DNA of 64,000 nt from Paramicrobacterium agarici (GTDB taxonomy: Bacteria > Actinomycetota > Actinomycetes > Actinomycetales > Microbacteriaceae), in assembly GCF_002563955.1 (NCBI RefSeq), contig NZ_PDJE01000001.1, positions 2,542,001 through 2,606,000 of the forward strand. The letters run 5' to 3'. Shown here piece by piece: positions 1 to 64,000 of this stretch (positions are counted from its first letter, which is position 1; each line of letters starts with the position of its first letter). Under the pieces are notes generated by a model. The model was not told the DNA's origin. It did not search any database and saw only the letters and a list, made by a program, of their open reading frames with translations. The translations under genes and the position numbers were made by a program.

Positions 1-787
1 CGCGCTGCAGGTCCTCGCCCAGGTGCAGGAGCGGCGATACGCGAGTCGCGAGCGATCCCTGCTTCGCGACAGAGAACGGGTTTGCGCCGGAGAACCCGGG
101 AGCAGCCGCGGCGCCGACGCTCGCGACCGATGCCGCGACGACGCCGACAGCCAGCATCCGCATCAGTCCTCCGCGCTGCCGTTCGCGTTCTCGATCAGCC
201 CACAGCACCGCCAGATACGCCAGCGCCGTCAATGCGAAGGCGACGAGCGGGACCTCTTCCATCAAGACAGCGGGCGGCACGACGATCGCGAGCGCGACAA
301 GACCCGCGGGAGCCGCTGCACCGGCCGCCGCGGCCATGAGGTCGACGGACACCGACGCCATGAGACTCGCGAAGATCAGCAGGAACGTAATTCCCTCATC
401 GGCCTGAGCAGGAATCGACTGCTGATAGATGGACTGACCCGCCGACTGCGAGAGCTCGACGAAATGGCTGATGGTCGTGGGAGTGGGAATCAGGCCCGCG
501 AGAGCGGTTCCGCCGCCGCACAAGGCGGTGAGTGACAGCGCGCCGACCCCGGTTCCCGTGAGACTGCCGAGAAGGCGAGAGCCGCCTGCTGCACGAGTCG
601 CCGCTGCAGCAGCGTTGACGACGAGTGCGACGACGGCGCACCCGAGCCACCAGCTCGCACCCTCGAGCACGGGGAGAAAGGCTGTGAACGACGCGGTGAT
701 CAGCGCCGCAAGCGCAACGCTCAGCGACACCAGGCGGCGTCCTTCCGCCCGCTTGCGGCGGTTCGTTGGAGCACGGTCATCGAACAT
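1..787 (-). CDS. TgpA-like transglutaminase, N-terminal membrane part (partial)
   Basis: The frame is open from an ATG at 787 to the window edge, giving about 262 residues with no stop. The product begins MFDDRAPTNRRKRAEG and then shows several hydrophobic, Ala/Val/Leu-rich segments, as in the membrane half of DUF3488/TgpA transglutaminase proteins. The catalytic transglutaminase core would lie beyond the edge and is not visible. The ATG overlaps the end of the DUF58 gene by 11 bases, and MoxR-DUF58-TgpA is a well-known gene trio, so the family call rests mainly on context plus the multi-pass N terminus. Confidence 0.7.
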   Translation of the reverse strand, partial: MFDDRAPTNRRKRAEGRRLVSLSVALAALITASFTAFLPVLEGASWWLGCAVVALVVNAAAAATRAAGGSRLLGSLTGTGVGALSLTALCGGGTALAGLIPTPTTISHFVELSQSAGQSIYQQSIPAQADEGITFLLIFASLMASVSVDLMAAAAGAAAPAGLVALAIVVPPAVLMEEVPLVAFALTALAYLAVLWADRERERQRGGLMRMLAVGVVAASVASVGAAAAPGFSGANPFSVAKQGSLATRVSPLLHLGEDLQR

Positions 788-1952
788 GCGCGACACTCCG
801 GTGCAGTCGTTCCCAACTCGCGGAAACGTCGACGCGGTCTGCGAGGCCTGTCGCTATCCACGGTGCGGGAACAGCATCCTGATCCAGACCCGAGCCGGTC
901 GCGACGAACGCGATGGCAGGCGCCGCACGTACAGCGATCGCGTTGAGAGCAGCGAGCCGATCGGCATCGGTGGTCAGAACGAAAATCGGGATGCTGTCGG
1001 AGAACCTCTGCTCGATGCGCAGCGCCACCTCGCGCTCAGCGTCCAGCGCGCCTCCGGGCCAGACGGCGAGCGCGGTGAGAACGTCGCGAATGTCGCTCGG
1101 CTGCGCGGTCACCCACGACGAATCCGATTCGGCGAAGGTAACGCGGTATCCCATGCCTGCTACGTGCACGGCAAGCGAGGCCGCCATATCGACGAGCGCG
1201 TCGATGCGCTTTTGCCCCGGGGCGACGTCGAGCAAGAGCAGAGCCTCGGGGTCGGCCTGCGGTTCTTCCTGGCGAACCATGAGCTGACCGTGCCTGGCGG
1301 TCGCGCGCCAGTGCACGCGTCGCAGCGGGTCGCCTGGGCGGTAATCGCGCGCGATGAGCTCGTCTGCTCGCGGCGCTGTCGGTCGCGTTCTGTCGCGTCG
1401 TCGTCCCTCTCCCGCCGAGGCGAGAAGATCGCTCGGAGCAAGCGGGCTCACTCTCGGAAGCACCAGCATGCGCGACGTCTCGCCGACGGGGCGCGACGAC
1501 TCGCACGCCCCGAGCGGGTCGGAGACGGTGACCTGGAAGGGCCCGACGTCGTACCACCCGCGAACGGACGGAACGACGGCATATCGAATGGCGGTGCGCC
1601 CTCCCCTGGCTAGCCGTTGCGGGGGCATGACTCCGTGGGGCGTAGAGCCGAACGATCGCGGAACCGCGTCGGTCCATCCCGTCACGGCGCTGCTCGAGCC
1701 GGCTGCCTGGATCTCGCACACGATATCAACGCGGTCTCCGCAATGAGCATCGGAGGGCACACGCCTGCCAACATGCAACGGCACTCGCTGCCGCGAGGCC
1801 ACGAGTGCGCACAAGACGACGACGATGGCGAGAAACGAGGCGATGAACAGGCCCTCGCGACGGGTGAGCAGAACTGCGAGAACGAGAATGACCGCCGACG
1901 CCCAGGCAAGCGCCCATCCTCGACGAGTGAGGCGAAGCGTGCGCGCCGACAT
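777..1952 (-). CDS. DUF58 domain protein
   Basis: 391 residues from the ATG at 1952 (product begins MSARTLRLTRRGWAL). The frame is open further upstream, but that part overlaps moxR and has no coding character. Two membrane segments occupy about residues 10-55. The DUF58 hallmark RDYRPGDPLRRVHWRAT lies at about 202-217, followed by a von Willebrand A-like fold region (LLLDVAPGQK). It starts 7 bases after the moxR stop and overlaps the TgpA-like gene. DUF58 proteins usually act with a MoxR ATPase and a transglutaminase-like membrane protein; the exact role is unknown. Confidence 0.88.
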   Translation of the reverse strand: MSARTLRLTRRGWALAWASAVILVLAVLLTRREGLFIASFLAIVVVLCALVASRQRVPLHVGRRVPSDAHCGDRVDIVCEIQAAGSSSAVTGWTDAVPRSFGSTPHGVMPPQRLARGGRTAIRYAVVPSVRGWYDVGPFQVTVSDPLGACESSRPVGETSRMLVLPRVSPLAPSDLLASAGEGRRRDRTRPTAPRADELIARDYRPGDPLRRVHWRATARHGQLMVRQEEPQADPEALLLLDVAPGQKRIDALVDMAASLAVHVAGMGYRVTFAESDSSWVTAQPSDIRDVLTALAVWPGGALDAEREVALRIEQRFSDSIPIFVLTTDADRLAALNAIAVRAAPAIAFVATGSGLDQDAVPAPWIATGLADRVDVSASWERLHRSVAHVR

Positions 1953-1959
1953 GATTGAC

Positions 1960-2982
1960 CTACCGGAGGTCGGGGACCGGTGTCGACGCGACGATTTCCG
2001 CGACGATCTCGCGGAGAGCCGAGGCCGTGTCTGAGCTTCGCTCGCCGAGCCGTGGCACGGGAACCAGTCTGTGAGCGAAAACCGAGTCGGCAAGTGCCGC
2101 GATGTGGTCGGGAAGCACGAACTCGTGGCCCTCAACGGCAGCACGTGCACGGGCCGCTGTCAGCAACTGCAGCGTCGCTCGCGGACTCGCGCCGAGCCTG
2201 AGTTCGGGGTGATCACGCGTGGCTGTCGCAAGCGCCACGGCGTATGCCTTGACCGACGGAGACGCGAAGACTCGGTGACTCGCGTCGATCATCGAGACGA
2301 GCTCGGCGAGCGTGACGACGGGCTCGATCGCGCTGAGCGGATCCCACTCATCTCGGCTCGTGAGCATGGCCATTTCGGCTTGCGCGTCGGGATAGCCGAT
2401 CGAGAGTCGAGCGGTGAACCGGTCTCGCTGAGCCTCGGGAAGAGGATACGTACCCTCCATCTCCACGGGATTCTGCGTGGCGAACACCGTGAACGGGCGC
2501 GCAAGCTCGTAGGTGGTGCCGTCTGCGGTCACCTGCCGCTCGGCCATGCACTCGAGAAGCGCAGACTGGGTTTTCGGCGATGCCCTGTTGATCTCATCGC
2601 CGATCACGATGTGAGCGAAGACCGGGCCGGGCTTGAACTCGAATCGGCTTTCGCGCTGATCGAAGACCGCGACACCGGTCACGTCGCTGGGAAGCAGATC
2701 GGGAGTGAACTGAATGCGGCTCACGGTGCCATCGACGCTCGCGGCGAGCGCGCGAGCCAGCATCGTCTTGCCGACGCCAGGCACGTCTTCGATGAGAAGG
2801 TGCCCTTCGGCCAAAAGCACCGTCAGCGCGGTGCGAATAGCCTCGCGCTTGCCGTCGATGACCGTCTCGATGCGGTTGATGATCTGCGACGACAGCTCGC
2901 TGACTTCGGCGACCGACAGGCCTCCACCACCGTGCAGGGGCTCGCCTACGCGTTCCCGCTCAGCTGCCGCCGCGTCTGTCAT
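1960..2982 (-). CDS. MoxR-family AAA+ ATPase
   Basis: 340 residues from the ATG at 2982, which forms an ATGA overlap with the coaD stop. Walker A is GVGKT (about 69-73) and Walker B/GAFTGA-like region is [11 protein letters not shown] (about 129). The sensor region includes [21 protein letters not shown] in two stretches typical of MoxR. These cytosolic ATPases act as chaperone-like partners of DUF58/von Willebrand A proteins. The downstream DUF58 and TgpA-like genes make a standard operon. Longer upstream in-frame starts would run into coaD and are rejected. Confidence 0.93.
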
Positions 2983-3461
2983 GACGACCTCAGGTACGCG
3001 GCAACGGCGTTGGGAACGTAGGGTGCGACGTCTCCGCCGAGCGCAGCGACTTGCCTGACGAGCGAACTCGACACGTGCGCGTGTGCCGGGTTGGGGAGCA
3101 TGAAGACCGTCTCGACGCCGGCGAGGTCTCGATTCACGATCGCCATCGGGGTCTCGTAGGCAACGTCGATCTGCGAGCGTATTCCCTTGATGAGCACTGA
3201 CGCTCCGACATCGGTGCAGTAATCGACGAGAAGGCCGACGCTCCATGACGACACGACGATGTTGCCGGGAAAGCCCGCGTCTTTCACCGCCTCTTCGAGA
3301 AGCGATACACGCTGGGCGATCGGCAGAAGTGCCGCCTTGTCGGGGTTGTGAACGACGACGACGTGCAATTCGTCATAGAGCGGTGCGGCCCGCTCAATCA
3401 CGTCGAGATGCCCGAGGGTGACGGGGTCGAATGATCCGGGAACGACGGCGATCCTGCTCAT
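2979..3461 (-). CDS. coaD: Phosphopantetheine adenylyltransferase
   Basis: 160 residues, the usual length. It transfers AMP from ATP to 4'-phosphopantetheine, the penultimate step of coenzyme A synthesis. The N terminus [16 protein letters not shown] carries the nucleotidyltransferase (T/H)xGH motif at residues 15-18. The ISSSLVR-type C-terminal signature appears as [16 protein letters not shown]. The gene lies 44 bases after the recG stop region in the same direction and overlaps moxR by four bases, so it may head or join the moxR transcript. Assignment is secure. Confidence 0.97.
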
Positions 3462-3505
3462 GTCCCCCAGCCTACCCGTCGCGCGCGCTGGATTTCGACG
3501 CCCGG

Positions 3506-5677
3506 TTAGGACTTCGACATCGCTTCGCGCTCGGTCTCGTCGAGGCGTCTGTCGATCGCCTCGCGCAGCGCGGGGTGCCGCGTGAATCCGGGATCGTCGG
3601 CGTGCAGAGCCTCAGCGGCTTCCCGTGCCCTCATGATCACGTCGCCATCTGTTGCAACACGCAGCAGCCGCAGGGACGACCGCCCTCCTGACTGCGCTCC
3701 GCCAAGCACGTCGCCCTCTCGGCGCAGCTCAAGGTCTCGTTGCGCAAGCTCGAAGCCGTCGGTCGTCGACGCGACAGCCTCGACACGCTCAAGCGAGGTC
3801 GTTTCAGGAGCCGCGTTCGTGACGAGAAGGCACAGTCCGGGAACTGATCCCCTGCCGACGCGGCCACGCAGCTGGTGCAGCTGCGAAACGCCGAATCGAT
3901 CGGCGTCGAGCACGATCATGGTCGACGCGTTGGGAACGTCGACACCCACCTCGATCACGGTCGTCGTCACGAGAACGTCGATGTCGCCGGCTGCGAAGCG
4001 CAGCATGATGTCGTCCTTCTCATCCGTCGTCATGCGACCGTGAAGGATCTCGATTGTGAGACCGCGCAGCGACGGCTCCGCTCGCAGCGAAGAAGCTGTG
4101 TCGAACACGGTCGCGATGGGGCGCCCGGCGTCGCCGTCGGCCTCGCTCACGCTCTCGTCACCGGGTTCGCCATCGCGATCCGAATCGATCGCGGGGCACA
4201 CGACGAACGCCTGGCGGCCCAGATCGATCTCCTCGCGCATGCGCGCCCAGACCCGGGGCATCCACGTCGGTTTCACGGCGAGGGGCACGACAAACGTCTC
4301 GATGCCCTTTCGCCCGACGGGCAGCTCGGTGATGGTGCTCACGTCGAGATCTCCGAAGACCGTCATGGCGACGGTTCTCGGAATCGGCGTCGCCGTGAGC
4401 ACGAGCGTGTGGGGGTGTGCGGCGCTCTTGCGCCTGAGCGTATCGCGCTGATCGACGCCGAATCGGTGCTGCTCATCGATCACGATGAGTCCGAGGTCGT
4501 AGAACTCCACGACATCGCTGAGTAGCGCGTGGGTGCCCACGACGATCTTCGCTTGTCCCCCGACGATGCGCAGCAGCGCACGTTTGCGGTCGGCTGCGGG
4601 CATGCGTCCGGTCAAGAGCACGGGAGCCATGTCGGCGGCGAGATCGGGACCGAGCGCGGCGACGATCGAGCGCATGTGCTGGGCCGCAAGCACCTCTGTT
4701 GGCGCCAGCAGCGCCGTCTGCCCGCCATCTTGTGCAACGGTCAGCATCGCGCGAAGCGCGACAAGCGTCTTGCCCGAGCCCACTTCGCCCTGGACGAGTC
4801 GGTTCATCGGGTTGCGCTGCGCCAGGTCGGCCGTGATCGCCTCCCCGACCGCGGTCTGATCGCCCGTCAGAGAGAAGGGCAATTGGGCGTCGAAGCGATC
4901 GAGCGGCCCCCCGGGTTCCGCAACGCGCGCCATCGCCATCTGCTCGCGCGCTTGCGCTCTGGATTCGATGAGCGCGGCTTGAAGAACGAACGCCTCGTGA
5001 AAGCGCAGGGTGCGGCGCGCGTGCTTCCAGTCGTCGTCGTTGCGAGGTCTGTGGATGCGTTCGAGCGCCGTGGCGTACTCGAGGAGTCCCTCGGACTCGC
5101 GGATCGCCGCGGGAACCGGGTCGTAGACGCCGAAAGTCGTCAGGTAATCAAGGACGACCGCGATGGATTTCTCGATCGTCCACGTCTGTATCGAACTTGT
5201 TGCCGCGTAGATCGGAATCGGGGTCGTCGCCCACACGCGAGCATCGTCGTCGCTCATTCCGGACTTCTCGAACAGCTTGTAATCGGGATGCGTCAGCTGC
5301 ATGGAGCCGCGGTACGACGAGATCTTTCCTGAAAAGACTCCCCGCGCGCCAGGAACGAGCTCTTCTTTGCGCCACGTCTGATTGAAGAAGGTGAGAGTGA
5401 GGATGCCTCGGCCATCGGAGATCACGGCCTCGAAGATCGTTCCTTTGCGCTTGTTCATCGGCCGAACCGAGGCCCGCACAACGTCGGCGACAAGCGCGAC
5501 GTTCTCGCCAACGGGGACTCCCCCGAGCTGCGTGAGTTCGCCGTGGTGAGCGTACCGTCGCGGGTAGTGTGCGAGCAGATCTCCGATCGAACGATGCCCG
5601 AAGACGCGCTCGAGCGCCCCGGCCGTACGTCCGCCGAGCGGCCCGGAAAGTCGTCCACCCAGTCCCGACTCGTTCAT
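3506..5677 (-). CDS. recG: ATP-dependent DNA helicase RecG
   Basis: 723 residues from the ATG at 5677. A GTG ten codons upstream (5707) is also possible, but it crowds the divergent rsmD start. RecG remodels stalled replication forks and Holliday junctions. The N-terminal wedge domain contains [10 protein letters not shown]. The helicase core has GEVGSGKT (motif I), [12 protein letters not shown] (motif II region), TATPIPRT (motif III) and QLRGRVGRG (motif VI). The domain order and length match the family. Confidence 0.96.
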
Positions 5678-5726
5678 GTGTTCGAGTCTACGCGGAGGCG
5701 CCGACACACGTTATTCTCAGTAGGCA

Positions 5727-6323
5727 ATGACCAGAATCATCGGCGGCGACGCCGGCTCTCTTGCTCTCAAGGTGCCTCCCCAGGGGACGCGCCCCACGAG
5801 CGACCGCGTTCGAGAGGCGATCTTCTCCGCCCTCGACTCTCGCGATGCGCTCCGCGGCGCCCACGTCGCCGACCTCTATGCGGGCTCGGGGGCACAGGGG
5901 CTTGAGGCGGCGAGTCGCGGCGCCGCATCGGTCACACTCGTCGACAGCTCACCGCGGGCAGGTGCTGTCTGTCGGGCGAATGCGTCAACGGTGACGCGCG
6001 CGGCCGAGCGCTCGCTGCACATTGAGACCGTTGTCTCCGCTGTGCAGCCGTGGCTCGACAGAGTGACACACGGCATCCGGTACTCGCTGGTGTTTCTCGA
6101 CCCGCCGTACGACCTTTCCGAGGATCATCTCGCGGCGAACCTGTCGTCGCTCGTTCCGCACCTCGACAGCGATGCGACGATCGTCGTCGAACGCAGCTCT
6201 CGTTCCCCCGAGCCGTCGTGGCCCGATGCCATCACGCCCCTGCGCTCGCGGCGCTACGGCGAGACTGTCGTCTGGTGGGCCGAAGCAGCGGGTCAGCCCG
6301 CGGCACCGTCCCACGCCGTGTAG
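5727..6323 (+). CDS. rsmD: 16S rRNA (guanine-966-N2)-methyltransferase RsmD
   Basis: 198 residues. It methylates the N2 of G966 in 16S rRNA. The SAM-binding motif is DLYAGSGAQGLEA (from about residue 49) and the catalytic DPPY is at 125-128. The N terminus MTRIIGGDAG matches the family. It is divergent from recG with about 50 bases between starts. A TATTCT element at 5710-5715 may serve as a -10. Its 3' end overlaps the convergent thiL gene by 31 bases. Confidence 0.95.
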   Translation: MTRIIGGDAGSLALKVPPQGTRPTSDRVREAIFSALDSRDALRGAHVADLYAGSGAQGLEAASRGAASVTLVDSSPRAGAVCRANASTVTRAAERSLHIETVVSAVQPWLDRVTHGIRYSLVFLDPPYDLSEDHLAANLSSLVPHLDSDATIVVERSSRSPEPSWPDAITPLRSRRYGETVVWWAEAAGQPAAPSHAV

Positions 6324-7309
6324 GGGTCCCATCCGCGTGCCGCGACCGGCGCGCCGTCGCACGTGACGTCTGCACCACCGGCCTCGCTCACCATTCCGAT
6401 GCGAGTGAACCCTCCGGGCAGTTCAGCGCCGGGCGGGAAGCACGCGAGCAGGCCGTGGTCTTCACCGCCGTGCAGTGCGGCATCGACGTCATCGCCGAGC
6501 AGCAGGGACTCCAGGGCGAGCGTCACACCGCTCGCCCTGGCCATGCGCGAGGCATCGAGCGCGAGACCGTCGGAGATGTCCATCATGGCCGTTGCCCCGG
6601 CACGAGCGCCTCGAGGACCGTCCGCGATCGGCGGTGTCGGTGTCAGCTGAGCTGATACGAGATCGGGATGCTGCTCACGCACGCTGTTCGCCCGTGAGGC
6701 GTCGGGCACGCCTGCCTCGTCCACGCCCTCCGAGAACAACAGCGCCAGACCGTGAGAGGCTCGGCCGAGCTGCCCAGACACCGCGACGACGTCGCCTGTC
6801 CTTGCGCCCGTGCGCAGCACGGGCGCCCTCCCTTCGAGGTCGCCGAATGCCGTGACGGCGATCGTGAACGTTCCCGAGACCGACAGGTCGCCTCCGACGA
6901 CCCCGCACCCGGGCGCCAACGCCTCGCACGCCGCTTTGAGCCCGTCTGCGAACTCTTCGAGCTCGTCGACGGGCGTCGAATCAGGAACGGCCAGAGCAAC
7001 GACGAGACCCGTCGGCCGCGCCCCCATCGCAGCGACGTCCGAGAGGTTGGTGGCGGCGGCCTTCCATCCGAGGTGCCACGGCGTCGACCAGGCTCGTCGA
7101 AAATCGGGACCGTGCACCATCATGTCAGTCGTGACGACGAACCGTGCGTCGGGCGCTGCCATCACGGCACTGTCGTCGCCCGGTCCGACCAGCGCTGCAT
7201 CAGAGGCGGGTAGTCGCGGGAAGATGCGCGACAGCACAGCACCTTCGGTGACCTCGGCAACGGTCTGCCCTGCTGTGCTGCTCCCGCGCGCACTGTCAGT
7301 GAAACCCAT
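6293..7309 (-). CDS. thiL: Thiamine-monophosphate kinase
   Basis: 338 residues from the ATG at 7309 (MGFTDSARGSS). It phosphorylates thiamine monophosphate to thiamine diphosphate. Family motifs are GPGDDSAV, TTDMMVHGPDFR and the DVAAMGARP segment of the Mg-ATP site. An upstream in-frame start (7339) would overlap the divergent lipoprotein gene and is disfavoured. The short intergenic region holds TACCGT seven bases before the ATG, compatible with a leaderless transcript. No TPP riboswitch is visible upstream. Confidence 0.94.
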   Translation of the reverse strand: MGFTDSARGSSTAGQTVAEVTEGAVLSRIFPRLPASDAALVGPGDDSAVMAAPDARFVVTTDMMVHGPDFRRAWSTPWHLGWKAAATNLSDVAAMGARPTGLVVALAVPDSTPVDELEEFADGLKAACEALAPGCGVVGGDLSVSGTFTIAVTAFGDLEGRAPVLRTGARTGDVVAVSGQLGRASHGLALLFSEGVDEAGVPDASRANSVREQHPDLVSAQLTPTPPIADGPRGARAGATAMMDISDGLALDASRMARASGVTLALESLLLGDDVDAALHGGEDHGLLACFPPGAELPGGFTRIGMVSEAGGADVTCDGAPVAARGWDPYTAWDGAAG

Positions 7310-7330
7310 GGGATCAACGGTAGCCTGAAG

Positions 7331-7807
7331 ATGATGCACACCCTCGCTCGAGCCGCGTCAGCGGCCGTACTCGCCTGCGCGTCGGCGCTCTCACTCACCG
7401 CGTGCGCCGGTGCCGTCGCTATGGACCCGGCACCGCATTCGAACGACCCCGCGTGCGCTGCGGTGACCGTGCGGCTCCCCGACGCCATCGGCACGTTCGA
7501 GAAACGGCAGACCACGGCGCAGGCGACCGGTGCGTGGGGTGACCCCGCGTCGATTCTCCTGCATTGCGGCGTCGAGCCGGTCGGGCCGACGACGATGCCG
7601 TGCTTCTCTGTGAACGGTGTCGACTGGGTGCGCGATGACAGCGACGATCCCGTGTTCCGATTCACGACCTATGGCCGTACGCCGGCGGTCGAGGTGATCA
7701 TCGACAATCGCGAGGCCTCGGGATCGGCGCTGCTCGATCTCTCGCCCGCCGTGAGCGTCACCGAGGCGACGTCGAAGTGCCTCAATGCCGAAGACGTGAC
7801 GGGTTAA
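7331..7807 (+). CDS. DUF3515 family lipoprotein
   Basis: 158 residues (ATG at 7331; a second ATG follows directly at 7334). A signal peptide with lipobox L-T-A-C places the acylated cysteine at residue 25, so the mature protein should be membrane-anchored outside the cell. The rest resembles DUF3515, an actinobacterial family with four or more conserved cysteines (here PAC, HCGVEP, MPCF and SKCLN). The gene lies between thiL and ddl, the same place as in mycobacteria. Function is unknown. The 3' end overlaps ddl by four bases, convergent. Confidence 0.85.
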   Translation: MMHTLARAASAAVLACASALSLTACAGAVAMDPAPHSNDPACAAVTVRLPDAIGTFEKRQTTAQATGAWGDPASILLHCGVEPVGPTTMPCFSVNGVDWVRDDSDDPVFRFTTYGRTPAVEVIIDNREASGSALLDLSPAVSVTEATSKCLNAEDVTG

Positions 7808-8901
7808 CGCTCACCGCGTTCCACGGCGGCCTCGATCAGCTCCGTGATCAAGTCGGCATAGCTGAGGCCCGACACGATCCAGCATGTGGGGAACATCGAG
7901 ATCGGTGTGAACCCGGGCATGGTGTTCACCTCGTTGAGAACAAAGCCATCTGCCGTCAAGAAGAAGTCGACACGAGCAAGCCCCTCCGCGCCGACGGCGT
8001 CGAAGGCACGCAGCGCGATGTCCTTCATCGTGGCCAGCTCGTCGTCACTCAGCTCGGCAGGGCAGACGAGGTCGATGCCCGATGCACCGAGATACTTCGC
8101 GTCGAAGTCGTAAAAGGCGCGGCCCGAGACGACGATTTCGCCCGCCACGTCGGACGTGCGAGGCGTCGAACCAGCGCGGCCGCCGAGAACGGCGATCTCG
8201 ACTTCACGGCCGTCGACTCCCTGCTCCACGAGAACACTGTCGTCTTCGGCGAAGCCGATGCGCAGTGCCTCGGCCAGCTCGTCCGGGTGCGACACCCTGC
8301 TGACACCGACGCTCGAACCGGCGCGCGCCGGCTTGACGAAGACGGGCAGCGTGAGCCCATCGAGCAGTGCCTCGACAGCATCCGGGTTCGACGGCACCTC
8401 CGCCTTGCGCACGCGCCTCCAGGGCGCGACAGCGATGCCGGCGTGCTGCAGCACCGACTTCGTATAGTGCTTGTCCATGCCGAGCGCGGACGCGAGGACG
8501 CCCGAGCCGACGTACGGCAGGCCAACGAGCTCAAGCAGACCCTGAATGGTGCCGTCTTCGCCGTACGTGCCGTGAAGAATGGGAAAGACGACGTCGACAG
8601 TGCCGAGCGACGAAATCTGCCCCTCGCGCTCGACGGTCAGCTCACGACTGTCGGCACCGTCGGGCCAGCGAACGCGCGTGCCGTTGTCGGTGATCTCGGG
8701 GAGCTCGTCGCCATCAAGCGCGAACGTGCGCGCATCGTCGTCTTCGAGCACGAACTGCCCCGACCGGGTGATTCCGATGGGAATCACGTCGAAGCGGTCG
8801 CGATCAATCGCTCCCAGCACTCCCCCCGCCGTTGCGCAGCTGATCGAATGCTCGCTTGAGCGCCCCCCAAACAGCACCGCCACCCGCAGCTTTCGCGTCA
8901 T
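7804..8901 (-). CDS. ddl: D-alanine--D-alanine ligase
   Basis: 365 residues. It joins two D-alanines for peptidoglycan precursor synthesis, in the cytoplasm. Motifs include FGGRSSEHSIS (residues 11-21), HGTYGEDGTIQGLLE and the C-terminal metal/ATP site LNEVNTMPGFT. The start at 8901 has a clear ribosome binding site (GAGAGGA, six bases upstream). Unusually, the first 98 bases of the gene lie inside the 3' end of gpsA in a different frame. The two genes are almost certainly co-transcribed. Confidence 0.97.
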   Translation of the reverse strand: MTRKLRVAVLFGGRSSEHSISCATAGGVLGAIDRDRFDVIPIGITRSGQFVLEDDDARTFALDGDELPEITDNGTRVRWPDGADSRELTVEREGQISSLGTVDVVFPILHGTYGEDGTIQGLLELVGLPYVGSGVLASALGMDKHYTKSVLQHAGIAVAPWRRVRKAEVPSNPDAVEALLDGLTLPVFVKPARAGSSVGVSRVSHPDELAEALRIGFAEDDSVLVEQGVDGREVEIAVLGGRAGSTPRTSDVAGEIVVSGRAFYDFDAKYLGASGIDLVCPAELSDDELATMKDIALRAFDAVGAEGLARVDFFLTADGFVLNEVNTMPGFTPISMFPTCWIVSGLSYADLITELIEAAVERGER

Positions 8902-9931
8902 CGCTCGTCCTCTCCCCCTGGGGTTCGTCAGAATCCGTTGTCAGATGCGGGGCAATCCCCTTGGGGTCCAGGGTCCCCTCGAGAACCTGCTTGACCTGCT
9001 GCACGATCGGCATGCTCACGCCCACCGAATCCGCGATCTCCAGCACCGGCCCTACCGAGGCAAGGCCCTCGGCCGTCTGCTGCATCTGCTTGACGACCGA
9101 CGAAAAACTATACCCTTGGCCGAGCAGTCTGCCCGCCGTATTGTTGCGGGATAGCGGGGATTGGCACGTCGCGATCAGGTCTCCGAGGCCAGCAAGACCC
9201 GACAGCGTCTCAGGCTGCGCGCCGAGCGCGACTGAGAAGTCGGTCATCTCGACGAGCCCGCGCGTGATGATCGAGGCCTTGGTGTTCTCGCCGTAACCCA
9301 CACCGTCCACAATGCCGATCGCGACCGCGATCAGGTTCTTCAGCACGCCGCCGAACTCGGTGCCGATCACGTCCGTGTTGACGAACGTGCGAAAGTACGA
9401 ATTGCGTGCGAGCAGGGCGACCGCCTGCGCAGTTTCGAGACTCTGCGACGACACCACGGCGGCCGTCGGCTGTTCTTTCGCGATCTCAAGCGCCAGATTA
9501 GGGCCGGATGCTGCCGCGACACGCGCCGGGTCCCACTCGAGCGTCTGCTCGATCACCTGACTCATTCGCAGTCCGGAGCTGCGTTCCACGCCCTTCATGA
9601 GCGAGACGACGCTCACGTCTGCGGGAAGGTGCGGACGCAGCTCGACGAGGTTGTCGCGCAGAGACTGGCTCGGAACGGCGACGAAGACGTGCTGTACTCC
9701 CGCGACAGCATCCGCCAGTCGAGTCACTGCCGTCATGCGCGACGGAAGCGTGACACCGGGAAGGTAGTCCTGGTTCCGGTGATTCTTGGTGATGTCGCGG
9801 GCCACCTCGCCCCGGCGCGCCCACATGGTCACGTCGCTGCCGCCGTCGGCGAGGATCTTGCCGAACGTGGTGCCCCAGCTGCCCGAGCCGATCACGGCTA
9901 CGCGCGCTGGCGCGGTCGTCTTACGACTCAA
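8804..9931 (-). CDS. gpsA: Glycerol-3-phosphate dehydrogenase [NAD(P)+]
   Basis: 375 residues from a TTG start at 9931, supported by a strong AAGGAG nine bases upstream. It reduces dihydroxyacetone phosphate to sn-glycerol 3-phosphate for phospholipid synthesis. The NAD fold motif is GSGSWGT (about 15-21), with MKGVERSSG and the GLAGLGDL region further on. The C-terminal 40 or so residues, rich in Gly/Ala/Asp, extend beyond the usual end of the family and overlap ddl by 98 bases. It also overlaps plsC by 11 bases, fitting a lipid-precursor operon. Confidence 0.95.
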   Translation of the reverse strand: MSRKTTAPARVAVIGSGSWGTTFGKILADGGSDVTMWARRGEVARDITKNHRNQDYLPGVTLPSRMTAVTRLADAVAGVQHVFVAVPSQSLRDNLVELRPHLPADVSVVSLMKGVERSSGLRMSQVIEQTLEWDPARVAAASGPNLALEIAKEQPTAAVVSSQSLETAQAVALLARNSYFRTFVNTDVIGTEFGGVLKNLIAVAIGIVDGVGYGENTKASIITRGLVEMTDFSVALGAQPETLSGLAGLGDLIATCQSPLSRNNTAGRLLGQGYSFSSVVKQMQQTAEGLASVGPVLEIADSVGVSMPIVQQVKQVLEGTLDPKGIAPHLTTDSDEPQGERTSDDAKAAGGGAVWGALKRAFDQLRNGGGSAGSD

Positions 9932-10703
9932 AGCGTCCCGTCTCCTTCTGATTGTGCTTCGTCGGATCCCATCGTTCGTCCGGAGCGTCTTCGTGACGAA
10001 TCATCTCAAGCTCGGCCGTTATGGCGTTCATGATCGTGTTCGTCGCCTCTGCGAACGTCGCCGAATCACGCGGTCGATCGGCACAGGCGCTCAAATCGAC
10101 GACGTCGCCGACTTTGATCGTGATCTTCTTCGGTGGAAAAAAGCTCACCTTCTTGCCGTAGCGGGCCATGACCTTCTGGGTTCCCCAGTGGGCGACGGGG
10201 ATCACGGGAAGATCGTGGGTGAGCGCCATGCGGGCAGCACCGGTCTTGCCGCGCATCGGCCACATCTGCGGGTCGCGCGTGAGCGTTCCCTCCGGGTACA
10301 CGATCACGCCGCCGCCGATCGTGACGAGGTCTCCGGCAGCCTCGATCGGGCCCTTTCCTCGCGCCGAGCCTTCTCGTTCGACGGGAATCTGGCCCGAGGA
10401 GCGCAGCAGCCAGCCGACAACCGGAATGCGAAACAGGGAGGCTTTCGCCATGAATCGCGGCACGCGCCCCATCTTCCACGTGGCGATGCCGATCACGATG
10501 GGATCGATCTCGCTGAAGTGATTGGGCGCGAGAATGAACGGTCCGCTGCGGGGAAGCTTGTGTCCGTCGATGATGGTGATCTTCATCATCACTCGCGCGA
10601 TCGGCAGGATCAGCGCAGCAAGCAGCCAGAAGATCGAGGGACGCGACTTCTCTGTGCTTCGCTTCACTGACGTCGACGACAGTGGCTCTGGGGTGTCTGA
10701 CAC
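9921..10703 (-). CDS. 1-acyl-sn-glycerol-3-phosphate acyltransferase (PlsC family)
   Basis: 260 residues from a GTG at 10703, seven bases after the murA stop. The acyltransferase motif NHFSEID (H62-x4-D67) and the PEGT motif (137-140) are both present. A hydrophobic stretch at about 23-40 should anchor it to the membrane. It would make phosphatidic acid from lysophosphatidic acid, consistent with the downstream gpsA. Substrate choice within the family cannot be read from sequence. An in-frame ATG at 10793 lies inside murA and is rejected. Confidence 0.88.
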   Translation of the reverse strand: MSDTPEPLSSTSVKRSTEKSRPSIFWLLAALILPIARVMMKITIIDGHKLPRSGPFILAPNHFSEIDPIVIGIATWKMGRVPRFMAKASLFRIPVVGWLLRSSGQIPVEREGSARGKGPIEAAGDLVTIGGGVIVYPEGTLTRDPQMWPMRGKTGAARMALTHDLPVIPVAHWGTQKVMARYGKKVSFFPPKKITIKVGDVVDLSACADRPRDSATFAEATNTIMNAITAELEMIRHEDAPDERWDPTKHNQKETGRFES

Positions 10704-10710
10704 TCCCCCA

Positions 10711-12075
10711 TTATCCTTCGATCGTGAAATCGGCTCCGAGAACCTTGAGCTTCTCGAGGAAGCGCTCGTAGCCCCGGCTGATGATTCCCACATTCGAGAC
10801 GCGAGAGCTTCCTTCGGCGCTGAGCGCAGCGATCAAGTGCGAGAATCCGCCGCGAAGATCGGGAACCACGATGTCGGCCCCGTGCAGTGTGCTCGGCCCG
10901 GAGATCACAGCCGAGTGGTTGAAGTTGCGCTGCCCGAACCGGCACGCTTGCCCGCCGAGGCACTCGCGATGAATCTGGATCGTGGCGCCCATCTCGACGA
11001 GTGCGTCCACAAATCCGAAGCGCTTTTCGTACACGGTCTCGTGCACGATCGATACGCCCTGTGCCTTTGTCAGTGCCACGACGAGCGGCTGCTGCCAATC
11101 GGTCATGAAGCCAGGGTGCACGTCGGTTTCGATGATGACCGGGTTGAGCTCGGTTCCGGGATGGAAGAAGCGAATGCCGTCTTCGTGGATCTCGAAGCCT
11201 CCGCCGACCTTGCGGAAGACGTTGAGGAACGTGAGCATTTCGGACTGGCGCGCACCGCCAACGAAGATGTCGCCCTCGGTGGCGAGAGCGGCTGCAGCCC
11301 AGCTCGCGGCCTCGTTGCGATCGAACAGCGCTCGGTGCGAATATCCGGTGAGCGTTGTGACGCCCTCGATGCGAATGACCCTGTCGGTGTCGACCGAGAT
11401 GATCGCCCCCATCTTCTGGAGGATGTTGATGAGATCCATGATCTCGGGCTCGATCGCCGCGCCCCGCAGCTCGGTGATCCCTTCCGAGCGCACCGCTGTC
11501 AGGAGCACTTGCTCCGTCGCACCGACGCTCGGGTAGGGAAGCTCGATTTTCGCGCCGCGCAGGCCCGTCGGCGCCGAGATGCGAATGCCGCTGGGGAGCT
11601 TTTCGACGACGGCGCCGAAGGTGCGCAGCACGTCAAGGTGGTAATCGATCGGACGGTCGCCGATGCGGCATCCGCCCAGGTCGGGAATGAACGCCTCGCC
11701 CAGCTTGTGAAGCAACGGGCCGCAGAACAGGATCGGAATACGACTCGAACCCGCGTGCGCGTCGATGTCGGCCATGTGAGCGCTCTCGACGGCAGAAGGG
11801 TCGAGATGGAGCTCACCGTCTTCGTCACCGTCGCTGATCTTGACGCCGTGAACGTCGAGCAGACCGCGAACGACACGGACATCGCTGATGTCGGGAACGT
11901 CCCTCAGAACGCTGGGCGTGTCTCCGAGCAGCGAGGCCACCATCGCCTTGGTGACGAGGTTCTTCGCGCCTTTGAGTTCAATTCGTCCCGTGAGAGGACG
12001 CCCTCCGCGAATGGTGATTGTGTCTGCGTGAAGTCCCACGCCCGCCCCCAAAGCGTCCTCGAGAAGAGTCTTCAA
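10711..12075 (-). CDS. murA: UDP-N-acetylglucosamine 1-carboxyvinyltransferase
   Basis: 454 residues. It transfers enolpyruvate from PEP to UDP-GlcNAc, the first committed step of peptidoglycan synthesis. The KGAKN motif (about 36-40) contributes substrate binding. The catalytic loop reads DLGGCRIGDRPID with the PEP-reactive cysteine at about 136, so a fosfomycin-sensitive Cys form is predicted rather than a Cys-to-Asp variant. The 3' end is seven bases from plsC and the start is 20 bases from leuD, all on one strand. Confidence 0.95.
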   Translation of the reverse strand: MKTLLEDALGAGVGLHADTITIRGGRPLTGRIELKGAKNLVTKAMVASLLGDTPSVLRDVPDISDVRVVRGLLDVHGVKISDGDEDGELHLDPSAVESAHMADIDAHAGSSRIPILFCGPLLHKLGEAFIPDLGGCRIGDRPIDYHLDVLRTFGAVVEKLPSGIRISAPTGLRGAKIELPYPSVGATEQVLLTAVRSEGITELRGAAIEPEIMDLINILQKMGAIISVDTDRVIRIEGVTTLTGYSHRALFDRNEAASWAAAALATEGDIFVGGARQSEMLTFLNVFRKVGGGFEIHEDGIRFFHPGTELNPVIIETDVHPGFMTDWQQPLVVALTKAQGVSIVHETVYEKRFGFVDALVEMGATIQIHRECLGGQACRFGQRNFNHSAVISGPSTLHGADIVVPDLRGGFSHLIAALSAEGSSRVSNVGIISRGYERFLEKLKVLGADFTIEG

Positions 12076-12095
12076 TACATGTCCCTGATATTCGG

Positions 12096-12692
12096 CTATC
12101 TGACGGGCAGGGTCTGCGGACGCCAGGTTGCGCGTGTGGCCTCGAATGCTGTGATCGCTTCTTCGTTTCGAAGCGTCAGAGCGATGTCATCGAGCCCCTC
12201 GAGCAAACGCCACCTAGTGTAATCATCGATATCGAATGGCACCTGAACATCGCCGACGCTCACCGTCTTGTCGGCGAGGCTGACGGTGAACTCGACGCCC
12301 GGATGCGCGTCGATCTCTGCCCAGAGTCGCTCAAGATTGTCTTCTGTGATCTGCGCGGCCAGCAGTCCCTGCTTACCGGAGTTTCCGCGGAAGATATCGC
12401 CGAACCGTGTGCTGAGCACCACGGAGAAGCCATAGTCGCGCAGAGCCCACACGGCGTGCTCGCGCGATGACCCGGTTCCGAAGTCGGGGCCGGCGACGAG
12501 GATGCTGGCGCCGGCGAACTCGGGCTGGTTCAGCACGAACTCCGGGTCTTGCCTCCAGCCGGCGAAGAGTGCGTCGTCAAAGCCCGTCTTCGTGACGCGC
12601 TTGAGGTAGACGGCGGGGATGATCTGGTCGGTGTCGACGTTCGATCGCTTCAGGGGCGCCGCGATTCCCGTGACTGTTGTGAATTTCTGCAT
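12096..12692 (-). CDS. leuD: 3-isopropylmalate dehydratase small subunit
   Basis: 198 residues. With LeuC it isomerises 2-isopropylmalate to 3-isopropylmalate in leucine synthesis. The swivel-domain motifs [13 protein letters not shown] and [17 protein letters not shown] are intact. It begins five bases after leuC, giving a standard leuCD unit, and murA follows after 20 bases in the same direction. Length is normal. Confidence 0.97.
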
Positions 12693-12697
12693 GATGA

Positions 12698-14131
12698 TCA
12701 GCTCTCCAGATCTGAGGGGCTCGACAGCGTTCCGCGCACGGCCGTCGCAGCCGCGACCACGGGCGAGACGAGGTGCGTGCGCCCTCCCTTGCCTTGACGG
12801 CCCTCAAAGTTGCGGTTGCTCGTCGATGCGCAGCGTTCGCCCGGCGCGAGCTGGTCTGGGTTCATGCCCAGACACATGGAGCAGCCCGCGAATCGCCACT
12901 CGGCGCCGAATTCTTCGACGATCTTGTCGATCCCCTCAGCCTCGGCCTCGAGACGCACGCGCGCCGATCCGGGAACGACCATGACACGCACACCGTCTGC
13001 CTTCTTCTTGCCCTTGATGAGGGTGGCGAACGAACGCAGGTCCTCGATGCGGCTGTTGGTGCACGACCCCATGAAGACAGCATCCACGGGAATCTCTTTG
13101 AGTTTTGTTCCCGGCGCGAGGTCCATGTACTCGAGAGCGCGCTCCGCCGCGGCGCGATCCGTCGGATCGTCGAACTGCTCGGGGCGAGGCACCTCCCCGC
13201 TCAGCGACACGCCCTGACCGGGGTTTGTGCCCCACGTGACAAACGGCTCCAGCTCGTCGGCGTTGAGGAAGACCTCCGCGTCGAACTGGGCGCCTTCGTC
13301 TGTCGAGAGCGTCTCCCAGTAGGCGACGGCTTCGTCCCAATCCGCGCCCTGCGGTGCGTGGGGCCGCCCCTTGAGGTAGTCATACGTCGTCTGATCGGGC
13401 GCCACCATTCCCGCGCGAGCGCCGGCCTCGATCGACATGTTGCAGATCGTCATGCGCCCTTCCATCGACAACGCGCGAATGGCGCTGCCGCGGTACTCGA
13501 GCACGTAGCCCTGGCCGCCGCCCGTGCCGATCTTGGCGATGACGGCGAGAATGATGTCTTTGGCGGTCACGCCCGGCTTGAGCGTGCCCTCGACGTTGAT
13601 GGCCATGGTCTTGAACGGCTTGAGCGGAAGAGTCTGCGTCGCCATGACGTGCTCGACCTCGCTCGTGCCGATGCCGAACGCCATGGCGCCGAAGGCACCG
13701 TGCGTCGACGTGTGCGAGTCTCCGCAGACCACGGTGATTCCGGGCATCGTGAGACCGAGCTGCGGGCCGACGACGTGCACGATTCCCTGTTCGACGTCGC
13801 CGAGGGAATGCAGGCGGATGCCGAATTCTTCGGCGTTCGTGCGCAGCGTCTGAATCTGCGTTCGGCTCGTGAGGTCGGCGATCGGCTTGTCGATGCCGAT
13901 CGTCGGCGTGTTGTGATCTTCCGTCGCGATCGTGAGGTCTGGCCGTCGAACGGGGCGACCGGCCATGCGCAGACCATCGAATGCCTGAGGACTGGTCACC
14001 TCATGTACGAGGTGCAGATCGATGTAGATCAGATCGGGAGTGCCATCTTCCCCTTTGGCCACGAGGTGGTCAGCCCAGACCTTCTCAGCCAGCGTGCGCG
14101 GGGTGTTCGGATTGTCAGCGTTCTGTTGCAT
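12698..14131 (-). CDS. leuC: 3-isopropylmalate dehydratase large subunit
   Basis: 477 residues. It holds the 4Fe-4S cluster of isopropylmalate isomerase: cysteines are visible in [12 protein letters not shown] (substrate loop region), FMGSCTNSR and GCSMCLGMN. The start at 14131 is preceded by AAGGAAG with good spacing. The 119-base gap to the upstream terC gene contains a possible Leu-rich leader peptide and a strong hairpin (listed separately), so leucine-responsive control is possible. leuD follows after five bases. Confidence 0.97.
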
Positions 14132-14174
14132 TGACGTGCTTCCTTGGGTGAAGTTGAACAGGCGTCACCAGACT

Positions 14175-14212
14175 CCGCGACGAGGATGCCTGAAGACTAG
14201 GCCTCGCCGCGG
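14175..14212 (-). promoter_or_regulatory. Hairpin in the leuC leader (attenuator or terC terminator)
   Basis: The arms CCGCGGCGAGG and CCTCGTCGCGG pair over 11 positions with one G-U, and an inner CCT/AGG extends the stem. No U-run follows, so simple intrinsic termination of terC is less likely than a structure regulating leuC. The end of the candidate leader peptide overlaps the 5' arm. Confidence 0.45.
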
Positions 14213-14238
14213 CAGCTAAGAAGCAGACCGAACAGCAC
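14197..14238 (-). CDS. Possible leucine leader peptide upstream of leuC
   Basis: A 13-codon frame starts with GTG at 14238 and reads MLFGLLLSCRGEA, ending in TAG. Four of the first seven residues are leucine, three of them consecutive. It lies about 65 bases before leuC and directly overlaps the 5' arm of a stable hairpin. This is the arrangement expected of a leucine attenuator. No convincing ribosome binding site precedes the GTG, so translation is uncertain. Confidence 0.35.
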   Translation of the reverse strand: MLFGLLLSCRGEA

Positions 14239-14250
14239 GTGGCAAGGATA

Positions 14251-15252
14251 TCACTCGCCTGAGGACTCGTTCGCCTTCAGCTCCTTGCGACGTGCAGCGA
14301 TGAGGCTCGCGATCGTCGCGACCGCCATCGACACGATGATGACGCCGAGCGAGACCCAGGTGTTGATCTCGGGAATCCAGAGCACGTTCTCCCCGCCGTT
14401 GATGAACGGCAGCTCGTTGACGTGCAGCGCGTGGAAGACGAGCTTCACGCCGATGAACGCGAGGATGAAGGCGATGCCGTAATGCAGGTATTCGAGCCGC
14501 TCGAGAAGTCCGCCGAGCATGAAGTACAGCTGGCGAAGTCCCATCAGGGCGAAGATGTTCGCCGTGAACACGATGAACGGGCTCTGCGTGATGCCGAAGA
14601 TCGCGGGAATCGAGTCGATTGCGAACATGACGTCTGTCGCGCCGATCGCGAGGAAGACCATCACCATGGGCGTCCACATCGTACGGCCGTCGACGACCGT
14701 GCGCAGCTTCGCGCCGTCGTAGTCAGGCGCGACCTTCATTCTGCGTCGCATGAAGCGCGTGAACCAGGACTCAGCGTCCTCAGCGTCGTCACTGTCCCCG
14801 AACGCCTGCTTCCACGCCGTGTAGAGCAGGAAAGCGCCGAAGATGTAGAACACCGCGCTGAAATGCTCGATGAGCGTCGCTCCCGCGATGATGAAGATTC
14901 CACGGAAGACGAGGGCGATGATGATGCCCACCATCAGCACTTCCTGCTGGAACTTCTTGGGGACAGCGAACTTCGTCATGATGATGACGAAGACGAAGAG
15001 GTTGTCAATCGACAGGCTGTACTCGGTGAGCCAGCCGGCGAGGAACTCGCCCGCGAAGTCGCCTCCCGCGAACAGGAGCATCAGTCCGGAGAAGACGAGA
15101 GCAAGCGTCACGTAGAACGCGACCCACAGCGCCGACTCCTTCATCGATGGGATGTGAGGGCGCCTGACGACCAGCAGCAGGTCGAACAGCAGAATGAGCA
15201 CGAGAACGATGTACGATCCGATTTCAAACGCGAGCGGGAGCTCAGGGTGCAT
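14251..15252 (-). CDS. TerC/Alx-family integral membrane protein (probable Mn2+ exporter)
   Basis: 333 residues from the ATG at 15252, chosen because of GAAAGG nine bases upstream and because an earlier in-frame start would lie within the riboswitch. About eight or nine membrane segments are visible. Acidic residues within membranes (YSLSIDNLFVF and GATDVMFAIDSIPAIF) are the TerC signature. Family members under a yybP-ykoY riboswitch are linked to manganese efflux, so a Mn2+ export role is inferred. The C-terminal tail is charged and cytosolic. Confidence 0.88.
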   Translation of the reverse strand: MHPELPLAFEIGSYIVLVLILLFDLLLVVRRPHIPSMKESALWVAFYVTLALVFSGLMLLFAGGDFAGEFLAGWLTEYSLSIDNLFVFVIIMTKFAVPKKFQQEVLMVGIIIALVFRGIFIIAGATLIEHFSAVFYIFGAFLLYTAWKQAFGDSDDAEDAESWFTRFMRRRMKVAPDYDGAKLRTVVDGRTMWTPMVMVFLAIGATDVMFAIDSIPAIFGITQSPFIVFTANIFALMGLRQLYFMLGGLLERLEYLHYGIAFILAFIGVKLVFHALHVNELPFINGGENVLWIPEINTWVSLGVIIVSMAVATIASLIAARRKELKANESSGE

Positions 15253-15289
15253 ACGTTGATGCCTTTCACGGAGGGAGGATGCGATGAAC

Positions 15290-15389
15290 GCCGAAAGTCT
15301 CTCCCCCGACGGTGCCGGCGCAGCATCCGGGATCACGCCCTCATGACCCGTATTGACGAATGCTGCGAGACGGGATACTCCCCTTCGCC
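15290..15389 (-). ncRNA. yybP-ykoY manganese riboswitch
   Basis: The leader RNA of terC contains the conserved box GGGGAGUA near its 5' side (around 15383), a CGUCAAUACGGG element, and the 3' box CGGGGGAGAGACUUUC. Flanking GGCGAAGG and CUUUCGGC form the closing P1 helix with one mismatch and one G-U. A 7-bp GCAGCAU/AUGCUGC helix is also possible inside. A TAGAGT -10-like element sits just upstream (15396-15401), placing transcription start near the aptamer's first base. The element lies directly before terC, the commonest partner of this riboswitch class. Confidence 0.82.
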
Positions 15390-15482
15390 TTCCCTACTCT
15401 AACGGATGCTGACGGAGCGTCGCGATCCGACGAGGCACGCCTCTGGCCCGACCTGCCGTCGAGGCCGGAGGCGCGAGTCTCG

Positions 15483-17168
15483 TCAGCCTCGCTCGCCCGC
15501 GACGATCGCGGCGAGAGCGTTTCTGCGCTGCTCCTGCTCGACCGGGTCCGGAACGGGAAGCGACGCGAGAAGGCGCTGCGTGTAGGGGTCCTTCGGGGCG
15601 CCAAGCACCTCTGACCCCGTTCCTTCCTCGACGAGCTTGCCGCGGTACATGACGGCAATGCGATCAGAGAGAATGTCGACGACGGCGAGGTCGTGGCTGA
15701 TGAACAGCGCCGCAAAGCCCAGCTCGGCCTGCAGCTCGGCGAAGAGCTCGAGAACGCGCTCTTGCACAGACACGTCGAGCGCGCTCGTCGGCTCGTCGGC
15801 GATGAGCAGCTCCGGATCGAGAGCGAGTCCGCGCGCCAGGCTCGCACGCTGCCGTTGACCTCCCGAGAGCTCGTGAGGAAACCGCTTGGCATACGCGCGC
15901 GGCAGCTGCACGGCCTCGAGAAGCTCTGCCACCTTCGTCTCGATCTGCGCATCGCTCATGTCCCGGCGGTGCACCCGGAACGGCTCGGCGACGCACTCCT
16001 CGATGCTCAGCAGCGGGTTGAAGCTCGACGCGGGATCCTGAAAGACGAAGCCGATGCGCGAGCGCAGCTTCTTGAACTTGCGCTCTTTCACGCCGTTCAT
16101 CTCGGCGCCGAGTACTGTGAGCGAGCCGCCCGTCACGCGCGTGAGACCGGCGATCGCCCGCCCGATCGTGGTCTTGCCCGAGCCGGACTCCCCCACGAGG
16201 CCGACGACTTCTCCCGGCGCGATCTGAAATGACACGCCGTCGACGGCCATGAATCCCGGTCGCCCGAGTCGGCCAGGGTACTGGATCTGCAGGTCCTTCG
16301 CCTCGACGACGGGCGTCGCGCCCCGATCGGGTTCACGCCGCGACTCGACGGCGACGCTCTGACCGATGCGTGGGACCGCACCGAGCAGCTTCTTCGTGTA
16401 GTCGTGCTTCGGAGACGCGAAAAGCTCCCGCGAGCCGTTCTCTTCGACGATCTGACCTTGGTACATCACGACCACACGGTCGGCGAGATCGGCGACGACG
16501 CCCATGTTGTGCGTGATCAGCACGATCGACGTGTTGAACTCGTCGCGGCAGCGGCGAAGCAGGTCGAGGATCTCGGCCTGCACGGTGACGTCGAGCGCCG
16601 TGGTCGGCTCGTCGGCGACGATGAGCCCCGGGTCAAGAACGAGAGCCATCGCGATGACCACGCGCTGCTTCTGCCCGCCCGAGAACTGGTGAGGGTAATA
16701 GTCAACGCGGGTCTCGGGGTCGGGAATGCCCACGCGATTCAGAATGTCAATCGACTTTTCGCGCGCCGCCTTGCGGCTGAGTGCGCGATCGTGCGCACGC
16801 AGTCCCTCGGCGATCTGCCACCCCACCGTGTAGACGGGATTGAGCGCTGTCGAGGGCTCTTGGAACACCATCGAGACGTCGTCGCCCCGCATCTGGCGCA
16901 ATCGGCTCTTCGACACGGAGATGACATCGCCCGAGCGTTCCCCGTCGCGACTGCGGACGATGACGGCTCCCGAGCTCGTCGCCGTTTCGGGCAGGAGTCC
17001 GAGAATCGTCTTGGCCGTCACGGTCTTTCCGCTGCCCGACTCTCCCACGATGGCCACGACCTCGCGCGGTCCGACGGTGAGCGAGACGCCGTCGACGGCG
17101 CGGACAGCACCGGCGTCTGACGAGAATGCGACGTTCAGGTCGGTGATCTGCAGGATGTCGTCGCTCAT
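15483..17168 (-). CDS. Peptide ABC transporter, fused double ATP-binding protein (DppD-DppF type)
   Basis: 561 residues with two complete ABC domains. The first has Walker A GESGSGKT (42-49) and signature FSGGQKQR. The second has GESGSGKT followed by LSGGQRQR. Each is followed by an ADEPT(T/S)ALD Walker B. Such fused proteins power oligopeptide, dipeptide or nickel importers. It overlaps the upstream permease gene by four bases (ATGA) and ends the importer operon. No substrate can be assigned from the ATPase. Confidence 0.93.
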   Translation of the reverse strand: MSDDILQITDLNVAFSSDAGAVRAVDGVSLTVGPREVVAIVGESGSGKTVTAKTILGLLPETATSSGAVIVRSRDGERSGDVISVSKSRLRQMRGDDVSMVFQEPSTALNPVYTVGWQIAEGLRAHDRALSRKAAREKSIDILNRVGIPDPETRVDYYPHQFSGGQKQRVVIAMALVLDPGLIVADEPTTALDVTVQAEILDLLRRCRDEFNTSIVLITHNMGVVADLADRVVVMYQGQIVEENGSRELFASPKHDYTKKLLGAVPRIGQSVAVESRREPDRGATPVVEAKDLQIQYPGRLGRPGFMAVDGVSFQIAPGEVVGLVGESGSGKTTIGRAIAGLTRVTGGSLTVLGAEMNGVKERKFKKLRSRIGFVFQDPASSFNPLLSIEECVAEPFRVHRRDMSDAQIETKVAELLEAVQLPRAYAKRFPHELSGGQRQRASLARGLALDPELLIADEPTSALDVSVQERVLELFAELQAELGFAALFISHDLAVVDILSDRIAVMYRGKLVEEGTGSEVLGAPKDPYTQRLLASLPVPDPVEQEQRRNALAAIVAGERG

Positions 17169-18208
17169 GGCCGGTCTCCTTCGCTGGGATCTGGACCGTC
17201 GACGACGGCCGTGTTCTGCACGTTGGCAGTTGGAACGACGCTCGTCTCGACGATCTCGCCCGAGTCGGCCGCGACCCCGCGCCGTCCTCGGAGACGCGGA
17301 TCATTGAGGTCGTTGAGGCTCTCGCCGACCAGGGTCATGCCGAGCACGGCCAGGACGATGCCGAGGCCCGGGCCGATCGACGTCCACCAGATTCCGCTGG
17401 AGACGTCGGAGAGCGCCTTGTTGAGGTCGTACCCCCACTCGGACGCCGCCGTCGGCTCGATGCCGAATCCGAGGAACCCGAGCCCGGCGAGGGTGAGGAT
17501 CGCCTCGGAGGCGTTGAGCGTAAAGATGAGCGGCAGCGTGCGCGTCGCGTTGCGGAAGACGTGCAGACTCATGATGCGGATGTTGCTCGCTCCGAGCACC
17601 TTCGCCGACTCGACGAACGCCTCGGCTTTGATGCGAACCGTCTCCGCGCGAATAACGCGGAAGTACTGGGGAATGAAGACAACGGTGATCGACATCGCAG
17701 CCGTCAGGATTCCGCCGATGAGGTTCGAGCGACCTCCCGAGATCGCGATCGAGATGACGATCGCGAGCAGCAGCGAGGGGAACGCGTAGATCGCGTCGCA
17801 GATGACGACGAGCACACGGTCGATCCAGCCGCCGAAGTAGCCCGAGAGCAGCCCGAGAATGACGCCGATGAAGATCGACAACGTCACGGCGACGATCACG
17901 ACGAGGGCCGCTGTCTGTGCCCCCCAGATCACGCGCGACAGCACGTCGAACCCGCCGACCGTCGTGCCGAGGAGATGCTCAGGGCCGGGCGGTTGTTGTG
18001 CGCCGAAGCCGCCGTCTTCGTCGCTCAGCTGGGCGTATCCGTATGGCGAGATCCACGGAGCGAAGATCGCGACGAGCGCGAAGATCACCGAGATCGTGAG
18101 GCCGGCGATCAGCATGCCGCGCTGAATTCCGTAACTCTGCCTCAGCTGACGCAGAATGGGCAGCCGATCCATGAGGGACCGGCGAGTGCTTCCCGTCTGT
18201 GCGGTCAT
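17165..18208 (-). CDS. Peptide ABC transporter permease, DppC type
   Basis: 347 residues with a cytosolic N terminus, about six membrane segments and the EAA-type coupling loop (FVESAKVLGASNIRIMSLHV). The N-terminal OppC-like extension before TM1 is typical. The last 40 residues form a hydrophilic tail. It begins one base after the DppB stop and overlaps the ATPase gene, indicating strict translational coupling. Confidence 0.92.
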   Translation of the reverse strand: MTAQTGSTRRSLMDRLPILRQLRQSYGIQRGMLIAGLTISVIFALVAIFAPWISPYGYAQLSDEDGGFGAQQPPGPEHLLGTTVGGFDVLSRVIWGAQTAALVVIVAVTLSIFIGVILGLLSGYFGGWIDRVLVVICDAIYAFPSLLLAIVISIAISGGRSNLIGGILTAAMSITVVFIPQYFRVIRAETVRIKAEAFVESAKVLGASNIRIMSLHVFRNATRTLPLIFTLNASEAILTLAGLGFLGFGIEPTAASEWGYDLNKALSDVSSGIWWTSIGPGLGIVLAVLGMTLVGESLNDLNDPRLRGRRGVAADSGEIVETSVVPTANVQNTAVVDGPDPSEGDRP

Positions 18209-18209
18209 G

Positions 18210-19205
18210 TCAGTACCTCACTCTCGGGTCGATGAGCGCCGCGATGATGTCGACGATGAAGTTGGTCACGGCGACGATCACGGCGAGCAGGACGACGATG
18301 CCCTGCACGGCGACGAAGTCGCGGGACTGCAGGTACTGCACGAGCATGAAGCCGAGTCCCTTCCACTCGAAGGTCGTCTCCGTCAGCACGGCGCCCGCGA
18401 GCATCAGGGCGATCTGCATTCCCATCACGGTGATGATCGGAATGAGCGCGGGCCGGTAGGCGTGCTTGCGCACGAGCCGGAACTCGCTGACGCCGCGTGA
18501 GCGGGCAGCATCCACGTAGTCCTTCGTCAGCGTGCCGATCATGTTCGTTCGCACCAGACGCAGGAACACGCCAGCGGTGAGCAGTCCCAGCGCGATGGCG
18601 GGAAGGGCGGCATGGCTCAGCACGTCGCCGATCGCATCAGGATCGCCGAGCCGGAATGCGTCGATGAGGTGAATGCCCGTCGGATTGTCGAGAAGCTGAA
18701 GGTTGAGCTCTGTGCGTGTGCTCGCCCGGCCCGAGACCGGAAGCAGGCCGAGGCCGACTGAGAAGATCAGTTTGAGCAGCATTCCGGCGAAGAACACGGG
18801 TGTGGCATAGAAGAGAATGGCGAGAACGCGCAGAACGGCGTCTGACGCTTTGTCGCGCCGGTACGCGGCCCACATGCCGAGCGGAATGCCGACGATGAAG
18901 GCGACGATGAGGCCGTAGATCGCCAACTCGAGAGTCGCCGACCCGTACGTGAGCAGAATCTCGGTGACGGGGCGATTGTCACTGATCGTCGTTCCGAAGT
19001 CCCCGCGCAGCAGGCCGCCGAGGTACTCGAAGTACTGCACGATCACGGGGCGGTCGTATCCGGCCGCGTGAATGCGCTCGGCGAGCTGGTCAGGAGTGAG
19101 ACGCCCGCCGAGGGCTGCGGTGATGGGATCCCCCGTCGTGCGCATGAGCACGAACACGAGGGTGACGAGAATGAAGATCGTGGGGATGATGAGCAGGAAC
19201 CGCAC
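18210..19205 (-). CDS. Peptide ABC transporter permease, DppB type (start uncertain)
   Basis: 331 residues if the GTG at 19205 is used. That start falls inside the first hydrophobic segment (preceding in-frame residues are SLLRYII, the usual family N terminus), so the true start is probably upstream. The frame stays open with coding-like, Ser/Pro/Gly-rich codons. No ATG, GTG or TTG is available, but a CTG at 19301 has AGGTGG just before it and would give 363 residues. Six membrane segments and the coupling loop DAARSRGVSEFRLVRKHAY are clear. Confidence 0.88.
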   Translation of the reverse strand: MRFLLIIPTIFILVTLVFVLMRTTGDPITAALGGRLTPDQLAERIHAAGYDRPVIVQYFEYLGGLLRGDFGTTISDNRPVTEILLTYGSATLELAIYGLIVAFIVGIPLGMWAAYRRDKASDAVLRVLAILFYATPVFFAGMLLKLIFSVGLGLLPVSGRASTRTELNLQLLDNPTGIHLIDAFRLGDPDAIGDVLSHAALPAIALGLLTAGVFLRLVRTNMIGTLTKDYVDAARSRGVSEFRLVRKHAYRPALIPIITVMGMQIALMLAGAVLTETTFEWKGLGFMLVQYLQSRDFVAVQGIVVLLAVIVAVTNFIVDIIAALIDPRVRY

Positions 19206-19344
19206 GATGATATATCGCAGCAGGCTCCCTCCCCCGCTGGATTTCGTGGCTGGGGCGGCTTGCGCAGTCGTGCCGCTGGGTTGTGCGCTGGGGGAAGTCA
19301 GCGTTCCACCTGCCTCTCTGGGGACATGGGGGTGTGTGACCCGG

Positions 19345-19378
19345 CGAGGGGCGGATGCTGGTGAGCATCCGCCCCTCG
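19345..19378 (-). repeat. Perfect 15-bp hairpin between substrate-binding protein and permease genes
   Basis: CGAGGGGCGGATGCT and AGCATCCGCCCCTCG form a perfect 15-bp stem with a four-base loop, nine bases after the binding-protein stop. No T-run follows on either strand. Such hairpins commonly stabilise the upstream mRNA segment or partially terminate, so that the binding protein is made in excess over the permeases. Confidence 0.7.
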
Positions 19379-19387
19379 ATGAGGAAT

Positions 19388-21019
19388 CTACTTGTGGATC
19401 GGTGCGTAGCGGAACTTGAACGACGCATCGAGGGTGATGCCCTCGACGTCGGCGCCCGAGACCGCGATCTGCGCGCCCTGGAGGTACGGCAGCGTCGGCA
19501 GCGTCTGGGCCGCGACATCCTGAATCTGGCCGATGAGGTCAGCGCGGGCGTCCGCGTCACCCTCAACGAGCTGCTGGTTGATGAGGTCCTGGATCTCAGG
19601 GTTGTCGTAGTGGTTCAGAAGGAAGTTCTCCTTGCTGAAGAACGGCTGCAGATAGTTCGCCGCGTCGGAGTAGTCGGGGAACCATCCGAGCTGATACAGC
19701 GGGTAGACGTCTGACGTGCGGTCCTCGGAGTACTGCACCCACTCCGTCGTCTGCAGGTCGACGCTGAAGAGGCCATTTGCCTCGAGCTGCGACTTGATGA
19801 GCGCGTACTCGTCGGCCGACGACGGACCGTAGTGGTCGTTCGAGTACTGGATGCTGAGCTTCACGGGAGTCTCGATGCCCGCGTCCTCCAGACGCTGCTT
19901 CGCCTTGTCGGCATCCGGTCCGCCCTCGCCATCGCCGTAGAGCGACTTGAGAGACTCGTTCGCTCCGGTCAGGCCGTCGGGAACGTAGGAGTAAAGCGGA
20001 GTGTAGGTGCCCTTGTAGACCTGTTCGGCGATCTGCTCGCGATCGATCAGGTCGGCCATCGCCTGGCGCACGGCGAGCGCCTTGGTCTCGTCAGCGCTGT
20101 CGGTCTTCGCACCGAACGGCATGGTGTCGAAGTTGAACACGATGTAGCGGATCTCACCGCCGGGTCCCGTCGTGACTTTGACGTTGTCTTTGCCCTTGAG
20201 GTCTTCAACGTCGGTCGCCGAGAGGCTGCGGTACGCGACGTCGATGTCCCCCTCCTGCACGGCGAGCTTGAGGTTCGACGACTCGGAGTAGTACTTGACG
20301 TTGACGACCTCGTTCTCGGGAGCGCCGAGAACACCCTTGTAGTCAGGGTTCGCCTTGTACTGAATGAGGTTGTTGAAGTCGTAGCTCTCGATCGAGTACT
20401 GGCCGGCGAACGCCTTTCCGTCGACGATCTCCTTGTCTGGCGTGAGCTCGTCTGCCGAGAAGACATCCTCATCGACGATCGGGCCGGCAGGGCTCGAGAG
20501 GACCTGCGGGAAGGTCTGGTCGTTCTCGCTCTTGAGCGTGAAGACGACGGTCAGGTCGTCGGGCGCCTCGATGCTGTCGACGTTGTTGAGCAGCGACGAC
20601 GGACCGTTCGGGTCGGCGATGTTGATGGTGCGTTCAAAGCTGAACTTCACGTCTGACGACGTGAGTTCGTTGCCGTTGGCGAAGGTCAGGCCCTCTTTCA
20701 GAGTGACCGTGTACTCGTTCGGCGAGGTGAACTCCGCTGACTCGGCGATGTCGGGCTCGACATCGGGACTGCCGTACGGCGTGTTCATGAGGAACGGGTA
20801 GATCTGGTTCATCACCGCGAACGAGCCGTTGTCGTACGAGCCGGCGGGGTCGATGGTGGTGATCTTGTCGGTCGTGCCGATGACGATGGCGCCGCCGCCG
20901 TCACCTGATCCGCCGTCACCGCCTGAGCTGCCTGAACAGCCGGCGAGTGCGAGTGCGGCGACTGCGAGACCTGCAGTCGCCGTCAGGGCGCGCCGGCCTG
21001 TGGACTTTCCGGATGCCAT
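19388..21019 (-). CDS. Peptide ABC transporter substrate-binding lipoprotein (SBP family 5)
   Basis: 543 residues from the ATG at 21019, which has AAAGGGA about ten bases upstream; a longer in-frame start at 21166 has no signal peptide and is rejected. The signal peptide ends in lipobox A-L-A-G-C with the lipidated cysteine at 28, followed by a Gly/Ser-rich linker. The body matches SBP_bac_5 proteins (for example GDIDVAYRS and the PLYQLGWFPDYSDAANY region). It should bind peptides or similar solutes outside the membrane and deliver them to the permeases encoded downstream. Confidence 0.93.
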   Translation of the reverse strand: MASGKSTGRRALTATAGLAVAALALAGCSGSSGGDGGSGDGGGAIVIGTTDKITTIDPAGSYDNGSFAVMNQIYPFLMNTPYGSPDVEPDIAESAEFTSPNEYTVTLKEGLTFANGNELTSSDVKFSFERTINIADPNGPSSLLNNVDSIEAPDDLTVVFTLKSENDQTFPQVLSSPAGPIVDEDVFSADELTPDKEIVDGKAFAGQYSIESYDFNNLIQYKANPDYKGVLGAPENEVVNVKYYSESSNLKLAVQEGDIDVAYRSLSATDVEDLKGKDNVKVTTGPGGEIRYIVFNFDTMPFGAKTDSADETKALAVRQAMADLIDREQIAEQVYKGTYTPLYSYVPDGLTGANESLKSLYGDGEGGPDADKAKQRLEDAGIETPVKLSIQYSNDHYGPSSADEYALIKSQLEANGLFSVDLQTTEWVQYSEDRTSDVYPLYQLGWFPDYSDAANYLQPFFSKENFLLNHYDNPEIQDLINQQLVEGDADARADLIGQIQDVAAQTLPTLPYLQGAQIAVSGADVEGITLDASFKFRYAPIHK

Positions 21020-21100
21020 TTTCGGTACATCCCTTTCTTGGTTGGGAATACGCCGCAGGCACACGGGTGGCCAGCGACGCTGCTGTACTGCAATGCACTT

Positions 21101-21111
21101 AGCATAATGCT
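21101..21111. promoter_or_regulatory. Small palindrome upstream of the binding-protein gene
   Basis: AGCATaATGCT lies about 82 bases before the ATG in an AT-richer patch. It contains TATGCT on the minus strand, a possible -10 element. Either a promoter or a small operator would fit; no -35 is convincing. Confidence 0.3.
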
Positions 21112-21168
21112 GTCGACCGCCCGAGAGGGCATCGAGCCTGAAAACGTTGCCGAGGCGTGACGACAACG

Positions 21169-21208
21169 AAAAAGGCCTCCCAGAAGCGCGCTTCTGGGAG
21201 GCCTTTTT
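21169..21208. terminator. Bidirectional intrinsic terminator after tRNA-Glu
   Basis: Arms AAAAAGGCCTCCCAGAAG and CTTCTGGGAGGCCTTTTT are perfectly complementary over 18 bp with a CGCG loop. A T-run on each strand makes it effective in both directions. It ends the tRNA-Glu transcript and insulates the peptide importer operon. Confidence 0.93.
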
Positions 21209-21215
21209 CGTGTTG

Positions 21216-21288
21216 TGACCCCAGCGGGATTTGAACCCGCGTTACCGCCGTGAGAGGGCGACGTCCTAGGCCGCTAGACGATGGGGCC
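21216..21288 (-). tRNA. tRNA-Glu (CTC)
   Basis: 73 bases. Acceptor arms GGCCCCA and TGGGGTC pair with one G-U. The anticodon loop CCCTCTCAC gives anticodon CTC. The T arm GCGGGTTCAAATCCCGC is perfect. The 3' CCA is not encoded. A terminator follows immediately. Confidence 0.97.
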
Positions 21289-21304
21289 TGAAAACAACTC
21301 CATG

Positions 21305-21334
21305 AGTATGCCACAGAAGTGCGCACGCCAACAA
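21305..21334 (-). promoter_or_regulatory. Candidate promoter of tRNA-Glu
   Basis: TTGTTG (21329-21334) and CATACT (21305-21310) are separated by 18 bases on the minus strand, upstream of the tRNA 5' end at 21288. Spacing and orientation suit a housekeeping sigma promoter. Confidence 0.45.
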
Positions 21335-21384
21335 ATCACGGCGCCGTCAGAAACAATCCGGGCGTGTCGGTACCACCGCGGCGC

Positions 21385-22289
21385 TCACACGATCACCCGC
21401 AGCGCCCGCGGAAGAACACGGATGCTGACGGGCAGCGCACCCAGATTCTCGCCGTCGGCGAAGACATCGGCCTCGGGTCCCGACACCGTGATCTCGCTCA
21501 CTCGCCGTTCGTGCACAATAGGCAGGCGCGTGTGCGTGCCGGCGAAGACGCGGGGAAAGAAGGTCAGAAGCGTCACGCGCGAAATCGGGTCGACGCGCAC
21601 GACATCGAGCATGCCGTCGTCGAGTCGCGCGTGCGGCGCGATCGCCATTCCGCCGCCGATGAACCGGTTGTTGGCGACCGACATGAACGCGACATCCCGC
21701 GTGGTCATCTCAGAGTCCATCGCCATCGTCATGCGCTCCGCTCGCAGCCCGGCGAGCTCGCGCAGCGTGGCGACCACGTACCGAGCCCGGCCACGCGGCC
21801 AGCGCATACGGTTGGCGCGCGCATTCACTCGGGCATCGAAGCCCACCGAGACGACGCCGCCGAATCGCCGCTCCCCCGCCGACGTCGTCGCGACGCCGAC
21901 ATCGATGGAGCGGATGCTGCCGGAGCGCAGGCTGTCGAGAATGCGCTGCGCGGCAGCATCCGGCTTCTGCCTCGCGATCCCGAGCCCGCGGGCGAGGTCA
22001 TTTCCCGTTCCCGTCGGAACGATCGCGAGCGGCACCTGATTCTCGGCAAGCGCGTTGATCGCGAGATTCACAAGACCGTCTCCCCCGACGGCGACGAGCA
22101 CGTCGGGAGTTGCGCGCACGGCGTCGACTGTCGCGGCGAGCAGCTCTTCTGCACTCGCCTCGACAAGCGTCGTCACTTCGACGCCCGATCAGCGAGGGCC
22201 TCGACAATGCGCATGCCCACGGCTGAATGCGCACCGAAGCTCGACGCAGGATTGATGGCCACGGCGATGCGCACCGGTTCATGTGTCAC
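21385..22289 (-). pseudogene. Diacylglycerol kinase/YegS-like lipid kinase, frameshifted
   Basis: Two frames together make one lipid kinase. From GTG at 22289 the product reads VTHEPVRIAVAINPASSFG to ...IVEALADR and then hits a stop. The rest continues in another frame with GVEVTTLVEASAEEL and the family motifs VGGDGLVNLAINAL and PTGTGNDLARGLGI. Total length 905 bases is one short of a whole number of codons, so a single G is missing at the CCC of 22184-22186 (plus strand). Intact, it would be a 301-residue enzyme that phosphorylates diacylglycerol or a similar lipid. A sequencing error and a true null mutation look the same here. Confidence 0.75.
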
Positions 22290-22348
22290 CTCTGGATTAT
22301 GGCAGTGCCGGGCTTGCAGAGGCCGCCGCGCAGGGAGAGACTGACGAC

Positions 22349-22990
22349 ATGCACCTCACAAAGCTCGAGCACGCCGCGTTCATTCTCAGAGATGACAGCG
22401 GCGCGCGGTTGATCGTGGACCCGGGCGCGTACACCGCCCCCATCACGGATGCTGCGGGAATCGTCGCTGTGGTCATCACCCACGAGCACCCCGACCATTG
22501 GACGCCTGAGCAGCTTGAGCGGATTCTCGCCATCAATCCCGGCGTTCGCATCTTCGGCCCCGCAGGCGTCGCCGCGGCTGCCGAAGGCTTCGACGTCACG
22601 GTCGTCGAAGCCGGAGACGAGATCGACGCCGATCCGTTCGCGCTGCGGTTCTTCGGCGGCACGCACGCCGTGATTCACCCATCGATCCCGATCGTCGACA
22701 ATCTTGGAGTGCTGATCAACGGAAGCGTCTACTACGGAGGCGACTCGTTCACGGTCCCCGAGGGAGTCGACGTCGACGTGATGGCGGTGCCGGCAGGCGC
22801 GCCGTGGCTGAAGATCAGCGAGGTCATGGACTTCGTCGCCGACGTGGCCCCGAAGCGCAGCTTCCCCACACACGAGATGGTGCTCTCGCGCATCGGCAAA
22901 GACATGTCGAACCAGCGCATCGCCGGTGTAGTCGAGGCAGCGGGCGGCGAGCACTTTCCCCTAGAGCCCGGAGAATCTCTCGAGATCTAG
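22349..22990 (+). CDS. Metallo-beta-lactamase-fold metal-dependent hydrolase
   Basis: 213 residues from the ATG at 22349, preceded by GGGAGAGA. The metal motif HEHPDH (HxHxDH) follows VVITH, and the product is compact like UlaG-type Zn-dependent hydrolases. Other ligands are likely in GGTHAVIH and FPTHEM. No signal peptide, so cytosolic. Substrate is unknown. Divergent from the lipid kinase; its stop overlaps a small convergent Cys-rich frame by four bases. Confidence 0.85.
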   Translation: MHLTKLEHAAFILRDDSGARLIVDPGAYTAPITDAAGIVAVVITHEHPDHWTPEQLERILAINPGVRIFGPAGVAAAAEGFDVTVVEAGDEIDADPFALRFFGGTHAVIHPSIPIVDNLGVLINGSVYYGGDSFTVPEGVDVDVMAVPAGAPWLKISEVMDFVADVAPKRSFPTHEMVLSRIGKDMSNQRIAGVVEAAGGEHFPLEPGESLEI

Positions 22991-23133
22991 GAATTCGGCT
23001 CTGCGCCTTCCGTCGTCGCTTTCTCACACTCACAGTCGTCGGGCATCACCCCGTGCGCGAGAAATGCGCGAAGCTCGCAGTGCTCGCCGCGCGCGTCATA
23101 ACCGTCACACTGTATCGTCGGCACCGAGCACAT
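22987..23133 (-). CDS. Possible 48-residue cysteine-rich protein
   Basis: A short frame starts with ATG at 23133 and reads MCSVPTIQCDGYDARGEHC onward, with cysteines at 2, 9, 19, 34 and 36 (the last two as CEC). GGGAG four bases upstream could act as a ribosome binding site. It overlaps the end of the ArsR-type regulator by 29 bases and would be co-transcribed with it. The spaced cysteines suggest metal binding. The frame fills the only gap between the regulator and the hydrolase gene, which argues mildly for a real gene. No family was recognised. Confidence 0.4.
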   Translation of the reverse strand: MCSVPTIQCDGYDARGEHCELRAFLAHGVMPDDCECEKATTEGAEPNS

Positions 23134-23722
23134 CGATCTCCCACATGTGAACGTCTGGATCATCGGCATCGAACGTCTCGGCGGCCTCGCTCGCCATTCG
23201 GCTGATCGTCTCAAAGAATTTCTTGGCAGCCTCGGCGTTCATGGGAACATTCAGGTGCATCATCGTGGTGTGAAGGTCGTGCCCGACCATGTCCTCGCGC
23301 CACCGCGCACTCGAGCGCTTCACAAGATCAAGATGATCCTCGATCATGGTCTGCAGCAATACACCCGCGAGCTCGATGTCTTCGGCGCCGTAGTCAGGAG
23401 AGCCGACGTTCAGACTCCCTCGCGTTGGTGTCCAGACGCGATCGCGTTTGTCGTTCGTCTTCTCGGGAGCTTCCATAATGAGCCCGGCGTCGGCGAGCAC
23501 GCGCAGGTGAAAACTCACCGAATTCGCGGGTACGTTCAGCTCCTGCGCGAGGTCCGCGGCTCGTGCGTACATCCGTTTCGTCAGCGCGCGAACCAGCTGA
23601 CGCCGCAGTGGATGCGTCATCGCCTTGAGCATGGCACTCGTCATGGTCTGAGCGTCGCTTCCGGCAGGATCTGACGTCACGGGACGGTCGGGACCAGCAC
23701 CGGGCTGCTCTTCTCCTGACAT
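23105..23722 (-). CDS. ArsR-type winged-helix transcriptional regulator
   Basis: 205 residues. The helix-turn-helix is at about residues 52-82 (DLAQELNVPANSVSFHLRVL), preceded by AMTHPLRRQLVRAL, typical of ArsR-like HTH_20 proteins. The C-terminal 110 residues are probably a ligand or dimer domain and carry no metal-binding cysteine motif. It is divergent from an MFS exporter gene, and the 80-base intergenic region carries a double palindrome. Control of the exporter, likely by repression, is inferred. Confidence 0.85.
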   Translation of the reverse strand: MSGEEQPGAGPDRPVTSDPAGSDAQTMTSAMLKAMTHPLRRQLVRALTKRMYARAADLAQELNVPANSVSFHLRVLADAGLIMEAPEKTNDKRDRVWTPTRGSLNVGSPDYGAEDIELAGVLLQTMIEDHLDLVKRSSARWREDMVGHDLHTTMMHLNVPMNAEAAKKFFETISRMASEAAETFDADDPDVHMWEIDVLGADDTV

Positions 23723-23751
23723 ACCATCAGCCTACCGTGTTATGCAGAACT

Positions 23752-23777
23752 AATTGCGCAATTCTTATTGCGCAAAT
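23752..23777. promoter_or_regulatory. Double TTGCGCAA palindrome, probable operator of the ArsR-type regulator
   Basis: Two copies of TTGCGCAA (23754-23761 and 23768-23775) lie 14 bases apart centre to centre, the first embedded in the perfect palindrome AATTGCGCAATT. They fall between the divergent regulator and MFS genes, about 30 bases from each start, where a repressor would block both promoters. Confidence 0.6.
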
Positions 23778-23802
23778 TACCTTGCACATCTACAGTTGGG
23801 GC

Positions 23803-25089
23803 ATGTCCAGCACACAAGCGACCGTCCGCCTCTGGCGAGTCCAGCGGTACCCCACCTGGTTCGTCAGCGACGCGTCGAAAGAGCTCGCCGCGTCTCTGCT
23901 GGACTTCGCTGTCCCCCTCATCGCGCTCATGGTGACCGACAGCCCCGCGCAGGCAGGCGTCATCGGTGCCGTTGGCGTCATTACAGCGCTCATCCTCACG
24001 CTCGTCGGTGGCGTCCTTGCCGACCGGCACCGTCGCACGGGGCTGATGCTGCTGGGCGCTGTCATCGGCGTGGCACTCGCGGGGAGCTTCGCGGTTCTTG
24101 ACGCCCTCTCGGCACTCAACTTCGGTGTGCTTCTCGTTCTGAATGTGATCATCAACGCTCGCGACGGGCTGTTCGACACGGCGGGCGAAGCAGCCCTCAA
24201 GGAGGTGGTCCCTGACGAGGCAATGGGTCGAGCGCAAGCGGCAAATCAAGGCCGCGGCGCCGCCATCCAACTTGCCGGAGGGCCTCTGGGCGGAGCCCTT
24301 CTCGCCGTCGGTGGCTGGCTCGTCGCTGTTGCCGCGGGCGTGACATACCTTGTCTCCGTCGTGACAGCGTGGTTGCTCCGTCGCCAGGAGCTAAACGCAC
24401 GCATCACTACGGACGGCACGACACCGGATGCCGCATCGCGACGCACTCCGATGCTCACCGAAGCACGCGAGGGAATCGCCTGGCTGCTTTCCCGCGTCGA
24501 TCTTCGAGGAGTGCTCTGGGTATCGATGATCGTCAACCTGGGGTTCAACTCGGCCGTGACGACGATCATCTACTCGCTGCAGCAGTCCGGCCACTCCCCT
24601 CTCGTGATCGGCGCTCTGGGGTCAGTTCTTGGTGCCGTCATGCTCGCGGGAGCATTCGTGGCGCCGCTCCTTGTTCCGCACATTCGCGGCGGCGTCATCG
24701 TCATTTGCAGCTTGATCGTGGCCACCGCCGGCACGGCGATCTTGCCCGCGATCCACTCTGTGCCCGGCATCATGGCGATCATCGGCGTCTCCGTGTTCCT
24801 TGTTCCCGCGCTCAATTCAGCGCTCATGGGGTATTTCATGGTTGCGGTGCCGACCGAGCTGCTCGGGCGCGCCAACAGCGCCAGTCGGGTGCTCAGCATG
24901 GGCGCGATGCCTCTCGCGCCACTCATCGCCGGCTTCGGGCTGGCGTTCGCGGGGCGAACGGGAACTCTCGTTGCCTGCGCGGCTCTGACGGCGGTGGGTG
25001 TGATTCTTGCGCTGTCGAACCGTGCGCTCCGCTCGCTACCGAGTGAAAAAGAGTGGGGCGAACACGCGCAGAAATTCGTCGCGCGATGA
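23803..25089 (+). CDS. MFS transporter (probable drug or metabolite exporter)
   Basis: 428 residues from the ATG at 23803 (MSSTQATVRLWRVQRYP). Twelve membrane segments are likely, with the MFS motif A region GGVLADRHRRTGLML after TM2. A frame extension to 23737 crosses the operator region and is rejected. The protein resembles MFS_3-type exporters adjacent to ArsR-like regulators. The substrate is unknown; the regulator's ligand is probably the same or a related compound. Confidence 0.88.
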   Translation: MSSTQATVRLWRVQRYPTWFVSDASKELAASLLDFAVPLIALMVTDSPAQAGVIGAVGVITALILTLVGGVLADRHRRTGLMLLGAVIGVALAGSFAVLDALSALNFGVLLVLNVIINARDGLFDTAGEAALKEVVPDEAMGRAQAANQGRGAAIQLAGGPLGGALLAVGGWLVAVAAGVTYLVSVVTAWLLRRQELNARITTDGTTPDAASRRTPMLTEAREGIAWLLSRVDLRGVLWVSMIVNLGFNSAVTTIIYSLQQSGHSPLVIGALGSVLGAVMLAGAFVAPLLVPHIRGGVIVICSLIVATAGTAILPAIHSVPGIMAIIGVSVFLVPALNSALMGYFMVAVPTELLGRANSASRVLSMGAMPLAPLIAGFGLAFAGRTGTLVACAALTAVGVILALSNRALRSLPSEKEWGEHAQKFVAR

Positions 25090-25297
25090 TCACAGACGAG
25101 TAGCGCCCGGCGCCGCGCATCGCCCCGCAAGGCAGACGCTGCCGTGACACGCACATGGGTCATGCGGGTCGCAGACGCGATTCGCGCTCCTGTGCGCGGT
25201 CGAGAGCTGGCCGACGCGCTGGGGTTGTGCGAGAGTGTCAACCGCCGCCGCAGAGGCCCTGTGGGTTACGGGTTACCGGCCCGAACCGGCGCCGTGG

Positions 25298-25333
25298 AAA
25301 ACAAAAGATCCTCACGCAATCGCGTGAGGATCT
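25298..25333 (-). terminator. Intrinsic terminator of tRNA-Gln
   Basis: AGATCCTCACGC and GCGTGAGGATCT form a perfect 12-bp stem with a four-base loop. On the minus strand it is followed by TTTTGTTTT. It lies six bases beyond the 3' end of tRNA-Gln. The 208 bases between it and the MFS stop (25090-25297) show no gene or RNA that I can support. Confidence 0.88.
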
Positions 25334-25338
25334 GAGTG

Positions 25339-25410
25339 CTGGGGTACCTGGACTCGAACCAAGAATGGCGGTACCAGAAACCGCTGTGTTGCCAATTACA
25401 CCATACCCCA
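25339..25410 (-). tRNA. tRNA-Gln (CTG)
   Basis: 72 bases. Acceptor TGGGGTA pairs with TACCCCA, with G as discriminator. The anticodon loop TTCTGGT gives CTG. The T arm contains GGTTCGAGTCC. CCA is not encoded. It sits 110 bases beyond the end of gltX, on the same strand, with its own terminator. Confidence 0.96.
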
Positions 25411-25520
25411 TGGCGTACTCCAGCTTGCCGGAGCCAAGAGACAACTTTAGCCGACGAATGAGCGGGAGCCAAAACGGCCGCCTCCGGGCGTGTCCCTGTC
25501 GCCTTTCGCCCTCGTCGAAC

Positions 25521-27035
25521 TCAGGACTCGAGGTGCGCAGCAAGCCGCTCAAGGCGAGCGATCGAATCGGCTTTGCCGAGGATCTCCATGGACTCGAACA
25601 GGGGCGGTGACACGCGCCTGCCGGAGACCGCGACGCGAAGCGGCCCATACGCCACTCGCGGCTTGAGCTCGAGCTTCTCGACCAGGGCCTCGGCGAGCAC
25701 CTGCTGAAGCGTCTCAGCCGACCACTCCTCGGTCTCTCTCAGTGCCGCGAGGGCGGCATCGAGCACATCGAGAGCGTTCTTGGGCAGCGACTTCAGAGCG
25801 TCAGCCTGAAGCTCGACGGACGACGTCTCCTGAAAGAGAAAGCCGAGCATACCCGGGGCATCGCCAAGAAGGCTCATGCGCGTCTGCACGAGCGGAGCCG
25901 CCTGCGCCAGAATCTCGCGCTGGGCATCGCTCAGCGGTTCCGTGAGGATTCCGGCCTCGACGAGGTAGGGAACACAGCGTTCCGCGAAGTCGTCGACAGA
26001 CAGCATCCGGATGTGGTCACCGTTGATGGATTCGGCCTTCTTGATGTCGAAGCGAGCGGGATTCGGATTGACGTCGACAATGTCGAACCGCTCCACCATC
26101 TCGTCAAGAGTGAAGACATCGCGGTCGGCCGAGTAGCCCCAGCCGAGCAGCGCAAGGTAATTGTCGAGCCCTTCGGGAACGAACCCGCGGTCACGGTGGT
26201 GAAAGAGGTTCGACTCCGGATTGCGCTTGGAGAGCTTCTTGTTGCCCTCTCCCAGCACCGTCGGCAGATGCCCGAAGCGCGGAACGAACGAGGTCAGCCC
26301 GATGTCGATGAGCGCGCGGTAGAGCGCGATCTGCCGCGGAGTCGACGGAAGAAGGTCCTCGCCGCGGAGCACGTGGGTGACTCCCATGAGTGCGTCGTCG
26401 ACGGGATTGACGAACGTGTAGAGAGGCTTCCCGTTGGGGCGGACGACGACGAAGTCGATGAAGGATCCTGCGGGGAAGGTGATGTCGCCGCGCACGAGGT
26501 CGCTGAACGAGAGGTCTTCGTCGGGAACCCTCAGACGAAGCGCGGGCTGACGTCCTTCGGCGCGGAACGCCGCCCTCTGCTCGTCGGTCAGCTCACGGTC
26601 GTAGTTGTCGTAGCCGTGCTGGGCGGGCCGGCCTGCCTGCACGTTGCGAGCTTCGATTTCCTCCGCCGTCGAGAAGCTCTCGTACAGGTGCCCCGACGCC
26701 TTCAACTTCTCAATGACGTCGTCGTAAACTGAGCTGCGCTGCGACTGTCGATACGGCCCGTGCGGCCCGCCGACCTCGATTCCCTCGTCCCAGTCGATGT
26801 TCAGCCACCGGAGCCCCTCGATGATCTGCGTGTAGCTCTCTTCGCTGTCTCGGGCGGCGTCGGTGTCTTCGATGCGGAATACGAGCTTGCCGCCCGTGTG
26901 GCGCGCGTACGCCCAGTTGAACAGTGCCGTGCGAATGAGCCCGACGTGCGGCGTTCCGGTCGGAGACGGGCAGAAGCGCACGCGCACGTCGCTACCGGTT
27001 GCTGACGAGAAAGGATATGAGGGTGCTGTAGACAT
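25521..27035 (-). CDS. gltX: Glutamyl-tRNA synthetase
   Basis: 504 residues from the ATG at 27035; a start nine codons earlier is open but lacks support. The class I motifs are SPTGTPHVG (HIGH equivalent, about 24-32) and KLSKR (267-271). In actinobacteria GltX generally charges both tRNA-Glu and tRNA-Gln, with the latter corrected by GatCAB. The nearby tRNA-Gln and tRNA-Glu genes are its substrates. It lies 42 bases downstream of the mevalonate operon and may be read from it. Confidence 0.97.
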
Positions 27036-27077
27036 CACCTCGATCTTAGTCGAGCACGACACGAGCGGATGCTGTCG

Positions 27078-28232
27078 TCAGCGACTCTCGTACAGGCGCC
27101 TGTGTTCCGCGATGCCGGCGAAGCGCACGTCGCCCTGCGTCTCGTCTGCCGTCTCGAAATCGCCGACGCGGTCATAGGCGATGTGACGGTGACGATACTC
27201 GTCGTACGCGATGGGCCGCCGCTGTTCGAGCAGGCCCTGGAGCTCGTCCGTGCGCATCTGCGCCTTATAGCCGGGGACGAGAACACCGGCGAAGAACTCG
27301 CCGACCGCTCCCGAGCCGTAACTGAAGAACCCGATGCGCTCCCCTGCGAGATCCGGGCCGTTGTCGAGCAGCGACAACAGCGCGAGATAGATCGACGCCG
27401 TGTACGTGTTGCCGATGCGCGCGTTGTACTCGACGGTGTCAGCGAGGCGATCGATGTCGCCCGATTCGCCGTCCGGGTCCGCGATCCGAGCAAGTCGCTG
27501 CTGCGCTTTCACGGCCATGCGCGTGAATGGCTGGTGGTAGCAGACGCGCGCAAAGCTCGAGAACTCCGCTCCCCCGTTCGCGCGGTAGTCCTGCCAGGCC
27601 CCCTCGAGCGACTCGAGGTACACCTGCACCGAGTACTTGCCGTCGACGAGCGCCGTGCTGCGATCGTTGGGCCGCCAGAAGTCCCACACGTCGTCGGTCC
27701 ACAGCCCTGAGACCGGTTCGATCTCGAGAACCGCCGGGTCCTTCGCGATGAGCATCGCGACAGCCCCTGACCCTTGCGTCGCCTCACCGCTCGAATTGAG
27801 CTCGTAGCGCGCCACATCGCTCGCGATCACGAGAACACGCTCGCTGGGTCTGCGCTCGACGATGCCGAGCCCGAACTGAATGGCTGCCGTCGCCGAGTAG
27901 CAGGCCTCCTTCACCTCGACGACACGCGCGGAGCGAGGAAGCCCGAGCACGCCGTGCAGAAACACGGATGCCGCCTTCGACTGGTCGATGCCCGACTCCG
28001 TCGCGAAGACGACAGTGCGTATTCCCTCGACGCCGTGGCGCTCGAGGATCGGCTTCGCCGCGCGCGCGGCCATCGTGACGATGTCCTCGTCCTCCGTTGT
28101 GAGGCTCATCTCCGTCTGGCCGATGCCGCGGTGGTACTTGCCCACATCGATGCCCTCGTGCTCAGCAAGATCTGCAAGGGCGAAGACGAGGCTCCCCGTT
28201 GCGGCCGAGATGTCGTGGATACCGATGGTCAT
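27078..28232 (-). CDS. mvaS: Hydroxymethylglutaryl-CoA synthase
   Basis: 384 residues. It condenses acetyl-CoA with acetoacetyl-CoA to HMG-CoA, the entry step of the mevalonate pathway. Catalytic residues are at the positions known from the staphylococcal and enterococcal enzymes: Glu79 (FATESGIDQ), Cys111 (KEACYSAT) and His233 (CYHQPF). It is the last gene of the operon and overlaps the reductase gene by four bases. Confidence 0.95.
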   Translation of the reverse strand: MTIGIHDISAATGSLVFALADLAEHEGIDVGKYHRGIGQTEMSLTTEDEDIVTMAARAAKPILERHGVEGIRTVVFATESGIDQSKAASVFLHGVLGLPRSARVVEVKEACYSATAAIQFGLGIVERRPSERVLVIASDVARYELNSSGEATQGSGAVAMLIAKDPAVLEIEPVSGLWTDDVWDFWRPNDRSTALVDGKYSVQVYLESLEGAWQDYRANGGAEFSSFARVCYHQPFTRMAVKAQQRLARIADPDGESGDIDRLADTVEYNARIGNTYTASIYLALLSLLDNGPDLAGERIGFFSYGSGAVGEFFAGVLVPGYKAQMRTDELQGLLEQRRPIAYDEYRHRHIAYDRVGDFETADETQGDVRFAGIAEHRRLYESR

Positions 28233-29269
28233 CGGGCGTTCCTTTCGAACTGAACGTGGGCGGCCATGAGCTCGCCTGGATTTGTCTGGGCCGCCATGAG
28301 CGACAGCTCACCGCAGAGCACCGTTGCGGCGCACAGAACGGCGAGGCGACGAGCGTTATCGCCCGGTTCGCGGTCTTCGGCACACCCCAGCCGGTGCAGA
28401 TTCTCGGTGACGACGTCGAGCCCTTTCCCGTTGCCGACCGAACCGACGATGAGGTTCGGGATCGTACACGAGAAGTAGAGGTCTCCGTCGCGGGACTCGG
28501 CGTGCGTGAAGCCCTGCGAGCCCTCGACGATGTTCGCGGCATCCTGCCCTGTTGCCAGGTAGAAACCGAGCAGCATGTTCGCGTAGTGAGCGTTCGCGGA
28601 TCGCAGGCTGCCCGCCACGGCTCCCCCGATGAGATTCTTGCGGACGTTCAGGTGCGCCATCTTATCTGCGCTCGTGCGCAGACGCCGTCGGACGATCTCC
28701 TCGGGGATCACGATCTCCGTCACGACATTTTTGCCGCGACCGAGAATGCCATTCACGGCCGACGCCTTCTTATCTGTGCAGTAGTTTCCCGATATCGAGC
28801 TGTACTGCAGTGCACCGTCCGCGTGAAGAACGTGCGCCATGAGCTTGTCTGACGCAAGCGTGACCATGTTGTGCCCCGCGGCGTCGCCCGTCGCGAACTC
28901 AAAACGCAGAAAGAGCAGGTTGCCGACGATCTGATGGTTGACGTCGATGAGCCGCGCGAAGCGGCTCGTCTCACTGACGACGGCCTGCAGAGCGGGAAGA
29001 TCCGCTTCGATGCGGCGGGCTGCGGCGAGCGCCGCCGGTGCATCGTCGGCTTCGAAGATCACGGACCGTGCCATTCGCTCGTCGATGAGCGTCGCCTGAA
29101 TGCCGCCATCGACCATCGTGGACACGTGCGCGCCGCGTCGGACCGAGGGCCACAGCGTGGTCTCGTAGGTTGCGAGGGGAACCTCCTGCTCCCCGGTCAT
29201 CACGTTTCCGCTCAGACGCACGGGGCCGAGCCAGCGCATCGGTACCGGCGCGAATGTTGTATCGCTCAT
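28229..29269 (-). CDS. Hydroxymethylglutaryl-CoA reductase, class I type
   Basis: 346 residues. It reduces HMG-CoA to mevalonate with NADPH. The segment SGNYCTDKKASAVNGILGRGK (split here: SGNYCTDKK and GILGRGK) resembles class I enzymes of eukaryotes and streptomycetes rather than the class II bacterial form. Other motifs are GDAAGHNMV, VGSVGNGKGL and a C-terminal catalytic His in MAAHVQFERN. There is no membrane domain, so it is soluble. It overlaps both neighbours by four bases. Confidence 0.93.
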   Translation of the reverse strand: MSDTTFAPVPMRWLGPVRLSGNVMTGEQEVPLATYETTLWPSVRRGAHVSTMVDGGIQATLIDERMARSVIFEADDAPAALAAARRIEADLPALQAVVSETSRFARLIDVNHQIVGNLLFLRFEFATGDAAGHNMVTLASDKLMAHVLHADGALQYSSISGNYCTDKKASAVNGILGRGKNVVTEIVIPEEIVRRRLRTSADKMAHLNVRKNLIGGAVAGSLRSANAHYANMLLGFYLATGQDAANIVEGSQGFTHAESRDGDLYFSCTIPNLIVGSVGNGKGLDVVTENLHRLGCAEDREPGDNARRLAVLCAATVLCGELSLMAAQTNPGELMAAHVQFERNAR

Positions 29270-30351
29270 GCGTGTTGCCCCTTCTCACTCTCACTGCGCC
29301 GCGCGTAGCCGCTGATGTCGATGTCACGGGCGAGACAGTAGTCGCGAACGCCACCCTGGATCACGACGTCGCTTGTCGTGAGCTCTGACGTCGTCGTTTT
29401 ACCGAGCAGTGCCGTGATCGAGCGAATCTGCTCCGTCCACCTGATGATCTCCGCAATGAGCGCGTCGATGCCGTCGTCGCGAAGAATCCGCAGAAACCCT
29501 CCGGCAACGCCGACCGCCGACGCGCCGAGCGCCAGGGCCCGCACCGCGTCAAGAGGTGTGCGGACGCCTCCCGAAGCCAGCAGGGACACGTTCCCGTCAT
29601 CGGCGACGTCACGTGCGTCGAGAAGACTCGCGACTGCCGACTGCCCCCACTCCGACAGGATGCTGAAGTCCGATCCGGTGCGACGCGAATTCTCAATCGC
29701 GGCGAAGTTCGTGCCCCCGCGTCCGCTGACATCGACGACGCCGACGCCGAGCGACGCGAGCCGGGCGACCGTGGCGCCGGTCATGCCAAATCCGACTTCC
29801 TTGACGACGACGGGCACGTCGAGAGCGTCGGCGATGCGGGCGATGTTCTCGGGCCAGTGCGAGAAGGCGCGGTCCCCCTCGGGCATCACGATCTCTTGCA
29901 CGCTGTTGATGTGAATCTGAAGCCCGTCGGCGCGCATGATTCGCACGGCCTCGAGCGCCTGCTCGACGGAGGCATTCGCACTGAGGTTGGCGAGCACGAT
30001 TCCGTCGGGGTTCTCGTCTCGGATGACGCGAAACCCCGGAGACGTCGACGCGTCTTTGAAGACGGGGCTCATCGAGCCGGTTGCGATGGGAACCCCGGTC
30101 TCTCTCGCGACGACGCCGAGGTCGCGATTGATGATCGCGGTCGACTCGCTACCGCCCGTCATGCCGTTGATGTACAGCGGAAGCGGCCACTCGTCGCTCC
30201 CCACGCGGGTCGACAGACTCACGGTGTCGAGATCGGCAGCTCCGATGGCGTGGTGCACGAAGCGGATGTCGTCGAAGTCGTTGGGGCGGTGGCGGTCCCG
30301 GTTCTGCTCGGTCGCGAGCCGAACGTGGTCGTCTTTGCGATCACTGCTCAT
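29266..30351 (-). CDS. fni: Isopentenyl-diphosphate delta-isomerase, type 2
   Basis: 361 residues. This FMN and NADPH-dependent enzyme interconverts isopentenyl and dimethylallyl diphosphate. Family features include the N-terminal basic stretch RKDDHVRLA, INGMTGGSE, GSMSPVFKD and the FMN-phosphate region GGVRTPLDAVRALALGA. It has no relation to the Nudix type 1 isomerase. Overlaps: 11 bases with phosphomevalonate kinase and four with the reductase. Confidence 0.95.
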   Translation of the reverse strand: MSSDRKDDHVRLATEQNRDRHRPNDFDDIRFVHHAIGAADLDTVSLSTRVGSDEWPLPLYINGMTGGSESTAIINRDLGVVARETGVPIATGSMSPVFKDASTSPGFRVIRDENPDGIVLANLSANASVEQALEAVRIMRADGLQIHINSVQEIVMPEGDRAFSHWPENIARIADALDVPVVVKEVGFGMTGATVARLASLGVGVVDVSGRGGTNFAAIENSRRTGSDFSILSEWGQSAVASLLDARDVADDGNVSLLASGGVRTPLDAVRALALGASAVGVAGGFLRILRDDGIDALIAEIIRWTEQIRSITALLGKTTTSELTTSDVVIQGGVRDYCLARDIDISGYARRSESEKGQHA

Positions 30352-31429
30352 CGAGGCCTCCTTCCGAGGGGTGGACGGCCAGCGCCAGGTGGCGGATGTC
30401 GCTCCGCTCCCATTCTCTCAGCAAGCCAGAAAGGTCCGCGTCGTGCGAGGCGAGCACGACTCCGCAGTCGCCGCCGCCGGCGCCAGACGACTTCCCCGCC
30501 GCACCGATGGCTTCCGCGGTGTCGCTCAATCGCGCGAGGGCCGGAGTCTCGATGCCCACTTTCGCTGCAGCATCCAGCTGCGACAATGTGCGCCTCGCGC
30601 CCTTGATCGCACGTTTCACACCCTCGGCATCGTCGGCATCAAGCGACGCGATGAGGCCCTCGACGTCGTGCCTGCTCTGTTCGAGAAAGTCCGAGTAGCG
30701 AATCTCCTCTGCCCACCGTCGATCGCGCAGGTCGTCGACGAGGCGTGACGTCGACGCCGGCTCTCCCGTCCATCCGACGATCAGCTGAAGCTCGCTCGGC
30801 GGCGTGAGGCGCCTGACGCTGAAGCCATCCCAGTCTGCGTCCATTGCCCCCGCAACGCCGCGGGCCTCGCGCAACCGCAGCACCTGAATGCGATCCGGTG
30901 CGGAGTAGGCGATCCAGCCGCCGAACGTGCTCGCGGCGAGGTCGCCTCCCGAGGCGTGCGGCGAGACGGCGATCGTGGCGAGCATCGCGAGCTTGTACCG
31001 CTGCCGCGGCGTGAGCTGCAGATCGTAGAACTGGTTGAGCGCGTTGATCGTCGCCACCGTGACGGCAGCGCTCGAGCCGAGACCGAACTTGCGGCCGCTC
31101 ACGTCATCAAGCTCGCTCGACACCGAAAGGTCGTAGAAGCGCGGGGCGATGGCACGCTCGGACACGTACTGCTCGACGGTTTCGATCGACGAGAGAATGT
31201 AGTCGACGGGACGCATGTCGTGGTCGAGCACGATCCCGCGCGCGTCTCGATACCAGACGAGCGGCTGACGGCCATATTGCTCTGAGTGGATGCTGCCTTT
31301 GCCGACGCTCGGCGTCAGCTCGACGCGCACGAACCGATCAACCGCGACGAGAACAGAGGGATTTCCCGGCTCGACGACGGCGTACTCTCCGGCGATGAAG
31401 AGCTTGCCCGGTGCTCTCACCGTGATCAT
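30341..31429 (-). CDS. Phosphomevalonate kinase
   Basis: 362 residues. A GHMP kinase that converts phosphomevalonate to diphosphomevalonate. The N terminus reads VRAPGKLFIAGEYAVVEPG; the ATP loop is KFGLGSSAAVTVATINAL, and GKSSGAGGGDCGVVL is the third GHMP motif. Position between the decarboxylase and the isomerase matches the streptomycete mevalonate cluster. Confidence 0.94.
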   Translation of the reverse strand: MITVRAPGKLFIAGEYAVVEPGNPSVLVAVDRFVRVELTPSVGKGSIHSEQYGRQPLVWYRDARGIVLDHDMRPVDYILSSIETVEQYVSERAIAPRFYDLSVSSELDDVSGRKFGLGSSAAVTVATINALNQFYDLQLTPRQRYKLAMLATIAVSPHASGGDLAASTFGGWIAYSAPDRIQVLRLREARGVAGAMDADWDGFSVRRLTPPSELQLIVGWTGEPASTSRLVDDLRDRRWAEEIRYSDFLEQSRHDVEGLIASLDADDAEGVKRAIKGARRTLSQLDAAAKVGIETPALARLSDTAEAIGAAGKSSGAGGGDCGVVLASHDADLSGLLREWERSDIRHLALAVHPSEGGLDEQ

Positions 31430-32400
31430 GCGGCCTCCCCGTCGACGATGCGCGAGCCCGACCCAGCGTGCGCCACCACGTAATCCGCATTCGGCATGAG
31501 AGCCGTCAGCCCGTCGACGACGTTGCGGGCGTCATCTGCGCGGCACAGCACCTTCACGTTGGGGCCGGCATCTGCCGTCGCATACGCCTCCACCCCGCTG
31601 GCGCGGAGTGTCACGACCGCATCGAACAGCGCGATGCTCGCAGCCGTCAGGTAGCGCACCGGCGGAACCGCGCCGAACATGCTCGCGTGCATGCGGAGCG
31701 CACTCTGCTCTGTGAGCTGACCGATGCGCGTGAAATCCGCTTCGGCCACGGCCGCGCTCATCTGCTCGAGCAACGCCGAGCTCGACTCCACCCAGGCGGG
31801 AAAGTAGGGGGACGACTCTGCAGTGCGCCGCATGGCGTCACGACTCGATACGGACTTTCGGCCTGAGCTCACGACGGCGACGATCATTGCGAGCGGCGCA
31901 CCGGACCACCGCAGCGGCTCGGCATACGAGCTCTCGTCGTCATCACCGGCGTTCCACCGGGCCAGTCCTGCGAAGATCGAGCGGCACGCGGATCCCGACC
32001 CTCGGCGGGCGATGCGCGACAGCATCCGATCATCTGCCTCGAGCCCGTACGCGTCGGCCGCTGCCGTCGCGAGGGCGGCGAAGGCTGCTGCAGACGACGC
32101 GAGACCGGCGGCGGTCGGCACCGTGTTCACGCTCGTCACGTGCGCGTGTTCGCGTCGCCCGCTGAGCTCGCGCACGCGGTCGAGCACGGTTCGCACCCGC
32201 CCGGATTCGTCGCCGGAGAGCTGCACGCCATCAAGAGACACAACGTCGCCGTCGTCCTCGCCGACGGTCACGGTTGTCGTCGTCGGAAACACGTCGAGGG
32301 TGAGCGAGAGACTGCCTGCGGCGGGAAGAATCAGCGTCGCGTCGCGCTTTCCCCAGTACTTCGCCAGAGCGATGTTGGGGTGGGCGATGGCTGTGCTCAT
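31426..32400 (-). CDS. mvaD: Diphosphomevalonate decarboxylase
   Basis: 324 residues. It decarboxylates diphosphomevalonate to isopentenyl diphosphate with ATP. Motifs: AHPNIALAKYWGKRD at the N terminus, PTAAGLASSAAAFAAL as the phosphate loop and SGSACRSIF for the catalytic Ser/Asp region. The start overlaps the mevalonate kinase stop by one base (TGATG), and the stop overlaps the next gene by four. Confidence 0.95.
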   Translation of the reverse strand: MSTAIAHPNIALAKYWGKRDATLILPAAGSLSLTLDVFPTTTTVTVGEDDGDVVSLDGVQLSGDESGRVRTVLDRVRELSGRREHAHVTSVNTVPTAAGLASSAAAFAALATAAADAYGLEADDRMLSRIARRGSGSACRSIFAGLARWNAGDDDESSYAEPLRWSGAPLAMIVAVVSSGRKSVSSRDAMRRTAESSPYFPAWVESSSALLEQMSAAVAEADFTRIGQLTEQSALRMHASMFGAVPPVRYLTAASIALFDAVVTLRASGVEAYATADAGPNVKVLCRADDARNVVDGLTALMPNADYVVAHAGSGSRIVDGEAA

Positions 32401-33359
32401 CAGGCTGCCTCCTTGTCAGTCACCGGCCAGGCCCCCGTCGCCCCCGCCGCGCTCAGCGCGGCTACCAGCTCGGGAACGTCGGTCGCACGTGGCGCGAGAG
32501 CGATGATGCATCCGCCCTGGCCGCCTCCCGTCAGTTTCGCACCGAGGGCACCGGCGTTGCGAGCGGCGCTGACGAGCGCATCCAACTCCGGGCTGCTGAC
32601 TCCAAGCTCGGACAGGATGCTGTGGCACGCGTTCATCCGCTCGCCGAGGCCGACGTAGTCGCGCGATCGAAGCTCGTCGAGCGCCCCCTCGACGAGCGCG
32701 GCGATCGCGTCGAGCCGAGCGTCGACTCCGCTCGCGTCCCGCTCTCGGCGCGCGCGCACCCCGGCAACGGCAGCGGCCGTATGCCCCGCAACGCCCGTGT
32801 CGGCGACGACGAGCGGCGGAACACCTTTGTGTGGCAGCGGCCGCGCTGTTCCGCGCTCGAAGATGATCGGACCCTCGGCCATCGTTGCGTGCGCGTCGAG
32901 GCCGCTCGGTGTGCCATGAGCGATGCGCTCGACGAATTGCACGAGCTCGAAGCGCTCCTCGTATGACAGCCACACTCCCTCAAGGCGCGCGACGGCCGAA
33001 GCGATAGCGCTCGCGACCGCTGCACTGGAGCCCAGTCCGCGCGCCGCGGGAATTCGTCCCGTCACTGTGACGTCGACCCCGTGGTGCTGCCGTCCGAGGT
33101 GATCAAGCGTGTGCCGCAGTGCCGCTTCGGCAAGGCGCTCTTCCCGCGGGGAGGAAAGACTGTCGTCGCCGGCGACAGCGCCGTGGTGATACGGGGTATC
33201 AAGTGAAAGGCCGCCGTCTGTCGACCGGGCGTGCGCAACGAGTGTGAGCGAGGTCACGGGGAACGCGATGGCGGGCCGGCCGTACACGACCGCGTGCTCT
33301 CCGAGCAGGATCGTCTTGGCATGGGCAGATCCTTCCGCCCAACGCTCGGGTTGCTGCAT
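32400..33359 (-). CDS. mvk: Mevalonate kinase
   Basis: 319 residues from the ATG at 33359; an ATG 20 codons upstream (33419) is also open, but the AGGACGAGAG before 33359 and the family N terminus (GSAHAKTILLGEHAVVYG) favour the shorter form. GHMP motifs: IPAARGLGSSAAVASAIA and GAKLTGGGQGG. First gene of the mevalonate operon. A TAAACT -10-like element at 33470-33475 may mark its promoter. Confidence 0.93.
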   Translation of the reverse strand: MQQPERWAEGSAHAKTILLGEHAVVYGRPAIAFPVTSLTLVAHARSTDGGLSLDTPYHHGAVAGDDSLSSPREERLAEAALRHTLDHLGRQHHGVDVTVTGRIPAARGLGSSAAVASAIASAVARLEGVWLSYEERFELVQFVERIAHGTPSGLDAHATMAEGPIIFERGTARPLPHKGVPPLVVADTGVAGHTAAAVAGVRARRERDASGVDARLDAIAALVEGALDELRSRDYVGLGERMNACHSILSELGVSSPELDALVSAARNAGALGAKLTGGGQGGCIIALAPRATDVPELVAALSAAGATGAWPVTDKEAA

Positions 33360-33503
33360 GTGTTCTCTCGTCCTGATCAGTTCTCGCCCGTCGGCGTCGA
33401 CCGGGACAAACCTCGACATCTCACGCGGCGGGTCGGCAGCACGTCTGATGGAGGAAACGTTCGGCGATCAGTTTATCTCCACTCGGCCACGGTGCCGGGC
33501 TGC

Positions 33504-34262
33504 TCAGACTACAGGGTTGCTGAGAATCCCGAGTCCCTCGATCTCCACCTCGACGACATCACCAGAGGCGAGCGGTCCGACGCCCGCAGGGGTTCCCGTC
33601 AAGATGACGTCACCGGGAAGGAGCGTGAAGACGGCAGACGCATACGCGATGATGGCGCCGACCGAGTGGATCATGTTGCTTAGAGGCGCGTGCTGCCTCA
33701 CATCACCATTGACCCTTGTCTCGATCGTGCCGCTCGTCGGCGAGAACTCGGTCTCGACGATCGGCCCGAGAGGGCAGAACGTATCGAAGCCCTTTCCGCG
33801 CGTCCACTGTGCGTCCTTCTGCTGCAGGTCGCGCGCCGTGACATCGTTGGCAGCGGTGTAGCCGAAGACGACCTTGGCGGCGTCCTCGGCGGCGACGTTG
33901 CGCGCGATCGCTCCGATGACGACGGCGAGCTCACCCTCGTGCTCGACCTGGTCGGAAAGCTCGGGCAGCACGATTCTGTCGTTCGGACCGATCACAGCGG
34001 TGTTCGGCTTGAGAAAGAGCAGCGGCTCTTCGGGAGCTTCCCCTCCCATCTCGTGCGCATGATCGTGGTAGTTCTTGCCGACGGCGACGACTTTCGATCG
34101 GGGGATCACCGGGGCGAGCAGTGTCGCGTTCTCCCGCGGCACACGTTCCCCCGTCGGGTTGAACCCCGTGTACATCGGGTCGCCGTCGAGCACGACGAGA
34201 GCGTCGTCGTCGACGATTCCATAGTTGATGGCGCCATCATGGCTGAACCGGGCAATCTTCAC
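33504..34262 (-). CDS. Fumarylacetoacetate hydrolase family protein
   Basis: 252 residues from a GTG at 34262 with AAGGGGG upstream. The FAH fold motifs are VAVGKNYHDHAHEMG, the metal-binding EHEGELAVVIG and DVTARDLQ, and the LLPGDVILTGTPAGVG ending. Family members are acylpyruvate hydrolases, isomerases or oxaloacetate decarboxylases; which one applies is not clear. A homologue sits next to gltX in mycobacteria, whereas here the mevalonate operon intervenes. Confidence 0.88.
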   Translation of the reverse strand: MKIARFSHDGAINYGIVDDDALVVLDGDPMYTGFNPTGERVPRENATLLAPVIPRSKVVAVGKNYHDHAHEMGGEAPEEPLLFLKPNTAVIGPNDRIVLPELSDQVEHEGELAVVIGAIARNVAAEDAAKVVFGYTAANDVTARDLQQKDAQWTRGKGFDTFCPLGPIVETEFSPTSGTIETRVNGDVRQHAPLSNMIHSVGAIIAYASAVFTLLPGDVILTGTPAGVGPLASGDVVEVEIEGLGILSNPVV

Positions 34263-34281
34263 GGGCGTATCCCCCTTGGTG

Positions 34282-35391
34282 TCAAGCGTCGAGTCGGTAG
34301 AGCCAGCCGTGGCGATCCTCGGCGCGGCCGTGCTGAATGTCGGTGAGCTCCTTGCGGAGCGACATCGTGATCTCGCCAGCGACAGCGTCGGGCGCCCCGA
34401 TGACGAAGTCGCGGCTCTTCACTTGCGCGATGGGGGTGATCACAGCGGCGGTGCCGCACGCGAACACCTCGGTGATGCGTCCCGAATCGACGCCGTCGCG
34501 CCATTCATCGAGCGTGATGTCGCGCTCCTCCACGGTCAAGCCGCGGTCCTTGGCGAGCTGGATGACGCTGTCGCGCGTCACTCCCTCGAGGATGCTGCCC
34601 GACGTCGCCGGTGTGACGAGAGTGTCGCCACCCACGACGAAGAACACGTTCATTCCGCCGAGCTCATCGACATGCTGCCCGGTCTCGGCGTCGAGGAACA
34701 GCACTTGCGAGCATCCGTTCTGGAGCGCCTCCTCCTGCGGAAGCAGCGAGGCCGCGTAGTTTCCCCCGCATTTCGCTGCGCCCGTCCCTCCGCGCCCGGC
34801 GCGCGAGTACTCGGTCGACAGCCAGATCGACACGGGGGTGACGCCGCCGGAGAAGTATGGTCCTGCCGGTGAGGCGATCACGTAGTAGGCGACGGTGTGC
34901 GCGGCGCGAACCCCGAGGAACGTCTCGTTGGCGATCATGAACGGGCGCAGGTACAAGCTGCCGTCTTCGCCCGGGGGCACCCATGCGGCATCGACGGCGA
35001 CGATCTGCTTGAGCGACGCGAGGAAGTCGTCGACCGGCAGTTCTGGGAGGGCGAGGCGCCTGGCTGAACGCTGCAGGCGCTGCGCGTTCTTCTCGGGGCG
35101 AAACGTCCAGATCGAGCCGTCGTCGTGACGATACGCCTTGAGTCCCTCGAAGACCTCCTGGCCGTAATGCAGCACGGCTGAGCCGGGATCGAACTGCAGA
35201 GGCCCATACGGCTGCAGGCGCGCGTCGTGCCACCCCGCCTCGATCGTCCAGTCGATCGCGACCATGTGATCAGAGAAATGGATGCCGAAGCCGGGGTTCG
35301 CCAGCACCTCGTCGCGCTGGGCCGCCGTGGCCGGCGTCGGGTTGAGTGTGCGCTCAAACGTGAGGGCGGGCGCGTCAGAAACTGTGGTCAT
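34282..35391 (-). CDS. ilvE: Branched-chain amino acid aminotransferase, copy 1
   Basis: 369 residues. A PLP enzyme that performs the last step of valine, leucine and isoleucine synthesis. The Schiff-base lysine is K207 in GTGAAKCGGNYAAS. VLHYGQEVFEGLKAYR and the fold-type IV ending SILEGVTRDSVIQLA are intact. A hand alignment with copy 2 at 36552-37661 shows about 69 percent identity without any gap. leuB lies between the two copies. Confidence 0.95.
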   Translation of the reverse strand: MTTVSDAPALTFERTLNPTPATAAQRDEVLANPGFGIHFSDHMVAIDWTIEAGWHDARLQPYGPLQFDPGSAVLHYGQEVFEGLKAYRHDDGSIWTFRPEKNAQRLQRSARRLALPELPVDDFLASLKQIVAVDAAWVPPGEDGSLYLRPFMIANETFLGVRAAHTVAYYVIASPAGPYFSGGVTPVSIWLSTEYSRAGRGGTGAAKCGGNYAASLLPQEEALQNGCSQVLFLDAETGQHVDELGGMNVFFVVGGDTLVTPATSGSILEGVTRDSVIQLAKDRGLTVEERDITLDEWRDGVDSGRITEVFACGTAAVITPIAQVKSRDFVIGAPDAVAGEITMSLRKELTDIQHGRAEDRHGWLYRLDA

Positions 35392-35402
35392 CAGTGTTCC
35401 TC

Positions 35403-36479
35403 TTATCGTGATTCGAGTGCGAGAGCCTCGTCGGTGAGGCGAGCGACGATCGCGTCGCCGATCTCAGTTGTCGTGCGCGGAGACGCCGTGCGTTCCGCAA
35501 TGTCTGCCTCGACAGCATCCGTCACCGCTGTTGCCTGCGCCGCCAGCCCGAAATGGTCGAGCATGAGTGCGACCGAGAGGATCGCGGCTGTCGGGTCTGC
35601 CTTCTGCTGGCCTGCGATGTCGGGTGCTGAGCCGTGCACGGGTTCGAACATGCTCGGGAACCGGCCTGTGGGATTGATGTTCCCCGACGCGGCCAGTCCG
35701 ATGCCGCCGCTGATCGCACCGGCAAGATCGGTGAGGATGTCGCCGAACAGATTATCGGTGACGATGACGTCGAAGCGCGCCGGATCCGTGACCATGAAGA
35801 TCGTCGCCGCGTCAACATGCAGATAGTCGACGTCGACCTCGGGAAACTCCTCTGCCACAGCATCGACGGTGCGCTTCCAGAGTGAGCCGGCGAACACGAG
35901 AACGTTCGTCTTGTGAACGAGGGTCACACGCTGTCGTCGTGCCTGCGCCTTCTCAAACGCGAAACGCACGACGCGCTCGACGCCGTATGCCGTGTTGACC
36001 GACACCTCGTTGGCGATCTCGTGCTCGGTCCCGGGCCTGATACTCCCGCCGTTTCCGACGTACGGCCCCTCAGTGCCTTCGCGCACGACGACGAAGTCGA
36101 CATCGCCCGCGTCCCGCAGCGGACTGGGAACGCCAGGGTACACGCGCGTCGGCCGGAGGTTGACGTAGTGGTCGAGGCTGAAGCGCAGCTTCAGCAGCAG
36201 ACCGCGCTCGATGTTCGCGTCTTTCAATCGCGGATCACCCGGTGCTCCGCCGACCGCGCCAAGCAGAATGGCGTCTTTCGATGCGATCGCCTCGAGGTCG
36301 TCATCGGTGAGCACGTCCCCCGTTTCGAGGTACCGCCCGGCTCCCAGCGAGAAGCGCTGTGTGTCGAGAGTGACGCCGCTGGCCGACAGTGCGCGCTCGA
36401 GCACCTTCTCTGCCTCGGCTATGACCTCAGGGCCAATGCCATCTCCGGGAATGACGGCGAGTGACAGCGTGCGTGACAT
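35403..36479 (-). CDS. leuB: 3-isopropylmalate dehydrogenase
   Basis: 358 residues. It oxidises and decarboxylates 3-isopropylmalate to 2-ketoisocaproate. Motifs: [12 protein letters not shown], the metal-binding [13 protein letters not shown] and the NAD region [13 protein letters not shown]. It lies 11 bases before ilvE copy 1 and 72 bases after ilvE copy 2, and its product feeds directly to those aminotransferases. Confidence 0.97.
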
Positions 36480-36551
36480 GTGGCTCCTGGAAACTGTGGC
36501 TGTGTATCTCGGTCAAGCCTACCGCCGGTTGCGGAGGCCGATCTTCGGTGG

Positions 36552-37661
36552 TCAGGCGTCAAGCCGGTAGAGCCACCCGTGACGGTCCTCGACTCGGCCG
36601 TGCTGAATGCCCGTGAGTTCGTCACGCAGCGCCCGGGTGACGGGCCCCGTTGCGGCATCCACGCTCCCCCACGAACCTGCCGGACTTTTCAGCTGCCCGA
36701 TGGGAGTGATGGCCGCGGCCGTGCCGGTTGCGAAGATCTCGGTGATCTCGCCCGTTGCGAGGCCATCGCAGAGCTCGTCGACGAACACGTCGCGCTCGTC
36801 GACGCGGATCTGCTGGTCGCGAGCGAGTTGAATGACGCTGTCGCGAGTGATTCCTTCGAGGATGCTGCCGGACGCCGCCGGGGTGATGAGCGCGCCGTCT
36901 CTCGTGACGGCGAAGAGATTCATGCTCCCCGCCTCGTCGACGCGGGTTCCAGTTTCGGCGTCGGCGAAGAGCACCTGGGCGCAGCCGTTGCGCATGGCCT
37001 CCTGCTGCGGCAGGAGGGATGCGGCGTAGTTTCCTCCGCATTTCGCGTCACCTGTGCCACCGCGCGCCGTGCGCGCGTGCTCAGTCGAGATCCAGATCGA
37101 CACCGGCCTGACACCGCTTTCGAAATAAGGGCCCGCAGGCGAGGCGATCACGAAGTAGCTCGCGGCGTGTGCCGGCCGCACGCCGATGAACGTTTCGTTG
37201 GCGATGATGAACGGACGCAGATAGAGGCTGCGCTCGGCTCCCGCGGGCACCCAGTGCCGGTCTGCGACGACAAGCTCCGACAGTGACGCAAGAAAGTCTG
37301 CGGTGCCCAGCTCGGGCAGCGCGAGGCGACGTGCCGAGCTGCGAAGTCTCTCGGCGTTCTTCTCGGGACGGAAAGTCCAGATCGACCCGTCGTCATGGCG
37401 GTAGGCCTTGAGCCCCTCAAAGACCTCCTGACCGTAGTGCAGCACCGCCGATGCCGGCTGCAGGGCGATCGGTCCGTAGGGCTGCAGGCGCGCGTCGTGC
37501 CACCCCGCCTCTTCCGTCCAGTCGATCGCAACCATGTGGTCGGTGAAATGACTGCCGAATCCGGGATCGGCCAGGATGTTCTCACGGCGCTGTTCAGGGG
37601 CCGGTGTGGTTGCGAGACGGCGGGCGAAGGCGAGACTCCGGTCGTCGGTGGTGATGGTCAT
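36552..37661 (-). CDS. ilvE: Branched-chain amino acid aminotransferase, copy 2
   Basis: 369 residues with the same architecture as copy 1 (K207 in GTGDAKCGGNYAAS) and the same C terminus DRHGWLYRLDA. The differences concentrate at the N terminus and at residues about 241-255, 281-300 and 321-340, so both copies look intact and under selection. It is the first gene of the ilvE-leuB-ilvE-FAH run; an inverted repeat lies just upstream (37683-37707). Confidence 0.93.
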   Translation of the reverse strand: MTITTDDRSLAFARRLATTPAPEQRRENILADPGFGSHFTDHMVAIDWTEEAGWHDARLQPYGPIALQPASAVLHYGQEVFEGLKAYRHDDGSIWTFRPEKNAERLRSSARRLALPELGTADFLASLSELVVADRHWVPAGAERSLYLRPFIIANETFIGVRPAHAASYFVIASPAGPYFESGVRPVSIWISTEHARTARGGTGDAKCGGNYAASLLPQQEAMRNGCAQVLFADAETGTRVDEAGSMNLFAVTRDGALITPAASGSILEGITRDSVIQLARDQQIRVDERDVFVDELCDGLATGEITEIFATGTAAAITPIGQLKSPAGSWGSVDAATGPVTRALRDELTGIQHGRVEDRHGWLYRLDA

Positions 37662-38000
37662 CGGGGTCCTTGATACTCGAGAATGCCAAAACGCGCGATT
37701 CTGGCATGCAGAACTGATGGTTCGCAGTTATCAGCTGACACGAGGGCGTGCTCGTGACGATGGGACGCCCGCGTGATCGCGGTGTCGTACTGCGTGACGT
37801 GCCGCGCTCCGATTCGACGAGGATGCGGAGCGCCGGTGTGCGTGGGCCGGATGCGGCGATTGTCACGCCGGCACGGCTGTCGAGAGGCCGCCTCATGCGT
37901 TGACAGTGGCGACAGTGACGAATCTAGCAGGTTCCGGGTCTGAAAAATTCCTCCCGTTGTATGGTGAGCACAAGGAAACCGCCAGCGAAAGGGAGACACC
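37662..38000. other. 339-base intergenic region between divergent ilvE copy 2 and the DUF6458 gene
   Basis: Apart from the inverted repeat at 37683-37707, the region holds TTGACA at 37900-37905 and an AT-richer stretch near 37945 that could supply a promoter for the plus-strand gene. Short open frames exist on both strands but none has a ribosome binding site or recognisable product. Confidence 0.5.
37683..37707. promoter_or_regulatory. Inverted repeat ATGCCA-N13-TGGCAT upstream of ilvE copy 2
   Basis: Six-base half-sites ATGCCA and TGGCAT flank 13 bases, 22 bases before the ATG. The position would suit a repressor site or a leader structure for the branched-chain genes. The responsible protein is unknown. 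Confidence 0.35.
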
Positions 38001-38255
38001 ATGAGCATCGGAGTGGGAATCTTTCTCATTGCCCTCGGGGCGATTTTGACGTTCGCCGTCAATGTGGACGTCCAGTACGTCGATCTCGACATGATCGGCT
38101 ACATCCTCATGGCCGCGGGCGTCGTGGTCGTGATCATCGGTATCGTGCTTGCGTTCCGCAAGCGCAAGACGGTCGTCACGCGGCGCGACGGCGTGGACAG
38201 GCGCACAGGCGAACGCTATGACTCGACCGAGCGGGGCGACAACGGAACCCTCTGA
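38001..38255 (+). CDS. DUF6458 family small membrane protein
   Basis: 84 residues. Two membrane segments (about 3-22 and 31-50) with a short loop, followed by a basic and then acidic hydrophilic tail. The N terminus MSIGVGIFLIALGAILTFAV is typical of this actinobacterial family. AAAGGGAG six bases before the ATG is a good ribosome binding site. Function unknown; single-gene transcript ending at the terminator that follows. Confidence 0.82.
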   Translation: MSIGVGIFLIALGAILTFAVNVDVQYVDLDMIGYILMAAGVVVVIIGIVLAFRKRKTVVTRRDGVDRRTGERYDSTERGDNGTL

Positions 38256-38261
38256 ATCGAG

Positions 38262-38296
38262 AAAGGGCGGCGGACCGCTACGGTCCGTCGCCCTTT
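38262..38296. terminator. Bidirectional terminator between DUF6458 gene and serA
   Basis: AAAGGGCGGCGGACCG and CGGTCCGTCGCCCTTT pair over 16 positions with one G-U and a three-base loop. It separates two convergent genes and can end both transcripts. Confidence 0.8.
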
Positions 38297-38307
38297 CCTC
38301 TCGCCCG

Positions 38308-39903
38308 CTACTCTGTGATGTCGATCTCGCGCACGAGCGCCGCCTGAGTTGCCTCGGCGATCTTGTCGAGAACGCCGTCCGGTGCGGGTGAATCGATCGT
38401 CAGGACGCTGAGCGCCTCGCCGCCTGCCTCGTGACGCGCAATCTGCATGTTCGCGATGTTCACGCCTGCCTCGCCGAACTGCTGGCCGTAGACGGCCACG
38501 ATTCCGGGCCGGTCCGTGTACAGGAGCACAACGTGGTGCTTCTCGATGGGCACCTCGACGTCGTAGCCGTTGATGCCGACGATCTTCTCAATCTGCTTCG
38601 TCCCGGTGAGGGTACCCGATACCGAGATTTGCGACCCGTCACTCAAAGCGCCGCGGAGCGTGATGATGTTGCGGTACTCCTCGCTGACAGCATCCGTGAT
38701 CTGGCGTACCTCGATGCCTCGCTGCTCGGCGAGGAGGGGCGCGTTGACGTATGACACGCTCTCGCTGACGACGTTTGTGAAGATGCCTTTGAGCGCGGCG
38801 AGCTTGTAGACGCTGACGTCGTAGTCGTTCAGTTCGCCGTGCACCTCGATGTCCACGCTCGTGAGCGGCGAGTGCGTGAGCCCCGAGAAGACCTGACCGA
38901 GCTTCTCGACGAGCGGAATGCCGGGGCGCACATACGGGTCGATGACGCCTCCCGCGACGTTGACGGCGTCGGGAACGAGCTCGCCGCTGAGCGCGAGTCG
39001 CACGGACTTCGCGACGGACACTCCCGCCTTCTCCTGCGCCTCGCCCGTCGATGCGCCGAGGTGTGGCGTGACGACGATGTTGTCGAGAGTCAGCAGCCGG
39101 GAATCCGTCGGCGGCTCAGAGACGAAGACATCAACCGCTGCGCCGGCGATCGTGTTGTTCGCGAGGGCGTCGTACAGCGCGTCTTCATCGATGAGCCCTC
39201 CGCGTGCGACGTTGATGATGAACGCGCTCGACTTCATCTTCGCGAATTCGTCTGCGCTGATCATCCCCGTGGTCTCCGGGGTCTTCGGCATGTGGATCGT
39301 CACGAAATCAGAGCGCTCGAGCAGTTCATCGAGGGTGACGAGTTGCACACCGAGCTGCTGGGCTCGCGCACTCGTGACGTACGGGTCGTAGGCGACGACC
39401 GAGACGCCGAACGCCTGAAGTCGCGCGGTGATCAGCGCGCCGATACGTCCGAGGCCGATGATGCCGACGGTCTTCTCGTAGAGCTCAACGCCCGTGTATG
39501 ACGACCGCTTCCATGCCCCGCTCGACAGAGACTGATTCGCGGCGGGAATGTGACGCGCCAGACTGAGGATGTGGCCGACCGTGAGCTCCGCCGCCGAGAT
39601 GATGTTCGACGTCGGCGCATTCACCACCATGGTCCCGGCTTCGGTCGCGGCCTTGATGTCGACGTTGTCGAGCCCGACACCCGCTCGGGCGATCACCTTG
39701 AGAGCGGGAGCATGAGAGATCGCCTCGGCATCCATTTTCGTCGCCGAGCGGATCAGCACGGCATTCGCGTCGTTCAGCGCCGAGAAGAGCGACTCGCGGT
39801 CGGTGCCATCGACCTTTCTGATCTCGAAGTCGGGCCCGAGGGCGTCGACGGTTGCGGGTGAGAGTTCTTCGGCGATCAGCACGACCGGTTTTGACACAGG
39901 CAT
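38308..39903 (-). CDS. serA: D-3-phosphoglycerate dehydrogenase
   Basis: 531 residues, the long actinobacterial form. It oxidises 3-phosphoglycerate in the first step of serine synthesis. The NAD fold has GLGRIGALI, the catalytic region has [13 protein letters not shown] and [10 protein letters not shown], and the end carries an intervening domain plus an ACT domain ([19 protein letters not shown]) for serine feedback. Serine synthesis beside branched-chain genes matches mycobacterial order. Confidence 0.96.
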
Positions 39904-39993
39904 ATCCTTACGGGTTCGGCGGATGAAGGTTCGACGCCGCAGCGGTGAGACGAAGATGCGTCACAGTTTAGTGGACGCAAAATTCTTGTGACG

Positions 39994-40329
39994 TCATGCG
40001 AAGCTGATCGCCGAGACGAGGCTCAGGTAGGTCGCCGCTGAGACCGCGAGTCCGCATACATAGAACACCGCCTGCACGAGGTATCCCCGTGAGCGGCCCA
40101 GCAGAATCGCGACGATGAAGATCGCGATGGGAAGAATCATGCTGACGATCAGCACGAGCCACGCCGCGCCGCTCAGCGCGATGCCGAGCTGTGAGGCCAC
40201 GCCCGCGAGCGTGAGAACGTTACCCACGGCCTCCCAGAGATCGTAGGCGTAGAAGAGCCCGAATACGATGCCGAGGGCGAGAGCGGGCCACTGGCGGTAT
40301 CGCTCGCGTGCGGAGTCTGCCGTTGGCAT
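39994..40329 (-). CDS. Small membrane protein of unknown function
   Basis: 111 residues from the ATG at 40329, which overlaps the previous stop by one base (TGATG) and follows GGAGGA. Three membrane segments are visible after a short charged N terminus (MPTADSARERYRQWP). No recognisable motif. Coupling to the upstream membrane protein suggests a two-subunit unit. Confidence 0.7.
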   Translation of the reverse strand: MPTADSARERYRQWPALALGIVFGLFYAYDLWEAVGNVLTLAGVASQLGIALSGAAWLVLIVSMILPIAIFIVAILLGRSRGYLVQAVFYVCGLAVSAATYLSLVSAISFA

Positions 40330-40769
40330 CACATTCCTCCGATCACGAATGGCCACGGGATCAGCACGACCGCTCCGATCACCAGCCACACAGTGCGACT
40401 CTTCACGTGACCGCGTGTGAACCAGAGGGATGCCGCGAACCACAGGGGCGGTGCGGCCGCGGCGAGCCAGAGCCCGACCGTGTACATGATCTGATCGATC
40501 GGAGACACCACGCTGTACGTGTCCCGGCCGATGTTCAGCGCCCACCCGATCGTGTACAGCAGGTAGATGCCACCGAGCACGCCCATGACCACGAGCATGA
40601 CCGAACCCGATTGCCGGGGCTGAGCAGGCGCTGCATCGTCGGAGCGGCGAGGGCTTCGCGCCTGCTTGGGCGACCTGGTCTCGCCCGCCGCGTCGGACCG
40701 GCTCGTTTGCAACGTCGGGTCGTCATCGCCGGCCCAGCTGAGAGGATCGTCGTCACGCTCGGGGCTCAT
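40329..40769 (-). CDS. Membrane protein of unknown function with disordered N terminus
   Basis: 146 residues. The first 55 or so are hydrophilic and low-complexity (Ser/Asp/Arg/Pro). Three membrane segments follow (about 56-78, 92-113, 125-144). No catalytic motif. It is translationally coupled to the next small membrane protein. Conserved-looking aromatic positions in the membrane part (YLLYTIGWALNIG) suggest a real protein. Function cannot be assigned. Confidence 0.68.
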   Translation of the reverse strand: MSPERDDDPLSWAGDDDPTLQTSRSDAAGETRSPKQARSPRRSDDAAPAQPRQSGSVMLVVMGVLGGIYLLYTIGWALNIGRDTYSVVSPIDQIMYTVGLWLAAAAPPLWFAASLWFTRGHVKSRTVWLVIGAVVLIPWPFVIGGM

Positions 40770-40841
40770 GGTGCCAGCCTACCCGCGCGCAGCCGGCGGG
40801 CCGAGGATGAGCGCTCCCGCTGAATGTCACGACGAACGGAA

Positions 40842-40872
40842 GCGGGCCCCGTGCAGGATGCACGAGGCCCGC
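40842..40872 (-). terminator. Hairpin after ilvC
   Basis: GCGGGCC-C-CGTGCA and TGCACG-A-GGCCCGC form a 13-bp stem with one mismatch and a GGA loop, 16 bases after the ilvC stop. The T-run is poor on both strands, so it may be a weak terminator or an mRNA-stabilising structure. Confidence 0.6.
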
Positions 40873-40887
40873 TGCTGATCGCAGAAA

Positions 40888-42493
<1,606 letters not shown>

Positions 42494-42495
42494 CG

Positions 42496-44307
42496 TCACG
42501 CCTCCTCGTCGAATGCCGGGCTGTGGTCACGCGCGTACTGCACGTAGCTGTTGCTGACGCCCTGCGGCACCATTGGCCACACCATGGCGTCTTTGCTCAC
42601 GACGAAGTCGATGACAACCGGCCTGTCGTTGGTCTCGAGCGCGAGCTTGATCGCGTCGTCGACCTCTTCTTCCTTCGTCACTCTGATGCCGAGACATCCG
42701 TACGCGTCGGCCAGCTTCACGAAATCGGGAACGTGCTGCGAGTCGTGACCCGTGTCGAGCTCGGTGTTCGAGTAGCGGCCGTCGTAGAACAGCGTCTGCC
42801 ACTGCTTGACCATGCCGAGCGATGAATTGTTGATGATCGCCACTTTGATGGGGATCTTGTTGATCGTGCAGGTCGCGAGCTCCTGATTCGTCATCTGGAA
42901 GCATCCGTCACCGTCAATGGACCACACCGGGCGATCAGGTTCGGCGACTTTCGCTCCCATCGCCGCGGGAACGGAGTAGCCCATGGTTCCAGCGCCGCCC
43001 GAGTTGAGCCAGGCGTTCGGTCGTTCGTAGCCGATGAACTGCGCGGCCCACATCTGGTGCTGGCCGACGCCCGCCGCGTAGATCCCCTCCGGCCCCGTCA
43101 GCTCGCCGATGCGCTGGATGACGTGCTGTGGCGACAGCAGCCCATCCGTCGTCGGCGTGTACCCCAGCGGAAACTGCTCGCGCAGCCCGTCGAGATAACG
43201 CCACCACTCGGCGTAGTCAGCGCCGTCAGCGTGGCTCGCCTGACGGAACGCGGACGTCAGATCGACGATGACGTCTTTGGCATCGCCGACGATTGGGACG
43301 TCGGCCATGCGGATCTTCGAAATCTCCGCGGGATCGACGTCGACGTGCACAACTTTGGCGTGCGGGGCGAATTCGCCGACCTTGCCTGTCACTCGGTCGT
43401 CGAACCGCGCGCCAAGTGAGACGATGAGGTCGGAATCCTGCAGCGCAAGCACAGCGGGAACCGTCCCGTGCATGCCCGGCATTCCGAGGTTCTGCTTGTG
43501 AGAGTCGGGGAACGCGCCTCGCGCCATGAGCGTCGTCACGACGGGAGCGCCCGTCGCCTCGACAAGAGTGCGCAGCTCTTCCGACGCGCCAGCACGCACG
43601 ACGCCCCCGCCAACGTAGAAGACGGGTTTCTTCGCTTCGACGAGCATCTGCGCTGCCGCGTGGATCTGCTTGCCGTGGGCCTTCGTCACGGGACGGTATC
43701 CCGGAAGATCGATCTTGGGCGGCCACGTGAACGGCGCCAGCTCCTGCTGAGCATCCTTCGTGATGTCGACGAGCACGGGACCGGGCCTTCCGGTCGACGC
43801 GATGTGATACGCCGAGGCGATCGCCGACGGCACGTCGGCGGCGCGACGCACCAGGAACGAGTGCTTGGTGATCGGCATCGTGATGCCCACGATGTCCGCC
43901 TCTTGAAACGCGTCAGTTCCCATGAGCGTCGAGAACACCTGACCCGTGATCGCGAGCAGCGGCACCGAGTCCATGTGGGCATCGGCGATCGCCGTCACGA
44001 GGTTCGTCGCGCCGGGGCCCGACGTCGCGACGCAGACACCGACGCGTCCGCTCGCAGACGCATAGCCCTGCGCCGCGTGACCGGCCCCCTGCTCGTGGCG
44101 CACCAGAATGTGCCTGAGCTTCTTTGAATCCATGAGCGGGTCGTAGACCGGGAGGATCGCTCCCCCGGGAAGCCCGAAGATGTCATCGACGCCGAGGAGC
44201 TCGAGCGTTCGGACGACGGCTTCTGCTCCCGTGAGCTGTTCGGGCTGGGTGCCGAGCGATGGCGATGGGGTGGGTGTCGGGGATGTCGGTTGCGGGTCAC
44301 GTGGCAT
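42496..44307 (-). CDS. ilvB: Acetolactate synthase large (catalytic) subunit
   Basis: 603 residues. A TPP and FAD enzyme that condenses two pyruvates, or pyruvate and 2-ketobutyrate. The catalytic Glu lies in [14 protein letters not shown], and the TPP-Mg motif is [14 protein letters not shown] to IINNSSLG. A Pro/Ser/Thr-rich stretch precedes the conserved start (about residues 1-25). AAGGA lies ahead of the ATG. No attenuator-like leader is visible in the 38-base gap to ilvD. Confidence 0.97.
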
Positions 44308-44345
44308 AACGATGAGTGTCCTTGATGGTTCGGCGGAAGAAGTAT

Positions 44346-46040
44346 CTACCCAGTGACGGCGCCCTCAGAGGCGGAGCGCACGAGCTTGGAGTATTTTGCG
44401 AGAACGCCGCGGGTGTAGCGGGGAGGAAGCGGTGCCCAGCCTTCACGGCGGGCCGCAAGCTCTGCGTCGTCGACCAGTAGATCAAGTGAGCGAGCTGCGA
44501 TATCGACCCGTATCAGATCACCATCGCGCACGAATGCGATGGGACCGGCGTCCACCGCTTCGGGAGCTATATGGCCGATGCACAAGCCGGTTGTGCCGCC
44601 TGAGAATCGACCGTCCGTCAATAGTAGTACATCTTTTCCGAGCCCCGCGCCCTTGATCGCGCCCGTGATGGCGAGCATTTCTCGCATTCCCGGGCCGCCC
44701 TTCGGGCCTTCGTAGCGAATGACGATGACGTCTCCCGCAGAGATCGCTCCCTCCGTCAGGGCGTCCATGGCGGCACGCTCACGTTCGAACACGCGCGCGG
44801 GACCTTCGAAGACCTCGAAGTCGAATCCGGCCGTCTTCACGACAGCGCCGCCCGGAGCCATCGTGCCCTTGAGAACGGTGAGCCCGCCCGTGGGATGGAT
44901 CGGGTTGTCGAGCGTGTGGAGCACTTCTCCGTCGAGCGGCTCCGGGTCGAGCTCTGCGAGATTCTCGGCCACAGTCTTTCCCGTGACCGTGAGGCAGTCC
45001 CCGTGAAGCAGGCCGGCGTCGAGAAGCGCCTTCATGACGACGGGAACTCCCCCGTGCCTGTCAACGTCGTTCATGACGTACTTTCCGAACGGTTTGAGGT
45101 CACCGATGTGCGGAACGCGGTCGCCGATGCGGTTGAAATCGTCGATCGTGAGGTCGACTTCGGCCTCGTTGGCGATCGCGAGGAGGTGAAGAATGACGTT
45201 CGTCGAGCCTCCGAACGCCATGGCGACCGCGATGGCGTTCTCGAACGCCTCCTTCGTCAGAATGTCGCGTGCCGTGATGCCCTTGCGCAGCATCCCGACG
45301 ACGGCCTCGCCCGAGCGATGCGCGAAATAGTCACGTCGGCGATCCGCTGACGGCGGGGCCGCCGATCCCGGAAGGCTCATGCCGAGCGCCTCGGCGACGG
45401 AGGCCATGGTGTTCGCCGTGTACATTCCGCCGCACGCGCCTTCTCCCGGGGCGATGGCGCATTCGATTCGCTTGAGATCCTCTTCGCTGAGGGTGCCGGC
45501 CTTGCAGGCGCCGACGCCTTCAAAGGAGTCGATGATCGTGACGTCTTTCTCTGTACCGTCAGAAAGCTTGACCCACCCCGGAGCGATGGAGCCGGCGTAG
45601 AGAAAGACCGAGGCCAGGTCGAGGCGTGCGGCGGCCATTAGCATCCCTGGAAGCGATTTGTCGCAGCCCGCGAGCAGCACTGTCCCATCGAGACGCTCGG
45701 CCATGACGACGGTCTCGACCGAGTCGGCAATGACCTCTCGCGAGACGAGAGAGAAGTGCATGCCCTCGTGACCCATCGAGATGCCGTCGGAAACCGAGAC
45801 GGTTCCGAACTGAAGAGGGTACCCGCCGCCCGAGTGAACGCCCTCTTTCGCGCCCTGAGCGAGCCGGTCGAGAGAGAGGTTGCACGGCGTGATCTCGTTC
45901 CAGGATGACGCAATGCCGATCTGGGGCTTGTCCCAGTCCTCGTCGCCCATTCCGACAGCGCGAAGCATTCCCCTGCTCGTTGTGGCTTCGATGCCGTCGG
46001 TCACGACACGGCTGCGTGGTTTCAGGTCGATCTCTGACAT
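44346..46040 (-). CDS. ilvD: Dihydroxy-acid dehydratase
   Basis: 564 residues. It dehydrates dihydroxy acids to 2-keto acids using an Fe-S cluster. Cluster cysteines are visible in [20 protein letters not shown] and [14 protein letters not shown]. The substrate end [15 protein letters not shown] is intact. TAGACT six bases before the ATG resembles a -10 of a leaderless transcript, so ilvD may open the ilvD-ilvB-ilvN-ilvC run. Confidence 0.96.
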
Positions 46041-46074
46041 GACTTGAGTCTATGACGTGCGTCAAACCCGCGCG

Positions 46075-46884
46075 TTATGCGCCGAGCAGGTGGTTGCGAC
46101 GGTCCGAGGCGAGCACGCGCAGCATCTGCGCGACCTCGGGCGTTCCGTGCACGCGGTGCGACGCGACGGTGGAGCCCTCGCCCACCTTGACCGAGAGGTC
46201 CCCTGGTTCGAGCGCCGCGAACGCATCTTCGTCTGTGATGTCGTCTCCGGCGTAGAGCATCGCTGTAGCCGCGGTGTGCAGCCTCAGCCGTTGCATCGCA
46301 TCGCCCTTCGTCGCCGCAACGACGGAGAACTCGAGAACGTCTTTTCCCGATCGGTGCGTCACGCCCGGCACGGCCGCGCTGACGGTCCGCGACGCGTCGC
46401 GCTGCGCCGCCCGTGCAGCATCCGGATTCACTCCCCTCGTGTGGAGCGTGACTCCTGCTGGCTTGTACTCGAGACGGGCGTCAGGATGCCGCGACACGAC
46501 GTCGCGCATCGCGCCCTGCAGCTCAGTGAGAGCACGCTTCTCCTCAGCCGTGAGAGACATTCCCGCCTGACCATCGCCGATGTCGTACTCCGCTCCGTGC
46601 GATCCGACGAGGAGTACATTGCCAGGCGAGCCGCTGACCGTGCGGAGGTTGTCGAGCGAGCGTCCGGACACCAGCACGACTGTCGTTCCCGAGAGCTCGA
46701 CGAGATCTGCGATCGCCTTGAGACTGTTGCTGTCGCCGCGAGCATCGCCCGGCCGGTCGACGAGCGGAGCGAGAACACCGTCGAAGTCGAGGGCGACGGT
46801 GAGCTGCGGCGTTCTCGCGAGCACACGCAGCGCGTCGAGCAGAGGCCCGGGGAGTCCATCGAAAACGTGAGCAGACTGAGTCAT
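46075..46884 (-). CDS. otsB: Trehalose-6-phosphate phosphatase
   Basis: 269 residues, HAD superfamily. It removes phosphate from trehalose 6-phosphate. The nucleophile motif is DFDGVLAPLVDRPGDA; VLVSGRSLDNL and GDDITDEDAF are motifs II and IV. It overlaps otsA by four bases (ATGA), so both products are made together. Confidence 0.95.
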   Translation of the reverse strand: MTQSAHVFDGLPGPLLDALRVLARTPQLTVALDFDGVLAPLVDRPGDARGDSNSLKAIADLVELSGTTVVLVSGRSLDNLRTVSGSPGNVLLVGSHGAEYDIGDGQAGMSLTAEEKRALTELQGAMRDVVSRHPDARLEYKPAGVTLHTRGVNPDAARAAQRDASRTVSAAVPGVTHRSGKDVLEFSVVAATKGDAMQRLRLHTAATAMLYAGDDITDEDAFAALEPGDLSVKVGEGSTVASHRVHGTPEVAQMLRVLASDRRNHLLGA

Positions 46885-48383
46885 TGTGCGCCTCCGTTCT
46901 CAGAACCGCTCCTCGCGGTTGAATTGTGCTCGAGCTCGTCGAGGAACGCCTCCGACCATTTCGCCACGTCATTCTCGAGAACGCGGCGGCGGAGGGCACG
47001 CATGCGGCGCCTCCGCTCTGCCGTCGACATCTCGATCGCGCGGATCATCGTGTTCTTCACGCCGTCGATGTCGTGCGGGTTGATCAGCAGCGCCTGCTTC
47101 AGATCATCGGCCGCCCCCGTGAACTCGCTCAGGATGAGGATGCCGTCGTTGTCCGCGCGTACAGCGACATACTCCTTGGCCACGAGATTCATGCCATCGC
47201 GCAGAGAGGTGACAAGCATCACGTCAGAGGCGAGGTAGAGAGCCACCATCTCTTCGCGCGGATAGCCGTGATGCATATACACGACAGCCGAGTGGCCGAT
47301 CGTGCCGTAGTCGCCGTTGATCCGGCCGACGGTGCGCTCGATCTGATCACGCAGGGCGATGTAGGTGCCGACTCGTTCGCGGCTCGGACTCGCCACCTGG
47401 ATCAGCGTTGTCGATTCGACGTCGATGCGGCCCTCGCGCAGGAGCTCGCCGTAGGCCTTGAGGCGGTGCCGGATGCCCTTCGTGTAGTCGAGCCTGTCGA
47501 CGCCGAGCATGATCGTCTTCGGATTGCCGAGGTCTTCTCGAATCTGCTTGGCCCTCGCGATGACTGAGGGCTTCTCTGCCAGGCGTGCGTAGGCCGCAGA
47601 GTCGATGGAGATCGGAAAGTGGCGCGCGACGACCCGGCGCACGGGAAGGCCTTTGCGTGACGGGGGCGAACCTGCGACGTCGTCCTGCGACGCGTCGTGC
47701 GGCACCCAGATGCGCGTGCCCTTCGTCTCGAAGCCGAAGAGCCTGCGGACCGCGCGGGAGAAGTTGCTGGCGTCGGCGGAGCGTTGAAAGCCGATGACGT
47801 CGGCTCCGAGCAGGCCGCGCACAATCTGCTTGCGCCATGGCAGCTGAGCGAAGAGCCCGTATGCGGGAAACGGGATGTGATTGAAGAACCCGATTGTGAG
47901 GTCGGGTCGCGCCTCTCGCAGGATGCCAGGCACCAATTGAAGTTGGTAGTCGTGCACCCACACGGTCGCCCCCTCGGCCGCGATGGATATCGCTCGATCC
48001 GCGAACCGTTGATTGACCTCGCGATAGGCATCCCACCACTCACGGTGATACGTCGGCTGCGCGATCACGTCGTGGTACAGAGGCCACAGCGTGTCATTCG
48101 AGAAGCCCTCGTAGTAATACTCAACGTCGAGCTCCGAGAGCGTGACGGGCTCCATCTTGATGCCGTCGTGCTCGAAGGGCTCAAGGTCGCCGTTCGCCGA
48201 CCCGGGCCAGCCGATCCAGGCGCCGTCGACCCCCTGCATGACAGGCTCGAGCGCTGTCACGAGACCACCGGGAGACAGACGCCACATTTGCGAGCCGTCC
48301 GGCCCGGTCACCGAGTCGACGGGCAAGCGATTTGCCACGACGACGAAGTCAAACTCGGCCGTCTTCTGAGAGGTCGATGCCAC
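46881..48383 (-). CDS. otsA: Alpha,alpha-trehalose-phosphate synthase (UDP-forming)
   Basis: 500 residues from a GTG at 48383 with AAAGGGGAC upstream; the frame continues to 48722 but that part is non-coding and overlaps a plus-strand gene. GT20 glycosyltransferase that joins UDP-glucose and glucose 6-phosphate. Motifs: VVVANRLPVD, HDYQLQLVPG, LDYTKGIRHRLKAYG and SLRDGMNLVAKEY. Forms the two-step osmoprotectant route with otsB. Confidence 0.96.
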   Translation of the reverse strand: MASTSQKTAEFDFVVVANRLPVDSVTGPDGSQMWRLSPGGLVTALEPVMQGVDGAWIGWPGSANGDLEPFEHDGIKMEPVTLSELDVEYYYEGFSNDTLWPLYHDVIAQPTYHREWWDAYREVNQRFADRAISIAAEGATVWVHDYQLQLVPGILREARPDLTIGFFNHIPFPAYGLFAQLPWRKQIVRGLLGADVIGFQRSADASNFSRAVRRLFGFETKGTRIWVPHDASQDDVAGSPPSRKGLPVRRVVARHFPISIDSAAYARLAEKPSVIARAKQIREDLGNPKTIMLGVDRLDYTKGIRHRLKAYGELLREGRIDVESTTLIQVASPSRERVGTYIALRDQIERTVGRINGDYGTIGHSAVVYMHHGYPREEMVALYLASDVMLVTSLRDGMNLVAKEYVAVRADNDGILILSEFTGAADDLKQALLINPHDIDGVKNTMIRAIEMSTAERRRRMRALRRRVLENDVAKWSEAFLDELEHNSTARSGSENGGAQ

Positions 48384-48563
48384 GATGCGTCCCCTTTCCG
48401 GCTCAGCGATCCGGTGTCTCATCAGCGTATCAGCGAGCGCCGGCGCCGCCTCATCATATGACTTCGCATGACCGAGCCGATGGCACCGAGGGGTCGCTCC
48501 CACGCTGGTTGCCCCGTAGGCTTGAGGCATCAGCACGACTGGCCGTGGCAGAAAGGGATGCGA

Positions 48564-48848
48564 ATGCGCAAATACCTCCTCAACAGCGGGGTGCTCGGAT
48601 CGATCTTCAGCGGGTGGGGTCTTCTCCAGTCGACACGCGGCAGCAAGCGCGACTGGCGGCTCTTGCTGCTCTGGCTGGGATGGCTCAGTTCGGTCGCTCT
48701 GTCGTTCGGCGCTGTCGCACAAGACGCCGAGAAGAAGCGACGAATCGCCAGCGGCGAGATCGACCCAGACGCTGACGACCAGAGCAAGGCTGCCAAGAAG
48801 GCCGAGAAGAAGGCGGCCAAAGCGCGCAAGGTCACGCTGAGCATCTGA
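48564..48848 (+). CDS. Small membrane protein with Lys/Ala-rich tail
   Basis: 94 residues from the ATG at 48564, six bases after AAAGGGA. One or two membrane segments lie in residues about 8-52. The tail (from about 53) is hydrophilic and ends in a strongly basic Lys/Ala repeat region (KAAKKAEKKAAKARK), likely helical. No family recognised. Divergent from otsA with a 180-base gap that holds nothing else I can support. Confidence 0.6.
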   Translation: MRKYLLNSGVLGSIFSGWGLLQSTRGSKRDWRLLLLWLGWLSSVALSFGAVAQDAEKKRRIASGEIDPDADDQSKAAKKAEKKAAKARKVTLSI

Positions 48849-48970
48849 TTATCGCCCCTGAGCACGCGCTCCCCCCGAAGGAGTGTCATGTCGGCGTGTC
48901 CCCCGTGATTACGGGCATTTCTGGGTGAGACTTGACTCGCCTCTGGAGTCAATCCTGGAAGAAGTTGATC

Positions 48971-49462
48971 ATGTTCGGATTACGCCGTCGCCACCGCAAG
49001 GCCGAGCCAGCGCCCGCGCCGCTTCCTGATTCGGCGTCCGACGGCACGATACGAATTTCAGAAGAACAACTCTTCGAAGCCGTGCACGAACGCCTCGAGC
49101 AGTTCATGGGCGCCGACGGTACGTGGTCTCTCGTACGCCGGAATCCCGACGATGCTGCCGACGACAGCATCTTCTCGTCGATGTCGACGATTCTGCTCGC
49201 CAAGGAGATCGCTTCTGTCGTTCTGGGGTCACCGCCGAACCGCGCGCAGACCACCGACGAAGATCCGTCGGAGACACCGACGGAGAGCGGAATCCGCGAG
49301 CTGCTGCGGCCGGTCCCGCGCAGCCTTGACGAGGCCGAGCAGATCAGCGTTGAACTGACGACGATTGCAACATGGGCAGATCCGCAGCGTCACGACCCGG
49401 ATCACGTTGACCCGCGCCTTGTCACCCCACGCTCGACCGCAGATGAGGCACGGCGCGCCTGA
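48971..49462 (+). CDS. Acidic soluble protein of unknown function
   Basis: 163 residues from the ATG at 48971 (MFGLRRRHRKAEP), preceded by GGAAG. The N terminus is basic and Pro-rich; the middle (ISEEQLFEAVHERLEQF) looks helical, and the remainder is acidic. No signal peptide, membrane segment or motif was recognised. Frame statistics look coding. It is convergent with the G6PD-like gene. Confidence 0.55.
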   Translation: MFGLRRRHRKAEPAPAPLPDSASDGTIRISEEQLFEAVHERLEQFMGADGTWSLVRRNPDDAADDSIFSSMSTILLAKEIASVVLGSPPNRAQTTDEDPSETPTESGIRELLRPVPRSLDEAEQISVELTTIATWADPQRHDPDHVDPRLVTPRSTADEARRA

Positions 49463-49485
49463 ACCGACCGGAGATCGGCGCCGAT

Positions 49486-50856
49486 CTAGACCTTCGGCCA
49501 GTCCTCCGGGCCTTCCGACCCCGTCGCATACTCGTCGAGGGGCACTTCGCCGTTACGCCACGCCTGGATGACCGGGGCGACGATGCGCCACATCTGCTCG
49601 GCGGCATCCCCTCGCACAGACAGCGAGGGATCGCCATTGAGCATGCTCTCCAGGACTTCGCCGTAGGCCTTGAGCTGGCCCGCCCCAAACTCCGCCGACA
49701 GCTCGACACGGTCAAGCTCCCACGGGTCTCCCGGCCCGTTCACGTTCATCTCCAGGGCCATGCCGTCCGGACCGAGAGCGATTCGCAGCACATCGGCGTC
49801 CGAGCTTCCCGACAGCCCGCCCGGAACGTGAGGCGCGGGCTTGAAGCGCACGATGATCTCGCGCCGTCGCGTTCCAATGGCCTTTCCCGACCGCAGCGTG
49901 AAGGGAACACCCGCCCATCTCCAGTTGTCGATCTCGAATGTCACTTGCGCCAGAGTCTCCGTTTTGCGCGATGGGTCGACATTGGGCTCGTCTACATATG
50001 AGGGGAAATGGCGATCGCCGACGGTTCCCTCGGTGTACCGTGCACGATGGCTCGACGCGACGGGGTCACCGTCGCACACGCGCGTGGCGCGAAGCACCGT
50101 GGACTTCGCGTCGCGGAGGTCGACAGCATCCGTCGAATGCGGCGGTTCCATGGCGAAGATCGACATCACTTGCAGAAGGTGACTCTGAATCATGTCGACG
50201 AGGGCTCCCGCCGAGTCGTAGTAGTCTGCGCGTCCTTCAAGACCCAGCTGCTCGTCGTAGACGATCCCCACACTGTCGATGTGGTCGCGGTTCCAGAGCG
50301 GCTCGAACACGCGGTTGGCGAACCTCAGCCCGAGAAGGTTGAGGACCGTCGATTGCCCGAGGAAGTGGTCGACACGGTGAACCTGCTCCTCGGGGACCAG
50401 CCGAAGCAGCTGCTGATTGAGCCTGTGCGCCGATTCGGCATCGTTTCCGAATGGCTTCTCCATGCCCAGCACCGTTCCTTCGGGCAGATCGACGGATTCC
50501 AAGGCAACGCACGCCTTCTCCGTCACGTGAGGCGGAAGTGCAAAATAGACAGCCGGAGCTCCCTCGGCCTTGCTGAGCACGTCAGAGAGCGCGTCGGCAT
50601 CCGTGACGTCCGCCTCGATGTACGTGGTCTCACTCAGGAGTGCATCGACGGCTTCCCCCGACGAATCTGTCGTGTCGAACGACGACCTGACGCGATCGGA
50701 CCATTCGTCGTCGCTCAGGCTGTCGGCGCCGACACCGATGAGCTGAACTCTGATGTCGGCGCGGTCAGTCAGCAGCTGGCCGAGAGCCGGAAGGAGCAGC
50801 CGCGAACTGAGGTCGCCGCTGCCACCGAAAAGGATGAGTGTCGTAGGCGTCGTCAT
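49486..50856 (-). CDS. Glucose-6-phosphate dehydrogenase homologue (atypical)
   Basis: 456 residues, slightly shorter than the usual 490-520. The NADP fold has FGGSGDL (10-16), and EKPFG (133-137) is present. The active-site segment reads RVDHFLGQS (161-169) where canonical enzymes have RIDHYLGKE, so the phosphate-binding lysine is Gln168. The catalytic His of the family in this segment is retained in DHFLG. It may be an alternative dehydrogenase with a changed substrate. It stands alone, convergent with an unknown gene, not in a pentose-phosphate cluster. Confidence 0.8.
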   Translation of the reverse strand: MTTPTTLILFGGSGDLSSRLLLPALGQLLTDRADIRVQLIGVGADSLSDDEWSDRVRSSFDTTDSSGEAVDALLSETTYIEADVTDADALSDVLSKAEGAPAVYFALPPHVTEKACVALESVDLPEGTVLGMEKPFGNDAESAHRLNQQLLRLVPEEQVHRVDHFLGQSTVLNLLGLRFANRVFEPLWNRDHIDSVGIVYDEQLGLEGRADYYDSAGALVDMIQSHLLQVMSIFAMEPPHSTDAVDLRDAKSTVLRATRVCDGDPVASSHRARYTEGTVGDRHFPSYVDEPNVDPSRKTETLAQVTFEIDNWRWAGVPFTLRSGKAIGTRRREIIVRFKPAPHVPGGLSGSSDADVLRIALGPDGMALEMNVNGPGDPWELDRVELSAEFGAGQLKAYGEVLESMLNGDPSLSVRGDAAEQMWRIVAPVIQAWRNGEVPLDEYATGSEGPEDWPKV

Positions 50857-50940
50857 GACAGCGACGATACTCCCGAGTCCGAATCGTGCAAGGGGGTAGC
50901 GCGAGGCCGCCGCAGTGTGAGAACTCGAGCCTTTCGCAGC

Positions 50941-52419
50941 TCAGTCGCGCGTGCTGTGAGTGCTGGCGTGACGGTCAAGGAACTCGTAGACATCTACCTT
51001 GTCGATGCCGCTGGTCGAGCCGTCGGGCATTGCGGCAAGCAGCGACGAGTTCAAACGAGCGCTCGGCCACGCCTGGCCATTCCAGTAAGTCGATGAGTCC
51101 CGCGAGGGCTCCCGGCAGCACGTCGGATCGGGGCAACGGGAGGTGAGACGTCGACGCGTGTCTCTGCCTCTGAACCACTTGACGTGAGCAAACTGCGTGC
51201 CGACACTCACGGAGAAGTCACCGTTGGGCGCCGACTGGATACTCGACGTGCACCAGTACGTGCCGACCGGCTTATCCGTGAACTGCTGGTAAGGGCTGAG
51301 ACGATCCTCGACATCGAACACCTGGCGCGCGCTCCACCAGCGGCACACGCGCTGGCCCTCGACGGAACCCAGGGGATCCGCAGGGAACTGCACGTCGTCG
51401 TTCTGATACGCCTTCGAAATGACACCACTCGAGTGCACCTTGAGAAAGTGAACGGGAATATCGAGGTGCCGCGTCGCCAGGTTCGTGAACCGATGCGCAG
51501 CAGTCTCATATCCGACAGCGAAATGATCCCGAAGATCCTCGACAGAGAGCTCACGCGCGTTCTTCGCTCGTGAGAGAAAATCGACAGCGCTCATCTCGGG
51601 CACGAGAAGGGCGCCGGCAAGATAATTCGTCTCAACGCGCTGTCGCAGCAAATCGCCGTAGTCCTGCGGTTCGGGCTGCCCGAGAACATAGGCCGCGATC
51701 GCCTGGAGCAGAGCCGACCGCGGGTCGGTGCCCGTCTGACGCACGGGCAGGTAGATGCGATGGTGACGATGATCCGTGATGCTTCGCGTGGTGACGGGCA
51801 GATCTGCCACGTAGTGAAGGGTGAATCCGAGATGCGCCGAGAGCTCCGCCGTTGCCCGCTGCGACAGCGGACCGCCGCTGTGCCCGATCGCTGAGAGCAG
51901 GTCAGCGGCGATTCGCTCAAGATTCTCGTAGTAGTTGTCGCGCTGCCTCTGCTCCGCCCGAAGCTCCGTATTCGCTCGCCGAGCCTCCTCCGGCGTCGCC
52001 GCCCGTTGGGTATGCAGCTGCTCCAGCTCGCCATGAAGGCGAAGAATCGTCTCGATCGCGGCGTCGCTGAGGCCTTTGCGAATGGGAAGCGGGGGAAGGT
52101 GCAGTGATTGGTAGAGCGGACCCCGCTGCACCCGCTCAAGTGCGATCTCGAGCTCGTCGCGGCGCGACAGCGGCTCTGGCTGAAGGAGGCCGTCTAGCGT
52201 CGTCCCCAGCGCACGAGCGAGCTTATGGAGTTCGACGAGCTTCAGCTCGCGCTTTCCGTTCTCGATGACCGAGATCTGCGATGCGGCCCGGCTGATCTTG
52301 GCCCCGAGGGATTCCACAGTCATGCCCTGTTCCAGACGCAGCTTCCGGATGCGCCTGCCGATGGTCAGCGTGTCAAGCATGCTCTCGTCGTCGGGCACGG
52401 TGTTCTGCAGCGGGCTCAT
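50941..52419 (-). CDS. RamB/ScfR-type transcriptional regulator (XRE HTH plus fatty-acyl domain)
   Basis: 492 residues from the ATG at 52419 (a second ATG at 52380 is equally possible). The N-terminal XRE helix-turn-helix includes RRIRKLRLEQGMTVESLGAKI. The middle carries an ImmA/IrrE-like segment (TNYLAGALLVPEMSA). The C-terminal third has a Cys-containing stretch (RCPDPTCCRE) as in short-chain fatty acyl regulators such as RamB of glyoxylate control. Its target genes are not in the window. A separate single-gene transcript is likely. Confidence 0.85.
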   Translation of the reverse strand: MSPLQNTVPDDESMLDTLTIGRRIRKLRLEQGMTVESLGAKISRAASQISVIENGKRELKLVELHKLARALGTTLDGLLQPEPLSRRDELEIALERVQRGPLYQSLHLPPLPIRKGLSDAAIETILRLHGELEQLHTQRAATPEEARRANTELRAEQRQRDNYYENLERIAADLLSAIGHSGGPLSQRATAELSAHLGFTLHYVADLPVTTRSITDHRHHRIYLPVRQTGTDPRSALLQAIAAYVLGQPEPQDYGDLLRQRVETNYLAGALLVPEMSAVDFLSRAKNARELSVEDLRDHFAVGYETAAHRFTNLATRHLDIPVHFLKVHSSGVISKAYQNDDVQFPADPLGSVEGQRVCRWWSARQVFDVEDRLSPYQQFTDKPVGTYWCTSSIQSAPNGDFSVSVGTQFAHVKWFRGRDTRRRLTSRCPDPTCCREPSRDSSTYWNGQAWPSARLNSSLLAAMPDGSTSGIDKVDVYEFLDRHASTHSTRD

Positions 52420-52607
52420 CTCACCAGAGTGACAGCGCCAGTGCTTCTACACAATAGAAAGAGTCGAAATCTTCTCGGCCGCGTGCGAAAAATAAGGACG
52501 AGTTCCCGCCGTTCTTCACGACGCTCGCGTACTCGCGGTACACCGTCAGTGAGCACGTTCCTGACGTGGCGGTTCCAGCACGCGCGGTGTAGCGTCCTGC
52601 AATGAAT

Positions 52608-52639
52608 GAGTCCCGCAACCTGTTCTGGTTGCGGGACTC
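52608..52639 (-). terminator. Terminator of tRNA-Lys
   Basis: GAGTCCCGCAACC and GGTTGCGGGACTC form a perfect 13-bp stem with a six-base loop, seven bases beyond the encoded CCA. The following minus-strand bases (ATTCATT) are moderately T-rich. Confidence 0.8.
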
Positions 52640-52645
52640 GCGGTG

Positions 52646-52721
52646 TGGTGCACCCCCTGGGACTTGAACCCAGAACCCACTGATTAAGAGTCAGTTGCTC
52701 TGCCGATTGAGCTAGAGGTGC
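52646..52721 (-). tRNA. tRNA-Lys (CTT)
   Basis: 76 bases including an encoded CCA. Acceptor GCACCTC pairs with GGGGTGC. The anticodon loop ACTCTTAAT gives CTT. The T arm CTGGGTTCAAGTCCCAG is perfect. A terminator follows directly. Confidence 0.97.
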
Positions 52722-52734
52722 AAGAACGTGGATC

Positions 52735-52763
52735 AGGATAAACCCCGAACCGAGGGACAACAT
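52735..52763 (-). promoter_or_regulatory. Candidate promoter of tRNA-Lys
   Basis: ATGTTG and TATCCT (52735-52740) are spaced by 17 bases on the minus strand, with TATCCT 13 bases from the tRNA 5' end. Confidence 0.45.
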
Positions 52764-52835
52764 TAGCACTCTTCTCGCCGTGCGCGCCAATCGAGCACTG
52801 CTCACGAACGACACGCCGCACAGTAGGGTGGGGAC

Positions 52836-53636
52836 GTGACCGCTTCTCTCTCCGATGACCTGACGCTGGCCCTTGCTCTCGCGGATGCTGCAGACGCGAT
52901 CTCGCTCGCGCGCTTTCGCGCTGCAGACCTCACTATCTCCACGAAACCCGACCGTACACACGTCACTGACGCCGACCTCGCCGTCGAGGAGGCGCTGCGG
53001 GGGCTTCTCACTGTCGAGCGGCCTGACGATGGCATCCTCGGTGAAGAGTTCGGCACCGAGGGAAGCACTCGTCGTCAGTGGATCATCGATCCGATCGATG
53101 GAACAGCGAATTTTCTGCGTGGTGTGCCCAATTGGGCGACGCTGATCGCTCTCGCCATCGACGGCACGCCCGTCGTGGGTGTCGCGAGCGCCCCCGCCTT
53201 CCGCCGACGGTGGTGGGCTGCGCGCGGCAGCGGCGCCTGGCTGGCCGAAAACGAGACTGAGCCGCGCCGCCTGTCGGTCTCCGGCGTCGCCGACCTCGGC
53301 GACGCCTCGCTGAGTTTTCAGAGTATAGGCCAGTGGCGCGACGCCGGTTATCTTGACTCGCTCCTCGATCTTTCGGGCGCCGTTTGGCGAGATCGCGCGT
53401 ACGGCGACATGTGGTCGTACGGTCTCCTCGCAGAGGGGCTTGTCGACGTCGTCGCAGAATTCGACGTAAAGGAGTACGACATCGCGCCATTTGCCGTGAT
53501 CGTCGAAGAGGCGGGCGGACGCTTCAGCGCGATCGACGGCAGCGAGAGCATCTCACAGCGCAGCAGTCTCGCGACCAATGGGCTGCTTCACGAGGCTGTC
53601 GTTGCCCGAATCGAGCACTCTCATACCGGGTCCTGA
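52836..53636 (+). CDS. hisN: Inositol monophosphatase-family phosphatase, probable histidinol-phosphatase
   Basis: 266 residues from a GTG at 52836 (AGGGTGGGGAC upstream). Metal sites are GEEFG, the DPIDGTANF motif and KEYDIAPFAVIVEEAGG. In actinobacteria this subfamily includes HisN, which dephosphorylates histidinol phosphate. A general inositol or other sugar phosphatase cannot be excluded. It is convergent with ssrA and isolated by a terminator. Confidence 0.82.
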   Translation: MTASLSDDLTLALALADAADAISLARFRAADLTISTKPDRTHVTDADLAVEEALRGLLTVERPDDGILGEEFGTEGSTRRQWIIDPIDGTANFLRGVPNWATLIALAIDGTPVVGVASAPAFRRRWWAARGSGAWLAENETEPRRLSVSGVADLGDASLSFQSIGQWRDAGYLDSLLDLSGAVWRDRAYGDMWSYGLLAEGLVDVVAEFDVKEYDIAPFAVIVEEAGGRFSAIDGSESISQRSSLATNGLLHEAVVARIEHSHTGS

Positions 53637-53643
53637 CCGCCGA

Positions 53644-53680
53644 ACGACGAAGGGCCGCCCTGCGGACGGCCCTTCGTCGT
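53644..53680. terminator. Bidirectional terminator between hisN and ssrA
   Basis: ACGACGAAGGGCCG and CGGCCCTTCGTCGT form a perfect 14-bp stem with a nine-base loop. It lies just after the hisN stop and 28 bases beyond the ssrA 3' end. Confidence 0.8.
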
Positions 53681-53707
53681 GAGCAAGCAGCGTGTGATGC
53701 TGGTCGA

Positions 53708-54078
53708 TGGTGGAGATGGGGGGAATTGAACCCCCGTCCACTGCTGAGATTCCACGCCTTCTACGGGCGTAGCCTGTGTCAGACGTTCTACTCGGCCCCG
53801 ACCTTTGCCACAGGCATCTAAGTCGACGGGCCCAGCCTGAGAAAAGTCCCGCACGTCGCTCAGGCGACGACGCGCAGCAAGTCCCCTAGATGACGCCAGG
53901 GTCCGTGTCGGGAACAGCCACGGTCTGACGGACTATCGGGCTCGCTTAGGCAGCGAGGGCGAAGTCAGTGCGCTTTGAGTTGGCACTTATTGGTTTCCAG
54001 GGAGCGTTAACGAGATAACCCCGGATCCTCGGCCCGCTTCTCGCGGTCTCACAGGCAGTGTCGAAACCGATCATCCCC
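53708..54078 (-). ncRNA. ssrA: Transfer-messenger RNA
   Basis: 371 bases. The ends GGGGATG and CATCTCC form the acceptor stem, with encoded CCA and a T arm (GGGGGTTCAATTCCCCC). The tag frame (53946-53984) reads ANSKRTDFALAA followed by TAA. The RNA rescues stalled ribosomes and tags proteins for proteolysis. It is followed in the genome by smpB, its protein partner, on the same strand but upstream in transcription order. A TTGACA lies at 54122-54127 with a weak -10. Confidence 0.97.
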
Positions 54079-54215
54079 ATGCGCGCTCACGTGAGCGGAC
54101 CAACATCACACGCTGTTTACTTGTCAATTCGGACGGTGCCGGTCGTGCATCGAAACGATGCAGCTTTATAGAATAACACGCGTCCGGCGGCATTCATTCC
54201 CCGCGCAACAGGGTG

Positions 54216-54692
54216 TCACTCCCCCAGGCGATTACGCAGCGCCATGGCTCTCTCAGCCTCGCGTTTGTCCTGCCTCTCCCTCAGCGCCTGGCGCTTGTCG
54301 TACTCGCGCTTGCCCTTCGCAACCGCGATTTCGACTTTCGCACGTCCGTCGGAGAAGTAGATTTTCAGTGGAATGAGCGTGTAGCCGCCGGGAGCAATTT
54401 TGTGGCTGATGCGGGTGATCTGCTGACGGTGAAGCAGAAGCTTTCGTTTGCGCCGCGGTGAGTGGTTCGTCCACGTTCCCTGCGTGTATTCGGGAATGTG
54501 AACGGCGTCGAGCCATGCTTCGCCGTTGTCGATGTAGGCGTAGCCGTCCACGAGCGAGGCACGCCCCTCCCGGAGGGCCTTCACTTCGGTGCCCCAGAGA
54601 ACCAACCCGGCCTCGTACGTGTCCTCGATGAGGTAGTCGTGGCGCGCCTTGCGGTTTGTCGCGACGACTTTCTCGCCTCGTTCCTTCGACAC
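54216..54692 (-). CDS. smpB: SsrA-binding protein
   Basis: 158 residues from a GTG at 54692 ([20 protein letters not shown], as in the family), preceded by TTGGAG seven bases before. It binds tmRNA and carries it to stalled ribosomes. The C-terminal basic tail ([18 protein letters not shown]) inserts into the mRNA channel. An upstream TTG (54704) is less likely. The gene lies between ftsX and ssrA, a conserved order. Confidence 0.96.
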
Positions 54693-54769
54693 GGTCTTCT
54701 CCAAGGTCGTCCGGTGGTGATCAGGGTGATGCTGCCCCTCAGGCAGCCCACAAGTGTATCAGCGCGCGA

Positions 54770-55690
54770 CTAGATCTTGAGGTATCGCTTGATCGCGAAA
54801 TTCGCGCTCAACGCGGCAAGAAGGATGCCGATGAGGACGAGGAGCGGAACGACGAGGAGCGAGTCGCCAACGTCGACAAAATTGATGAAGAGCATTCGCG
54901 GGGCAAGATACCCCTGCACGAAGAAATGCACGAGCGCCACCACTGCTCCCCCGGCGATGATCGAACCGATGACGGCCGAGAACACGCCCTCCAAGATGAA
55001 CGGGGTCTGAATGAAGCGGTTCGACGCTCCCACGAGCCTCATAATGCCGATTTCCTTGCGTCGCGAGAACGCCGAGAGCCGAATGGTGGTCGCGATGAGG
55101 AGCACCGCGGCAATGAGCATGAGCCCCGCGATGCCGATGGCCGAATAACTCGCGATATTGAGAACGCTGAAGATCTGGTCGAGATACTGACGCTGATCGG
55201 TCACTGACTCGACGCCAGGCGTGTCCGAGAACGCTTCAATGAGGACGGCGGACTGCGACGGGTCTTTGAGGTTGACCCAGTACGTCTGGTTGAACTGCTC
55301 CGGGGTGACGAGCTCCGTCATCTCGTTGCCCTCGAACTGCTCAGCGAAGTTCTCATACGCCTGTTCGTGATCTTCGAAGTAGTACTCCTGAATGTACCGA
55401 GCGAGCGTTTCGTCTTCGAGCTGCGCCTTGACGTCTGCAAGCTGCTCTTCTGTCGCCGCACCTCCCGCGCACGCCGCGTCAACGGCTGCGTCGGTCTCTG
55501 TGCACATGTAGATCGCGACCTGCGCCCGGTCGTACCAGTAATTCTTCATCTGGCCGATCTGCATCTGCATGAGAGCAGCGGCACCGACGAAAGTGAGTGA
55601 GATGAACGTCACGAGAATGACCGAGATCACCATCGAGGCGTTGCGCCGCAGTCCGTTGAGGGCCTCGGACAGAACAAGATTGAGTCTCAT
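54770..55690 (-). CDS. ftsX: Cell division protein FtsX
   Basis: 306 residues, permease-like subunit of the FtsEX complex that activates peptidoglycan hydrolases at division. One membrane segment at the N terminus (about 20-42), a large extracellular domain with two cysteines (MCTETD and DAACAGG), then three membrane segments. Overlaps ftsE by four bases (ATGA). Confidence 0.95.
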   Translation of the reverse strand: MRLNLVLSEALNGLRRNASMVISVILVTFISLTFVGAAALMQMQIGQMKNYWYDRAQVAIYMCTETDAAVDAACAGGAATEEQLADVKAQLEDETLARYIQEYYFEDHEQAYENFAEQFEGNEMTELVTPEQFNQTYWVNLKDPSQSAVLIEAFSDTPGVESVTDQRQYLDQIFSVLNIASYSAIGIAGLMLIAAVLLIATTIRLSAFSRRKEIGIMRLVGASNRFIQTPFILEGVFSAVIGSIIAGGAVVALVHFFVQGYLAPRMLFINFVDVGDSLLVVPLLVLIGILLAALSANFAIKRYLKI

Positions 55691-56643
55691 GTGGTCGGCC
55701 CCACATTCTGCTCATCGTCGTTGGAGCGGTTCGCCGAACGGAGCCCAAGCCTGTCGACAAGCGACAGGTGCTCCGAGGTGTCGTCGTGCTCTGCCGACGC
55801 ACGCGGAGCGTCGGGATCGGTATCAGGTACCGATTCGACGGTAACGGGAACGGCAACCGAGTGCGTGTCCGGGGTCGAAGCCGCTTCTTCGGCTTCCTCT
55901 CTCGCCTTCGCTGCTTGCTCGCCACGATCGGGAAGAGGCGTGATATCGATGATCGACGCGGTGTCTCCGTATCCGCCCTTTGTCTCGTCGCGCACGATTC
56001 GGCCGTCGACGAGTTCGACAACTCGACGGCGCATTCGGTCGACGATTGCTGCTTCGTGCGTCGCCATGACCACGGTCGTGCCATTTCCGTTGATCCGTTC
56101 AAGCAGCTGCATGATGCCCGCGCTCGTTGCCGGGTCGAGGTTTCCCGTCGGCTCGTCAGCAAGAAGGATCTGCGGCTTGTTCACGACTGCACGTGCGATG
56201 GCGACACGCTGCTGCTCACCGCCCGAGAGCTCATGGGGCATGCGGCCGCCCTTGCCATCGAGGCCGACGAGCTTGAGCACATCGGGAACCGCCTCTTGCA
56301 CGAACCCGCGCGACTTGCCGATCACCTGCAGCGAGAACGCCACGTTCTGGAACACCGTCTTTGTGGTGAGCAGACGGAAGTCCTGAAACACGACACCGAG
56401 GTTGCGGCGAAAGTACGGAACCTTTCGGTTCGAAATCGATCCCAGGTCGTGCCCGAGAACATGCACGGACCCCTTAGAGGGCCGCTGCTCCTTCAGGATC
56501 AGTTGCAGGCAGCTTGACTTGCCCGAACCTGACGCGCCCACGAGGAACACGAACTCGCCGCGTTGAACTTCAAGGTCAATGCCGTTCAGCGCCGGCCGCG
56601 GATTGCCAGCGTATTTTTTGGTGACCGTGTCGAATCGAATCAT
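55687..56643 (-). CDS. ftsE: Cell division ATP-binding protein FtsE with C-terminal extension
   Basis: 318 residues, where a typical FtsE has about 230. The ABC core is complete: Walker A GASGSGKSS, signature LSGGEQQRVAIARA, Walker B ILLADEPTGNLDP. The last 90 residues are acidic, Pro/Ala/Thr-rich and probably disordered (KAREEAEEAASTPDT). Such tails occur in actinobacterial FtsE; the role is unknown. Stop overlaps ftsX. Confidence 0.94.
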   Translation of the reverse strand: MIRFDTVTKKYAGNPRPALNGIDLEVQRGEFVFLVGASGSGKSSCLQLILKEQRPSKGSVHVLGHDLGSISNRKVPYFRRNLGVVFQDFRLLTTKTVFQNVAFSLQVIGKSRGFVQEAVPDVLKLVGLDGKGGRMPHELSGGEQQRVAIARAVVNKPQILLADEPTGNLDPATSAGIMQLLERINGNGTTVVMATHEAAIVDRMRRRVVELVDGRIVRDETKGGYGDTASIIDITPLPDRGEQAAKAREEAEEAASTPDTHSVAVPVTVESVPDTDPDAPRASAEHDDTSEHLSLVDRLGLRSANRSNDDEQNVGPTT

Positions 56644-56716
56644 GACGCTTTAGAGCCTAAGCAGACGGTGCGCCAACGGGTGGAGCGACTCGCCCCAGCA
56701 TCCGTGATTCAGCTGT

Positions 56717-57823
56717 TTATGCATCTTTCATGGAGCGCCAGCGAATTCCAGCGGCGATAAACCCGTCGAGGTCTCCATCGAAGACGCTGCTGGGGTTGTT
56801 CACTTCGAACTCCGTGCGGAGGTCCTTGACCATCTGATAGGGCGCGAGCACGTACGAGCGCATCTGGTCTCCCCAGCTTGCCGTGATGCTCCCGGCCAGT
56901 TCTTTCTTCTTCGCGGCTTCTTGCTCGCGCTGCATCAGCAGAAGACGTGACTGCAGCACGCGCATCGCCGCCGCACGGTTCTGAATCTGGCTTTTCTCGT
57001 TCTGCATAGAGACGACGATGCCGGTCGGGACGTGCGTGATGCGTACGGCCGAGTCGGTGGTGTTCACCGATTGCCCGCCGGGCCCGGATGATCTGAAGAC
57101 GTCGATGCGGATGTCGGTGTCGGGAATATCGACTTCCGTCGCCTCCTCCATGAGGGGAATCACCTCGACAGCGGCAAAGCTCGTCTGGCGCTTTCCGGCC
57201 GAGTTGAACGGGCTCATGCGAACGAGTCGGTGCGTCCCGGCCTCGATCGACAGCTTTCCGAACGCGTATGGCGCGTCGACCTCGAACGTGGCGGACTTGA
57301 TGCCCGCTTCTTCTGCGTAGCTCGTGTCCAAGACCTTTGCCGAATACCCGTGGTGCTCCGCCCACCGCACGTACATGCGCAGCAGCATCTCCGCGAAGTC
57401 TGCAGCGTCGACCCCGCCGGCTCCCGCACGAATGGTGACGACCGCCGGCCGGGCGTCGTACTCGCCGTTCAGCATCGTCTGGATCTCGAGATCGGCGATG
57501 GTCTTCTGCAGCGCGCTGAGCTCGGCGCGGGCTTCGTCGGCTGATTCTTCGTCGCCGGCTTCGTTGGCGAGCTCCGTGAGAACTTCGAGATCGTCGATGC
57601 GCTGCTCGACGCTTTTGACGCGTGCGAGATCGCTCTGAGCATGGCTGAGCCGGCTCGTCACCTGCTGCGCGCGATCGGTGTCGTCCCACAGGTCCGGTGC
57701 GGCCGCCTCCTCGCTCAGCCTGGCGATATCAGCTGTCAGCTTGTCGACATCGAGAACCGTGCGAATATCGGAGAAGGTTGTGCGCAGCGCGGCGATCTCC
57801 GCGCTCAAATCGAGCTCTAGCAT
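56717..57823 (-). CDS. prfB: Peptide chain release factor 2
   Basis: 368 residues. It releases proteins at UAA and UGA. The GGQ motif is in [18 protein letters not shown] and the RF2 codon-recognition SPF in [16 protein letters not shown]. There is no in-frame UGA near the start, so the programmed frameshift known from E. coli prfB is absent, as usual in actinobacteria. It lies 73 bases ahead of ftsE. Confidence 0.96.
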
Positions 57824-57882
57824 CGTGTCTCAACACTACAGTGCCGCCCACGTCGACGCCCGAGACTATGCTGGAGCCCGTT

Positions 57883-59136
57883 ATGGCCGCCGACGAATCC
57901 GGGTTCTCACTGCGTACGGTCGCCGCCGCCGTCTACCTCCCCACGCTGCTGTTCGGTATCGGTGAAGGTGCCCTGATACCTCTGATACCCGCAGCTGCCT
58001 CCGGGCTGGGCGCAACGATCGCGATCGCGGGCACGATTGCTGCGATGCTCAAGATCGGTGAGCTGATCGGTGATATTCCCAGCGGCGTCCTCGTGAGCCG
58101 CATCGGCGAACGTACGGCCATGATCCTCGCCGTCGCGGTGGCGCTTGTCGCCGCCGTGATGATCATGCTCGCGCCGAACCCTGCAGTGCTCGGAATCGGC
58201 GTGTTCGTGCTCGGACTGGCGACAGCAGTGTTCGCGCTCGCGCGCCACGCATTCATGACGACATACGTCCCTCTGCGCTACCGTGCCCGCTCCCTGTCTC
58301 TGCTCGGCGGCGTCTTCCGCTGCGGACATTTCGTCGGCCCTCTCGTCTCGGCGCCGATCATTCACCTGACGGGCGGCATGGCCGGCGTGTACTGGACGAT
58401 GGTCGTGTTCTGCCTGAGCGCGGCCATCGTGCTCCTCGTGCTTCCCGACCCTGAGAAGCTCTTTCGATCGCGCCGGAGAAGCGGCGAGCCCGCGGCTGCT
58501 CGGGAACGGCGCAGCTCCGGAATCGTCTCGACGATCGGCCAGAACCGGCGCGTCCTCGGCACGGTCGGCGTCGGTGCAGCGATCCTTTCGGCGTTGCGTT
58601 CCGCGCGAACGGTGATCATTCCTCTCTGGGCTGTGAGCCTCGGTGTCGACGAAGCAGCTACCGCGTTGATCATCGGACTCGCCGGTGCGGTGGATTTTGC
58701 ACTCTTCTACGTGAGCGGACACATCATGGACACGTACGGTCGCCTGTGGGGCGCGCTGCCGCCGCTGATCGGGCTCGGCGCCGGCTTGGCCGTACTCGCG
58801 TTCACACACGGCGCGCCGACAGCTGTGATCTGGATGTGCATCGCCGCCGGGCTGCTTGCCGTTGCGAATGGCATGAGCAGCGGCATCCTGATGACCCTTG
58901 GAGCCGACCTCGCCGGCCCACGAGATCCCGCCCCGTTTCTCGGCGCGTGGAGATTCGTCACGGATGCTGGCGCCGCGACGAGTCCGCTGCTCATCGCGGG
59001 TATTACGGGGGCAGCATCACTTGCTGTCGCAGCGGGTAGCTTGAGCGGCGTCGCCGTCGTCGGTGTCGCCGTCATGGCGACATGGCTCCCGCGATACATC
59101 GATCCACAGCATGCGCGGCGGTCAGTCGAAGACTGA
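57883..59136 (+). CDS. MFS transporter
   Basis: 417 residues from the ATG at 57883, seven bases after a GGAG; an ATG at 57868 is an alternative. Twelve membrane segments are likely. Motif A-like region GVLVSRIGERTAMI follows TM2. A central loop (SRRRSGEPAAARERR) separates the two halves. Divergent from prfB; convergent with the tad locus, overlapping it by 15 bases. Substrate unknown. Confidence 0.85.
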   Translation: MAADESGFSLRTVAAAVYLPTLLFGIGEGALIPLIPAAASGLGATIAIAGTIAAMLKIGELIGDIPSGVLVSRIGERTAMILAVAVALVAAVMIMLAPNPAVLGIGVFVLGLATAVFALARHAFMTTYVPLRYRARSLSLLGGVFRCGHFVGPLVSAPIIHLTGGMAGVYWTMVVFCLSAAIVLLVLPDPEKLFRSRRRSGEPAAARERRSSGIVSTIGQNRRVLGTVGVGAAILSALRSARTVIIPLWAVSLGVDEAATALIIGLAGAVDFALFYVSGHIMDTYGRLWGALPPLIGLGAGLAVLAFTHGAPTAVIWMCIAAGLLAVANGMSSGILMTLGADLAGPRDPAPFLGAWRFVTDAGAATSPLLIAGITGAASLAVAAGSLSGVAVVGVAVMATWLPRYIDPQHARRSVED

Positions 59137-59556
59137 GCGAGCGACGCTCGTCGCCTCGACCCTGATGCCCTCCGGAACGAAAAGCGTCAGAACGGGCGGT
59201 CTCCACCAGCTCGACACCGTGACTGTCGCGCTCACGCCATCTAGGCTTGTCGCCCTCTCGATTGTGAGTCCTTCGACGTCGTCGAACGCTGGATCCTCGA
59301 GGAAGGCGGTGACCGCGTCATCGACATCGTCTGGTGCGAGAGAGAGCTCGGGAGCTCCGCCTTCTGTTGTCACCTCAGCGAGAGAGAACGCCTCCGCGCC
59401 GACGAGCGATGCAGCGTCGGCGATGGCGAAGAGCTGCCGTCGCTCCAGATAAAGCGATGTGGCAGCCGCCACGATCAGAATCAGCAGCAGTGACAGCGCG
59501 CCGTAGAAGATCGTGAGGATCAGCGTTGATCCTTCGTCGTCGGGCCGACGGGTCAT
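59122..59556 (-). CDS. TadG-like pilus-assembly protein
   Basis: 144 residues. A single N-terminal membrane segment after a DEGSTLILTIFYGALS start, then RRQLFAIADAASLVGAEAF, which is typical of Flp pilus-assembly TadE/G-like proteins. The rest is extracellular. Overlaps the preceding TadE-like gene by four bases. Role in the pilus is inferred. Confidence 0.75.
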   Translation of the reverse strand: MTRRPDDEGSTLILTIFYGALSLLLILIVAAATSLYLERRQLFAIADAASLVGAEAFSLAEVTTEGGAPELSLAPDDVDDAVTAFLEDPAFDDVEGLTIERATSLDGVSATVTVSSWWRPPVLTLFVPEGIRVEATSVARSVFD

Positions 59557-60020
59557 GGCGCACCCCAGAATCGCGAGACTTTCTGCACGGCGGTCGCCTG
59601 CACGGGAACACTCGCTGCGGAATCGACATCGAGAACGTCGGGGACCAGAGGAAGCGGAACTCTCGCGGTGACGGTCACCGTGACGATCTCACCGCGCTCG
59701 AGGCACTCTGCCCCCGAGCCGGAGTCGCACGATATGACGACGTGCGCGTCATCGCTCTCGACGCCGAAATCGGCAAGGCTGATGTGTACGGCCGTTTCGA
59801 CGCGGGCCAGTGCGTCGTCCGCAGATTCAGCGAGCACAAAGACCCGAGCCGCTTGTTTGGCGGCCCCGCTCACGGCGAACGAGCTTCCTTGAATCTGAGA
59901 CAGCGCCACGATCAGGTACACAAGCGGAACGAGCAGGATGAGCCCCGCGGTAATGAACTCGAGAGACGACGAACCACGCTCATCGCCAAGCGCGTCAGTC
60001 CAACGTTTCGCGAACGGCAT
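59553..60020 (-). CDS. TadE-like pilus protein, second copy
   Basis: 155 residues from the ATG at 60020, which follows GGAGG nine bases upstream; ATG at 60041 is an alternative. The N terminus DERGSSSLEFITAGLILLVP is TadE-like, with E at +5 after the Gly. Then an extracellular domain with two cysteines (ISCDSGSGAEC). It overlaps the first TadE-like gene by 26 bases. Confidence 0.75.
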   Translation of the reverse strand: MPFAKRWTDALGDERGSSSLEFITAGLILLVPLVYLIVALSQIQGSSFAVSGAAKQAARVFVLAESADDALARVETAVHISLADFGVESDDAHVVISCDSGSGAECLERGEIVTVTVTARVPLPLVPDVLDVDSAASVPVQATAVQKVSRFWGAP

Positions 60021-60396
60021 GCCCCGATACCTCCAAGCCATGCTCGATTCCCACGAGACCGATGATGGGAAGTGTTGTCGTCACCGTCACTTCGGCACAC
60101 GGTTGTCCATTCCACGTTTCATACGACACGTCGATATCGCCCGCGTAGCCCTCGCCGATCGCGGTCGTGATGAGCTGTCGGGTTCGCTCTGCACCGTCGG
60201 CACGGGTGGTATCTGCGAGCGCCGCCGTTCGAGCGCCCTCGGCAGCGGCATCCAGAACCGTATTGCGCACGAGGAGAGCCAAGCCCAGCTGTATGACGCT
60301 CAGTGTGAGCACGGTGAGCAGCCCGGCGACGAGCGAGAACTCTGCGACGGCGGAGCCGCTGTCGTCGCGAATCCTGCGACTCAGTGCAGCCGACAT
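59995..60396 (-). CDS. TadE-like pilus protein, first copy
   Basis: 133 residues from the ATG at 60396, overlapping the small pilin stop by one base (TGATG). N terminus DDSGSAVAEFSLVAGLLTVL shows a G-x5-E pseudopilin-like start and a single membrane segment. The C-terminal part includes a Cys in QPCAEVTVT. A minor pilin or assembly factor is inferred. Confidence 0.78.
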   Translation of the reverse strand: MSAALSRRIRDDSGSAVAEFSLVAGLLTVLTLSVIQLGLALLVRNTVLDAAAEGARTAALADTTRADGAERTRQLITTAIGEGYAGDIDVSYETWNGQPCAEVTVTTTLPIIGLVGIEHGLEVSGHAVRETLD

Positions 60397-60569
60397 CACA
60401 TTCCGGTGACCTTTGCAATGGCCTGCTCGAAGATCGCGCTCAAGGCCGGTCCGGCCAGTCCCCAGATCAGAATGACAAGACCCGCTGTCATCAACGTGAT
60501 CAGAACCCAGCCCGGAACATCCCCGGTCTCGTCCGTCACGTCGAGCATTCTTCTTTTCAGTGTTTTCAT
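60396..60569 (-). CDS. Small Flp/pilin-like membrane peptide
   Basis: 57 residues from the ATG at 60569, preceded by GAGGAGAAA. A basic start (MKTLKRRM), then a short acidic stretch (DVTDETGDVPG), then one hydrophobic segment of about 22 residues and a short tail. Position between tadC and tadE is where Flp pilin genes lie. It lacks the Glu at +5 of a normal Flp processing site (sequence after G16 is DVPGW), so processing may differ or the gene may encode a pilin-associated peptide. Confidence 0.72.
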   Translation of the reverse strand: MKTLKRRMLDVTDETGDVPGWVLITLMTAGLVILIWGLAGPALSAIFEQAIAKVTGM

Positions 60570-60602
60570 TTTCTCCTCGCTTTCGCGAGTGGTAAAGGTC
60601 GG

Positions 60603-61544
60603 TCAGAACCCTGCGCGCAGAACGAAGATTCCGGGAAGGAGCGCAAACGCGATCGACAGCGGCAGGATCAGCAGTACGAGCGGCACGAGCATCGCGACTT
60701 CCTTGCGCCCTGCTGCCTCAAGAAGCGTTCGCTTCAGGTCGTCCCGCGCGTCTTGCGCTTGCGCTCTCAGAACCTGAGCAATCGGCGATCCGTGCTCCAT
60801 GGCCGCGCACATCTGCTCGATCGCGCGCGTCAGCGATGGCGAGTCGACACGTCCCGCGCACGTTGTCAGCGCGTCGGCAACAGGCACTCCCGCTGATGTA
60901 TCGACGAGCACCCGCCGCAGCTCGACGCTCAGTTCGCCTGAGCCCACCCTCGCGATTCTGCGCAGTGCGTCGGTGATGCCTTCGCCCGCAGACAGGGACA
61001 AGCTCAGGAATTCCAAGACCGTCGGCACCTCCTCGCTGATCTGGGACACGCGCGTGGTGGCTCGGCGTCGCAGCACGAGGTCGCAGGCGATGACTCCCGT
61101 GACGGCGAGAACGATCGGCATCGCGACGGCAGCCATTGGTCGAGAATTCTGCACAAGCACAACGCCGAATCCGATGCCCACGACGAGCCCGGCACTCGCA
61201 GCGAGGACCTGACGCGCGCGAAACTGCTGCACCGTCAGGGGCGACCCCGACTGCGCGAGCCATTTCGCCACGGAGACGTTGCCGCCGAGTGTCGCGGAGA
61301 GTAGGTTCGCTGCACGACTGATGGACGGGCCGAGAAGCCTGCCGAGGACGGGAAGTGGATCGGCGACGCGACGCTGCGTCATTTGACGCGCCTCGTCTGA
61401 GATGTCGAGAAGGTAGGGGGCGATTCTCTCGGAGAGGCGGGGCGCTCTCAATCGAGGCATCGCAGCCGTCATCGACCAGAGTCCCGTGCCGAGAAGGCAA
61501 CCGAGCACGATCGCGAGTCCGACGTATTCCGTCAACGAAACCAT
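60603..61544 (-). CDS. TadC-like type II/IV secretion inner-membrane protein
   Basis: 313 residues. T2SSF domain with EEVPTVLEFLSLSLSAGEGITDAL and membrane segments at the N terminus (about 5-25), the middle (about 110-155) and the C terminus (about 285-308). With TadB it forms the inner-membrane platform of the pilus assembly machine. Overlaps tadB by 13 bases. Confidence 0.86.
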   Translation of the reverse strand: MVSLTEYVGLAIVLGCLLGTGLWSMTAAMPRLRAPRLSERIAPYLLDISDEARQMTQRRVADPLPVLGRLLGPSISRAANLLSATLGGNVSVAKWLAQSGSPLTVQQFRARQVLAASAGLVVGIGFGVVLVQNSRPMAAVAMPIVLAVTGVIACDLVLRRRATTRVSQISEEVPTVLEFLSLSLSAGEGITDALRRIARVGSGELSVELRRVLVDTSAGVPVADALTTCAGRVDSPSLTRAIEQMCAAMEHGSPIAQVLRAQAQDARDDLKRTLLEAAGRKEVAMLVPLVLLILPLSIAFALLPGIFVLRAGF

Positions 61545-62404
61545 CTCCGCTCTTCGGGAAGCCGCCCGAGAGCGAGCATGAAACGGTAGGCGACGACAGA
61601 GACGACGGCCCCGGCAACGATGACGGTGATGCCGATCGGCGAGTTGTACGCGGCCGCTGCTTCAGGACGAGAGGCGAGCAGAAACAGGATGAGCCAGGGC
61701 GCCGCGACGCCGAGCTTCGCTGCGTTGCGGACCCATGACTGTCGTGCATCGACTTCGGAGCGAATTCCCGAATCCTCGCGAATCGCCGCCGAGAGACTTC
61801 GCAGAACGCCCGGCAGCTCCGTTCCACCGACATCTCTCGCCATCTTCAGAGTCTCGATGATCCTGTCTGCGACGGGGTCGCCGAGGTCGTTCTTGAGCCG
61901 ATCGAGGGCGCCGCCGAACGACGCGGACGTGCGGTAGTCGCGGGCAAACCCGCGGAACGATGCGCGCAGTGCGTCCGGGCCCGCATCGGCCAGCTGGGCG
62001 ACGGCCTCGGGAAGGGCGGTTCCGGCGCGAATTGACGAGACCAGGTGGTCGACGACGTCGGGCCACAACATGCGATGCGTGCGTCGAGTCGCTCTCGCGC
62101 GCCAGGTGACGATGAGAAGCGGCGTGAGCGCGCCGCCGAGTGCTGCGAGAAGAGTGAGAACGACGATTCCGAACATGGCCTGGACAATGCCCCCGGCAAC
62201 TCCCGCGAGTAGAACGCACGCGACGATGAACGCCGGAACAGGAACCATTCCGAGCCCTGAGAGCGACAACCGAGTTCGAAGTTCGCGCGCCAGGCGTCCC
62301 TGCGTCGTCCGCTTCGGCAGGATCGTCGTGTGGGGGAAGACCATCGAGACGACGATCAGCACTCCCCCGAGGCCGACCAGAGCTCCCAACGCAATGGCGA
62401 TCAC
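61532..62404 (-). CDS. TadB-like secretion inner-membrane protein
   Basis: 290 residues from a GTG at 62404, which overlaps the tadA stop by four bases. The T2SSF domain includes WPDVVDHLVSSIRAGTALPEAVAQL. Membrane segments lie at the N terminus and at both ends of the domain. Expected partner of the TadA ATPase and TadC. Confidence 0.87.
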   Translation of the reverse strand: MIAIALGALVGLGGVLIVVSMVFPHTTILPKRTTQGRLARELRTRLSLSGLGMVPVPAFIVACVLLAGVAGGIVQAMFGIVVLTLLAALGGALTPLLIVTWRARATRRTHRMLWPDVVDHLVSSIRAGTALPEAVAQLADAGPDALRASFRGFARDYRTSASFGGALDRLKNDLGDPVADRIIETLKMARDVGGTELPGVLRSLSAAIREDSGIRSEVDARQSWVRNAAKLGVAAPWLILFLLASRPEAAAAYNSPIGITVIVAGAVVSVVAYRFMLALGRLPEERRWFR

Positions 62405-63192
62405 GCGGCACCCCGGGTGACGAGCTCAGCGACGTCGATGCCAGCCGCGGCATACTTGTCCTGCCGTTCCGGTACCGCACCTGTTGCCGTCAAGCCCTCA
62501 CGGGTGCGTCGGTAGATCGTCGTCGATTCGAGCTGTCCGTCGCTGGCTCGTCCGGTTGGAGCGGCGATCTCGACGACCCGTCGCACTCCCCCGGCGTCAC
62601 GTGAGCAATGCACAACGAGATCGATGCACGACGCGACCGTCGGAACGACGAACGCGGCGTCGATGTTCGAACCGGCCAACAACGGCAACGTGCACAACTT
62701 TCGAAGGGCGTCGTCCGCAGAGTTCGCGTGCAACGTGCAGGCGCCGGGAACTCCCGAGTTCAGCGCAATGAGCAGATCGAGGCTCTCTGCCTCGCGGACC
62801 TCGCCCACGACGATGCGGTCAGGGCGCATGCGCAGCGATTCCTTGATGAGACGTCGAAGCGTAATCTCGCCTGTTCCCTCGAGGCTCGGCTGGCGACACT
62901 GCATCCCCACGACATCCGCTGCTGTCACGTCGAGTTCGAACGTCTCCTCGACCGTGATCATGCGCTCCGACTGCGCCACGGAGTTCAGAAGCGCACCGAG
63001 CAGCGTCGTCTTGCCCGCCTGGGTCGCGCCGGACACGAGAACGTTGCACCCGACGCGAACACTCCGTGCCAAGAACTCCGACGCCTCGCGAGTGAGGGCG
63101 TCGCGCGCGACAAGGTCACCGAGCGTCCTGATGCGCGTCGTGAACTTGCGGATGTTGACTGCCATGTGCCTGCGGGTCACGAACCCTCGCAT
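62401..63192 (-). pseudogene. TadA/CpaF pilus ATPase, truncated at the 5' end
   Basis: 263 residues remain of a protein that normally has 380-450. From VTRRHMAVNIRKF onward the sequence matches the conserved ATPase half: Walker A GATQAGKTT (55-63), RMITVEET, RPDRIVVGEVREAE (Walker B) and HANSADDALRKL. The first four residues (MRGF) are not family-like, and the ATG at 63192 lies at the edge of a recombinase-associated repeat. The missing N-terminal half would be expected on the other side of the inserted element. The ATPase core could still be produced but probably cannot hexamerise normally. Confidence 0.75.
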
Positions 63193-63209
63193 GTTGCAGC
63201 GAATGCAAC
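63192..63209. repeat. Recombinase-site-like repeat 1 at the tadA truncation
   Basis: TGTTGCAgcgAATGCAAC: an inverted repeat (GTTGCA/TGCAAC) around five bases. It shares TGTTGCA-n3-AATGCAA with repeat 2 at 63330-63346, in direct orientation. Inverted arms around a short spacer are the layout of a tyrosine recombinase core site. Confidence 0.55.
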
Positions 63210-63300
63210 TGTTGACACTTGCAAACGAGGACTATTGGTCTCGGTCGGGCTGGTCCGCTCTGACCCTAACAGCGAGATCACGCGCCTCCCAAGATCCGAC

Positions 63301-63330
63301 TTGACTCGGTGATGCGCTATCCCATACTTT
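63301..63330 (+). promoter_or_regulatory. Candidate promoter of the recombinase gene
   Basis: TTGACT (63301-63306) is followed at 17-18 bases by ATACTT/TACTTT (63324-63330). The ATG lies ten bases later, with no ribosome binding site, so a leaderless or nearly leaderless transcript is likely. Confidence 0.45.
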
Positions 63331-63346
63331 GTTGCATCTAATGCAA
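63330..63346. repeat. Recombinase-site-like repeat 2 overlapping the recombinase start
   Basis: TGTTGCAtctAATGCAA: same 14 fixed bases as repeat 1, 138 bases away. It spans the ATG of the recombinase gene, so a bound recombinase could block its own synthesis. The 120 bases between the repeats hold one further half-site (TTGCAA near 63219) and no gene. Confidence 0.5.
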
Positions 63347-64000
63347 GATTTTGGGAGCTCTCCAGCCGCACTTCGACTGCTCACCTCGGCGTCGAACGTC
63401 GCTTTGGCGAACCCGGAGCAGCAGGTCTTCGACGCGATGATGGACGGCTGGCGGAATCAGCAGCTGTCGCGAGGGCTCCGTGAGCAGACCATCCAGAACC
63501 GCGTGGCGACGGTGGCCCGCTTCCGGGAGTTCGCGGACAAGCCGCCGTGGAAGTGGACGGTCGCTGACGTTGACGAGTTCACAAGGGAAGCCACCGATCG
63601 CAGGCTGGCGCTGTCCACTCTGCGTCACCACCATGGCGCAATCCGCGGGTTCTGCGACTACCTGACGAATCCGTTGTACGACTGGATGGAGATCTGCGAA
63701 CGGGAGTTCGGCGAGATCCCGTCGCAGGTGTGCTTGCCATGGAACACGGTCGCGCATCGGTTTGAGTTCGAGGGCGACGGAAAGCGCCGGCCGTTCACCT
63801 ACGACGAGGTGGAGCGCCTGTTCGACACCGCTGACGCCCGGGTTGAGTTGCTCGTGAGCTCGGGACGAAAAGGCGCGCTCGGGGCGCTGCGGGACGCGCA
63901 GCTGCTGAAGACGGTCTACGCGTTCGGGCTGCGCCGCACCGAGGTGGTGATGCTCGACACCGTCGACCTGCACCACAACGCCAAGATGCGCCAATGGGGA
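63341..64000 (+). CDS. Tyrosine recombinase (site-specific integrase), partial
   Basis: 220 residues from the ATG at 63341 to the window edge, no stop seen. An N-terminal SAM-like core-binding domain (about 25-115) with STLRHHHGAIRGFCDYL precedes the catalytic domain, which begins near RPFTYDEVERLF. The first catalytic Arg is R198 in AFGLRRTEVVML. The remaining catalytic residues (K, H-x-x-R, H/W and Tyr) lie beyond the edge. Its orientation, its position against truncated tadA and the flanking repeats make it the likely agent of the insertion. It could be the first of several recombinases as in RIT elements. Confidence 0.82.
   Translation, partial: MQDFGSSPAALRLLTSASNVALANPEQQVFDAMMDGWRNQQLSRGLREQTIQNRVATVARFREFADKPPWKWTVADVDEFTREATDRRLALSTLRHHHGAIRGFCDYLTNPLYDWMEICEREFGEIPSQVCLPWNTVAHRFEFEGDGKRRPFTYDEVERLFDTADARVELLVSSGRKGALGALRDAQLLKTVYAFGLRRTEVVMLDTVDLHHNAKMRQWG

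Follow-up and report, generated by a model that had tools for sequence, protein, structure and literature searches.

A Tn554-like transposon cuts the pilus motor gene tadA of Paramicrobacterium agarici at a recurrent integration site of Microbacteriaceae

Introduction

What has cut the tadA gene of P. agarici, how cleanly was it cut, and why would such an insertion persist? The question is raised by the right end of the window, the whole stretch of 64,000 nucleotides analysed here (G000:C1:2542001-2606000, within the complete 3.23-Mb contig of this genome, G000), where the ATPase gene of a tad cluster lacks its 5' part and abuts a recombinase gene of the opposite strand (Table 1). Very probably, a Tn554-like transposon cut tadA precisely, at a gene that is an integration hotspot, and the Tad pilus would be lost while the element is in place.

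Table 1. Features of the tad cluster and of the inserted element, by position in the window
Feature	Position	Strand	Remarks
TadG-like protein	59122..59556	-	PF13400, E 3.5e-06
Second TadE/F-like ORF	59553..60041	-	Assigned by position; no Pfam hit
TadE-like pilin	59995..60399	-	PF07811, E 2e-10
Flp-pilin-like ORF, 57 aa	60396..60569	-	Read by eye
tadC	60603..61544	-	T2SSF, E 2.4e-17
tadB	61532..62404	-	T2SSF, E 4.3e-05, below family cut-off; dN/dS 0.11 to G004
tadA, 3' part, lacking residues 1-151	62401..63181	-	End of NTD2 and RecA-like CTD with Walker motifs
Left end of the 12,073-bp transposon	63182..64000, runs beyond window	.	Terminal sequence conserved in 22 other copies
Left terminal bases AACCCTCGC	63182..63190	.	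Junction reading
Palindromic repeat TGTTGCAGCGAATGCAAC	63192..63209	.	88% direct repeat pair; similar in relatives
tnpA, 374-aa tyrosine recombinase	63329..64000, 453 bases more past window end	+	R, HxxR, GH, Y
Second repeat copy, over tnpA start	63330..63346	.	Same 88% direct repeat pair

The interrupted tadA gene

The ATPase fragment matches PF00437 (E 4.9e-32), and its match to TIGR03819 scores under the family cut-off. As an initial annotation made from the letters alone had stated, it keeps TadA from VTRRHMAVNIRKF on without the N-terminus: its match to the intact 409-aa protein of G004, of the same genus, starts at residue 152. The N-terminal 150 codons lie where that annotation proposed to look for them, beyond the element and on the same strand (G000:C1:2617255-2617706). 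Aligned with the G004 protein, the two parts correspond to residues 1-154 and 152-409, the first match including a few chance residues of the element. They join after the GA of the Asp codon in HVVIPD^VTRRH, between codon bases 2 and 3, with 0 bases gained or lost compared with intact relatives and thus no footprint; inspection of both junctions revealed no terminal or target duplication. The interruption also held up against the relatives that could have contradicted it, as tadA is full-length, in one frame and free of the element in the three same-genus genomes G001, G003 and G004. An assembly error is unlikely, given the single complete contig and the identical junction in seven other genomes.

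The two halves match residues 97-229 and 238-446 of CpaF chain 9e24_A, covering NTD2 and CTD, which places the break inside NTD2 and leaves the 3' piece without NTD1 and most of NTD2. Since the nucleotide pocket of CpaF is described as lying between NTD2 and CTD (PMC11300603), the motor, and with it pilus function, would likely be lost.

Other details of the initial reading had to be revised. The gene does end at the element, at 63181/63182 and not at 63192, 11 bp away. The only ATG (reverse strand, 63192-63190), which had been attributed to a repeat, lies in the terminal bases of the element and overlaps the palindrome at 63192-63209 by one base only. The six downstream tad genes had been called intact, and all their frames are indeed open. 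The CpaE-like gene envisaged upstream is not the direct neighbour of tadA, which is a divergent ORF, DedA-like by eye. Elsewhere, at about G000:C1:453547-458637 (L147), G000 has another tad cluster and in it a further TadA (462-aa frame); by eye, this cluster appears complete, with a possible CpaE-like gene upstream.

The inserted element

The element extends over 12,073 bp, from window position 63182 to G000:C1:2617254, and its right end is CTACCAGTA (L003). The plus-strand gene from 63329, which had been read as belonging to a tyrosine recombinase element, indeed encodes a tyrosine recombinase (PF00589, E 1.6e-19). The repeat TGTTGCAGCGAATGCAAC is a probable, predicted binding site of a recombinase or regulator. 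TnpA (374 aa) is followed by a 111-aa HTH_26 protein (Cro/C1-type) and a protein of 653 aa. These precede an ORF judged ArsR-like by eye, another that weakly matches ArsO, CmtR, a P-type ATPase of the CadA type and a DF-family-like protein. Next come two LMW-phosphatase-type (arsenate-reductase-like) proteins, one of them an ArsR fusion, and finally an SBF-family transporter, which we take to be ACR3-like, a thioredoxin and a pyridine-nucleotide reductase resembling thioredoxin reductase. By these annotations, the element carries putative arsenic and cadmium resistance genes. In the 7.4-kb copies of L051-L054 and L057, a CmtR-CadA-like cadmium module is apparent by eye, with ORFs like those of G000 (L051 is partial), and relative to these copies the arsenic block and the thioredoxin genes are an addition of G000.

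The catalytic R, HSLRH, GH and Y are present in the TnpA of L003 and in most of the rows listed of 25 aligned TnpA, that of L062 having H in place of the first R. The model of the 653-aa partner (L003:2792-4753) is similar in fold to XerA/Cre (Foldseek E 1.9e-05, query TM 0.21; pLDDT 78.8, pTM 0.39), and the usual tyrosine-recombinase catalytic motif is not recognisable in its 25 homologs. The position of the first Arg is occupied by Q, H, P or others, the His of HxxR is gone and LGH is changed to LGI, LGL or LGV. Around the Tyr position, W stands in 23 of the 25 and Y in the most distant one, from G136, the L053 sequence being out of frame; two invariant arginines, R524 and R604, are close by. 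Judging from these residues, the partner is probably inactive as a recombinase. Its N-terminal half contains 24 cysteines invariant in 14 sequences, which probably form many zinc ribbons.

Relatives on plasmids (260 records for the 653-aa protein at E 1e-3 and 200 for TnpA at E 1e-20) come mostly from Streptomyces, Rhodococcus and Arthrobacter, which matches the actinobacterial Tn554-related class as described by Van Houdt et al. (2012, PMC3414803). The G000 element is a Tn554-like, site-specific actinobacterial transposon; nine of 22 other copies use other sites.

Other copies of the transposon

Scanning the genome collection for TnpA yielded 33 loci, and the left end was visible in 22 copies besides that of G000. 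This end is common to all 22 and reads mostly AACC, with AACGG and AACTA once each. Five copies are inserted at the same tadA base (L054, L055, L057, the second copy of L060, and L068) and eight in a gene for a umuC-type polymerase of the Y family (L051, L052, L056, L061, L069, L071, L072 and L075), identified by PF00817/PF11799 profile matches run on L052 and L061; the insertion of L075 has a different place in the umuC-type gene and the opposite orientation. The sites of the other nine match neither tadA nor umuC at E 1e-6, and two of them (the first copy of L060, and L064) adjoin the end of another copy. At L064:9853 and L060:9823-9850, a copy directly abuts the right end of another or follows it at a distance of a few tens of bases, the arrangement expected of tandem integration.

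Both tadA halves are visible in L054 and L057, and the C-terminal half alone within the analysed stretch in L055, L060 and L068. The same insertion is found in G063 (72% TnpA identity) and G136 (44%), where 56.7 and 36.5 kb separate the halves, which brings to seven the genomes other than G000 whose tadA is cut at this base by relatives of TnpA. The insertion in G000 is thus one case of a recurrent tadA hotspot, a recurrence that the initial annotation had missed. The right end was searched with the CTACCAGTA pattern, and its constancy is therefore partly by construction; G136 has CTACCAGTA and G063 ends in GTGCCAGCA. Footprints are absent here too: tadA residues 151 and 152 abut in L054 and L057, and in umuC the IMS profile of L052 reaches 80 with 81 as the next residue, while the second part in L061 starts at 81. 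The ATG at the element end is absent in L054, which has CCAG there, and is therefore not a conserved restart.

Unrelated elements in tadA

In G002, of the same genus, tadA is split by 41.3 kb that encode a terminase and, with 486 aa, a serine integrase (PF00239, PF07508), with the 11-bp word CACGTTGTGAT at both junctions. Beside the integrase of this prophage, inspection by eye showed two ORFs, one HTH-like and the other with an ImmA-like HExxH motif (G002:C1:1382487-1383558). G104 harbors a 54.4-kb insert at the same Asp codon as the transposon, with a terminase and a serine integrase 42% identical to that of G002; the 6-bp CGGACA on both sides is a weak reading by eye. These serine-integrase prophages cut tadA within about 20 bp of the TnpA site. 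A 12-kb insert with another serine recombinase is located about 20 codons upstream in the tadA of G099. Further upstream, 65 codons from the TnpA site, inserts of 10.7, 15.1 and 13.9 kb interrupt EEIW^INS in G028, G134 and G122, with direct repeats of 11-12 bp (TCTGG(A/C)TCAAC); their tyrosine integrases are related (58% and 44% to that of G028).

In total, tadA is cut in 14 different genomes including G000, with both halves visible in 11, and at least four recombinase groups use it in Microbacteriaceae. The tadA of G097 was not counted, as it shows a contiguous frameshift in the Walker region and no insertion (L141, G097:C1:2449001-2452000). The insertion sites lie in conserved tadA DNA: ranked among 15-nt windows across 22 genes, site 2 falls in the top 0.1-5% and site 1 in the top 5-13%. 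No report of mobile elements in tadA was found among the top matches listed from the open PMC full-text literature, subscription papers being outside the scope of that search.

Frequency of split genes

Among the 160 genomes of the family sample, 111 have a tadA match at E 1e-60 and 49 have none. Large inserts within one contig split tadA in 7/110 genomes (G000 left out) from six genera. This count may be too low, because the C-terminal query misses breaks inside that part and because the screen, which followed the eight shortest frames (reduced genomes aside), left out G149 (frame 355, match 5-194) and frames of 356-393 aa.

Similarly, comM/yifB (TIGR00368), which was added as a competence gene once the outcome for tadA was known and, being positive, is not a negative control, is insert-split in 8/150 genomes (G106, G163, G152, G081, G083, G067, G146 and G112), a count that excludes G171 and G092 (halves on two contigs) and G026 (N part only). 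The inserts measure 8.6-74 kb, and six of the eight splits are near profile residue 300. Matches to the serine recombinases identified here were found in four of the five comM inserts read (G106, G152, G081 and G083; not G112). The comM of G000 itself is intact.

Three control genes presented no insert-split. For recN the count is 0/158, with 153 full-length genes, contiguous frameshifts in G012 and G160, and partial genes in G124, G132 and G138, those of G124 and G138 starting at a contig end. For uvrA it is 0 among the 150 matches listed, all full length (G012 from position 20), 156 of 158 passing the cut-off. For aceA, 79 genomes match and 0/69 over the cut-off are split; ten further matches score far lower (about 110 bits) and likely represent a related family. 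The two adjacent aceA pieces of G099, about 95 bases apart, were attributed to a frameshift.

Against the pooled controls (0/377), Fisher tests, which ignore kinship and use one genome per species, give p 2.6e-5 for tadA and 3.8e-5 for comM, or 0.0017 and 0.0027 when the three recN partials are taken as splits. Against aceA alone the values are 0.044 and 0.059, a weak excess for tadA. Insertions in tadA are in excess over comparable genes, as represented by three control genes only, and these may be costlier to lose than tadA.

Age of the insertion

Compared with G004 or G003, the two tadA parts of G000 have dN/dS values of 0.03-0.09, and tadB, tadC, both TadE-like genes and TadG values of 0.09-0.16, the intact pair G003-G004 being close to these at 0.06-0.13; all are rough, as dS exceeds 1 in 33/42 comparisons. 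The tadA and tad genes of G000 and G002 contain no stops. Purifying selection on both tadA halves and on five downstream genes indicates that the insertion is either recent or reversible and often excised, and the data fit both alike. The initial annotation had offered a recent interruption or a new promoter; its first suggestion stands, extended to reversibility, and no evidence was found for the promoter.

Why insertions in tadA persist

The transposon entered between the second and third bases of the Asp codon without leaving a footprint. We propose that the split inside N-terminal domain 2 of the motor would leave the cell without this Tad pilus while the element is present, and that clean excision would make tadA whole again. 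It is quite possible, at a little under an even chance, that insertions of this kind are maintained because Actinobacteria take up DNA by means of Tad pili and an element that prevents transformation avoids its own removal by that route. In Micrococcus luteus, tad deletions are reported to abolish transformation, the tadB deletion causing a >100-fold drop in one orientation, and both tad clusters are required, with possible polar effects noted by the authors (PMC4322843). The second tad cluster of G000 might substitute for the split one, although M. luteus needs both of its own (PMC4322843). Elsewhere, mobile elements break comYC, comK, comFA, comM and radC, a pattern interpreted as elements evading their curing from the chromosome (Croucher et al., 2016, PMC4774983), and the same model was put forward for pneumococcal prophages (PMC12637031). 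The splits in tadA and comM fit this model. Somewhat more tentatively, tadA may be a selected target in Microbacteriaceae, on which four or more recombinase groups converge, with several elements on comM, silenced transformation protecting the elements.

Recombinases might equally settle in conserved, dispensable coding DNA such as tadA with no gain from pilus loss, a serious rival to selection that we hold as a real possibility, with yet a little more reserve. The insertion sites coincide with conserved DNA, so neutral targeting would explain them without selection; the TnpA family also enters umuC-type genes (PF00817) and nine other places, meaning that its choice of target is not competence-specific; and tadA looks dispensable, given the 49/160 family genomes without a match at E 1e-60. 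However, recN, uvrA and aceA, which are likewise conserved and can be dispensed with at least in part, have 0/377 insert-splits, several unrelated recombinase groups converge on tadA, and comM, a second competence gene, is split at a similar rate. This last point also weighs against superinfection exclusion, whereby elements, especially prophages, would remove a Tad pilus used as receptor by other phages, since comM is no surface structure. Tad pili are described as phage receptors in Caulobacter (PMC11067988), the inserts of G002 and G104 carry phage terminase genes and serine integrases, and that of G134 has a tape-measure-like ORF (by eye). On the other side, an overview of the TnpA-type inserts recognised no phage genes, and no actinobacterial phage using Tad pili was among the literature matches listed. 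Exclusion is improbable.

A reversible switch, in which the element would silence and restore the tad operon through reinsertion and excision, in the manner of active lysogeny, would agree with the zero-footprint insertion, with purifying selection on both halves and with the 11-bp core repeat at both ends of the G002 prophage. Recent insertion explains the same data, however, and related strand-biased elements are reported, in the part of the source drawn on, to leave no empty site (PMC10214605). Regulated excision was not seen in the present data; a switch is unlikely, if less so than exclusion. It is most improbable that the C-terminal fragment works as a short ATPase from a new promoter in the element. 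The frame is open with an ATG and the Walker motifs are intact, but NTD1 and most of NTD2 are missing, and CpaF without NTD1 is described as having lost phage infection, with expression not readily detected (PMC11300603). A short restart or new promoter was rejected, as the ATG is part of the terminal bases of the element and lacks conservation, being absent from L054.

Whatever maintains these insertions, unrelated elements have repeatedly broken a single pilus motor gene with base precision. This amounts to a natural genetic screen and points to a function whose loss may benefit the elements; alternatively, such elements may simply exploit conserved tadA DNA. We know of no competence work in Microbacteriaceae. 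If DNA uptake is the function in question, transformation by Tad pili would be a general trait of this family, and the conflict between transformation and mobile DNA would become testable in Microbacteriaceae. If tadA is a selected target, the Tad pilus would be the DNA-uptake pilus throughout the family and not in Micrococcus alone, and the intragenomic-conflict model would extend to Actinobacteria. The mapped sites are natural attachment sequences for several recombinase groups, and annotators should expect split tadA and comM genes in this family.

Comparison with known systems

The disruptions described by Croucher et al. (PMC4774983) share with those reported here the recurrent insertion of unrelated elements in a transformation-related gene, comM being hit in both cases. 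Here, however, the elements hit the motor ATPase of the Tad pilus in Actinobacteria, a gene that the part of that paper used does not name. Tn554 and the strand-biased circularising integrative elements (PMC10214605) are likewise site-specific and carry several recombination proteins and resistance cargo. Tn554 makes no target duplication according to the same source, in the part drawn on, and neither does the element of G000. In contrast, those elements are described as leaving a 6-bp footprint at the new site and as encoding two proteins with the RHRY motif, whereas here the footprint is zero in tadA and umuC and TnpA alone has the motif. The Tn554 type encodes a small TnpC, and the element of G000 encodes a 111-aa protein that matches HTH_26. 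The closest likeness is to the Tn554-related actinobacterial transposons (PMC3414803), which occur in the same hosts and in which an ordinary and an abnormally long protein of tyrosine-recombinase type are adjacent. Compared with that class as described in the part of the source consulted, a Cro/C1-type HTH gene lies here between the two, the long partner is without a recognisable motif, and the chromosomal targets tadA and umuC are now defined.
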